From: Akkermansia muciniphila
GTDB lineage: Bacteria > Verrucomicrobiota > Verrucomicrobiia > Limisphaerales > BJHT01
Length of the DNA: 40,178 nucleotides
Assembly (NCBI GenBank): GCA_945861535.1
Contig: CAMAUZ010000075.1
Coordinates: 1 to 40,178 of the forward strand
Direction: 5' to 3'
Both the position numbers and the translations under genes were made by a program. Shown piece after piece: positions 1 to 40,178 of this stretch. The notes beneath the pieces were generated by a model, which had not been told where the DNA came from, ran no database searches, and saw nothing but the letters and a program-made list of their open reading frames with translations. Position 1 is the stretch's first letter; the number at the start of each line of letters is the position of its first letter.

Positions 1-222
1 GGATTTGCAAAGGCGATCTGGACCTTTGTTTACAATGGTTTCATGCACTTCGGTGTTCAATATCGGTGGTCTGCAACATTGAAGAGCGCCCCAGCCCTGT
101 GTTTATTGATCGGAACTGCATTTCGCAGTTCCTTACGCGGCGATTTGGGTGAACGATTGCTTCTTGTTGGGAGTGATGTCATCTTGGTAGCATCGGAGTT
201 AAATATATATGGCACTTGCTAG
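1..222 (+). CDS. C-terminal end of an unidentified protein (enters from the left edge)
   Basis: A frame is open from the first base to a TAG at 220-222 and gives 73 residues with no start inside the window. The sequence is plausible protein, with aromatic and hydrophobic stretches early (AIWTFVYNGFMHFGVQ) and a more charged, leucine-rich end (GDLGERLLLVGSDVILVASE). This part of the window is richer in A and T than most of what follows, so an open frame here is less likely to be a GC artefact than elsewhere. I do not recognise the family. The fragment could equally be a decayed end, and the upstream sequence would be needed to decide. Confidence 0.4.
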   Translation, partial: GFAKAIWTFVYNGFMHFGVQYRWSATLKSAPALCLLIGTAFRSSLRGDLGERLLLVGSDVILVASELNIYGTC

Positions 223-395
223 CGTATTCGTCATTTGCAGCCTAAAGTCGCCGAGTATGATGAAGCCTAAAAGCGACCATAACAATAGACGCAACCACAT
301 GGCTGACGCACCGCTTGCAGGAATATTTGGGCCGGGAATGCGCCAGCGGAACGCGACATTGTGGTTTTGAGATAAATTCCGGTTATCTGGCGAGT
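223..395. other. Intergenic, no feature seen
   Basis: AT-richer spacer between the partial frame at the left edge and the reverse-strand remnant. I see no hairpin followed by T residues, no repeat shared with the rest of the window and no convincing promoter. Confidence 0.5.
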
Positions 396-917
396 CTATT
401 CTCCCAACGGCCGGTCGGGCGGGAGGAGGAAGGCTTTGCGGATGGTTTTGACGCCGGGTTTGCGCCAGGGGAAGGCCTGGTCGGCGGCGAGTTGGATGTC
501 GTGGCGGAGGGTGGCGAGCTGGGTGATGTGGGCTTGGACGCTTTCGAGGGTGGCGGCGGCTCTGCTTTGTTGCTCGGCTTGGGCTTTGTTCTTGGTGTCG
601 TAGGCGGTGATGGCGTCGCTGAGGTCCTGAATGGCATCATCGTCTTCGATGCCGGGGAGAACGTCCTGGGGCGGGGCGTTGTTGTCGCCGGGGGTGAGGC
701 GGGCGTGGATGGAGCGCGCGGCGGTGAGGACTTCGTCGAGGCTTTTGGTGGCGAGGTTGAGCTTGGCCCCGATGAAGTAGGCTTGGAGGAGGGGTTTGTG
801 GTCGCCTTTGAAGGTACGCTTGGCGGCGGTCTGGATGGGGGCGACAAGGCAATCCTCCGGCTCAGGCCCAACGGCCCAAGAAATGACTGACTTTTGCAAT
901 GTGCTTCCCCGACACAT
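396..917 (-). CDS. Hypothetical protein, probably the C-terminal remnant of a longer gene
   Basis: A reverse-strand frame of up to 173 residues ends at TAG (396-398). The middle and C-terminal parts look like real protein: helical, rich in Ala, Gln and Asp (about residues 55-140), ending in a compact basic-aromatic segment (AFPWRKPGVKTIRKAFLLPP). The first 20-30 residues look random and I see no Shine-Dalgarno sequence, so the true N-terminus may be lost. I recall similar hypothetical proteins ending this way in Verrucomicrobia, but cannot confirm it. A palindromic repeat lies just upstream of this gene (1048-1183), which fits a locus damaged by rearrangement. No function can be assigned. Confidence 0.45.
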   Translation of the reverse strand: MCRGSTLQKSVISWAVGPEPEDCLVAPIQTAAKRTFKGDHKPLLQAYFIGAKLNLATKSLDEVLTAARSIHARLTPGDNNAPPQDVLPGIEDDDAIQDLSDAITAYDTKNKAQAEQQSRAAATLESVQAHITQLATLRHDIQLAADQAFPWRKPGVKTIRKAFLLPPDRPLGE

Positions 918-1047
918 AACCTCGATATGGATTTCTGGGGTGGAGACTGGAAATGCGGATTGGGGAAGTCAAGGAGGAGTTTCGACAAAATTTTGAAATG
1001 GGCGCATTTCAGTTTCTTGCACCCGATCCGGTGTCCGCGGAGATCCC

Positions 1048-1183
1048 GTGGGGCAGGCATCACTGGCTGCCGGTTCACGGGGCATCCCTGCCCCGTGTTT
1101 CCGCGACCGCCATGACTGGTTCGGCACCGACAATGGGCGGCAGGGATGCCGCCCGAACCGGCAGGCAATGATGCCTGCCCCAC
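1048..1183. repeat. Nested palindromic element: 29-bp inverted arms enclosing two small hairpins
   Basis: Left arm 1048-1076 and right arm 1155-1183 are reverse complements at 27 of 29 positions (arm starts GTGGGGCAGGCATCA). Between them sit two smaller perfect 7-bp hairpins, 1077-1096 (ACGGGGC/GCCCCGT) and 1135-1154 (GGGCGGC/GCCGCCC). The plan of outer arms plus two inner GC hairpins is the same as at 23886-23987, but the sequence differs. Confidence 0.8.
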
Positions 1184-1234
1184 AGCTCCGGCGCTGGGCG
1201 TTAAGGCACGCGCGCACATTTTTCCGCCGATTAT

Positions 1235-1263
1235 TTGTTTGCGCCGTGGCGCGCAGTTATAGG
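1235..1263 (+). promoter_or_regulatory. Candidate sigma-70-type promoter of the glucose dehydrogenase-like gene
   Basis: TTGTTT at 1235-1240 and TATAGG at 1258-1263 are separated by 17 bp and lie about 65 bp upstream of the ATG at 1328. The match is moderate and unsupported by other evidence. Confidence 0.35.
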
Positions 1264-1327
1264 ATTACTCTGCGGCTCGCACCGGCCCCTTCGGCAGCGG
1301 GCCTTTCCTATCTAACCGAGAATTTTG

Positions 1328-2455
1328 ATGAAAAAGAAAATGATGCGGGCGGTCGGCGTCGTGCCCCACAAAAAAGAGGTCGCGCTCCTCGAACATGCGG
1401 CCCCCGAAATCACCGAGCCGACCCAGATCCGCGTCCAGACCTTGGATGTCGGCATCTGCGGCACGGACCGCGAGATCTGCACATTCGTCTATGGCGCTCC
1501 GCCCGCCGGCTCCGACTATCTCGTGCTCGGTCACGAGGCCCTCGGCAAGGTCACGCATGCCGGCCCCAAGGTGAAGGGCATCGCCGTCGGCGACCTAGTG
1601 GTGCCGTCCGTCCGCCGCCCGTGTCCCGATCCCGATTGCCGTCCCTGCCGGGCCGACCGGCAGGACTTTTGCGCCACCTGGAAGTTCAACGAGCGCGGCA
1701 TCAATCAGCACCACGGCTACATGACCGAGTACTTCGTGGACGATCAAAAGAACTTCACCGTCGTCCCTAAGGAACTCCGCAAATTCGCCGTCCTCGCCGA
1801 ACCGCTCACCATCGCCGAGAAGGGCCTCAGCCAGGTCTGGCAGGTGCAGGCTCGCCTTCCCTGGGCTTGCGCGAAACCGGGGCGACCGAAGGGCACCGGC
1901 CTCCGCGCTGTCGTCCTCGGGGCCGGTCCCATCGGCATCCTCGGCGCGATGACCTGCGTGCTTAACGGCTTCGACACCTACGTTTATTCCCGCTCGCCGA
2001 AGCCGAACCCCAAGGCCGATCTCGTCGAATCGTTCGGCGCAAAATATTTTTCCACGGCCGACACGACCCCGGCCCAACTCGCCGAAAAGGTGGGCAACAT
2101 CGACCTCGTCTATGAAGCCATCGGCGTCGCCGACGTTTCCTTCGGGGTCATGCAGGTCCTTGGTCTCAACGGCGTCTTCGTCTTCACCGGCATACCCGCG
2201 CCGGAAGGCCACATCACCATCGAGGGCAATCAGCTCATGCGGAATCTGGTCCTGAAAAATCAGGTCATCATCGGCACCGTCAATGCCGACAAAGCCGCCT
2301 TCCAGGCCGCCATCCGCGACCTTGGCGAATTCAAGAAACGCTGGCCCAAGGCCCTCGCGCAGATCATCACCGCGCGCCATCCCATCACCAACTACCGCGA
2401 CCTGCTCGTCGGCAAGAGCAGCGGCATCAAGCACGTCATCGCCTTTAAGAAATAA
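1328..2455 (+). CDS. Glucose 1-dehydrogenase-like zinc-dependent medium-chain dehydrogenase
   Basis: A 375-residue MDR-superfamily enzyme, expected to oxidise glucose or a related aldose to the lactone with NAD(P)+ in the cytoplasm. Visible features: catalytic-zinc residues Cys44 in GICGTD and His69-Glu70 in GHE; a structural-zinc lobe with Cys99, Cys104, Cys107 and Cys115; a Rossmann nucleotide motif (VVLGAGPIGILGA) just after residue 200. The GICGTDREI and GHEALGKV blocks and the overall length resemble archaeal-type glucose 1-dehydrogenases more than alcohol dehydrogenases. A TTG lies one codon before the ATG at 1328; I chose the ATG. A candidate promoter is at 1235-1263, and the next gene follows 69 bp downstream on the same strand. 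The exact sugar cannot be read from the sequence. Confidence 0.85.
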   Translation: MKKKMMRAVGVVPHKKEVALLEHAAPEITEPTQIRVQTLDVGICGTDREICTFVYGAPPAGSDYLVLGHEALGKVTHAGPKVKGIAVGDLVVPSVRRPCPDPDCRPCRADRQDFCATWKFNERGINQHHGYMTEYFVDDQKNFTVVPKELRKFAVLAEPLTIAEKGLSQVWQVQARLPWACAKPGRPKGTGLRAVVLGAGPIGILGAMTCVLNGFDTYVYSRSPKPNPKADLVESFGAKYFSTADTTPAQLAEKVGNIDLVYEAIGVADVSFGVMQVLGLNGVFVFTGIPAPEGHITIEGNQLMRNLVLKNQVIIGTVNADKAAFQAAIRDLGEFKKRWPKALAQIITARHPITNYRDLLVGKSSGIKHVIAFKK

Positions 2456-2524
2456 TCCGCCGGCGCAACCAACCGCCGTCCCCACCTTCACCAGCCCGCA
2501 AAAAATTCCGCATCCCAAAACCGC

Positions 2525-3154
2525 ATGAGCAAAAAGTGGATCGACATCTCCGTTCCGAATTACCAAGGCATGGTTCACTGGCCCGGCGACCCGGCCTTTG
2601 AAACCAAGCGCGTCAAGAGCATCGAGCGCGGCGATGTCTGCAACCTCACGCACATTGCGTTGAGCGCGCACACCGGCACGCACATGGACTCGCCCCGGCA
2701 CTTCATCCGCGACGGCCGCGCGATGGAAGCCTTCCCGCCCGACGCCACCATCGGCCGCGCCCGCGTCATCGAGATCAAGGACAAGGTCTGCATCCATGAC
2801 CAGGAACTGAAGGCCCACAAACTCAAGCGCGGGGAACGCATCCTCTTCAAGACCCGCAACAGCAAGCGCAGTTGGAAAACCGCCGCCTTCGACGAAGACT
2901 TCATCTACATCAGCAAAGAAGGCGCCCAGCACATCGTGGACTGCGGCGTGATGACAGTCGGCGTCGATTACCTCTCCGTCGGCGGCTTCAAGAAGGACGG
3001 CGTCGAGACCCACCAAATCCTGCTGGGCAAGGAAGTCTGGATCATCGAGGGCCTCAACCTCGCCAAGATCAAACCCGGCACCTACGATCTCGTCTGCCTC
3101 CCCATCCATCTCCTCGGCAGCGATGGCGCGCCGGCGCGGGCGGTGTTGCGCTAG
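2525..3154 (+). CDS. Cyclase-family (kynurenine-formamidase-like) metal-dependent hydrolase
   Basis: This 209-residue protein belongs to the cyclase family (PF04199), which includes bacterial kynurenine formamidase, isatin hydrolase and many hydrolases of unknown substrate. The diagnostic metal-binding motif HTGTHMDSPRH is present at residues 49-59 (His49, His53, Asp55, His59). The N-terminal ISVP...MVHWPGDP segment is typical. No tryptophan-catabolism gene is nearby, so kynurenine formamidase is not supported. Co-directional with the glucose-dehydrogenase-like gene 69 bp upstream and followed by a strong terminator, so the two could form a two-gene unit. That would make a lactone or ring-opening substrate possible, which is inference only. 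Confidence 0.85.
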   Translation: MSKKWIDISVPNYQGMVHWPGDPAFETKRVKSIERGDVCNLTHIALSAHTGTHMDSPRHFIRDGRAMEAFPPDATIGRARVIEIKDKVCIHDQELKAHKLKRGERILFKTRNSKRSWKTAAFDEDFIYISKEGAQHIVDCGVMTVGVDYLSVGGFKKDGVETHQILLGKEVWIIEGLNLAKIKPGTYDLVCLPIHLLGSDGAPARAVLR

Positions 3155-3177
3155 TCGTTCTGGTTCAAAACAAGACT

Positions 3178-3212
3178 GCCCGTCCCGCGGTACGCAGGAC
3201 GGGCTTTCTTTT
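3178..3212 (+). terminator. Rho-independent terminator after the cyclase-family gene
   Basis: A perfect 8-bp stem (GCCCGTCC/GGACGGGC) with an 11-nt loop is followed by TTTCTTTT, starting 24 bp after the stop codon. It closes the 1328-3154 unit. Confidence 0.8.
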
Positions 3213-3481
3213 GGTGGGGCAACGGCGACTTTGCGCGCCTGCTCGGTTCACCGATATCTTTTCAGGCATCTCGAGCAAGCCCCGGGCGAATCCCTCCCTC
3301 GCGGTGACTGAATTGCCATTGTGCTCTCGCGCCGGTCCCTCGCGCGCCCACCGGCGGTATCGGCGGCGCCTCATCCAAGTCATCGGCCTGGCCGTTCGCC
3401 GACCGGAGCGACTATAGCATCGCCCCCTTTGCCACAACTCCACCCTCGCTTCACCACTGCCAATCGCTACCGTCCCGGCCC
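3213..3481. other. Intergenic spacer before lpxI
   Basis: No shared repeat is visible here. TATAGC at 3413-3418 could be a -10 box for the downstream gene, but I see no matching -35, so I do not claim a promoter. Confidence 0.4.
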
Positions 3482-4303
3482 ATGACGCATCCGCCGAAAG
3501 TCCTCGGCATTATCGCCGGGAATCGCTCGCTGCCGCTGCTGCTGGCGCGGCAGGCGCGCGCCATGGGCGTGGCCCGCCTCGTCGCCGTCGGTTTCGACAG
3601 TGAAACAGATCCGCAGCTCGCCGGCCTCGTGGACGACCTCGTGTGGCTGAAGGTCGGGCAGTTGACCAAATTGATCGAAGCCTTTCGCGAGCGCGGCGTG
3701 ACGCAATGCGTGATGGCCGGCCAGATCGCTCCGAAAAACCTCTTCGACCTCCGCCCTGATCTGCGTGCCATGGGCCTGCTGCTGCGCCTGAAGGAGAAAA
3801 ACGCGCACACGATTTTTGGCGGCATCGCCGACGAACTGAAAAAGGAGGGCATCCAGCTCATCGAAGCGACGCCGTGGCTGCGACCGCTCATGGCGGCCGC
3901 CGGATTCCACCTCGGCCCGCGTCCCACCGACGAGCAGCAAGCCGACATCACCTACGGATTGCGCATCGCCCGCGAAATCTCGCGGCTCGACATCGGCCAG
4001 CTCGTCGTCGTCAAGCGCGGCACCGTCCTCGCCGTCGAGGGTTTCGAGGGCACCGACCGCTGCCTCCAGCGCGGCGGCGAACTGGCTGGGAAAGATGGCG
4101 GGGCTGTCGCGGTCAAGGTCGCCAAGGAAAACCACGACCTGCGATTCGACATCCCCTGCGTCGGCCCGCGCACCCTCGAGACTTGCGCGGCGGCGAATAT
4201 TTCCGTTCTCGCCCTCGAAGCCGGCCGCACGCTCGTTCTGGAGCAAACCGAGGTCGAGCGTCTTGCCCGCAAACACAAGGTGTCTCTGATCACGGCGGCG
4301 TGA
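3482..4303 (+). CDS. lpxI: UDP-2,3-diacylglucosamine pyrophosphatase LpxI
   Basis: This 273-residue protein matches the LpxI family (formerly DUF1009), which hydrolyses UDP-2,3-diacylglucosamine to lipid X in lipid A synthesis, in place of LpxH. Family features: the N-terminal LGIIAGNRSLPLLLAR segment, the FRERGVTQCVMAGQIAPKN block, the central GILI-type stretch with DELKKEGIQLIEATPWL, and the C-terminal GGAVAVKVAK / RFDIPCVGPRTLE segment with AGRTLVLE near the end. Length fits the family (about 270-285). It implies a cell envelope with lipid A. Other lpx genes are not in the window, and purB lies about 180 bp downstream. The ATG at 3482 gives the expected N-terminus. Confidence 0.92.
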   Translation: MTHPPKVLGIIAGNRSLPLLLARQARAMGVARLVAVGFDSETDPQLAGLVDDLVWLKVGQLTKLIEAFRERGVTQCVMAGQIAPKNLFDLRPDLRAMGLLLRLKEKNAHTIFGGIADELKKEGIQLIEATPWLRPLMAAAGFHLGPRPTDEQQADITYGLRIAREISRLDIGQLVVVKRGTVLAVEGFEGTDRCLQRGGELAGKDGGAVAVKVAKENHDLRFDIPCVGPRTLETCAAANISVLALEAGRTLVLEQTEVERLARKHKVSLITAA

Positions 4304-4332
4304 GGCGCTGTGGCGTCTAGCGCTCTGGGTTG

Positions 4333-4385
4333 GTGCGAACGCGCCATGACATCCGCACGGTGAAGCGGCGTGAACGCCGCGCTCC
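4333..4385. repeat. Dispersed palindromic repeat (GCGGCGT-GA-ACGCCGC type)
   Basis: The perfect 7-bp hairpin at 4365-4380 is part of a 28-bp stretch (4355-4382) that recurs at 26361-26388 with one mismatch. The upstream half (GTGCGAAC...) also resembles the start of the second copy. It lies between lpxI and purB. Confidence 0.7.
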
Positions 4386-4481
4386 CAATTCTTCCAAAGC
4401 CTTCGGGATCCTCGGCTCGGCGCCTCGATTTTCCATTTAACCCTTCACCCGTTCCCGGCATTCCCGTACCGTCCGCCCCGC

Positions 4482-5816
4482 ATGATTACGCGCTATTCCC
4501 GCCCCGAAATGCGGGCCATCTGGACGGACGAAAACAAACTCAAGATCTGGCTCCAGATCGAACTCCTCGCCAGCGAAGCCCTCGTCGAGGAAGGGGTCGT
4601 GCCCGCCGCGGATTTTGCCAAAATGAAACACGGCGCGGACCTTTGCTTCGCCGACACCAAGGCGCTCGTGGAACGGCAGAAGGAGCACGAGAAAATCCTC
4701 AACCACGATGTCATCGGTTTCACCACTGCCGTCGCCGAAAAGATCAACGATCCCGCCAGCCGTTGGCTCCATTTCGGTCTGACCAGTTCGGACATTGGCG
4801 ACACCGCCTTTGCCGTACAGATGGTCCAGAGCGCGGACATTCTCATCGCCGACGTGAAGAAGCTCCTGCCGATCATCGCCCGCCGCGCGCGCGAGCACAT
4901 GCTGACGCCGTGCATCGGCCGCAGCCACGGCATTCACGGCGAACCGACCACGTTCGGCCTCAAGCTCGCGCTGATGTACGATGAGTTCGGCCGCGCGCTG
5001 GAGCGGCTGCGCCGGGTTCGCGAGGTTGTTTCGGTCGGCAAACTCTCCGGCGCGGTTGGCACCAACGCGCACCTTTCACCCAGCGTCGAAGCCCACGTCT
5101 GCCGCAAGCTCGGTCTGCGTCCCGCGCCCATCGCCACGCAGGTCATTCAGCGCGATCTGCATGCGGAATACATGAGCGCCCTCGCGCTCGTCGCGGCGAG
5201 CTTCGAGCGTTGGTCGGTCGAGTTTCGGCATCTGCAGCGCACGGAAGTGCTCGAGGCCGAGGAGCCGTTCACGAAAGGCCAGAAGGGCAGCAGCGCCATG
5301 CCGCACAAGCGCAATCCGATTACGTGGGAACGTCTCACCGGCCTTGCGCGCGTCATCCGCGGCAATGCCGTCGCCGCGCTGGAAAATGTCGCCCTCTGGC
5401 ACGAGCGCGACATCAGCCATTCGAGTGTCGAGCGCATCATTTTCCCCGATTCCTGCACGCTGCTTGACTACATGTTCGGCCTGCTCACGCGACTCATGGA
5501 CGGCCTCGTCGTTTATCCCGCGAACATGCAGAAGAACCTCGCGCTCTCGCTGGGCATGTGGAACAGCCAGACCGTCCTGCTGGCGCTGATCCGCAAAGGC
5601 CTCACGCGCGAAGCCGCCTACAAATTGGTGCAGGACGCCGCGATGAAAACGTGGGAGGTCAAACACGCCGGCCGCGACAACGCAGATTTCCTCGAGGTCC
5701 TCAAAGCCGATCCCGCCGTGGCCGGGCATTTCCAAACCGGCGAACTGGAAGAACTTTGTTCGCTGGATTTTCACCTCAAGGAAGTGCAGCACCGGTTCCG
5801 GCAACTGGGGTTGTGA
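4482..5816 (+). CDS. purB: Adenylosuccinate lyase
   Basis: This 444-residue enzyme of the fumarase/aspartase superfamily cleaves SAICAR to AICAR and adenylosuccinate to AMP in purine synthesis. The superfamily signature is at residues 270-279 (SSAMPHKRNP), with the catalytic-serine loop just before it. Other conserved blocks: the N-terminal YSRPEMRAIW, TSSDIGDTA (about residues 101-109) and CIGRSHGIHGEPT (about 145-157) with a catalytic His. The C-terminal adenylosuccinate-lyase extension is present. Length suits the bacterial PurB group near 430-480. The gene appears to be a single unit, with other pur genes absent from the window. ATG 4482 gives the standard N-terminus. Confidence 0.95.
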   Translation: MITRYSRPEMRAIWTDENKLKIWLQIELLASEALVEEGVVPAADFAKMKHGADLCFADTKALVERQKEHEKILNHDVIGFTTAVAEKINDPASRWLHFGLTSSDIGDTAFAVQMVQSADILIADVKKLLPIIARRAREHMLTPCIGRSHGIHGEPTTFGLKLALMYDEFGRALERLRRVREVVSVGKLSGAVGTNAHLSPSVEAHVCRKLGLRPAPIATQVIQRDLHAEYMSALALVAASFERWSVEFRHLQRTEVLEAEEPFTKGQKGSSAMPHKRNPITWERLTGLARVIRGNAVAALENVALWHERDISHSSVERIIFPDSCTLLDYMFGLLTRLMDGLVVYPANMQKNLALSLGMWNSQTVLLALIRKGLTREAAYKLVQDAAMKTWEVKHAGRDNADFLEVLKADPAVAGHFQTGELEELCSLDFHLKEVQHRFRQLGL

Positions 5817-5881
5817 ATTCGTGACCGGGGCGCTGCTGGGGCGCCCATTTGCGAGCAAAGCCAGCACCGACACCACTCGCC

Positions 5882-6505
5882 ATGAAAATGAACCGCCGCC
5901 CACCCGCCGCCGCGCCGCGCGTCGCCGAACTGTTCCGCCTGCTCCACCAGCGCAACCGTACGCCCGGCGCCCGTCGGCGCATCGACGCCGAGATTCAGCG
6001 GCGGTTCCGCAGAACTCGCGCCGTGCTCGTCCTCGACATGGCCGGCTTCTCGGTGTCGGTGCAGCGGCATGGAATCATCCATCACCTCGGCCTGATCTGT
6101 CACATGCGCCGGCGCGTGCGCCAGCAGGTCAACGCGACCGGGGGCTGGAGCTTGAAATTTGAGGTGGACAACGCGCTCGCCGTTTTTCGCACCGTGCCGG
6201 CCGCCTTGCGCGCGGCCCTCGCCATCAACCGGAGCTTCGCTGACGACAATCAGTCCGCCGCCGAGGAAAATCGCATCCACGCCTCGATGGGCATCGGCTA
6301 CGGCCCCGTCCTGCTCGCGTGCGACGATGTGTTTGGCGACGAAGTTAATCTGGCTTCCAAGCTCGGCGAAGACATCGCCAAGAGCGACGAGGTGCTGCTG
6401 ACCGCCAGCGCTCACCGGCGCGTGGGGACTCGGGCCGGGCAATTCGAGTCGCTGGACATTTCCATCTCGGGCATCCATCTCGGCGCCTTTCGATTGAAGG
6501 CCTGA
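5882..6505 (+). CDS. Class III nucleotide-cyclase-homology-domain protein, probably degenerate
   Basis: This 207-residue protein consists of a short basic N-terminus and one adenylate/guanylate cyclase homology domain. Recognisable blocks: VLVLDMAGFS (first metal Asp), GGWSLKFEVDNALAVF (position of the usual K-x-x-G-D motif; Lys and Asp kept, Gly replaced by Val), GIGYGPVLL and GDEVNLASKLGE (the usual VNLASRL, with the transition-state Arg replaced by Lys). There is no sensor, HAMP or membrane segment, so any partner would be separate. The substitutions make catalysis doubtful, and it may be a regulatory or dead homologue. A TTG lies 11 codons upstream; I prefer the ATG at 5882. It starts 65 bp after purB and could be co-transcribed. 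Confidence 0.75.
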   Translation: MKMNRRPPAAAPRVAELFRLLHQRNRTPGARRRIDAEIQRRFRRTRAVLVLDMAGFSVSVQRHGIIHHLGLICHMRRRVRQQVNATGGWSLKFEVDNALAVFRTVPAALRAALAINRSFADDNQSAAEENRIHASMGIGYGPVLLACDDVFGDEVNLASKLGEDIAKSDEVLLTASAHRRVGTRAGQFESLDISISGIHLGAFRLKA

Positions 6506-6922
6506 GCCTGACCGGCGGGCAGGGCCACCCGCACGCGGGAATCGCGCTGAGGCCGTCCCTGTTTTGATCCACTTCACCCCAAACTCGCCCCCCGCCTCCA
6601 CTGCGGGCGGCGCTCGCAGCTCAGCGAGCTTCTCCGCGCACCAAGCGGTCAATCGCAGCCCGCCCGATGGTGTCGCCCAGCACCCCGAGCCAAGCCGTTT
6701 TCCACCGCACCTCCAGCCCGTCCCTTGGGAGCAGGTAAAATAATTTTGAAACATTCGTTGACACTTCGGCCATCCGACCCCATCCTCCGCTCGGTTTTAG
6801 AAGTTGCTTTCGGGCACGTCTGAAAAATTGTTCTTTGAGTGCCCATTTAATTTCGGTTGCGATCGGTACAGTCGTAATCGGATTTCCCCTAAGACCCACG
6901 TTGTGCCATTTCTGAAAATTCC
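6506..6922. other. Spacer of unknown content upstream of the terminator
   Basis: No convincing gene. A short reverse-strand frame (6621-6899, 92 codons) exists but has no recognisable domain or start signal. GGGCAC and GTGCCC can pair across about 20 nt near 6808-6843, and the stretch from about 6730 to 6920 is richer in A and T than its surroundings. This could be an untranslated RNA or leader ending at the terminator at 6923-6967. Confidence 0.35.
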
Positions 6923-6967
6923 CCGGGCTTGGTGCTCATCCCCTGAATGCCAAGCCCGGTTTTTTTT
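6923..6967 (+). terminator. Strong intrinsic terminator-like hairpin upstream of the DEAD-box gene
   Basis: A perfect 10-bp stem (CCGGGCTTGG/CCAAGCCCGG) with a 17-nt loop is followed by eight T residues (6960-6967). It lies 418 bp after the preceding gene and 156 bp before the DEAD-box start. It could therefore end an unannotated RNA or act as an attenuator in the helicase leader. Confidence 0.8.
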
Positions 6968-7122
6968 CCCCTGGTCGTGCCGTTGTGGCCGCACCGGGTT
7001 TTTCCGACCTCGCAGGCCGCCTGACTCAGATTTTCAGGCTCTCCGTATGACTTGGCCGGCTGGATCGGATAACTCAGGGGAAGAGGGCGGCTGTGATTCC
7101 GCCCGGAACACCACCACGCGCC

Positions 7123-9315
7123 ATGACTCCAAAACTTTTTTCCGAACTCGGCATCTCCGCCGAGGTGCAGAAGGCCATCGTCAAAATCGGCTTTGAACAA
7201 GCCGCCCCCATCCAGGCCGAGGCCATTCCGCTCTTGCTGGCCGGCAAGGATCTCGTCGGCCAGTCCATGACCGGTTCCGGCAAGACCGCCGCGTTCGCCA
7301 TTCCGGCGATTGAAAAAACCGACCCCGCCATCCGCGCCATCCAGGTGCTGATCCTCTGCCCGACGCGCGAACTCGCCGTCCAGGTTTCCGAGGAGGTCCA
7401 CAAACTCTCCTTCTTCAAACGCGGCATTCACGCGCTGCCCATCTACGGCGGCCAGTCCTACGAGCGCCAATACCAAGGCCTCCGGCAGGGCGCGCAGATC
7501 ATCATCGGCACGCCGGGCCGGCTCATGGATCACATGCGCCGCGGCACCATCCGCCTCGATCAGGTGAAAATGGTCATCCTCGACGAGGCCGACGTGATGC
7601 TCGACATGGGCTTCCGCGACGACATCGAGTTCATCCTCCAGGCCGTCCCGACCACGCGCCAGACCGTCTTCTTCTCGGCCACCATGCCGCGGATCATCCG
7701 CGACCTGATCGCCAAGTACGCCCGCGACCCGCAGAACGTCAGCATCGATCAAAAAGCCCTCACCGTGCCGACGGTCGATCAGGTTTATTACGAAGTGGAC
7801 CGCCGCTTCAAAATTGAGCTGCTCACCCGGCTCATCGACATCCACGACCTCAAGCTCGGCATCATTTTCTGCAACACCAAGGCGATGGTCGATGATCTGG
7901 TCGATCACCTGAATGCCCAGGGCTATTCTGCCGACCGCCTCCACGGCGACATGAACCAGGCCATGCGCGACCGCGTGATGGGCAAGTTCCGCAAGTCCGG
8001 CCTCGAGTTCCTCGTCGCCACCGATGTCGCCGCGCGCGGCATCGACGTGGACGATGTCGAAGTCGTCTTCAACTACGATCTCCCTTACGACGTGCAGGAT
8101 TACGTCCACCGCATCGGCCGCACGGGCCGCGCCGGGCGCGACGGCAAAGCCATCAGCTTTGTCGCCGGCCGCGAGGTTTTTCAGATCTACAACATCGAGC
8201 GCTACACCAAGGTCAAAATCAAACGCGGCAAAGTCCCGACCCCCGGCGAGGTCGAGGAAGCCCGCAACAACGTGTTCCTCGAAAAAATCCGCGCGACCCT
8301 CAAGGCCGGCGAATTCAAAAAGCAGGATCACTTCATCGAACGCCTCCTCGAAGAAGGCTTCACCTCGACCGACATCGCCTCGGCCCTACTGCATCAGCTC
8401 CAGTCCGGCGAAGCCTCCTCGGCTGCCAAGCTCCCGCCGCGCGAAGAAGCCCCCGCACGCCCCGAACGCCCGTCCTTCCGCGACGACCGCAATGATCGCG
8501 GCGACCGTGGTGGCCGCTTCGACCGCCCCGACGGCCCGCCTCAGCGCGACACTTTCCGCCCCGATTACCGCGACGAACGTCCGCCCGCTCGCCCCCGCCC
8601 CGCATTCAACGGCCCCGCCATTCCGCCGCGCCCGGCCGTTGCTGCGAAACCCAAAGCGCCACTTGCCACCGCGCCTACCACCGCGCCTGCCGCACCTGCA
8701 ACTCCCATCCCGGCTGCCACCAAACCCGCGCCCACACCCACACCCGCGCCCACACCCACACCCGCGCCCATCGCGACTCCGGCTCCGAAACCCCGCGCCG
8801 CCGCTGCGACAGCAGCGCCCGCGGTTGCCCCCGCGCCGCGTCCCGCAGTACGTCCCACGCCGGCGTTCGCTGCTCCGGCATCGTCCGCCCCGGCGCCGAC
8901 CGCGCCTGCACCTGAGCATTCTCCCGCCGCGTCCGCACCCGCAGCCACTGCCGGCCCATCGCCATCGCCATCCGCCGACCGTCCCCTGCGCCCTGAGCGC
9001 CCGCAGCGTCCCTTCGAGCGCAAACGCGTCGAAGAATTCCGCCCCGGTGCGCCGCGCAAGCCCGCCAGCCGCAGCACCCCGCCCGAGCAAACCCGCCTCT
9101 TCATGAGCGTCGGCGAACAGATGGGCGTCACCCCCGGCGACGTTGTCGGTGCCATCCTCGGCGAGACCGGCCTGCCTGCCAGCACCGTCGGCGTCGTGGA
9201 CATCCGCGACCGCCACCTCTTTGTCGATGTCGCCGCCGAACACGCCAACAGCATCATCACCAAGCTCAATCGCTCCAACATCAAGGGCAACCGCCTCAAA
9301 GTGAAAATCGCCTGA
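7123..9315 (+). CDS. DEAD-box ATP-dependent RNA helicase with DbpA-type RNA-binding domain
   Basis: A 730-residue cytoplasmic RNA helicase, likely acting on ribosomal or structured RNA. Core motifs in order: Q motif near residue 31 (GFEQAAPIQ), motif I SMTGSGKT (48-55), PTRELAVQ, TPGRLMDH, DEAD (154-157), SAT, ATDVAARGIDVDDV and HRIGRTGR (about 329-336). Residues about 440-640 form a low-complexity linker rich in Pro and Ala, with an Arg/Asp-rich section and the tandem PTPTPAP tract encoded at 8728-8770. The last ~75 residues (from TRLFMSVGEQMGV) match the DbpA RNA-binding domain (PF03880), as in DbpA/CsdA-type helicases. GTG 7093 is an in-frame alternative; ATG 7123 gives the usual short N-terminus. 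The linker is unusually long for the family. Confidence 0.93.
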   Translation: MTPKLFSELGISAEVQKAIVKIGFEQAAPIQAEAIPLLLAGKDLVGQSMTGSGKTAAFAIPAIEKTDPAIRAIQVLILCPTRELAVQVSEEVHKLSFFKRGIHALPIYGGQSYERQYQGLRQGAQIIIGTPGRLMDHMRRGTIRLDQVKMVILDEADVMLDMGFRDDIEFILQAVPTTRQTVFFSATMPRIIRDLIAKYARDPQNVSIDQKALTVPTVDQVYYEVDRRFKIELLTRLIDIHDLKLGIIFCNTKAMVDDLVDHLNAQGYSADRLHGDMNQAMRDRVMGKFRKSGLEFLVATDVAARGIDVDDVEVVFNYDLPYDVQDYVHRIGRTGRAGRDGKAISFVAGREVFQIYNIERYTKVKIKRGKVPTPGEVEEARNNVFLEKIRATLKAGEFKKQDHFIERLLEEGFTSTDIASALLHQLQSGEASSAAKLPPREEAPARPERPSFRDDRNDRGDRGGRFDRPDGPPQRDTFRPDYRDERPPARPRPAFNGPAIPPRPAVAAKPKAPLATAPTTAPAAPATPIPAATKPAPTPTPAPTPTPAPIATPAPKPRAAAATAAPAVAPAPRPAVRPTPAFAAPASSAPAPTAPAPEHSPAASAPAATAGPSPSPSADRPLRPERPQRPFERKRVEEFRPGAPRKPASRSTPPEQTRLFMSVGEQMGVTPGDVVGAILGETGLPASTVGVVDIRDRHLFVDVAAEHANSIITKLNRSNIKGNRLKVKIA

Positions 9316-9385
9316 CGACAGGGCCGGAGCCGGTCAGTTCCCCGGCTAGCTCCGCCGCCCGTCTGATGCTTGGTCGTTGAACATT

Positions 9386-9420
9386 CCCTTGAGCTTTGAG
9401 CTTTGAACTTTGAGCTTTCT
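9386..9420. repeat. Single arm of the (GCTTTGA)-unit repeat family
   Basis: CCCTTGAGCTTTGAGC continues into a tandem series of GCTTTGA-like units. It is the same sequence type as the arms at 14161-14336, 18121-18143, 19391-19574 and 34017-34053. No partner arm is visible nearby. The rest of the 9316-9562 gap shows only a weak GC hairpin near 9425-9440. Confidence 0.7.
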
Positions 9421-9562
9421 CCCCCCGCCCCTCTGCGGGCTTAAGAAAAAAGCAGAATTCCATCGCGACCACTGCTACCTTTTCCGCCGCTCCGAAACCC
9501 GAGCGACCAAAACCCGAGCGCCCCGGCAATCCACCGCGGGCTGACCACACTGAAACAACGAC

Positions 9563-10522
9563 ATGAGCAACCAACTTACCGAACTGAAACAATTCAGCGT
9601 CATCGTCGCCGACACCGGCGATTTCGCGAGCATCCGCAAATACCAACCGCGCGACGCCACCACCAATCCCAGCCTCCTCCTCAAGGCCGTGCAGATGCCT
9701 GAGTACGCGGACGTCGTGAACCGCGCCATCGCCGACGCCAAGGCCGAATCTGCCGGCGGCCGCGGCACCCTCGACATCGCCCTCGACAAACTCTCCGTCG
9801 CCTTCGGTCTCGAGATTCTCAAAATCGTTCCCAACCGCGTCTCCACCGAAGTCGATGCCCGCCTGAGCTTCGACACCGCCGCCACCCTCGCCAAAGCCCG
9901 CTCGCTCATTGCCCGCTACGAAAAAGCCGGCCTCTCCCGCGAGCGCATTCTCATCAAAATCGCCGCGACCTGGGAAGGCATCCAGGCCGCGCGCCAGCTC
10001 CGCCAGGACAACATCAACTGCAACCTCACGCTCCTCTTCTCCTTCGCCCAGGCCGTCGCCTGCGCCGAAGCCGAGGTGAAACTCATCTCCCCCTTCGTCG
10101 GACGCATCCTCGACTGGTACAAAAAATCCACCGGCCGCAACGACTACCCGCCCGCCGAAGATCCCGGCGTCCTCTCCGTCACCAAAATTTTCAACTACTA
10201 CAAAAAGTTCGGCCACCAGACCGAAGTCATGGGCGCCAGTTTCCGCAACGTTGCGGAGATTCTCGAACTCGCCGGTTGCGACCTCCTGACCATCAGCCCC
10301 AACCTCCTCGAGGAAATGCAGAAAACTCCCGGCACCGTCACCCGGAAGCTCGATGCGGCGGCCGCCCGCTCCAGTTCACTCGAAAAAATCACCCTCGACG
10401 AAAAAACCTTCCGCTGGGCGCACAACGAAGACCAGATGGCCACCGAGAAACTCTCCGACGGCATCCGCGTCTTCGCCGCCGACACCGTCAAGCTCGAGCA
10501 GTGGGTGCAGACCAAGCTCTGA
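9563..10522 (+). CDS. tal: Transaldolase
   Basis: This 319-residue classical (TalB-type) transaldolase of the non-oxidative pentose phosphate pathway transfers a dihydroxyacetone unit between sedoheptulose-7-phosphate and glyceraldehyde-3-phosphate. Diagnostic motifs: [12 protein letters not shown] (residues 31-42) and [11 protein letters not shown], with the Schiff-base lysine Lys132 at the same number as in E. coli Tal[20 protein letters not shown] and [14 protein letters not shown] follow as expected. Length is normal. It is preceded by a GCTTTGA-unit repeat arm and followed by a strong terminator, so it is probably monocistronic. Confidence 0.96.
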
Positions 10523-10563
10523 TCCGACCCGATTCGCACCGGCGAAACCACTCCCCGATCACC

Positions 10564-10598
10564 CGCCGGCAGGCCCGTCCTGCCGGCGTTTTTATTTT
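10564..10598 (+). terminator. Rho-independent terminator of the transaldolase gene
   Basis: A perfect 10-bp stem (CGCCGGCAGG/CCTGCCGGCG) with a 5-nt loop is followed by TTTTTATTTT, 42 bp after the stop codon. Confidence 0.9.
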
Positions 10599-10644
10599 CC
10601 AGCACGGGTCCGCCCGCCAGTCCGCCCGAACGCGCTGGGATCAC

Positions 10645-10937
10645 TGTAGCCGCCGACGTGAGGAGGCGGAGCCTGCCGCCCAACGTGCGATCCGCCTGCC
10701 AACGTACTCGCTGGACGGCAGCGGATACAGGAGCGGCGAGCGATGCGGTGCCGATACACGGATGGAAACAGGGCAGGAGGGGAATTTTGGGCAAAGGAAT
10801 GGAGGCAAAGGAATGGGGACAGGGAACCTGTTTGTCTTCATTCCTTTGCCTCCATTCCTTTGCCCAAAACTCCCCTGCCCAACTCCCCGTGCGCCATCGG
10901 CACCGCGCCGTTCGCCTTCTCCTCACGTAGGCGGCTA
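10645..10937. repeat. Composite palindromic element with a 42-45 bp hairpin inside an outer inverted repeat
   Basis: Inner arms 10771-10815 and 10839-10880 are reverse complements apart from one mismatch and a 3-nt gap. Each arm contains tandem GGCAAAGGAATG-like units. The outer ends are TGTAGCCGCCGACGTGAGGA at 10645 and its approximate reverse complement ending near 10937. Outer-end sequences of this type recur at about 12914-12946, 21745-21776 and 37785-37820. Confidence 0.85.
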
Positions 10938-10965
10938 TGCGTTGGCGTATCAGGTGAATTGCGGA

Positions 10966-10993
10966 TTCAATTCCCCAAGCCCTCTGCTATACT
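10966..10993 (+). promoter_or_regulatory. Candidate promoter of the two-component operon
   Basis: An extended -10 box (TG-C-TATACT, hexamer 10988-10993) has a weak TTCAAT at 10966-10971 with 16-bp spacing. It lies about 100 bp upstream of the kinase GTG start and directly after the composite repeat element. Confidence 0.5.
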
Positions 10994-11092
10994 CGCCGCA
11001 TCGAGTTTCCACTGAACATCTCCACGGCCTTTGTTTTCGCGCGTCGCACGGCCCGCGCGGGTCGCGGTTGGCTGGCCCGGCTGGGGGCGCGG

Positions 11093-12274
11093 GTGGCGCG
11101 ACGACTGGCCGGCGTGCCGGATGAAATTCGCGAAAGCCGTCCGGTGGCACTGGCCGCGTTGGTCATCGCCGTGGTGTTCGTGCTGGACCTGGCGCTGCCG
11201 TCGTTGCTGGTGCCGTACTCCCTCTATTTCGTGCCCGTGATGATCACGCTCTGGTCGCCACGCCGCGAGCACACGGTCCTCGTTGCCAGCCTTTGCACGG
11301 CCCTGATCGCGATTGGCGTGCTCGCGTTGCCGCCCCGGCTGGACCCGTGGATTGTGGGCTTCAATCGCCTGTTTGGCGTGACGTTGATCTGGGTCGCCGC
11401 GCTGGTCGGCCTGCTGCTGAAAGGCCGTGAGGCCAAGTTTCACGAAGCACTGCGGGAATTGGAAGGTCGCCTCCAGCGCCGCACCAACGAACTGACCACG
11501 ATCAACGAGGAACTGCGCAAAGAAATCGCCGACCGCCAGCGTGCCGAAGATTCTCTGCGCCAGTTGTCCGGCCACCTGCTCCACCTGCAGGACACCGAGC
11601 GCCGGCGCATCGCCCGCGAACTGCACGACACCACGGCGCAGAGCCTCGCCGCCATCGCGCTCAATTTGTCCCGCATCGAAAAACTCTCGACCCAGATGGC
11701 TCCCAAGGTCCTCGACATCCTCGCCGAGACGGTCGGCATGGCCGAGCAATGTTCGCGCGAGTTGCGCACCATTTCCTATCTGCTCCATCCGCCGCTGCTC
11801 GAGGAGGCCGGCCTCGTCTCGGCGGTGCGCTGGTATGCGGACGGCGTGTCCTCGCGCACCCGCATTCAGATCACCGTGGATGTGGCGCCCGAGTTTCGCC
11901 GCCTGCCGTCCGACATCGAGACCACGCTGTTCCGCATCATCCAGGAGAGCCTCACGAACATCACACGCCACTCGGGCAGCCCGACCGCGCGCATCCGCAT
12001 CCTGCGCGGCTCGGGCGAGGTGGTGCTCGAGGTCAAGGATGAGGGCAAGGGCATTCCGCCCGAAAAATTGCAGAAGGTGGGCGGGAACGTTTCGGGCCTG
12101 GGCGTCGGCCTCGCCGGCATCTGGGAACGCGTGCGACAATTCAACGGGGGCTTGGAAGTCAATTCCAACTCCCAGGGCACCACCGTCACGGTGGTTGTCC
12201 CCTTCCATGAGGAATCCCATGAACAAACCCCTGATCAAACCCCTGACCAAACTAAGAATCCTGATCGCCGATGA
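11093..12274 (+). CDS. Membrane sensor histidine kinase, NarL/DesK-type (HisKA_3)
   Basis: A 393-residue kinase. About four membrane helices lie at residues 18-36, 40-54, 61-79 and 92-109, with almost no periplasmic loop. A coiled coil follows (about 112-160), then the HisKA_3 dimerisation domain with phospho-acceptor His178 (RRRIARELHDTTAQSL), then a HATPase_c domain ending near residue 372. The membrane part has no recognisable sensory fold, so the signal is unknown. The start is uncertain: GTG 11093 is the best in-frame choice after the candidate promoter, because no in-frame ATG exists upstream. The 3' end overlaps the response regulator by 56 bp, so the pair is translationally linked. 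The Gln/Pro/Asp-rich tail (QTPDQTPDQTK) is encoded in the overlap. Confidence 0.9.
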   Translation: MARRLAGVPDEIRESRPVALAALVIAVVFVLDLALPSLLVPYSLYFVPVMITLWSPRREHTVLVASLCTALIAIGVLALPPRLDPWIVGFNRLFGVTLIWVAALVGLLLKGREAKFHEALRELEGRLQRRTNELTTINEELRKEIADRQRAEDSLRQLSGHLLHLQDTERRRIARELHDTTAQSLAAIALNLSRIEKLSTQMAPKVLDILAETVGMAEQCSRELRTISYLLHPPLLEEAGLVSAVRWYADGVSSRTRIQITVDVAPEFRRLPSDIETTLFRIIQESLTNITRHSGSPTARIRILRGSGEVVLEVKDEGKGIPPEKLQKVGGNVSGLGVGLAGIWERVRQFNGGLEVNSNSQGTTVTVVVPFHEESHEQTPDQTPDQTKNPDRR

Positions 12275-12899
12275 CCACGACATCGTCCGGCGCGGCCTGC
12301 GCTCGCTGGTGGAAGACCAGGACGGCTGGGAGGTCTGCGCCGAAGCCGGCACGGGTCGCCAAGCCGTTGAAAAAGCCCTGATGCTCAAGCCCGACGTGGC
12401 GGTGCTCGACATCACCATGCCTGAACTCAACGGCCTCGAAGCTACGCGCCAGATCCGCCGTGCTCAGCCCTCGACCGAGGTGCTGGTGCTGACGGTCCAT
12501 GAAACCGAGGAGCTGGTGCGCGAGGTGTTGAAGGCCGGCGCGCGCGGTTACATCCTCAAATCCGACGCGGGCCGCGACCTCATCGCCGCGATCCAGTCGA
12601 TCGCGCAGAAGAAGCCGTACTTCAACACCAAGGTGGCCAAGCTCGTGTCGGAAAGCTTCCTGAAAAGCGGCACCATCGTGGACGACGAGGACGTCGTGGA
12701 CAGCCCGCTGACACCGCGTGAACGCGAGATCGTGCAACTCCTCGCCGAGGGCAAGGCCAACAAGGAAGTCGGCGACATCCTCGGCATCAGTGTGAAAACC
12801 GCCGAGACCCACCGCACGAACATCATGCGCAAGCTGCACTTCCATTCCATCGGCGAACTCGTGCGCTACGCCATCCGCAACAAGATCGTCTCGGCGTGA
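12219..12899 (+). CDS. NarL/FixJ-family response regulator
   Basis: This 226-residue DNA-binding response regulator is the partner of the overlapping kinase. The receiver domain has the acidic pair in ILIADDHD, phospho-acceptor Asp64 (VAVLDITMP), the conserved Thr in VLTVHE and Lys in YILKSDAG. The LuxR-type helix-turn-helix spans about residues 165-206 (LTPREREIVQLLAEGKANKE...VKTAETHRTNIMRKL). ATG 12219 is chosen because GAGGA at 12209-12213 gives a well-spaced ribosome-binding site. ATG 12207 is in frame but lacks one. Targets are unknown. A long hairpin follows the stop codon. Confidence 0.93.
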   Translation: MNKPLIKPLTKLRILIADDHDIVRRGLRSLVEDQDGWEVCAEAGTGRQAVEKALMLKPDVAVLDITMPELNGLEATRQIRRAQPSTEVLVLTVHETEELVREVLKAGARGYILKSDAGRDLIAAIQSIAQKKPYFNTKVAKLVSESFLKSGTIVDDEDVVDSPLTPREREIVQLLAEGKANKEVGDILGISVKTAETHRTNIMRKLHFHSIGELVRYAIRNKIVSA

Positions 12900-12962
12900 G
12901 CGGAGTCCCCGCGTGTACCCGCCGACGTGAGGAGAACCCGAGCGTCGCTGATCCTGCGGATT

Positions 12963-13040
12963 CCTCCCGCAGATTCAGGGAGGCCCACAGATGGGGGACT
13001 TTCATCTGTTGGCCTCCCTGAATCTGCGGGAGGCCTTTTG
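12963..13040 (+). terminator. Very long hairpin after the response regulator, possible terminator
   Basis: Arms 12963-12993 and 13003-13033 pair at 30 of 31 positions around a 9-nt loop (GGGGACTTT) and are followed by CCTTTTG. The position suits a terminator for the two-component operon. The stem is far longer than needed and the T tract is short, so it may instead be a dispersed repeat reused as a terminator. Confidence 0.6.
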
Positions 13041-13116
13041 AACATGGTTGAAAACGCGTCACAGGCGGATCCGGTGGTGCCGGGCGTGATTGCAAGTCGG
13101 TGAGGCCAATTGGGTG

Positions 13117-13194
13117 GTAGGGCGCGTCTGTCCTCAGCGCGCCGCTAGCGCGTACGAGCGGGTCTGGGGCTCGCTGAGGACAGAGGCGCCCTAC
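13117..13194. repeat. Inverted repeat with 23-bp arms
   Basis: Arms 13117-13139 and 13172-13194 (starting GTAGGGCGCGTCTGTCC) pair at 22 of 23 positions. The loop contains a further GC-rich palindrome around CGCCGCTAGCGCG. It lies between the hairpin at 12963-13033 and the HAD gene. Confidence 0.75.
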
Positions 13195-13259
13195 CCGTCG
13201 GCGGGCATTCTACTATCCGTCACCGCTCGCACTTCGCTTTCCCACCGTCTCCATTTGAA

Positions 13260-14132
13260 ATGCGCGATCACCTCCCCCAAGCTCCCGTCATGGGAAATTC
13301 TCCAGCGGTTCATCCGCATCTCGAATTCACGCCCGGCTTCCGGCCGCGCCCGGCCGTGACGCACATCGTATTCGATTTCGACGGCACGCTGTCGCTCGTG
13401 CGCGCGGGCTGGGCGGAAATCATGCTGGAGATGTTCCTCGAATTGCTGCCGCGTCGCGCGGGCGAGTCCGAGGACGAACTGCGCCCGCGCCTGCTCGAAG
13501 ATTTGCTCCGCATGAACGGCAAGCAGACGATCCACCAGATGATTCAGTTTGCCGCCGAAGTGGCCGAGCGCGGTGGCAAGGCGCAGACGCCCGAGTCGTA
13601 TCTCGCGGAATTCACCCACCGCCTGAGCCATCGGATCGCCGAGCGCTCCGACGCCATCGCGACCGGTCGGCGGCCGGCGGAGGACTTCATCGTGCATGGC
13701 GGACGGGCCGTGCTGGAGGAACTGCGGGCGCGCGGTTTCAAGCTGTATTTGTTGAGCGGAACCATCGAGCGGTTTGTGCGGCAGGAGGCGGAATGGCTGG
13801 GGCTGACGGAGTTTTTCGGACCGCGGCTTTTTGGCGGACACGAGGATCACACACGGTTTTCCAAGCAGCGCGTGTTCGCCCAAATCCTGCGCGAGGAGGG
13901 AATCAGCGGTGAGCGGCTGCTCTCGTTCGGCGACGGTCCGGTGGAAATCCAAAACACGAAGGAACTTGGCGGCCTGGCCGTGGCCGTGGCGAGTGACGAA
14001 CTGGCCAACGGCAGCGGGCGCGTGCATCCGCAGAAGCGCAGGCAGCTCCTCGCCGCCGGTGCCGACGCGGTGATTGCGGACTATCGCGAGCCGGGGGCGC
14101 TGCTGGAGGGGCTGTTGGGGCGCGAAGGCTGA
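13260..14132 (+). CDS. HAD-superfamily phosphatase/hydrolase
   Basis: This 290-residue haloacid-dehalogenase-type hydrolase is probably a phosphatase for a small phosphorylated metabolite. Motif I is FDFDGTLS with the nucleophile Asp39 and general-acid Asp41, motif II is the Ser of LLSGT, and motif IV is FGDGPVEIQNT with the magnesium-binding Asp. A helical cap (about residues 48-140) lies between motifs I and II, as in the beta-phosphoglucomutase/phosphoglycolate-phosphatase group (C1 cap). Motif IV has one acidic residue plus a later Glu rather than the usual GDxxxD. The first 30 residues are poorly conserved in character, and ATG 13290 is an alternative start. There is no operon partner. 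Confidence 0.85.
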   Translation: MRDHLPQAPVMGNSPAVHPHLEFTPGFRPRPAVTHIVFDFDGTLSLVRAGWAEIMLEMFLELLPRRAGESEDELRPRLLEDLLRMNGKQTIHQMIQFAAEVAERGGKAQTPESYLAEFTHRLSHRIAERSDAIATGRRPAEDFIVHGGRAVLEELRARGFKLYLLSGTIERFVRQEAEWLGLTEFFGPRLFGGHEDHTRFSKQRVFAQILREEGISGERLLSFGDGPVEIQNTKELGGLAVAVASDELANGSGRVHPQKRRQLLAAGADAVIADYREPGALLEGLLGREG

Positions 14133-14160
14133 AACGCGGAGATGAAACCAGAAGGTGAAG

Positions 14161-14336
14161 CTCAAAGTTCAAAGCTCAAGGGAAGCCCCAAGGTTTAAGT
14201 TCCAAGCGTGTCCCGAAACACCGTGCGATCCGCCATATTTTGTTGCCCGATTCTCTTTCGCTCCCATGACAGCCGTGGTCCTTGGACCGCTTGGTCCTTC
14301 CCTTGAGCTTTGAACTTTGAGCTTTGAGCTTTTCCT
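14161..14336. repeat. Palindromic element with arms built of GCTTTGA units
   Basis: The left arm 14161-14185 is the exact reverse complement of 14297-14321 (25 of 25). The right side continues with further GCTTTGA units to about 14336, 14 bp before the priA ATG. The roughly 110-bp interior is not similar to that of the 19391-19574 element. Confidence 0.9.
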
Positions 14337-14349
14337 CCCCTAGTCGCCC

Positions 14350-16605
14350 ATGATCGCCCGCGTCACCCTCGAAATCGCCCTCCGCAAGGAGTTCGATTAC
14401 CTCATCCCGCCCGAGCTGGTGGACGAGGTGACCATTGGCACGCGCGTGAAAATCCCCTTCGGTCCGCGGCAGGTCACGGGCTGCGTGACGGCGCTGGTCG
14501 AGCATTCGCCGCACACGAATCTGCGCGCGATTGTGCGCGTGGTGGGCGAGCCGTCGCTGGTCACGCCGCGCGTGTTGGAACTGGCCCGCTGGATTGCCGA
14601 CTACTATTGCTGCGCGCCGGAGATCGCGCTACGCAGCGTGCTGCCGGAAGCCGTGCGCAAGGAAAAGTCCGGCTGGCGCGAGCGCCTGTTCGTGCGGTCC
14701 GCAACGCCGCCGGGCGAGCGCCCGAAGCTGACGGCGCGGCAGGAGGAAGTGCTGGCGGTGTTGCAAGCGCGGGGCGAAATGCCATTGCAGGAACTCGTCG
14801 CTGCCGCCGAAACCACCGCGGAAACCGTGCGCCGTCTCGAGGACAAAGGCCTCGTGACCGTCGCCGCCGAAGTCTCCGAACGCGATCCGTACGCGAACGA
14901 ACAAATCCTGCCGACCGTGCCGCTGACCCTCGACGCCGAGCAAACGCGCGCGCTGACGGCGATCACCACGGCGATGGAAAAAGCCGCGATCCCCGTAGAT
15001 GCCTCCGCGCCCGCCGAACCCGCCAGCGCCGCCGCTTTTCTCCTGCACGGCGTCACGGGCAGCGGCAAGACCGAGGTTTATTTGCAGGCCATCGCGCACG
15101 CGCTCGAGCGGGGCAGGGGAGCCATCGTGCTCGTGCCCGAGATCGCGCTCACACCGCAGACGGTTGAGCGCTTCAAGGCCCGGTTCAGCAGCGGGCCGCT
15201 GCGCACGCTCGTGGCGGTGTTGCACAGCCATCTCTCGGCGGGCGAGCGCCATGACGAATGGCACAAGATTCGCCAGGGCCGCGCGCGCATCGTCATCGGC
15301 GCGCGCTCGGCGATTTTTGCGCCGGTCGAGCCGCTGGGATTGATCATCGTGGATGAGGAGCACGAGCATTCCTACAAGCAGGAGGAGGCGCCGCGTTATC
15401 ACGCGCGCGACGTGGCGGTGGTGCGCGGCCGGCGCGAAAACTCCGTCGTCGTGCTCGGCTCCGCGACGCCCTCGCTGGAGAGCTACTACAACACGAAGAA
15501 CGGCAAATACACGTTGCTGGAAATGCCGACGCGCGTGGACAGCAAAAAGATGCCCGTCGTGCGCGTCGTGGACATGCGCCAGGCCGCGCGCCTGGAAAAG
15601 GGCGTCCCGATTTTTTCCCCGCAGTTGAAAGAGGCGATCACGCAGCGCCTCGAGCGCGCCGAGCAGACGATGCTGTTCCTGAACCGCCGCGGCTACTCGA
15701 GTTCGCTGCAATGCCCCAAGTGCGGCTACGTCGCGCAGTGTCCGAATTGCAGCGTGTCCCTCACGTTTCACCGGCGCGACGACAAGCTCGCGTGCCACGT
15801 TTGCGGGCACACGGCGAAGGTACCGTCGGTCTGTCCCGAGGCGAAGTGCCGGAACCCGGCGATCCGCTACGCCGGCATGGGCACCGAGCGCGTCGAGGAG
15901 ACGCTCACCAAGCTCTTCCCGAAGGCGCGGATTCAGCGGATGGATTCGGACCTCATGAAGCGCAAGGACGACTACCGCCGCGCGCTCGGCGATTTCAAGA
16001 TCGGCAAAATCGACATCCTGGTCGGCACGCAGATGATCGCCAAGGGCCTGCACTTCGAGAACGTCACGCTCGTCGGCGTCATCTACGCGGACCTGAGCCT
16101 GCACATGCCGGACTTCCGCGCGGGCGAACGCACCTTCCAGCTCCTCACGCAGGTCGCCGGCCGCGCCGGCCGCGGGGACATCGAGGGCGAGGTGTTCGTG
16201 CAGGCCTTCACGCCGTTTCATCCCGCGATCCAGTTCGCGCGCCGCCACGACTTCGCGGGCTTCTACGATCAGGAACTGGAATTTCGCGCGCAGCTCAAAT
16301 ACCCGCCGTTCACACGCGTGGCGCTGCTCACGCTCAAGAGTCGCAGCGAAGAGAAGCTGCAATTCACCGCCGACTTTCTGAAAGTCGAAGTCGAGAAAGC
16401 TGCGGTCGGTTTGAAAGACCTCGTCATCGCCGGTCCCGCGCCCGCGCCGCTGCTGCGTGCCGAGAGCTTCTACCGCTACCAGATCATGCTGCGCACTCCG
16501 CAGATGCCGCAGCTCAGCCGCCGCCTCGCCGCCCTCCTCACCACGCTGAAACTCCCCGACGACGTCACGCTCGCCGTGGATGTCGATCCGGTGAATCTGG
16601 CATGA
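14350..16605 (+). CDS. priA: Primosomal protein N' (replication-restart helicase PriA)
   Basis: This 751-residue 3'-5' DNA helicase reloads the replisome at stalled forks. N-terminal DNA-binding part: VTLEIALRKEFDYLIP, VKIPFGPRQVTGCV, and RWIADYYCCAPEIALRSVLP. Helicase motifs include Walker A GVTGSGKT (from about residue 235), the DEEHEHSYKQEEAPRYHARD block (Walker B near 335), GSATPS, and the C-terminal helicase motifs with QMIAKG and QVAGRAGRG. The zinc module starts near residue 455 (CPKCGYVAQCPNC...CHVCGH...CPEAKC). Its last Cys pair is spaced by four residues rather than the usual two. Length is normal for PriA. The gene starts directly after a palindromic repeat. Confidence 0.95.
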   Translation: MIARVTLEIALRKEFDYLIPPELVDEVTIGTRVKIPFGPRQVTGCVTALVEHSPHTNLRAIVRVVGEPSLVTPRVLELARWIADYYCCAPEIALRSVLPEAVRKEKSGWRERLFVRSATPPGERPKLTARQEEVLAVLQARGEMPLQELVAAAETTAETVRRLEDKGLVTVAAEVSERDPYANEQILPTVPLTLDAEQTRALTAITTAMEKAAIPVDASAPAEPASAAAFLLHGVTGSGKTEVYLQAIAHALERGRGAIVLVPEIALTPQTVERFKARFSSGPLRTLVAVLHSHLSAGERHDEWHKIRQGRARIVIGARSAIFAPVEPLGLIIVDEEHEHSYKQEEAPRYHARDVAVVRGRRENSVVVLGSATPSLESYYNTKNGKYTLLEMPTRVDSKKMPVVRVVDMRQAARLEKGVPIFSPQLKEAITQRLERAEQTMLFLNRRGYSSSLQCPKCGYVAQCPNCSVSLTFHRRDDKLACHVCGHTAKVPSVCPEAKCRNPAIRYAGMGTERVEETLTKLFPKARIQRMDSDLMKRKDDYRRALGDFKIGKIDILVGTQMIAKGLHFENVTLVGVIYADLSLHMPDFRAGERTFQLLTQVAGRAGRGDIEGEVFVQAFTPFHPAIQFARRHDFAGFYDQELEFRAQLKYPPFTRVALLTLKSRSEEKLQFTADFLKVEVEKAAVGLKDLVIAGPAPAPLLRAESFYRYQIMLRTPQMPQLSRRLAALLTTLKLPDDVTLAVDVDPVNLA

Positions 16606-16704
16606 AGCCGGGGAGCGGCCGCGTCGCGGGAATCCGGTTTCGAGCAGGCAGCGGCGAAGGCGTTCCGGGGCCGGGAGCAGATGCGTCCCCGCAATCCTCC
16701 GAAC

Positions 16705-17943
16705 TCACCACGCCAGCGCCTGCAACCGTCGGGCGACCTCCTCCGCATTGGCGCGGCTGTTGAAGCTGCTGATGCGGAAGTAGCCCTCGCCTTTTGAACC
16801 GAAGCCGCTGCCGGGGGTGATGACGACGTTGGCGTCGTTGAGGATTTTGTCGAAAGCCTGCCAACTGTTGTAGCCCGCCGGCGTTTCCACCCAGATGTAG
16901 GGCGCGTTGATGCCGCCATATACGGTGAGGCCCGCGGCTTTCGCACCGGTGACGAGGACGCGGGCATTGCCCATATAGTGTTCGATCAGGGCTTTGATCT
17001 GAGCTTTGCCGTCGGTGGAATAGAGCGCTTCGGCGGCGCGCTGCACAATGTAGGAAACCCCGTTGAACTTGGTGGCCATGCGGCGGTTCCAGAGCGGGTG
17101 GAGCGGCTGATATTCGCCGGTGCGCGTGGCGGCGAGGAGGCTCTTGGGGACGACGGTGTAGGCGCAGCGGGTGCCGGTGAATCCGCCGTTTTTCGAGAAG
17201 CTGCGGAACTCGATGGCACACTGGCGCGCGCCGGGGATTTCGTAGATGGAATGCGGAATGGCGGGGTCCGCGATGTAGGCCTCGTAGGCGGCATCGAAGA
17301 GGATGATGGCTTTGTGCGCGAGGGCGTAGGCCACCCATGCCTCCAGTTGCGCGCGGGTCGCGACGGCGCCGGTGGGATTGTTCGGCGAGCAAAGGTAGAT
17401 GATGTCGGCGTGCTCTTTTGGCGGTTCGGGGATGAAGCTGTTGGCCGGCGTGCAGGGCAGATAGATGAGGCCGGCGTAGGCACCGGCAGCGTCGGCGTCG
17501 CCGGTGTGGCCGGCCATGACGTTGGTATCGACATAGACCGGATAGACGGGGTCGCTGATGGCGATTTTGTTCTGGTGCCCGAGGACATCGAGGATGTTGC
17601 CGCAATCGCATTTGGAGCCGTCGCTGACGAAGACTTCGTCGTCGGCCACGTCGAGGCCGTGGTCGCGGAAATCGTTTTTGGCGATGGCGCTGCGGAGGAA
17701 GTCGTAGCCCTGCTCGGGGCCGTAGCCGCGGAAGGTGGCGCGGCTCGCCATTTCATCCACAGCCCGGTGCAGCGCGGCGACGACGGCGGGCGGAAGCGGT
17801 TCGGTGACATCGCCGATGCCGCAGCGGATGAGGCGCTTGGCGGCGTCGGGGTTCGCATCGCAGAAGGCTTTTACGCGCCGGCCGATTTCAGGGAAGAGGT
17901 AGCCGGCTTTGAGTTTGAGGTAGTTGTCGTTGAGGTAGGACAT
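16705..17943 (-). CDS. dapL: LL-diaminopimelate aminotransferase
   Basis: This 412-residue PLP enzyme converts tetrahydrodipicolinate directly to LL-diaminopimelate, the single-step lysine/peptidoglycan route known from plants, Chlamydiae and related phyla. The N-terminal [18 protein letters not shown] and [13 protein letters not shown] blocks are characteristic of DapL. Other features: [15 protein letters not shown], the substrate/PLP Asp in [11 protein letters not shown], and the Schiff-base lysine Lys251 in [14 protein letters not shown]. It is convergent with priA, with about 100 bp between them. Tandem GGTCTAGG units (17961-17989) lie 18 bp upstream of the start and may affect its 5' untranslated region. 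Confidence 0.95.
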
Positions 17944-17960
17944 GGGCGGAGGGGGGATAA

Positions 17961-18025
17961 GGTCTAGGGTCTAGGGTCTGGGGTCTGGGATGATTAAGGA
18001 TTGGAGATTTAAGATTTGAGATTGG
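17961..18025. repeat. Tandem short-unit tracts upstream of dapL
   Basis: 17961-17989 is a run of GGTCTAGG-like octamers. 17998-18025 is a second degenerate series (GATTTAAGATTTGAGATT). Both resemble the unit-built arms of the other palindromes here, but no inverted partner is visible. Confidence 0.65.
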
Positions 18026-18120
18026 CGGAGCTGGCCGCGGAAATTTTCAAGGGGCGGACGGTAGCGAGGGGGGAATGGGATGGCAAGCGGCGCGGAAAAT
18101 TTTGGGAAAAGTTCCAAGGC

Positions 18121-18397
18121 TAAAGCTCAAAGCTCAAGGGAAGGCCCAAGTACAAAGGATCAAGCGGGCCGGCGGCGTTATCGGACAATGTGCCAGTCTT
18201 GGTTGATCTGGCATCTCCATCGGCGGCGCGCCGCAGGACTGGGAAGACGAATAACCCCGGCCATGGCTCGGGAAGCATCGGGAGAGACTTGCGCGCTCCC
18301 CGTTCGTGCCTCACGGGGCGAGGGAGACCGACGGGCTCTTGGACGCGGCGGTTCCGGCACGAACTTTCACCACGACGGATTCGGTCTCTCCCCTCGC
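18121..18397. repeat. Cluster of repeat fragments and small inverted repeats
   Basis: 18121-18143 is one arm of the GCTTTGA family in reverse orientation. A hairpin TGCCAG/CTGGCA lies near 18189-18211. Two nested inverted pairs follow: TTCGTGCC at 18303-18310 with GGCACGAA at 18356-18363, and 18318-18331 with 18381-18397 (GAGGGAGACCGA type, gapped). No gene is apparent in 17944-18400. Confidence 0.55.
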
Positions 18398-18400
18398 TGC

Positions 18401-19330
18401 TCACGCGGCGAACAACTCTTTCAGCTTCTTCAAGGTCGGCGGCACTGCGGCGAAGGGATTCTCCGCCGCCTCGTACTCCAGCGCGACGTAGCCTTGGTAG
18501 TTCGCGTCCTTCAGGATTTTCACGAGCCGTCCGTAGTCGGAAGGTTCCGCGACGGTCTGGCCGCGCTTTCTGATCTCCACCTTCACCTGCACGTTCACCG
18601 CATACGGCGCGCACTTGGCGAGGTCACCATACGGATCGTCCGTGTGGAAATTCCCGGTGTCCAAGTTCACGCCGAGCCACGGACTCTTCACCGCGCGCAG
18701 AATCTCGAGTAACCCGTCCGCCTCCGCCACGATGCCGCCGTGATTTTCCAGCCCGAGGAAAATGCCCTTCTTGCCCGCGTAATCGGAAACTTCCTCCAGC
18801 GACGCGATGCAAATCTTGCGCGCCTCGGCATCCGTCATCCCCTTGGCCGCGCCCGCGAACACGCGGATATGCGGCGCGCCCAAGATCGCGGCGTGATCGA
18901 TCCACCGCTTCACATCCGCGATTTGTTTGCTCAACGCCTCGCCCGCGGGCAGCGCGAAGTTGTTCCCCACGGCCGTCCCGCTGATCGCCACGCCGCGCAG
19001 AAACGCGTGCCGCCGCACCTGCAGCAGATATTCCGGGGTCAGTTCCTTCGGGAAAAAATAGCTCGTCAACTCCGCGCCCGCGCAGCCCTGGTCCGCGCAA
19101 AAGTCGATGAACTTGAACATGTCCAGCGCCTTGTCCGCCGGTGGCACCGCCTTGTTCCCATCCTTGAAAAACTGGCGGAACGAATACGCCGCCAGACTCA
19201 ACAACAGCCGCGGCGAACCCGCGCGCTGGAGCGGCGCCACCGCCCGCAACGCGGCGGGCGCGAAAATCCCCAGGCCGGCGGCGGTCACAGTGGAAGTACG
19301 AAGAAAATGTCGGCGGGTCAGTGTGTTCAT
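18401..19330 (-). CDS. Tat-exported sugar phosphate isomerase/epimerase-like TIM-barrel protein
   Basis: This 309-residue protein has an N-terminal twin-arginine signal (TRRHFLRTS, then a hydrophobic stretch to about residue 30). It is followed by an AP-endonuclease-2-type TIM barrel (PF01261), the family of xylose isomerase-like sugar isomerases and epimerases. Visible barrel blocks with likely metal ligands: GLENHGGIV (Glu and His), WLGVNLDTGNFHTDDP (Asp and His), and YQGYVALEYE near the C-terminus (Glu). Such exported homologues are abundant in Verrucomicrobia and Planctomycetes, where they are thought to act on sugars in the periplasm. The substrate is unknown. It ends among repeats and has no operon partner. 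Confidence 0.85.
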   Translation of the reverse strand: MNTLTRRHFLRTSTVTAAGLGIFAPAALRAVAPLQRAGSPRLLLSLAAYSFRQFFKDGNKAVPPADKALDMFKFIDFCADQGCAGAELTSYFFPKELTPEYLLQVRRHAFLRGVAISGTAVGNNFALPAGEALSKQIADVKRWIDHAAILGAPHIRVFAGAAKGMTDAEARKICIASLEEVSDYAGKKGIFLGLENHGGIVAEADGLLEILRAVKSPWLGVNLDTGNFHTDDPYGDLAKCAPYAVNVQVKVEIRKRGQTVAEPSDYGRLVKILKDANYQGYVALEYEAAENPFAAVPPTLKKLKELFAA

Positions 19331-19390
19331 GGTGCGGAAGGATTGAAGCGGATTAACGCGCGAGGCAATGGCAAAGCCGGGCGGGGCGGA

Positions 19391-19574
19391 AGCTCAAAGG
19401 ATAAAGCTCAAAGCTCAAGGGAAGAACCAAGTCACAAGCACCTCGTGGCACGGCGGGCGATGATCGGTGAACCAAGGTCTGGGCGGGATGTGGAGGCTCC
19501 GCCCATGCCGTTCTCAGATTGGCGCTTGGCCCTTTGGTCCCTTCCCCTGAGCTTTTAGCTTTATCCTTTGAGCT
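19391..19574. repeat. 184-bp palindromic element with unit-built arms
   Basis: Arms 19391-19424 and 19541-19574 pair at 32 of 34 positions, carry GCTTTGA-type units plus a shared TTATCC interruption, and enclose about 116 bp. The right arm ends about 20 bp from the stop of the reverse-strand gene at 19594. Confidence 0.9.
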
Positions 19575-19593
19575 TTGAGCTTTGCCGCTGCCC

Positions 19594-20226
19594 TTACTTC
19601 GCACCCTTCTTCGGGGCCGCGTCCGCCTGCCGTTTCCGCTCCAGTTCCAGTTCGGCCCGCGTGCGCATCGCGGCCTGCTGCACCGGCGTCATGATCGCCT
19701 CCAGCCGCCGCACAAACTCCACGGCAAACGCCGCTTGATACTCCTGCTGCACCAGCGCCGACTCGCCCTTGCCCTTGGCTGCGGCGAACTTGTCTTGCAA
19801 CCGCTCCCGCACCGTCGTCGCCGCCGTGTCCCGCTCCGCCGCCGCCTTCGCGATGAACTCCTTTTGCTCGACCATCAGGATGCTGCTCACCCGCGCCGTG
19901 AGCGCCGTCCGCGCGTCCTCGGCCAGTTTGCGAATCGCGTCGCGTTCGGCTTCCGGCAGATTCGGATCCCCCTTCAACCGCCGCGTCTGCTCGTTCAAGC
20001 TCGGGCTGTAAATCGTCTCCTGCCGCGCCTCGTTCAGCTTGTCCTGCTGCTCGTCCGTCAACAACAACGCCGCCGTCAAACCGGGCACATACTGTCCACC
20101 GACGATTCCGCCCTTGCCGGGCCACAAGGGAAACTCGGAGACATCCGGCCGCTTCTGCGCCGGGGCCTGATTTACGAGGCAACTAAACGCAACGATCGCG
20201 ACCAGGAGAAGCTTGGTGAATTTCAT
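19594..20226 (-). CDS. Small exported helical protein with LTxxQ-like motifs
   Basis: This 210-residue protein has a clear Sec signal peptide (MKFTKLLLVAIVAFSCLVNQAPA, cleavage near residue 23). The mature part is highly charged and almost entirely helical. LTDEQ at residues 56-60 and MTPVQ at 179-183 resemble the LTxxQ motifs of Spy/CpxP-like periplasmic chaperone and metal-sensing proteins, but the protein is longer than those and I do not claim membership. Frames extend 11 codons further upstream, but ATG 20226 gives the signal peptide. It lies 70 bp downstream of the NsrR-like regulator on the same strand, so it may share its transcript and respond to the same stress. Confidence 0.7.
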   Translation of the reverse strand: MKFTKLLLVAIVAFSCLVNQAPAQKRPDVSEFPLWPGKGGIVGGQYVPGLTAALLLTDEQQDKLNEARQETIYSPSLNEQTRRLKGDPNLPEAERDAIRKLAEDARTALTARVSSILMVEQKEFIAKAAAERDTAATTVRERLQDKFAAAKGKGESALVQQEYQAAFAVEFVRRLEAIMTPVQQAAMRTRAELELERKRQADAAPKKGAK

Positions 20227-20296
20227 GCCGTCGGTACTAACCGTCGTCCCCGTGAACACAATCTCTAGTTCACTCCCAGGCCACCGGCGTCCCGGT

Positions 20297-20740
20297 TTAC
20301 GGTTTGGCCCGCAGCAACACTTTGCTCATCGCACCACGGTGAGAACCCTTGACCAAATCCGCCAGAGTCTGCCGGTCGAGTCGTTCGTAAAAAGCGTTCA
20401 GCGCCTCACCCAGCACGCCTTTCAATCGGCAGCTTCCGGCGAGCCGGCAGGTGTTGGTGGCCATGTCGAAGCACTCGACGACCACGGGCTGTCCTTCCGT
20501 TTCGCGCACCAGTTTGCCGATGCGGATTTCCTCCGGCGGACGCCCGAGCCGGATGCCGCCGCCGCGACCGCGCCGGGTGTCGAGATAGCCGAGCTTGGAC
20601 AGGTTGTGGACCACCTTGACCAGATGATTGCGCGAAATGCCGTAGGCGGCGGTGACTTCGTCCACCTGAAACGCCTGGCCCTTCAGCGCGGCAAACATGA
20701 GGACGCGCAGGGAGTAGTCGCTAAAGAGGCTCAGGTGCAT
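20297..20740 (-). CDS. Rrf2-family NsrR-like iron-sulfur transcriptional regulator
   Basis: A 147-residue Rrf2 regulator. The winged helix-turn-helix spans about residues 1-75 (MHLSLFSDYSLRVLMFAA, EVTAAYGISRNHLVKVVHNL, RGRGGGIRLGRP). Three cysteines, Cys90, Cys98 and Cys104, are spaced C-x7-C-x5-C, the pattern of nitric-oxide-sensing NsrR. Asp8 is also present, the position reported as the fourth cluster ligand in Streptomyces NsrR. The segments after the cysteines (CRLKGVLGEALNAF, LDRQTLADL) are NsrR-like. ATG 20740 starts the canonical N-terminus, although frames extend 22 codons further. It is divergent from an exported globin gene, with an NsrR-type palindrome between them. This supports control by nitric oxide, but IscR-like or RirA-like sensing cannot be fully excluded. 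Confidence 0.9.
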   Translation of the reverse strand: MHLSLFSDYSLRVLMFAALKGQAFQVDEVTAAYGISRNHLVKVVHNLSKLGYLDTRRGRGGGIRLGRPPEEIRIGKLVRETEGQPVVVECFDMATNTCRLAGSCRLKGVLGEALNAFYERLDRQTLADLVKGSHRGAMSKVLLRAKP

Positions 20741-20854
20741 GGTAGTGCTGCATTCAAGCGGCCCAGAGTCGCAAGCGCGGTGTGAAACTGCAACCCTCCC
20801 GCCCACTTGGCGTCCGCCCGATCACCCCGGACCGGGACGAAAAAACGCTGCGAT

Positions 20855-20885
20855 TTGAAACATGTATTTCCAATACAGCTTATGT
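20855..20885 (+). promoter_or_regulatory. Candidate promoter of the YHS-globin gene overlapping the operator
   Basis: TTGAAA at 20855-20860 and TTATGT at 20880-20885 (19-bp spacing, somewhat long) flank the palindrome. If this is the promoter, a bound regulator would block polymerase. Confidence 0.35.
20859..20881. promoter_or_regulatory. NsrR-type palindromic operator between the regulator and the YHS-globin
   Basis: Half-sites AACATGTATTT and CAATACAGCTT surround a central C. Compared with the NsrR consensus halves AAGATGTATTT and AAATACATCTT, 19 of 23 positions agree. An outer inverted pair (TGAAACA at 20856-20862, TGTTTCA at 20884-20890) frames it. It sits 76 bp upstream of the globin ATG and about 118 bp from the regulator start, so it could control both. 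Confidence 0.65.
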
Positions 20886-20956
20886 GTTTCACACTGTCCG
20901 CGCTTGTTCGTTAGCCCTCAATCTTAAACCTGCAATTCAGCCGACACCCTGCACTT

Positions 20957-21556
20957 ATGAAACGAGTCCTTCCCGTGTTCGCCATCGTCACCGTCGCCCT
21001 CGCCCTGCTCACTAACGCCGCTCCCGGCGCCGAGCCGGCAGCCAAACCCGCTGTCGAGGAGATCAACAAGCTTTGCCCCATCAGCGGCAAACCAGTCGAT
21101 CCCAAGATTACCACAGTCTATGAAGGCAAGACCTACGCCTTCGCGGCCGAGGTTTGCCGGAAAAAATTCAACGAAGCCCGCGAGAACAGCCTCTATCACA
21201 AACTCGGCGGCAAGGCCGCGATCGATGCCGCCGTCGAGCTGTTCTACACAAAGGTGCTCGCCGACAACCGCATCAAGCACTACTTCGACGACATCAACAT
21301 GAGCAAGCAGCGCCGGAAGCAGAAGGAGTTCCTCGCCGCTGCGTTCGGCGGCCCCATTCCCTGGACCGGCAAGGACCTGCGCGCCGCCCACGCCAATCTC
21401 CCGGGACTCAATGACACCCATTTCTCCGCCGTCGCCGAAAACCTTCAGAAGACTCTTGTAGAACTGAAGATCAAAAAGGAACTGATCGATCAAGTCATGG
21501 CCATCGCCGCCAGCACCCACGACGACGTGCTCAATCGTCCGAAGAAAGCGAAGTAG
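20957..21556 (+). CDS. Exported YHS-domain and group I truncated haemoglobin fusion
   Basis: A 199-residue protein with three parts. Residues 1-25 form a Sec signal peptide (VLPVFAIVTVALALL, then NAAPGA-EP). Residues about 36-72 form a YHS-like domain (CPISGKP...TTVYEGKTYAFAAEVCRKKF; Cys40 and Cys67). Residues about 78-193 form a truncated globin: SLYHKLGG opening, B-helix LFYTKVL with Tyr97 at the usual distal B10 position, E-helix QRRKQKEFLAAAFGGP, and proximal haem ligand His145 in LRAAHANLPG. It is expected to bind haem in the periplasm and could dioxygenate nitric oxide or handle oxygen or redox chemistry. Divergent from an NsrR-like regulator with a shared operator. It has no lipobox, so it should be soluble or tethered by partners. 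A rare architecture as far as I know. Confidence 0.88.
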   Translation: MKRVLPVFAIVTVALALLTNAAPGAEPAAKPAVEEINKLCPISGKPVDPKITTVYEGKTYAFAAEVCRKKFNEARENSLYHKLGGKAAIDAAVELFYTKVLADNRIKHYFDDINMSKQRRKQKEFLAAAFGGPIPWTGKDLRAAHANLPGLNDTHFSAVAENLQKTLVELKIKKELIDQVMAIAASTHDDVLNRPKKAK

Positions 21557-21589
21557 TTCGGGCCGGGATAAGAGCCGGGGCGCGGCAGC

Positions 21590-21776
21590 GCAAGGGCACC
21601 GCAGGAGTTCTGCCTGCGAGTTGGTACGGGCGGCGAGACGCCGCCCGAACTCGCCGACGAGGACGCCTGCGGTACCCGGACCGTGGCCCGCCTGCTCGCC
21701 GAGAACCACGAAAGCAGGTAAGCCCCATGCTGCGCCGCTTCGGCGCTCGGGTTCGCCTCACGTCGGCGGCTACCTA
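21590..21776. repeat. Degenerate palindromic repeats of the GCAGGCGT/ACGCCTGC family
   Basis: About 21600-21690 contains GCACCGCAGG...CTGCCTGCGAG, the inner hairpin GGGCGGC-GAGAC-GCCGCCC and GACGCCTGCGGTAC, a worn version of the 23886-23987 element. 21745-21776 is the reverse copy of the outer-end type TAGCCGCCGACGTGAGG seen at 10645. No gene is apparent between 21557 and 22247. Confidence 0.7.
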
Positions 21777-21953
21777 GTGTCCCGAGGCAGTTTTCACACA
21801 GTCAGTAAGGGCCGCCCTCCGACCGTTTCGTTACTGCCAAGATTCCCGGTTTCGTTCCTCAATCGTCTTTCCCCATGCCCGGCCACAGCCATGGGCGCAT
21901 CGCAGTTTCTTGCGGCGATCGGTGCGCGTTGGCTTAGTCCCGCAGGGATGACC

Positions 21954-22106
21954 GAAAATAGCCCGGCACTTCAGTGCTGGGTTGGTGGGCGGGGAACCGG
22001 AGAGTCCCGTCAGGGACGAAAGAGGCGAGACCGCGCACCGATTCTTTCGTCCCTGACGGGACTTGGTTCGCGACCGCCGCGGACCCTGAAGTGCTGGGCT
22101 ATTCTC
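21954..22106. repeat. Nested palindrome: 21-bp outer arms around a perfect 20-bp inverted pair
   Basis: Outer arms 21954-21974 and 22086-22106 pair at 19 of 21 positions (GAAAATAGCCCGGCACTTCA type). Inner arms 22003-22022 and 22044-22063 (AGTCCCGTCAGGGACGAAAG) pair perfectly. The transcript could fold into a two-storey hairpin upstream of the DUF1501 gene. Confidence 0.9.
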
Positions 22107-22247
22107 TTTCGCCCGCTGGGCTGGCACGGGGAAGCTGCTTCTGTGGAATAAACTGAGATGCGCACCACAGCCATTGGAATTCCCCGGAATCCTTGCGGCC
22201 AACGATCATGCGCCTACAGTCGGCCGCGGCGAAATAACCGCGCCCCT

Positions 22248-23768
22248 ATGCACCACGACTCTCCCTTCCATCGTATCCCGACCCCAGCGGCACCATTGAC
22301 GCGGCGCGAGTTCCTGTGGACCTCGGGCGGCGGTCTCGGCGGCGTGGCGCTGGCGCAAATGCTCGGGGCCGGACGCTCGGTGGCCGCGGACGCGCCAAGT
22401 CCCGCAGGAGCCTCGGGTGTCATTCACGCGCCGCAGTTTCCGGCGAAAGCCAAGCGCGTGGTGCAGCTCTTCATGGCCGGCGCGGCGAGTCATCTGGACC
22501 TGTGGGATTTCAAACCGGACCTGCTGAAGCACGATGGCAAACCGAGCGATTTCGGGGAGGCGGTCGAGGCGTTTCAAAATGGTCTGGGTCCGTGGAAGAA
22601 GCCGGTGTGGGCATTTCAGCCCCGCGGGCGTTGCGGAAAACCGTTGTCGGAAGTGGTCGGCGCGCTGGCGCCGTGCGTGGATGACATTGCGTTCATTCAC
22701 AATCTGGTGGGGAAAACGGGCGTGCATTCGCAGGCCACGTTGTTGCAGGCGACGGGGTTTAATCTGCCCGGTTTTCCAGGGATGGGCTGCTGGGTGAGTT
22801 ATGGACTGGGGAGCGTGAATGAGAACCTGCCGACGTTTGTGGTGCTGCCCGATCATCGCGGGCTGGCGTCGAACGGGGTGAAGAATTGGGACGCGGCGTT
22901 CCTGCCATCACAGCACAGCGGAACGGTGATTTTTCCGGGGACGGCGACGCCGATTGCGGATTTGTTTCCACACGCGACCGGAAGTTTCATCACCAAGAAT
23001 TCGGAAGCGGCAGGGCACGCGGTGATGGCGGCGCTCAATCGCCAGCACGCCGCGGCGCGCGCGGACGACGGCCGGCTGGAGTCGCGCATCCGCAGCTACG
23101 AACTGGCGGCGCGGATGCAGCTCGCCGCCCCGGAGGCGCTCGACCTCGCCAAGGAACCGGACGCGATGCTCGAATTCTACGGTGTGAAGCGCAACCCGCC
23201 GACCTGGCCGAAGGAAATCAATGCGGCGGAGGAGGCGGATTACTTCGGGCGCAAGTGTCTGATCGCGCGGCGGCTGCTGGAGCGCGGCGTGCGCTTCGTG
23301 CAAATCTGGAGCGGCAATGACAATGGCTTTCCCCGGCGCAATTGGGATTCGCACGAAGACATCGAGCGCGATCACGGCCCGCTGGCGCGCGGGATGGCGC
23401 ACGGGGCGGCGGCCTTGATTCAGGATTTGAAACAGCGTGGATTGCTCGACGACACAATAGTGCTCTGGACGACCGAGTTTGGCCGGATGCCGAGCACGCA
23501 GGGTGGCAAAGGACGGGATCATAATCCCTATGTGTTCACGAACTGGCTGGCCGGAGGTGGAATCAAAGGCGGCATCACCCACGGCGAGAGCGATCAGTGG
23601 GGCTATAAACCGGCGGATAGGAAGAACCCGACCACCGTCTATGACATCCATGCCACGATGCTACATCTGCTCGGCGTGGATCATACGAAACTGACCTATC
23701 GAATTAACGGCGTGGACCGGCGCCTGACCGATGTGCATGGGCATGTCATCGCGCCGCTGCTGGCGTGA
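22248..23768 (+). CDS. Tat-exported DUF1501 protein
   Basis: A 506-residue protein with a twin-arginine signal (LTRREFLWTSGGGLGGVALAQML, Arg19-Arg20) and a full-length DUF1501 domain. This fold is related to sulfatases/alkaline phosphatases and is expanded in Planctomycetes and Verrucomicrobia. Family blocks include VVQLFMAGAASHLDLWDFKPDL near the start, the central VHSQATLLQATGFNLPGFPGMGCWVSYGLG and, near the C-terminus, DDTIVLWTTEFGRMPSTQGGKGRDHNPYVFTNWLAGGGIKGG with likely metal ligands. Function is unknown; family members usually sit next to a DUF1549/DUF1553 gene. No such partner is adjacent here, which is unusual. Frames extend 30 codons upstream, but ATG 22248 places the Tat motif correctly. 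Confidence 0.9.
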   Translation: MHHDSPFHRIPTPAAPLTRREFLWTSGGGLGGVALAQMLGAGRSVAADAPSPAGASGVIHAPQFPAKAKRVVQLFMAGAASHLDLWDFKPDLLKHDGKPSDFGEAVEAFQNGLGPWKKPVWAFQPRGRCGKPLSEVVGALAPCVDDIAFIHNLVGKTGVHSQATLLQATGFNLPGFPGMGCWVSYGLGSVNENLPTFVVLPDHRGLASNGVKNWDAAFLPSQHSGTVIFPGTATPIADLFPHATGSFITKNSEAAGHAVMAALNRQHAAARADDGRLESRIRSYELAARMQLAAPEALDLAKEPDAMLEFYGVKRNPPTWPKEINAAEEADYFGRKCLIARRLLERGVRFVQIWSGNDNGFPRRNWDSHEDIERDHGPLARGMAHGAAALIQDLKQRGLLDDTIVLWTTEFGRMPSTQGGKGRDHNPYVFTNWLAGGGIKGGITHGESDQWGYKPADRKNPTTVYDIHATMLHLLGVDHTKLTYRINGVDRRLTDVHGHVIAPLLA

Positions 23769-23782
23769 GCGGAGCAGCTCCT

Positions 23783-24160
23783 ATGCTTGTAGGAGCCGAT
23801 GCCAGGAGAAGCCGAGCGCCCGGACGGCGCAGCATGGGGCCAAAGTATCTGCGTGGGCGCGGCGAGCGGACTGGCCGAGGCCGCAGTACCGCAGGCGTCC
23901 CGCCTGCGAGTTCGGGCGGCGTTTCGCCGCCCGTTTCGACTCGGGGCGAGACGCCCCGCGAACTCGCAGGCGAGACGCCTGCGGTACCGTGCCTTGGCAG
24001 ACTCTGACCTTCTCCCACCCAAGAACGCCCACGCGGAAAAAAGTTTGAGCCTGCCAACGAACGGTTCCCCTCCTTCCGGTTTCAACCGATTGGTTTTCAG
24101 TGATCGCCCCCTTGCCGCCCATTTTTAGGGCCCACGGAATCTCCTTACGTCGGCTCCTGC
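23783..24160. repeat. Composite repeat region with a nested palindrome
   Basis: The core 23886-23914 pairs with 23959-23987 at 28 of 29 positions (GTACCGCAGGCGTCCCGCCT type). It encloses hairpins 23914-23932 (GGGCGGC/GCCGCCC) and 23943-23957 (GGGGCG/CGCCCC). Outer ends GTAGGAGCCGATGCC near 23785 and ACGTCGGCTCCTGCC near 24146-24160 are approximate reverse complements. No gene is visible in 23769-24182. Confidence 0.85.
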
Positions 24161-24182
24161 CAGGAGGTGGCTCCGGGCGGCA

Positions 24183-26168
24183 TTACGGGTCGATCCGGTA
24201 GCGCTGATTGATGTAGAGATCGTCGGCGACCTGGAAGAGGGAGATGCCGTTGTGCTCCAGCTCGAACTCGGCCGCGCCGGGTTTGGCCAGGCGTTTCAGG
24301 TCCACGATCCGCGGGTTGCCCTCGTAATACTCGATGCCTTTGCGCATGCCGTACACGATCAGGCGTTCGTTTTGATAAATGCCGATGTCGCGGTTGTGAT
24401 TGAACAGCGCGAGGTTGGCCTCCGGCGGGCCTCGCAGGATGTCGCGACCGAAGAACATCGTCTCGTAGGGCCGGCCAATCAGTCCAAGGATCGTGGGAAC
24501 CACGTCGAGGGAGCAGCCGAGTTGGGGCTGGAGGACCGGCTTTTTCACCATGGCCGGACCGAGGATGACGAGCGGGATTTCGTAAGAATGAATCGGGATG
24601 GTCTGGCTGCCATAGACGCGTGCGCCGTGATCGGCCACGACGACGAAAATGGTGCTGGTCCAATACGCCTCCTTCTTGGCCGCGCGGAAAAATTCCCCGA
24701 GACACCAGTCGCTGTAGAGCACGGCGTGCTCGCGTTTGCGGGCGTCGGGGTCGGCGGCGATGCGGCCCTTGGGATAGGTGTAGGGCTTGTGATTCGAGAC
24801 GGAGAGGACGGTGCCGAGGAACGGTTTGCCGGTCGCCGCCATGGTGCGGAACTCGGTGATCGCACGCTTGAACAGGTCCTCGTCGGCGACGCCCCAGATG
24901 GTGGTGAAGGAGGGATTCTCGATGTGCTGTTGCTCGATGAAACGGTCGTAGCCGTTGTTGACCGAGAACGATCTCATGCCGTCGAACACGCCGCGTCCGC
25001 CGTAAAGAAACGCCGTCGCGTAGCCGTCGCGCTTGAGCACGCGCGCGATGGTTTCGACATTGTCCGACAAATCCCGTTTCACAATCGAGTCGCCGGGCAG
25101 CGGCGGGAAGGACGCCAGCACCCCCTCGAAGCCGCGCACGGTGCGGTTGCCGGTGGCGAAGATGTTCGTGAAGAGCATCCCCTCGGTGAGCGCGAGCTTG
25201 TCCATCTCGGGTGTGCAGGTGCCGTTGGTCCGGCCGAGCGAGCCCCAGAATTCCGAGCCGAGGCTTTCTTCGAGGATAAGCACGACGTTCAGTTTTGGCT
25301 TCGTGGCATCGCCGCTAACGCGGCGCTTGATCGATCGGGCGTCGCCCACGAACTCGGTGTGCGGCTCCTTCAGCAACGTGCGCGTGCGGCGGTAGGCTTC
25401 GTCGAGCGGCAGCGTTTTGTAGAAGGCGGTGAAATCCAGATGTCGCGTCCACGCCGCGCCGAGGAACGCGAGCGTGCCGTTGTTGGAAAATTCGTTCAGC
25501 AGCCGTTCATCGCTGAAGCGCGCGCCCTTGAGGCTGATGGTCGGCGACAGCGCGATGACGGCGAGCAGCGCGGCGGCGAACACAAGGAGGCGCTGGCGTT
25601 TCGGCACGGGGATTTGCCACAGGCCGCGGCACATCCGCCGCGCGGCGAGCGTCCACACGAGGCTGAACGTGACGCAGGACAGCAGCACTTTCACCACCGG
25701 GTAGGAATCCCAGATGCTGATGAAGACCTCGTGCGGATAGAGCAGGTAGTCCACGGCCACCGTGTTGAAACGCGAGCGGAATTCCTCGAAGAAAAAATAC
25801 TCGGCGAAGAGCAGGTACACTTGCAGGAGCCAGTAAAACAGTGTCGCGCCGGTGAAGAGGAAGCGATGCCACCCTTTGCCAAACCACCGGTTCGGCACGA
25901 GCACGAACCAGAACAGCAGCGGCAACGATCCCAGCAGCGCCACAAAGGCATCGCGGTGCAGGCCGACAAAAAACGACTGCGTCGTGTCGCGCAGCAGCGT
26001 CGGGTTTTCCGGGTGGAAGCTGACGAACAGCACGAGCCGGAGCGCGGCGTGGATGACGATCAGCGTGAGAAAGACGAGCGCGGCAAATCCGTAGCGCGAA
26101 CTGCGCCAAGTGTGCCGGAACGGATCGGTCGGAGCGGCGGGTGTCGGGGTTGTCGGGGTCATCGGCAT
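24183..26168 (-). CDS. LTA-synthase-like membrane phosphotransferase/sulfatase-family protein
   Basis: This 661-residue protein has an N-terminal membrane part of about five helices (roughly residues 26-50, 74-92, 103-124, 157-176 and 192-212). An extracytoplasmic sulfatase-fold domain (PF00884) follows, the layout of lipoteichoic-acid synthase-like enzymes that transfer phosphoglycerol or phosphoethanolamine groups in the envelope. The domain begins at LNVVLILEESLGSEFWG (metal-binding Glu near 300). The likely nucleophile is Thr343 in FATGNRTVRGFEG, and VVVADHGARVYG carries the Asp-His metal ligands. Since the host is Gram-negative, a role in modifying glycans, lipid A or glucans is likelier than lipoteichoic acid synthesis. 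The long upstream frame is repeat-derived; ATG 26168 (or 26162) precedes the first membrane helix. Confidence 0.85.
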   Translation of the reverse strand: MPMTPTTPTPAAPTDPFRHTWRSSRYGFAALVFLTLIVIHAALRLVLFVSFHPENPTLLRDTTQSFFVGLHRDAFVALLGSLPLLFWFVLVPNRWFGKGWHRFLFTGATLFYWLLQVYLLFAEYFFFEEFRSRFNTVAVDYLLYPHEVFISIWDSYPVVKVLLSCVTFSLVWTLAARRMCRGLWQIPVPKRQRLLVFAAALLAVIALSPTISLKGARFSDERLLNEFSNNGTLAFLGAAWTRHLDFTAFYKTLPLDEAYRRTRTLLKEPHTEFVGDARSIKRRVSGDATKPKLNVVLILEESLGSEFWGSLGRTNGTCTPEMDKLALTEGMLFTNIFATGNRTVRGFEGVLASFPPLPGDSIVKRDLSDNVETIARVLKRDGYATAFLYGGRGVFDGMRSFSVNNGYDRFIEQQHIENPSFTTIWGVADEDLFKRAITEFRTMAATGKPFLGTVLSVSNHKPYTYPKGRIAADPDARKREHAVLYSDWCLGEFFRAAKKEAYWTSTIFVVVADHGARVYGSQTIPIHSYEIPLVILGPAMVKKPVLQPQLGCSLDVVPTILGLIGRPYETMFFGRDILRGPPEANLALFNHNRDIGIYQNERLIVYGMRKGIEYYEGNPRIVDLKRLAKPGAAEFELEHNGISLFQVADDLYINQRYRIDP

Positions 26169-26337
26169 TGGGTTGCGAAACGCGGGCGACTGTCGGGGAA
26201 AGGGGTGATTGCGACCAGAGTTTTCAGCGGGTGGCACGGCTCGCGTTTCATCCGGAAGCTGCGAGTGAAGGGCAGGGGGGCGCTGGTGCGCCGGGAGCGC
26301 GGCATTTATGCCGCTGCAGCGCGAGTCGCGCCGGACG

Positions 26338-26680
26338 GGTGCGAACACGCAGCGACGTTCGCACGGTGAAGCGGCGTAAACGCCGCGCGCCGGAGTGCTC
26401 CCGTCCTCGGGCACAGCCGGGTGGAGCGCGGTGTGACCACCACCGATCCGACCACCCTACGCGTGCGGACGTCGCTGCGGCCGGGGACGACCGCACTCCG
26501 GCCGCCGCCGGAGCGCGGGGGTGTCGCAGCGACCAGCCGCAGCGCGTTCAAAAGGTGAGCGAGTCACGGGGTTATCGCGGGCGTTCGGCCCACCGCGGCT
26601 GCTGCGGCTGATCCCGCTCGGCGCGGGACACAGCCGCGCTCCGGGACGTCTCGCTGAGCGTGGCCGCCTCCTACGCGCGC
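26338..26680. repeat. Repeat-rich intergenic region with a second copy of the 4355-4382 repeat
   Basis: 26338-26363 is a hairpin with perfect 8-bp arms (GTGCGAAC/GTTCGCAC). 26361-26388 matches 4355-4382 at 27 of 28 positions, including the GCGGCGT/ACGCCGC hairpin. GTGCGGACGTCGCTGCGG near 26463 is roughly the reverse complement of the first part. No gene is supported in 26169-26770. Confidence 0.7.
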
Positions 26681-26770
26681 AAACACAATTGCCAACCGGT
26701 GGCCAACTTTCGCCCCATCTCCGCCAAGAACGCGCTACCCACGCTCGCGAGTGCGTGGTTGGCTGTGGTC

Positions 26771-27574
26771 GTGCAGAGTGCAGTTTTCAAACGGGTGGCG
26801 TCCGGGTTGCTTGCCTGCGCGCTGGGGAGCGTGATCGGGGTCGTGCGTGCGGACGAGCCGGCGGCGGGTTTCGCGCCCCCGGATGAATCACTGTTCGCGC
26901 CGGGCCGGTTTGTTTACGAGCGCAACTGCGTCATGTGCCACGGGCGCTGGGGCGAGGGCGACGGCGAGATGGGGCGGACCGTGGTGCCCAAGCCGCGCAA
27001 GTTTGTCTCGGGAATTTTCAAATATGGTTCCACCCCGCCGGGCTTTCTCCCGACCACGGACGATCTCATGCGCACCGTGCGCGGCGGCCGCGCCAACACG
27101 GCGATGCCCTTCTTCTCGCATCTCTCCGAGCGCGACATCCGCGCCGTGGTCGAGTACGTGAAATCGTTTTCCGCGAAATGGCGCAGGCGTGCGAACCACG
27201 CGCCGCCCGTGCCGCTGCCGCCCCCGCCGGACTGGTTGGGCGACGCAAAACTGGCCGAGCCGCATGTGACCAGCGGCAAGGCCGCCTACGCCGTTTTGTG
27301 CGCCGCGTGCCACGGCGAGGACGCCGACGGCAAAGGCCCGGCGGCGGCGGAATTGCGCGACGCCTGGAATGATCCCTGCCCGCCGATCGACCTGCGCCTG
27401 CCCGCTTATCGCAACGGGCGCACCGCCGCGGACATCTTCCGCGTGCTGACGTTGGGCATCAACGGCACGCCGATGCCGACGTTCGGCGAGGCTTTGAGCG
27501 CGGCGCAGCGCTGGGATCTCGCGGCGTATCTGCTCACGCTGCGGCCGCCCCCGGCCACGCGGCGTGTGAATTGA
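26771..27574 (+). CDS. Exported dihaem cytochrome c
   Basis: From GTG 26771 this is a 267-residue protein with a signal peptide (FKRVASGLLACALGSVIGVVRA, cleavage near residue 27). Two class I cytochrome c domains follow: CVMCH at residues 53-57, with a likely axial Met in NTAMPFFSHL, and CAACH at 177-181, with Met in NGTPMPTFGEAL. A proline-rich linker (PPVPLPPPPDW) separates them. It would shuttle electrons in the periplasm, but the redox partner is unknown and no oxidase or reductase gene is adjacent. The start is uncertain: GTG 26660 is in frame but its extra residues come from repeat DNA and would spoil the signal peptide. No clear ribosome-binding site is visible. Confidence 0.85.
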   Translation: MQSAVFKRVASGLLACALGSVIGVVRADEPAAGFAPPDESLFAPGRFVYERNCVMCHGRWGEGDGEMGRTVVPKPRKFVSGIFKYGSTPPGFLPTTDDLMRTVRGGRANTAMPFFSHLSERDIRAVVEYVKSFSAKWRRRANHAPPVPLPPPPDWLGDAKLAEPHVTSGKAAYAVLCAACHGEDADGKGPAAAELRDAWNDPCPPIDLRLPAYRNGRTAADIFRVLTLGINGTPMPTFGEALSAAQRWDLAAYLLTLRPPPATRRVN

Positions 27575-27802
27575 CGGGTGGGCGTCGGGGAAGGCGACCC
27601 GCCTGGGCGACCCGGAGGCGCAGCCGGACGCGGGGCAGGAACTGAGGGAAAATCTCCAAACGTCAGGCAGTTGGCATTCCGCACCCAGGCGTTCACCAGC
27701 CCTGTCCCGCGGGTCAGCACCCGGATGCGTTCGCCGTGGTCGTGACCGCACCCTCCGGTGAACATTGACTTGCCCCGGTTCTCCCCAAACGATGCGCCCG
27801 CT

Positions 27803-28549
27803 ATGGAATGGATATCGGACCCGCAAATCTGGATCAGCCTCGTCACGCTCACCTTGCTGGAGATCGTGCTCGGCATCGACAACATCATCTTCATCTCGAT
27901 TCTGAGCGGGAAACTCCCCGCGTCGCAGCAGCGCCAGGCGCGCCGCGTTGGTCTGGGCCTGGCGCTCATCACGCGCATCTTGCTGCTCTGCGCACTGGCG
28001 TGGGTGGTGAAACTCGACCGGCCCTTTTGGTCGGGGGCCGTGGGGTCCTTCAAGTTCGCCGTGTCGGGCAAGGACCTGATCCTGATCGTCGGCGGCCTCT
28101 TCCTGCTGGCCAAGAGCACCTACGAAATCCACGAGAAACTCGAGGGCGTGGACGGCGAGAAAACCCAGCGCATGGCCGTGAGTTTTCGCAGCGTGATCTT
28201 TCAGATTCTGCTGCTGGACATCGTCTTCTCGCTGGATTCCGTCATCACCGCCGTGGGCATGGTCAAGCAGATCGGGGTCATGATCGCGGCCGTGGTGCTG
28301 GCGATGATCGTCATGCTCGTGTTCGTGGATCAGATCAGCGACTTCGTGGACCGCCACCCGACGATCAAGATGCTGGCCCTGAGCTTCCTCATTCTCATCG
28401 GCTCGATGCTCGTGGCCGAAGGCTTCGGTCACCACATTCCCAAAGGCTACATCTACTTCGCCATGGCCTTCTCCGTCGTCGTCGAGATGCTCAACCTGCG
28501 CCTGCGCCGTGCGGAGCGGAAGGTGGAATTGCACCAGCCGTATCGGTAG
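27803..28549 (+). CDS. TerC-family integral membrane protein
   Basis: A 248-residue TerC/Alx-type membrane protein (PF03741) with about seven helices. The hallmark acidic intramembrane motif is present near the N-terminus (TLLEIVLGIDNIIFISILSGKLP), and its pseudo-symmetric counterpart comes later (LLLDIVFSLDSVITAVGMV). The family is linked to manganese or calcium efflux and to metal loading of exported proteins, and historically to tellurite resistance. No other ter gene is present, so tellurite resistance should not be assumed. A GTG 15 codons upstream is possible; ATG 27803 gives the common MEWISDPQIW start. Confidence 0.92.
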   Translation: MEWISDPQIWISLVTLTLLEIVLGIDNIIFISILSGKLPASQQRQARRVGLGLALITRILLLCALAWVVKLDRPFWSGAVGSFKFAVSGKDLILIVGGLFLLAKSTYEIHEKLEGVDGEKTQRMAVSFRSVIFQILLLDIVFSLDSVITAVGMVKQIGVMIAAVVLAMIVMLVFVDQISDFVDRHPTIKMLALSFLILIGSMLVAEGFGHHIPKGYIYFAMAFSVVVEMLNLRLRRAERKVELHQPYR

Positions 28550-28568
28550 GTAGGCGTCATTCACGCGT

Positions 28569-29033
28569 ATGAACAAGTTCCTCACCATCGTTATTCTAGG
28601 ATTAATTGCGCTCGGGGGATGTAGTTCGCATCGTGAAACGGCGCTCTTCTATCCTTGGTGTTGGGAGAACGCCAAGCACGCACGGGAGTATTTGGGCGAG
28701 TATCGGCATGTTTTGGTGGCACGCGTTGATGAGTACAATTGGGAGGATTTAGGGCCGCGCCAACTGACGCCCCATCACTACAAGGCGACGGTCATAGCAA
28801 CTTACAAGGGAGACTGGAAAGTTTCGGAGCGGATTTCATTCGTGCATTATGTGGACTCACCTGCGCCGACTACCCCTACGACCAACGGACCATCCGGTGA
28901 CCTTGTGTACGTATTTACGAACGAGCACACAAAAAACGAGATTGGTCTCTTAACCGGCGAGTGGGGAACTTTCCGCGAAGACAAAGCACCAGGGCTTGAA
29001 TTCCTTTTTCCGGTGAGGAGTAGAAAACCATAA
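28569..29033 (+). CDS. Small hypothetical lipoprotein
   Basis: This 154-residue protein has a typical lipoprotein signal (MNKFLTIVILGLIALGGC; lipobox LGGC, acylated Cys18). The mature part has no recognised domain, though the YKATVIATYKGDWKVSERISFVHY segment suggests a compact beta fold. Base composition is visibly more AT-rich than the neighbours, which may mean recent acquisition. It starts 20 bp after terC. Translation would stay open for 35 more codons in the same frame after the TAA at 29031-29033, giving a plausible protein-like segment. Confidence 0.65.
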   Translation: MNKFLTIVILGLIALGGCSSHRETALFYPWCWENAKHAREYLGEYRHVLVARVDEYNWEDLGPRQLTPHHYKATVIATYKGDWKVSERISFVHYVDSPAPTTPTTNGPSGDLVYVFTNEHTKNEIGLLTGEWGTFREDKAPGLEFLFPVRSRKP

Positions 29034-29230
29034 TGGCTGACTCCGAGTGGATGGTTGTATCGTTTGCCGGGGGAGCGGTTCTATCAGGTCTTACGAGATG
29101 CCGGAATCGACCCAGAAAGGATGACCGAGGGTGTGCATTGAGCCGCGCTGAGAAATAGGTGGGATCGCACCAGCCCGATCGGAAGCGTGCTGGAGAGGGA
29201 AACCCGCAACAGGCGAGCCTTGACTGTTCC

Positions 29231-29448
29231 GGCAATCCCAACGGGATTGTGTCCTCCAGCCCAGGGTTGCGAGGAACGAGCTACCCTGGGTGGTGGTCGG
29301 GAAAAGGTTTTCAACCCCAACGGGGTTGCGCCACGTCGGCACCAAAGTGCGCAACCCCGTTGGGGTTGTTGCCTTTTGTACGCTTTTCCCAGGGTAGCTC
29401 GTTCCTCGCAACCCTTGGGCTGAAGGCCGGAATCCCGTTGGGATTCAG
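29231..29448. repeat. Three-layer nested palindrome
   Basis: Outer pair: 29234-29248 and 29431-29445 (AATCCCAACGGGATT), perfect. Middle pair: 29257-29290 and 29388-29422, identical except for one extra T. Inner pair: 29312-29331 and 29349-29368 (CAACCCCAACGGGGTTGCGC), perfect over 20 bp. Together these form a symmetrical structure of about 215 bp. Confidence 0.92.
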
Positions 29449-29517
29449 CGTTGGAAGCTGGGAACGCCCAGCGCCGACTCAATCCGAAAGCCGCAGTCGG
29501 ACAATGGGCCGGGGACC

Positions 29518-29632
29518 TATGGACTGCGGCGGCAAGCGGAGCGCCACGCCGCTTTCGAATGTCGGCAATCGTACATTTCTTTCCCGGGTCCGAAAGCGCC
29601 GTCGCCGCTTCGCTCTGCCGGCGCACTCCACA
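29518..29632. repeat. Imperfect inverted repeat (GGACTGCGGCGGCAAGCG type)
   Basis: TGGACTGCGGCGGCAAGCGG at about 29520 and a downstream region ending near 29632 are approximate reverse complements over about 38 bp, with several mismatches. A partial third copy of the motif lies near 29489-29505. Confidence 0.55.
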
Positions 29633-29678
29633 AATTCCGCCGCCAGCCGCCCAAACCTGCGCTCGCTCCTTCCCCCCC

Positions 29679-31106
29679 TCACCCAAACAACCCCGTCAGC
29701 GTTCGTCCCTCCTCGAGCAGATTGTACGGCCGCCCCTGCAAATCCATCGCCTCCAGATTGTCGATCCCCATCGCGTGATACACCGTCCGCGCGATGTCCT
29801 CGGGGCCGACCGGATTCTCGGCGGGATACTCCCCGTGCGCGTCGGTCCGGCCGTAGGTCTGGCCGCCGCGAATGCCGCCGCCCGCCAGCACCACGCTCAT
29901 GCACGCCGTCCAGTGATCGCGCCCCGCGCCGGAGCGGCCGCCCGAGCGCGGATCGCCGACCTTGGGCTTGCGGCCCATCTCGCTGGTCACCATCACGAGC
30001 GTGTCGTCCAGCAGGCCGCGCTGCGCCAGGTCCTCGAGCAACGCCGAGAAGCCGCGGTCAAACTCCGGCAGCAGATAATCGCGCAGGCAGTTGAAGTTGT
30101 TGCCGTGCGTGTCCCAGCCGCCGGCGCTCTTGCAGCGGGCGGCGATGGCCTCGTTCTCCTTCCAAAAAACCGTGATGAACGGCACGCCCGCCTCGACGAG
30201 CCGCCGCGCCATGAGAAGGCTGGTGCCGTTGATTGTTTTGCCGTAGCGCTCCTGCGTCTTCGCCGACTCCCCCGCGATGTCGAACGCACCCGCCGTCCCG
30301 CTCGACGACAGCAGCGCGAACGCCTTCTCCTGCTGCCGCACGTAATTCCGCACCGCCAGTTCGTGATCCAGCTCGCGCCGCGCGCCGTTCACCGCGTCCA
30401 GCAGCGCGCGCCGCTCGCCCATGCGCCCGGTGGTGATGGCGGCGTCCATCGTCAACGTGGGCGCGCTGAATTGGAGCGGCTCGTCAAAATTCCCATTGAG
30501 AAAAAACGGATCGTGCTCCAGCCCGAGCCGCCCGGCGAACTGCCCCGGCCGCGTGTAGGGCGCCTTGCTCGGCTTGTGCGGGAGCGTGATGACCTGCGGC
30601 AGTTTCGCATGCGCCGGCCGCCGCGAACCAATCACGCAGCCAATGTGCGGCCAGTCGGTCGGATACGGCCGGCGGTCATTGCCCTGCTGGCGGAACGTTT
30701 CGTCCGGCGCGTGCCCGGTGAGGTTGTAATAATAGCCCGCATGATGATCGCCCGTGGCGCGGCCGTAATCTGTGATGCCATGCACGAGCGAGAAATGATG
30801 TGCCTGCTGCGCGGTCAGCGGCAGATGCTCGCTGATGCGAATCTCCGGCGCGGTCGTGCGGATGGGCATGAACTCGCCGCGATATTCCTGCGGCGCGTCG
30901 GGTTTCAAATCCCACATGTCGATGTGCGACGACCCGCCGCAGAGAAAGAAAAGGATCGTGGATTTGGCGGGCTTCCGGCGCGCGGGCACCGGCACTGCGT
31001 CCGCCCCGAACGCCGCACGCCCGAAACTCAGGCCCGCCAGCGCGGACGTTGACGCCGACAAAAACGCTCGGCGGCTCAGGCCCGAGGAGAACAAGGGTTG
31101 GTTCAT
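29679..31106 (-). CDS. Tat-exported DUF1501 protein (second copy)
   Basis: This 475-residue protein has a twin-arginine signal (LSRRAFLSASTSALAGLSFG, Arg12-Arg13). The DUF1501 domain starts at STILFFLCGGSSHIDMWDLKPDAP. Further blocks are SEHLPLTAQQAHHFSLVHGI, DHHAGYYYNLTGHAPD, VITLPHKPSKAPYTRPGQFAG and DDTLVMVTSEMGRKPKVGDPRSGG...GRDHW with the C-terminal ligands. It belongs to the commoner subgroup that pairs with DUF1549/DUF1553 genes and is only distantly similar to the copy at 22248. The nearest PSD1-type gene (34118) is 3 kb away on the other strand, so there is no operon. Confidence 0.92.
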   Translation of the reverse strand: MNQPLFSSGLSRRAFLSASTSALAGLSFGRAAFGADAVPVPARRKPAKSTILFFLCGGSSHIDMWDLKPDAPQEYRGEFMPIRTTAPEIRISEHLPLTAQQAHHFSLVHGITDYGRATGDHHAGYYYNLTGHAPDETFRQQGNDRRPYPTDWPHIGCVIGSRRPAHAKLPQVITLPHKPSKAPYTRPGQFAGRLGLEHDPFFLNGNFDEPLQFSAPTLTMDAAITTGRMGERRALLDAVNGARRELDHELAVRNYVRQQEKAFALLSSSGTAGAFDIAGESAKTQERYGKTINGTSLLMARRLVEAGVPFITVFWKENEAIAARCKSAGGWDTHGNNFNCLRDYLLPEFDRGFSALLEDLAQRGLLDDTLVMVTSEMGRKPKVGDPRSGGRSGAGRDHWTACMSVVLAGGGIRGGQTYGRTDAHGEYPAENPVGPEDIARTVYHAMGIDNLEAMDLQGRPYNLLEEGRTLTGLFG

Positions 31107-31177
31107 AATCGCGTTGTCCGACGCCGAAGCGGCGGCGAATCATCGACAGGAGATTTGGCCGGATGCGCGTGGCGGAT

Positions 31178-31262
31178 TCAAGTGCCGCAGGCGTCCTCGC
31201 CGGTGAGTTCGCGGGGCGTCTCGCCCCGAGTCGGCACGGGCGGCGAGACGCCGCCCGCGTTC
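31178..31262. repeat. Partial copy of the nested GCAGGCGT palindrome
   Basis: GCCGCAGGCGTCC near 31182 is followed by the hairpins GGGGCGTCTCGCCCC and GGGCGGC-GAGAC-GCCGCCC, as at 23886-23987, but the right outer arm is missing. It abuts the terminal-inverted-repeat element at 31269. Confidence 0.75.
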
Positions 31263-31268
31263 CCGATC

Positions 31269-31448
31269 TTGTAGGAGTCGAGGTAACGGGACTCTAACCT
31301 CCTTCCGCGAAAGGCCCGTCCGCCCCCCCGCCCGCCGCGTCGTGAAACCAAGCTCCGTTTCCATGCACCTCGACCCAGCTTGGTCCGAGCGACTCAGGCC
31401 GCGGATCGTGTGGAAAAGGTCAGAGCCTCGTTACCTCGACTCCTACAA
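31269..31448. mobile_element. MITE-like element with terminal inverted repeats, copy 1 (180 bp)
   Basis: Perfect 20-bp terminal inverted repeats TTGTAGGAGTCGAGGTAACG (31269-31288) and its reverse complement (31429-31448) extend to about 30 bp with three mismatches. The interior aligns with copy 2 (37566-37744) when one is reversed. It encodes no protein and no target-site duplication is evident. Confidence 0.85.
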
Positions 31449-31481
31449 AGCGGGAACTGTCCGCCAGCCAGCGTTCTCGCC

Positions 31482-32513
31482 TCACCGCAACGTCACCGGC
31501 TTCCCGCGCCCGATCGACTGGTAGATCGCCGCGACCACCTTCATGTCCTTCAGTCCCTCCTCGCCGCTCACAATCGACGGGCGGCCCTCCCGGATGCACT
31601 GGGCGAAGTCGTCGAGTTGCGGCACGAAATGATCGGTCTGCGGCAGGCGCATTTTCCCCTCACTGGTGCGGCCGGCGATGCGGTTGTAATTGAACGCCGG
31701 ATTCAGTTCGAACCAGCCGTGCTCCGCTCCTACCCAGCAGCGGTCGATGCCATCAACGACATAATTGGTGCTGCAACTGGCGATCACGCCGCCGGGGAAT
31801 TTCATCTGCCAGCACAGGGTTTCGTCCACCTCGCGGAACTTCTCCGCGTCCGTTTTGACCTCGGTGGCGAACAGCCAGTTCGGCTCCTCGCCGGTGAGAT
31901 AGCGCGCCGCCTGGATGACGTAGATGCCGACATCCATCAGCGCGCCACCGCCCGCGAGGTCCTTGCGCAGCCGCCATTGTTTCGGGTCGCCGATGCGAAA
32001 ACCAAACGACGCCTCGATGAATTTGATCTCGCCGTAAACTTTCTCGCGCACAAGACGGATGGCCTCGCGATGATGCGGCTCGAACTGGCAGCGGTAGGCG
32101 ATGGCCAGTTGCACGCCCGCCTTTTGGCACCCCGCGATCATGGCGCGGCATTCCGCCACCGAGGTCGCCATCGGCTTTTCGCACAGCACATGTTTGCCCG
32201 CCCGCGCGGCCCGCAGCGTGAATTCCGCGTGTTGCGAATTCGGCAGCACGATGAATACGAAGTCCACGTCCGGCTGCTCCGCCAGGCGATCGAAGTCGTC
32301 GTAGGAGTAGCAGTTCGCGGCGGGAATCCCGTGTTTCGCCGCGACCGTTTTCAGGCCCGCCGCGGAGCCGCTGACGAGCGCGGCGAGCCGGCAGTGCTTG
32401 GTCTTGCGCAGCGCCGGCAGGATGTGGCTGTGCGTGAGACTGCCAAGGCCGACGACGGCGACGCCCAGCTTGCGCGCCGGGGTGCGAGGAGTGGGTGAGG
32501 ATTTAGTGCTCAT
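31482..32513 (-). CDS. Gfo/Idh/MocA-family NAD(P)-dependent oxidoreductase
   Basis: A 343-residue sugar or polyol oxidoreductase. The N-terminal Rossmann fold (LGVAVVGLGSLTHSHILPAL, about residues 16-35) binds the dinucleotide. AGKHVLCEKPMA contains the family EKP motif, and the C-terminal alpha/beta domain includes the GGGALMDVGIYVIQAARYLTG block with likely catalytic Asp and Tyr/His-region residues. The start region, with GLGS, ILPAL and CYSYDDFDRLA, resembles the glucose-fructose-oxidoreductase-like subgroup. No export signal is visible, so it is probably cytoplasmic. Substrate unknown. The ATG at 32513 is followed by a short Ser/Thr/Pro-rich lead of about 14 residues. It lies about 160 bp downstream of the NIPSNAP gene on the same strand. 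Confidence 0.92.
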   Translation of the reverse strand: MSTKSSPTPRTPARKLGVAVVGLGSLTHSHILPALRKTKHCRLAALVSGSAAGLKTVAAKHGIPAANCYSYDDFDRLAEQPDVDFVFIVLPNSQHAEFTLRAARAGKHVLCEKPMATSVAECRAMIAGCQKAGVQLAIAYRCQFEPHHREAIRLVREKVYGEIKFIEASFGFRIGDPKQWRLRKDLAGGGALMDVGIYVIQAARYLTGEEPNWLFATEVKTDAEKFREVDETLCWQMKFPGGVIASCSTNYVVDGIDRCWVGAEHGWFELNPAFNYNRIAGRTSEGKMRLPQTDHFVPQLDDFAQCIREGRPSIVSGEEGLKDMKVVAAIYQSIGRGKPVTLR

Positions 32514-32672
32514 GAGTTTTTGTTGAAATGAGACGGCCAGCAGAGATCTGCGCGGCTTTGGAAATTCCGGGGTCCCCGGGCGCTCCGTCAGATTGGACTG
32601 CCGTAAAACGAAGGGCGGGCCACAGCCCGCCCTTCACCGCATCGCCGCGCATCGGCTTGGTTTCGCCGCCGC

Positions 32673-33449
32673 TTACTTCGTCGGCGAGTAATCCGTCGGA
32701 TTCAGGAACTCGGATTTCACGCCGCCCGGAATGGTCAGCGAGCCGCCGGCTTTTTCCTCGGACGCCTTGCGGGCGGCCTGCCATGCCGGGTCCTTGCCGA
32801 ACGCGCCAAACGAGGCCTTCGCCGCCTCCACGCTCTTGTGCGCGAGCAGATAGATGAGCGTGTTGTCCGCGCCCTTCTGCCCCGCCATCGGCGTCCAGTA
32901 GCCGAAGTTGGTCATGCCGTGTTTCGTGAACAGCTTCACCGTGTGATCGCGGAACCGGGCGTTGATCGCGGCCACCTTGCCGGGCGGCGTGAGGTAGGTG
33001 CGCAGCTCGAAGACGCGACTGCCCACGTTGGCCGGCTTGATCTCGGGCGAGTAATCGGTCGCCGAGAGGAACGTCTGCTCGACCTTGGCAACCAGCTTGC
33101 CGTTGACCTCCGATTCCTTATACGCCTTCTGCCACTCGGGGTCCGCCATGAACGCCTTCCACGATTTGTCGCGCGCCTCGCGGCTCGGGTAGGCGAGGAC
33201 GTAGGTGAGCTTGTTGTCCTTGTTATCGATCGGCATCCAGTAGCCGATGTTGGCGATGCCGTGTTTCTCGAAGAGCCGCAGCGTGTGATCGCGGAAGCGG
33301 GCGTTGAGCGCATCCAGCTTGCCGGGCGGCGCGTAGTAAACACGCATTTCAAAACAGCGCGGGTCCTGGTCGGCCGCGGTCGCCGTCGTGGGTGCGGTGA
33401 TGCCGGCGATGCCGATCGCCAGCAGGGTGAGGGTGAAGAGATGATTCAT
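32673..33449 (-). CDS. Exported protein with two tandem NIPSNAP domains
   Basis: A 258-residue protein with a signal peptide (MNHLFTLTLLAIGIAGITAPTTATA, cleavage near residue 26) and two homologous NIPSNAP domains (dimeric alpha-beta barrel fold, PF07978). Domain 1 is about residues 31-133 (CFEMRVYYAPPGKLDALNAR...GYWMPID) and domain 2 about 145-255 (VFELRTYLTPPGKVAAINAR...GYWTPMAG). Both end in a TDYSP motif (131-135 and 252-256), so an internal duplication is clear. The biochemical role is unknown. Frames extend 106 codons upstream into repeat DNA, but ATG 33449 is right because it opens the signal peptide. It may be co-transcribed with the downstream oxidoreductase. Confidence 0.9.
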   Translation of the reverse strand: MNHLFTLTLLAIGIAGITAPTTATAADQDPRCFEMRVYYAPPGKLDALNARFRDHTLRLFEKHGIANIGYWMPIDNKDNKLTYVLAYPSREARDKSWKAFMADPEWQKAYKESEVNGKLVAKVEQTFLSATDYSPEIKPANVGSRVFELRTYLTPPGKVAAINARFRDHTVKLFTKHGMTNFGYWTPMAGQKGADNTLIYLLAHKSVEAAKASFGAFGKDPAWQAARKASEEKAGGSLTIPGGVKSEFLNPTDYSPTK

Positions 33450-34016
33450 AATGTTTGGATTGGATTGCGGCGGGATACTGCCGCTCGAAAACCGCGCGGC
33501 AAACGAATTCTTCCGCGCGTCGAAATCGAGGGCCGGAGCGCGACGCTTACGCCGTCGAGACGTCCGCATGGAACGGGGACACCGGCTGATTTGAGCCCGT
33601 CCGTCTTGCCGCCGCAGTTGCGGCCTAAACGTCGCGCTCCAGTCCGCCGACCGACTCCGTGCCACGCCCGCCCGGTTGCCCGCCGCCATGGCAAACTCCG
33701 GAGTCTCTGCGCGAAGAGTGTTGCGGGACTCCTCACGCAAATCCGCTTTCAATGCGTGCGACCTCATGCCCCAAGGCTAGAATGCGGCCCCAAGGCAAAT
33801 GCCTTTCCCTGCGCAACCGCACCACAGCCGCATGAGTGCGCCGCCCCGTAGCGCGGCTGGGTCGCAGACCCGCCGCCGCAGCTTCCATCCACCGTCGCGT
33901 TGGAATGGGGATCAGATGCCGTCCGGCTTTCCGCCGTACTGCGGCGGGCGCTCCAGAAATATTGCGGCCGGGAGGCGGTGCGCGGATACGCCCCGCACCG
34001 CTTCCGAGGCTTGGAA
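33450..34016. other. Intergenic, scattered GC-rich inverted fragments
   Basis: GGAGCGCGACGCTTACGCCG near 33535 and AAACGTCGCGCTCC near 33626 are loosely complementary and resemble the 4333-4385 repeat family. Long open frames here are GC artefacts. No gene is supported. Confidence 0.45.
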
Positions 34017-34053
34017 CTTCCCTTGAGCTTTGAACTTTGAGCTTTGAGCTTTC
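34017..34053. repeat. Single arm of the (GCTTTGA)-unit repeat family
   Basis: It carries the same GCTTTGA-unit series as the right arm at 14297-14336, here 65 bp upstream of the PSD1-type gene. No inverted partner is visible nearby. Confidence 0.75.
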
Positions 34054-34117
34054 CCCTCTCCTCTGAATCCACGATTGCCCGCCACGCGCGTTCCGTCGAT
34101 TCTGCGCCGTGCTTTCT

Positions 34118-37100
34118 ATGAGCCTTCGATCTGCCTGCGGTCGCCTGTTCCTCGGCGTCATCCTCGCCGCCCACGCTGCGTTCGCCGCGTCCACCATTGA
34201 CATCGCGAAACTACCGCCGCCCGCCGCGCGCACGGTCGATTTCGCCACCGACATCCGCCCGCTGCTCAACCAGCACTGCCTCGCCTGTCACGGTCCCGAG
34301 AAACACAAGAACGCCTACCGCGTGGACATAAAATCCATCGCGCTCAAAGGCGGCGACACGCACGGAGTCGCGATCATCCCCGGTCAGAGCGCGCAGAGTC
34401 CGCTCATCCACTACGTCGCCGGCCTGGTCGAAGACATGCTCATGCCGCCTAAAGGCGAGCGCCTCACCGCCGCGCAGATCGGCCTGCTCCGCGCGTGGAT
34501 CGATCAGGGCGCGACGTGGCCCGAGGCTCCCGGCACCGTCGCGACCAACCCGCTGGACTGGTGGTCGCTCCGGCCGCTCGTCCGGCCAGCCGTGCCCCAA
34601 TCTCCGGTTTCAAGTTTCAGAATCTCCAACCCGATCGACGCCTTTGTCACGAAGACCCTCGCGGCGAAGAATCTACCCCAATCCCCCGAAGCCGATCCGC
34701 GTACGCTCATCCGCCGCCTGTACTTCGATCTCCTCGGCCTCCCGCCCACGCCTGAAGAAGTCGCCGCCTTCGCCGCCGAATACTCTCCGAATGCGGCACT
34801 CGAAATTCGCCATTCGAAATTCTCCTCCCTCGTGGACCGCCTCCTCGCGGACCCGCGCTACGGCGAGCGCTGGGCGCGCCACTGGCTTGATGTCGTCCAC
34901 TACGGCGACACGCACGGCTACGACAAGGACAAGCCGCGCCCCAACGCCTGGCCGTATCGCGATTACGTCATCCGCGCCTTCAATGCCGACAAGCCGTACG
35001 GCCGTTTTATCCAGGAACAAATCGCGGGGGACGTGCTGTTTCCCAACACGCAGGACGGCATCGTAGCGCTCGGTTTCATCGCCGCCGGCCCGTGGGATTT
35101 CATCGGCCACTCGGAAGTCCCCGAGACCAAGATCGACGGCAAAATCGCGCGCCACCTCGACCGCGACGACATGGTCGCCAACGCGCTCAACACCTTCAAC
35201 AGCCTCACCGTTCAGTGCGCGCAGTGCCACAACCACAAGTTTGATCCCATCTCGCAGCAGGATTACTACAGCCTCCACGCCGTCTTCGCCGCGCTCGACC
35301 GCGCCGACAAAACCTACGACACCGACCCCGCCGTCGCCGTGCGCCGCGCCGACCTCATGGCGAAACAGCGCGAGCTAAAATCGCAAAAGGAAACCCTCGA
35401 CAAACAACTCGCCGCCACCGGCGGGCGCGACCTCGAACTCCTCGACAAACTCATCCGCGAAACCAAGCAGGGCGCGTCCGCGGAGGAACGCCCCGAGTTC
35501 GGCTGGCACAGCCAGATTTCCCCGAAACCAGACGCCGTGAAATGGGTGCAGCTCGATCTCGGCCGGAGCATCGCCCCCGACCGCGTCCTCTACGTCGCTT
35601 GCCACGACAACTTCAACAACATCGGCGCGGGCTTCGGCTTTCCCGCGCGTTTCAAAATCGAACTCTCCGACGACGCCACCTTCGCCATGGGTGTCACGCT
35701 GCTCGAAGACCAGACGCAAGCCGACGTGCCCAACCCCGGCGTCACCCCGCGCACGCTCGCCGTCTCCGGCAAGTCCGGTCGCTTCCTCCGCCTCACCGCC
35801 ACCCGACTCGCGCCGCGCCAGAACGACTTCATCTGCGCCCTCGCCGAAATCCAAGTCCTCGATGCGACCGGAAAAAATCTCGCCCTCGGTGCCGCCGTCA
35901 CCTCGCTGGATTCCATCGAAGCCCCGCCGCGCTGGAGCCGCAAAAATCTCACCGACGGCTATTTCTACGGCTCCAAAAAAGGCCAGCCCGCGACCAAACT
36001 CGCCGACCTCGAGAAACAACGCGCCGCCCTCGTCGTCCGCGCGAGCACGCCCGCCACGCGCGCCGCGCTCGACGCCAACACCAAGGCGCTGGCCGAAGTC
36101 ACCGCCGCGCTCGCCAAGCTGCCCGCGCCGCGCGTGGTCTTCGCCGGCACGGTGCATCACGGCAGCGGCTCCTTCCGCGGCACCGGTCCCGATGGCGGCA
36201 AACCCCGGCCCATCGCCCTCCTCCATCGCGGCGACGTGAAACAGCCCCGCGATCCCGCCGCGCCCGGCGCGCTCACCGCCCTTGCGAACCTCCCCGCGCG
36301 CTTCCCCCTTCCCGCCGATCATCCCGAAGGCGCGCGCCGCGTCGCCCTCGCGCAATGGCTCTCGCACCCCGACAACCCGCTCACCTGGCGCAGCCTCGTC
36401 AACCGAGTCTGGCAGTACCACTTCGGCCGCGGCCTGGTCGAAACCCCCAACGACTTCGGCCGCATGGGCGCGCTCCCGACCCATCCCGAACTCCTCGACT
36501 GGCTTGCCGCCGAATTCCGTGACGGCGGGCAATCGCTCAAGCAACTACACCGGCTGATTGTCACGAGCGCGACCTGGCGGCAGGCGAGTCAGGGGGAAGA
36601 CATGAAGGGTTCAAGGGTTGAAGCGGGCCGAAACGCCTCACGCACCCGCGCCGCCTCAACCCTTCAACCCTTCAACCCTTCAACCCTTCAACCCTTCAAC
36701 CCTTCCCCGCCCCTCGCTCACCGACTCCGACAACCGCTACTTCTGGCGGCAGAACCGTCGCAAGCTCGAGGCCGAGGCCGTGCGGGACAGCGTCCTCCAG
36801 GTCAGTGGCAAGCTCGACGCGCACATGGGCGGTCCGGCGTTCCAGGATTTCATCGTCGAGAAACCCGAACACTCGCCGCACTACGAATACGGCCGGCACG
36901 ATCCCAACGATCCCAAATCCCACCGCCGCTCGATCTACCGGTTCGTCGTCCGTTCGCAGATGTCCCCCTTCATGACCACGCTCGACTGCGCCGATCCCTC
37001 GATGCAAGTGGGCAAACGCAACGAGTCCGTCTCCGCCCTCCAAGCACTCGCGCTGCTCAACAACGGCTTCATGGTCGCCATGTCCCGGCACTTCGCCGCG

Positions 37101-37280
37101 CGCCTCGACGCCACCGCCACCAGCCTGCCGGAGAAAATCGCCCTCGCCTTCCGCCTCGCCCTGAGCCGCCCGCCCACGGCCGCTGAGCGGTCAACCTTTG
37201 TCACCTACGCCCAACACCATGGTCTGCCGAACGCCTGCCGGTTGCTTATCAACCTAAATGAGTTCGTGTTCGTGGACTGA
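34118..37280 (+). pseudogene. PSCyt1-DUF1549-DUF1553 protein, split by a frameshift at an octamer repeat
   Basis: An exported protein of the planctomycete/verrucomicrobial type. Order: signal peptide (SLRSACGRLFLGVILAAHAAFA); haem-binding PSCyt1 with CLACH near residue 53; DUF1549 (about 168-405: NPIDAFV, RLYFDLLGLPPTPEE, RYGERWARHWLDVVHYGDTHG, CAQCHNHKFDPI); a discoidin/F5-8C-like domain (about 465-605); DUF1553 from about 725 (ALAQWLSHPDNPLTWRSLVNRVW). At about residue 829 the frame enters inserted repeat DNA (36602-36710). The rest of DUF1553 (NRYFWRQNRRKLEAEAVRD to INLNEFVFVD) continues in another frame to 37280. With six octamers the halves are out of frame; four or seven would join them. 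So it is either a pseudogene or phase-variable. GTG 34109 is an alternative start. Confidence 0.85.
36602..36710. repeat. Intragenic palindromic insertion with an octanucleotide tandem repeat
   Basis: The left arm 36604-36623 (GAAGGGTTCAAGGGTTGAAG) faces six perfect copies of TCAACCCT at 36656-36703, giving inverted arms around about 32 bp. It interrupts the DUF1553 part of the 34118 gene and causes the frameshift. No rotation of the octamer contains a stop codon. Confidence 0.92.
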
Positions 37281-37325
37281 CCTGAGTCTCTCCGTTGATC
37301 GGCTGCGAAGAGGGAGAAGCAAAAA

Positions 37326-37421
37326 CCACTAACCGGCACTAACTGGCACTAATAAGAAGGGAAGCCAGAGATTACTCGACTTGCCCGGTTCCCATTAGTG
37401 CCAGTTAGTGCGGGTTAGTGG
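37326..37421. repeat. 96-bp palindromic element with CACTAACYGG units
   Basis: Arms 37326-37353 and 37394-37421 pair at 27 of 28 positions. Each arm is a short tandem series (CACTAACCGG, CACTAACTGG). It sits 45 bp after the end of the PSD1-type gene. Confidence 0.9.
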
Positions 37422-37565
37422 TTATGAGTCCCGGCACCGTGATCGACGTGGTTCCCGCTTCCGGATCGCTCGGTCTGGGACCCCGCTTCGGACTACACCG
37501 GTGCGGCGCGTGGCGTTCCTGCGCTTCCGCGTGGAACGACCGACCGCGGGCGATCACGCCCACCC

Positions 37566-37744
37566 TTGTAGGAGTCGAGGTAACGAGACTCTGACTTTTT
37601 CTGCGCGGACAGCGGACTGAGTCTCGCGGGCTGATTTGGACGAGGCGTATGGGCCGGAACTTGGTTGCAAGTCGCGGCTTGCGGTGTTCTTGGACGGCCC
37701 GCTCGCGAAAGGAGGTTAGAGTCTCGTTACCTCGACTCCTACAA
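37566..37744. mobile_element. MITE-like element with terminal inverted repeats, copy 2 (179 bp)
   Basis: It has the same perfect 20-bp termini as 31269-31448 (37566-37585 and 37725-37744) and is in the opposite orientation. Shared internal landmarks include TCGCGAAAGGAGGTTAGAGT near the right end and GAGTC, AACTTGG and CGGCC blocks in the middle. No coding capacity. Confidence 0.85.
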
Positions 37745-37784
37745 AGGAGCCGGAGCCGCGCGCCCGATTACTGCGTCTGTAGCG

Positions 37785-37820
37785 GGAGTTGCCTCCGCCT
37801 CGTCACCTCGGCGGCTACAA
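37785..37820. repeat. Outer-end repeat of the TAGCCGCCGACGTGAGG family
   Basis: CCTCGTCACCTCGGCGGCTA in this stretch is a reverse copy of the sequence that begins the 10645-10937 element. It lies just downstream of the surface-protein gene. Confidence 0.6.
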
Positions 37821-37862
37821 TTTCATACCGTCACTGAACGCCTCGCCCGCCCTCCCGTTCCC

Positions 37863-40076
37863 TTACGGCACCAGCACTGCGCGGTAGAAGCGCCGGGGCA
37901 GGCCGGGCGCGGTGGTGTCGGTGAAGTTGAAGGTTCCGCCCGTCGCCGTGTTGGTGCCCAGATTGGTCCAGCTCGCCAGGTTCGCGAGATTGGTGTTGGC
38001 CTCGATGCGATACTTCGCTCCCGAGTCCCCCGTGAGAGTGAAGGCAAATTGATTGCCCGCCACCCGACTCGGCCCGCTCAGTCGCGGCTTGGTGTTGATC
38101 GTGAGCACCAGCGACCGGGTCACCGACGTGGCGACGCCATCCGTCAGGCGCACGATGAAGTTGAATGTCCCGGCCGCCGCCGGCGTGCCGGAGATGAGTC
38201 CGCCCGACGACAGCGCCAGCGGCGACGGCAGCGGCTGCGACCCGTTGGCAATGCTCCAAGTGTAAGGCAGCGTCCCGCCGGAGCCTTGCAGTTGGTAGCT
38301 CGCCGCCGCGCCCACCAGCCCGTTGGCAAGCGAGGTCGTCGTGATCTGCAAAGTTGAGGCACTGATCGTGATCGAGAAACTGCGCGAGACTTGGAAGTTA
38401 CTCGCATCGTAGGCCCCCATCGTGAACGGATAGGTGCCCACCGTGGTGGGCGTGCCCGAGATCACGAACTGCTGATTGGAACTGGTGACCGTGCCGTAGG
38501 AAAAACTCAGCCCCGGCGGCAGTGAACCATTGGGGAAGGTCGAGCCATAGCCGTTCGGCGCGCCGCCCCCCGTGGTGAATGGATGCCCGCCCGACACCAG
38601 CACCTGCGTGCTGTAGGTCACCCCCACGGTGCCACCCGGCAACACTGGGTTGGCCATTTGCAGCATCGGATAAATCACCATGGACAAAAGCTGGTCCACC
38701 GTCGTAGCCGCGCCATCAGTGACGCGGACGGAGAAGAAGTTCGTCCCCGGCGTCGTGGGCGTGCCGGAAATCGTGCCATTACCGGCCAGATTCAGGCCGG
38801 CGGGCACCGGCAGCGAACCCGGACTCAGCGACCAACCGTACGCCCCCTGGCCGCCGGTTGCCTGAAGTTGTTGCGAATAGACCACTCCCGTCTGCGCCTC
38901 GGATAGGGTCGTGGTGTTCACCTGCAACGGAACATTGACCCCGGTGATTGTCAGGGACAGCGCCTTGTCCGCCGTCGCCCCGGTATTGTCCGCCACCCGC
39001 ACGAAAAAATTGAACGTCCCGCTGCTGGTCGGCGTACCGGCCAGATTGCCGTTGCCACCCAGACTCACACCCGGCGGCAACGCGCCCGAGCCGGGACTCA
39101 GCGTAAAATTGAAAAACTGACCGCACCCGGACGACTGGAGTTGCGCGCTATAGAATTGCCCCACCTGCCCGCCGCCCAACTGAGCCGACGTCGTTGTGAT
39201 TTGGAGCGCGCCACAGGCCGTCAGGGCGAAATTCGCCGTGCCGTTGGCCCCACTGATCACCACCGACTGGTTGTTCACGCAGGTGAAGCCCAGTGAACCC
39301 ACTCCCCCCTCCCCGCTGCACGACACCCCCACCTGCCACGTCCCGTTAAACACCCCGACACTGAACTGCCCATTGCCATCCGTGGAGGCATTGGCATTGA
39401 AATTGGTGCCGTTCACCGTGAACGAGGCAAAGACATTCACGTTGCCCAACGGCGCGCCGTCCCCCGTGACCCGCCCGGTGATCTGCCGGGTCACCGCCCG
39501 CGCGGCCAGCACCAGATTATTCTGATCCACCCCGTCCACCACCGTCAGTTGCCTCTGCGACGCGATCAATCCCCGCGACTGCATATCCCCATCGAACACT
39601 CCCAAGTAATACGTCCCCGCCCCCACCCCGATGTCGAAGCTCCCATCCGCCGCCGTCAGCGCATTGAAACTGCCCCCGCTGTTCTGCGGCGACGCATACA
39701 CCTCCACGCCCGCCACCCCGCTGCCGCCCGGGTCCATCACCACCCGCCCGCGCAGACGCGCCGAGGGCGGGACCGCGCCGAGATTCACCAGCAACGCCCC
39801 GCCGGCCGCCACCGTCCCATTCATCACGTTCCCCGGCGCGGGCAGCAACCCGAGCGGCAGCAGACCGTCCGTATCCGGTCCGAAGGTCACCTGCCCCGGC
39901 AACACCCCCACCGCATAGCTCCCGTCCGCAAACGTCGTCACGCCCTCCGTCCGGAAGACGCTGCGGTTCTGATCCCGCGCCTCGATCCGCACGCCCCCAA
40001 GCGGCTGCCCCAGGCTGTTGGTCAGCCGCCCATCAGTAGCATCCGGATGTTGTGATAGGTGCCTGTCGTAACGCAT
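37863..40076 (-). CDS. Putative-Ig-repeat surface protein, N-terminus apparently lost
   Basis: A 737-residue extracellular-type protein. The N-terminal third has carboxypeptidase-regulatory-like beta repeats (GRLTNSLGQPLGGVRIEA, RLRGRVVMDPGGSGVAGVEV, RQITGRVTGDGAPLGNVNV). Then come four putative Ig (He_PIG) repeats, recognisable by GxLPPGxxLxxxGxxxGTPTxxGTxxF and spaced about 90-100 residues apart. The last 50 residues form a C-terminal module (KYRIEANTNLANLASWTNLG...RRFYRAVLVP) common on verrucomicrobial secreted proteins. The only start (ATG 40076) gives no signal peptide and about 16 unrelated residues before a domain that begins in its middle. A rearrangement near 40030-40076 has therefore probably removed the true N-terminus. 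Likely role, if intact: cell-surface or secreted adhesion or glycan binding. Confidence 0.8.
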   Translation of the reverse strand: MRYDRHLSQHPDATDGRLTNSLGQPLGGVRIEARDQNRSVFRTEGVTTFADGSYAVGVLPGQVTFGPDTDGLLPLGLLPAPGNVMNGTVAAGGALLVNLGAVPPSARLRGRVVMDPGGSGVAGVEVYASPQNSGGSFNALTAADGSFDIGVGAGTYYLGVFDGDMQSRGLIASQRQLTVVDGVDQNNLVLAARAVTRQITGRVTGDGAPLGNVNVFASFTVNGTNFNANASTDGNGQFSVGVFNGTWQVGVSCSGEGGVGSLGFTCVNNQSVVISGANGTANFALTACGALQITTTSAQLGGGQVGQFYSAQLQSSGCGQFFNFTLSPGSGALPPGVSLGGNGNLAGTPTSSGTFNFFVRVADNTGATADKALSLTITGVNVPLQVNTTTLSEAQTGVVYSQQLQATGGQGAYGWSLSPGSLPVPAGLNLAGNGTISGTPTTPGTNFFSVRVTDGAATTVDQLLSMVIYPMLQMANPVLPGGTVGVTYSTQVLVSGGHPFTTGGGAPNGYGSTFPNGSLPPGLSFSYGTVTSSNQQFVISGTPTTVGTYPFTMGAYDASNFQVSRSFSITISASTLQITTTSLANGLVGAAASYQLQGSGGTLPYTWSIANGSQPLPSPLALSSGGLISGTPAAAGTFNFIVRLTDGVATSVTRSLVLTINTKPRLSGPSRVAGNQFAFTLTGDSGAKYRIEANTNLANLASWTNLGTNTATGGTFNFTDTTAPGLPRRFYRAVLVP

Positions 40077-40178
40077 TGGTCCGCAGCGGAGTGCGTTGAC
40101 ATCAGGGTGTGAGCGATTTGAACTTTTCGCCAGTTTTTCTGCGTCTTTGCTTTCAGTTTTTGCTTGCCAGAATGCTGT
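40077..40178. other. Sequence upstream of the truncated surface gene, unidentified
   Basis: AT-richer than the gene it borders and not continuing the surface protein in any reverse frame. It could be the edge of an inserted element, but I see no terminal inverted repeat within the 102 bp available. Confidence 0.4.

Follow-up and report, generated by a model that had tools for sequence, protein, structure and literature searches.

A YHS-globin, an NsrR-type regulator and a recurring DNA switch suggest nitric oxide defence outside the inner membrane

Introduction

Globins that act as nitric oxide (NO) dioxygenases are chiefly intracellular and are fed with electrons by NAD(P)H reductases. The regulator NsrR carries three conserved cysteines (PMC4432287, in excerpt) and recognizes the palindrome gATGyAT-N5-ATrCATc (PMC1274295, in excerpt). 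In Legionella pneumophila, the gene for GlbN and a ferredoxin reductase gene are placed in one operon under NsrR, according to a passage of a review (PMC3820574). Truncated globins have been described as periplasmic in cable bacteria, where they are fused to pentahaem cytochromes (PMC11976967 and PMC12093952, both in excerpt). The YHS/TRASH domains bind metal through one Asp or Cys followed by three Cys, and the YHS domain of toluene monooxygenase was metal-free in the crystal (PMC4626032, in excerpt). In the open-access literature we found no paper that pairs a YHS domain with a globin or truncated hemoglobin, and only the work on cable bacteria was relevant to periplasmic globins.

Here, we describe a locus at which a YHS-globin, an NsrR-type regulator and a recurring DNA switch occur together, a combination that suggests an NO defence relocated beyond the inner membrane. 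A group I globin under NsrR control has a known precedent; what is new is the export and the fusion to a YHS domain.

Results

The window, by which we mean the whole 40,178-nucleotide stretch of DNA analysed, is contig C75 of a 7.94 Mb genome in 169 contigs (96.56% complete). A first-pass annotation had proposed two open reading frames, and both were found at the positions claimed: a regulator gene on the reverse strand (20297–20740; 147 residues, stop codon included in the coordinates) and a YHS-globin gene on the forward strand (20957–21556; 199 residues, stop codon included), divergent across an intergenic region of 216 bp. Gene order and identities at the locus are alike in a same-genus genome (G387) and in record L026, and among the genes tested the order of the window's other neighbours is kept only in the same-genus genome. 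The orthologue set comprises 28 loci (the window, L046–L065, L027–L029, L031, L032, L080 and L081), with L026, L030 and L079 left out as repeats of L046, L064 and L032, respectively; the globin domains of L027 and L028 are identical. A linked NsrR gene is divergent to the YHS-globin in 15 of the 28 loci and directly adjacent in 13, with an HPP gene in between in L064 and another truncated globin gene in L065. The latter (5878–6351; Bac_globin 23.6 bits) probably belongs to group III. The 13 loci that have no linked NsrR count against an NsrR-controlled globin. Record L050 starts 210 bases from a contig end, where a neighbouring gene could be missing.

A larger operon was considered and rejected, since clustering of neighbours across 26 loci gave no further partner with a fixed place. 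Besides the regulator and the globin, the clusters were HPP (3 loci), DUF1501 proteins (5 loci) and one of unknown identity (4 loci), as obtained with a crude gene caller that often picked antisense ORFs and therefore missed genes. Genes for HPP-family membrane proteins lie beside 3 of the 28 loci (L064, L065 and L031, Pfam-checked in the first two). HPP proteins are nitrite transporters, and their genes at these loci were counted in favour of an NO response.

The C-terminal part of the YHS-globin (residues 78–192; 21188–21532, forward strand) matches Pfam Bac_globin with 61.7 bits (cut-off 21), and the nearest solved sequences are cyanoglobins and the haemoglobin of C. eugametos. Tyr97 and His145, which the first-pass annotation names for its group I truncated globin, are both present and invariant in the 28 orthologues, as are Gln118 and Gln122; Lys121 is kept in 25. 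From their places in the alignment we take these residues to be TyrB10 (Tyr97), GlnE7 (Gln118), LysE10 (Lys121), GlnE11 (Gln122) and the proximal His (His145). A structure model of the whole protein from 8 sequences reached a mean pLDDT of 75.7 and a pTM of 0.65, with residues 1–33 below 50, and its globin part superimposes on 1dly (VIA Z 20.6, rmsd 1.5, 120 residues) in the 2/2 globin fold. The concern that the pocket might lack haem-ligand geometry was not borne out, as judged in this haem-free model from the globin fold and the conservation of the pocket residues. By its Bac_globin domain, fold and TyrB10/GlnE7/GlnE11/proximal His, the protein is a group I truncated haemoglobin, and it would be expected to bind haem. 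Covalent haem attachment as in cyanobacteria was rejected, the corresponding His not being conserved (by eye). A reference listed in PMC3820574 (in excerpt) links the B10/E7/E11 set in its title to NO detoxification by a group I globin, and the invariance of this set was counted in favour of NO removal.

The N-terminus holds a putative signal sequence (20957–21028, forward strand; approximately residues 1–24, from hydropathy), as the first-pass annotation had it: a 12-residue stretch from residue 7 has a mean hydropathy of 3.0, and 27 of the 28 orthologues keep such a core (12-residue mean at least 1.8) after a short start, with varying letters. The exception, L050 as called from a GTG, counts against export. 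The same score ranged from 0.02 to 1.81 in 21 solo globins, with L013, at 1.81, narrowly above the 1.8 threshold; scoring of these globins began where the match begins and left out N-terminal extensions, which makes them a weak control. For L060 an internal Met was taken as the start, and the true start of L055 probably lies later than called, because the called start is upstream of its own operator. Export across the inner membrane is, on these grounds, likely. The evidence being hydropathy, an N-terminus that is uncleaved or not exported could be imagined, leaving a cytoplasmic or membrane-anchored globin under ordinary NsrR regulation; this is quite improbable given a core that persists in 27 orthologues despite its varying letters and given a lipobox-like LITSC in L063. 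The latter protein (1482–1997 in its record, motif seen by eye) may be a lipoprotein, and is devoid of the YHS cysteines.

Between signal and globin lies a degenerate YHS domain (residues 37–77; 21065–21187, forward strand). The YHS-like domain of the first-pass annotation holds in that a Pfam match is present (residues 44–76, E 1.5e-5) and the core is kept, and it is weakened in that the 25.3 bits stay under the 30.3 cut-off and the fold scores are weak; two of six orthologues scanned gave no match at E 0.1. Modelled alone, residues 34–78 reached a pLDDT of 87, and their top PDB neighbours were ribosomal L24e (TRASH) and the YHS domain of the toluene monooxygenase hydroxylase, at weak scores (best Foldseek E 0.13, best VIA Z 4.9); VIA also ranked HIT-type zinc fingers from chromatin complexes high. 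The YHS part of L062 gave no meaningful match when its sequence was searched against the PDB, and no further YHS copies were found in the source genome. Asn37, Cys40, Ala63 and Cys67 occupy the four ligand positions in the window, so that two of four are lost; across the 28 orthologues, Asn is found at the first position in 25, Cys40 in 27, the middle Cys63 in 2 and Cys67 in 21. Tyr55-Glu56 is kept in all 28. Almost all members of the family thus have a disrupted metal site, with the core retained.

Metal binding, which had been raised for this domain, does not sit well with such a ligand set, and is unlikely because the middle Cys is kept in just 2 of 28 orthologues. A globin that responds to or delivers a metal such as copper through its YHS domain has a precedent in an adenylyl cyclase activated by copper via a YHS domain (PMC4626032, in excerpt), and the ligands kept in L061 (the sole orthologue with an acidic residue and all three Cys) and in L062 (all three Cys) speak for it. 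Set against the residues found in the window and the loss of the middle Cys (the third persisting in 21 of 28), such a role for the protein is highly improbable. The domain may rather have given up metal and act as a folded N-terminal adaptor, with a part in docking, in stability or in thiol chemistry via Cys40.

The regulator is an Rrf2 protein with Asp8 and C90-x7-C98-x5-C104, exactly the residues first reported for it; they are invariant in the 17 aligned regulators and also present in L063. We take Asp8 to be a cluster ligand. Against NCBIfam models it scored 124.5 bits for NsrR, 113.1 for RirA, 45.5 for the SUF regulator, 34 for IscR and 27.7 for CymR, and the nearest solved sequence is an NsrR (5n07). 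This bears out the expectation of NsrR rather than IscR or CymR. Because the best score stays below the NsrR cut-off of 182 bits (that of RirA is 193), the protein is filed only as a putative NsrR-type regulator, not a certified NsrR. Each of the 17 aligned regulators is matched by the NsrR model and by the RirA model, with the best E for NsrR. The missed cut-off and the closeness of RirA count against NsrR control, and they lend something to a regulator of iron or Fe-S status (RirA/IscR type) whose globin answers iron or oxidative stress and not NO. That reading is very unlikely, as the operator fits the NsrR consensus, IscR and CymR score far lower, and the regulated gene encodes an NO-detoxifying type of globin. 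By scores and operator, identity as RirA, IscR or CymR is less likely, RirA being the close one.

The intergenic region contains a strandless NsrR-like operator palindrome, AACATGTATTTCCAATACAGCTT (20859–20881), that agrees with 12 of the 14 published NsrR consensus positions and is self-complementary at 8 of 11. The near-consensus palindrome of the first-pass annotation is thereby upheld, except that its agreement at "19 of 23" was not reproduced, the consensus behind that figure being unstated. Among random 320-bp windows of related DNA (n=1428), 33 reached 11 and none reached 12, and those drawn when the later-added and solo loci were scored could overlap true sites. No score of 12 came from 200 dinucleotide shuffles of the region upstream of the window's own globin gene; with 200 shuffles per locus, 13 occurred at most once per locus set, the highest being that of L032. 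As a putative operator, the palindrome is clearly above chance for its position.

Sites follow the linked regulator. An upstream site of at least 11/14 is present in 12 of 15 loci with linked NsrR versus 1 of 13 without, and one of at least 12/14 in 11 of 15 versus none of 13. The first 26 loci gave 10/13 versus 1/13 at the threshold of 11 (Fisher p 0.001), and two further loci of the L032 group, each with NsrR and included afterwards, have operators scoring 13 and 12. The pair and the palindrome are thus conserved in relatives. The linked loci that miss 11/14 are L047 and L063 (10) and L065 (9; a more distant NsrR, 38%), of which L063 has a palindrome self-matching at 10 of 11 positions. The sole site of at least 11/14 without linked NsrR is that of L031 (G679), which has NsrR elsewhere in the genome; L062 (G495) also has an unlinked NsrR, yet with 9/14 before the globin has no site. 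An NsrR match at E 1e-12 is absent from 11 of the 13 genomes without linked NsrR, several of which are incomplete. By eye, a TTG occurs at one place just upstream of 8 of 11 operators (the window has none there), as if the operator covered the promoter spacer and the -10 element; control may be by occlusion.

A 20-position pattern, shaped after viewing the orthologous sites, was found genome-wide at this site only (at most 3 mismatches), from which a single-target regulon was at first inferred. The published 14-position consensus with at most 2 mismatches is found at 15 places (reversed control, 2), and the 14 further matches weaken that notion: the globin need not be the regulator's sole target, and they slightly lower the confidence in an NsrR-repressed, NO-removing globin. 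ORFs of 120 or more residues enclose thirteen of them (a loose test, since GC-rich DNA has many antisense ORFs), and the remaining match (C29:78135) falls between genes, ahead of an ORF that looks by eye like an ABC-ATPase. The genome-wide scan thus leaves a palindrome that exceeds chance at its own position and is not unique under the published consensus. We regard NsrR-type control of the YHS-globin as probable.

A Fer2/FAD/NAD reductase gene directly follows the solo group I globin in 9 of 21 loci (L006, L007, L090, L091, L092, L093, L094, L096 and L098), with NsrR nearby in L007, L092, L093 and L096. The same query at E 1e-5 found none in the 28 exported-globin loci, 25 of them searched with longer stretches (Fisher p 0.00014 for loci that are related, not independent). 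NsrR lies within the flank covered in 6 of the 21 solo loci (L007, L086, L092, L093, L095 and L096), and an operator score of at least 11 is found in 5 of these 6 versus 2 of the other 15. Thus, the exported version keeps the NsrR switch and is without a linked reductase. To our knowledge, no NAD(P)H is to be expected outside the cytoplasm, and the missing reductase fits such a location. Turnover would proceed without a visible electron donor, which counts against an NO dioxygenase. With the same switch and export, the globin could instead be a binder that buffers or stores O2 or NO, or a periplasmic ligand sensor, taking up one NO per haem without turnover. The absence of a reductase that 9 of 21 cytoplasmic cousins have, and of NAD(P)H, speaks for this; the B10/E7/E11 pocket and the NsrR control are those of NO-detoxifying globins, and an unlinked periplasmic donor could exist. 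We consider a binder somewhat unlikely, and NO removal as the main job of the YHS-globin fairly likely. As a separate observation, L008 (reverse strand, 1–1890) encodes a long PAS-domain protein with Bac_globin (85.8 bits) at its N-terminus, a sensor built on a 2/2 globin, and L025 has a similar globin-PAS architecture (by eye).

The source genome has no match to the PF00042 globin and, for that reason, probably no flavohaemoglobin; one other truncated-globin match reached 31.1 bits. NirK has no match in the source genome (4 of 21 related genomes have one above the cut-off), so no own source of NO was found, which was counted against an NO response.

The YHS-globin was matched at E 1e-50 in 19 of 293 genomes of the order (own genome included). 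Of 387 genomes sampled evenly across the phylum, 14 matched at 1e-10, and 3 of the 14, own included, covered the YHS part; around L032, a record titled Planctomycetota, 27 of 294 matched, 3 at full length. Contigs were scanned by two YHS peptide patterns, and the distribution covers two sampled phyla. Phage records gave no match, and among plasmids 38 records matched, none with 80% query coverage; annotation as group 1 truncated hemoglobin is given for 19 of the 20 matches listed, and the last has no annotation. In a tree of the 28 YHS-linked and 21 solo globins, a branch separates those linked to YHS from the rest (support 72/99; recovered in 74% of the trees of a bootstrap that had not settled), and because of this a single fusion event is favoured, not proven.

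Discussion

We lean towards a two-gene NO response unit with an NsrR-repressed, exported and NO-removing globin. This judgement combines partly dependent estimates for control, export and NO removal, and the alternatives weighed above overlap, their probabilities not summing to one. A cytoplasmic NsrR-type Fe-S repressor would sit on the one operator between the genes and block the globin promoter. We infer NO to be both signal and substrate: diffusing into the cell, it would damage the Fe-S cluster and release the repressor, whereupon the globin would be synthesized and sent across the inner membrane. On the far side, its oxygenated haem would convert NO to nitrate before NO gets to the cytoplasm, and a presumed periplasmic electron donor would re-reduce the haem. 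The YHS part would serve as the adaptor described above.

A bolder version would see a separate class of exported NO dioxygenases that gave up the cytoplasmic NAD(P)H-ferredoxin reductase of an NsrR-globin operon and recruited a metal-free YHS domain once, as a docking or thiol module taking electrons from a periplasmic donor; as it stands, we hold it to be unlikely. If the NO response unit is real, NO removal under NsrR control is placed outside the inner membrane, and two questions follow, namely how haem is inserted into an exported b-haem globin and what donor then reduces it again. With a single regulator, a single operator and one adjacent target, the unit is small enough for both to be approached with two proteins.

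In comparison with described systems, the locus shares with the NsrR of Gamma- and Betaproteobacteria, Bacillus and Streptomyces (PMC1274295, in excerpt) an Rrf2 protein with three C-terminal Cys and, by sequence, the gATGyAT-N5-ATrCATc palindrome before an NO-detoxification gene. It differs in a regulator below the NCBIfam cut-off, in belonging to another phylum than those named, and in a target that is an exported globin and not a flavohaemoglobin. Legionella GlbN is likewise a group I truncated globin under NsrR; here, a signal and a YHS domain are added and the reductase is missing. With the YHS/TRASH domains of L24e, toluene monooxygenase, copper ATPases and a mycobacterial adenylyl cyclase (PMC4626032, in excerpt), the modelled beta-beta-alpha arrangement, at weak fold scores, and the CP..G start are shared, whereas two of the four metal-ligand positions are lost and a globin is fused on. 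The truncated globins of cable bacteria are also called periplasmic, but are fused to a multihaem cytochrome. Finally, the group I truncated haemoglobins (C. eugametos 1dly, THB1, Mycobacterium HbN and cyanobacterial GlbN) have the same 2/2 fold, TyrB10, GlnE7, GlnE11 and proximal His, and the aligned 1dly sequence has Lys at E10 as does the YHS-globin, which adds to this scaffold a signal sequence and an N-terminal YHS domain.
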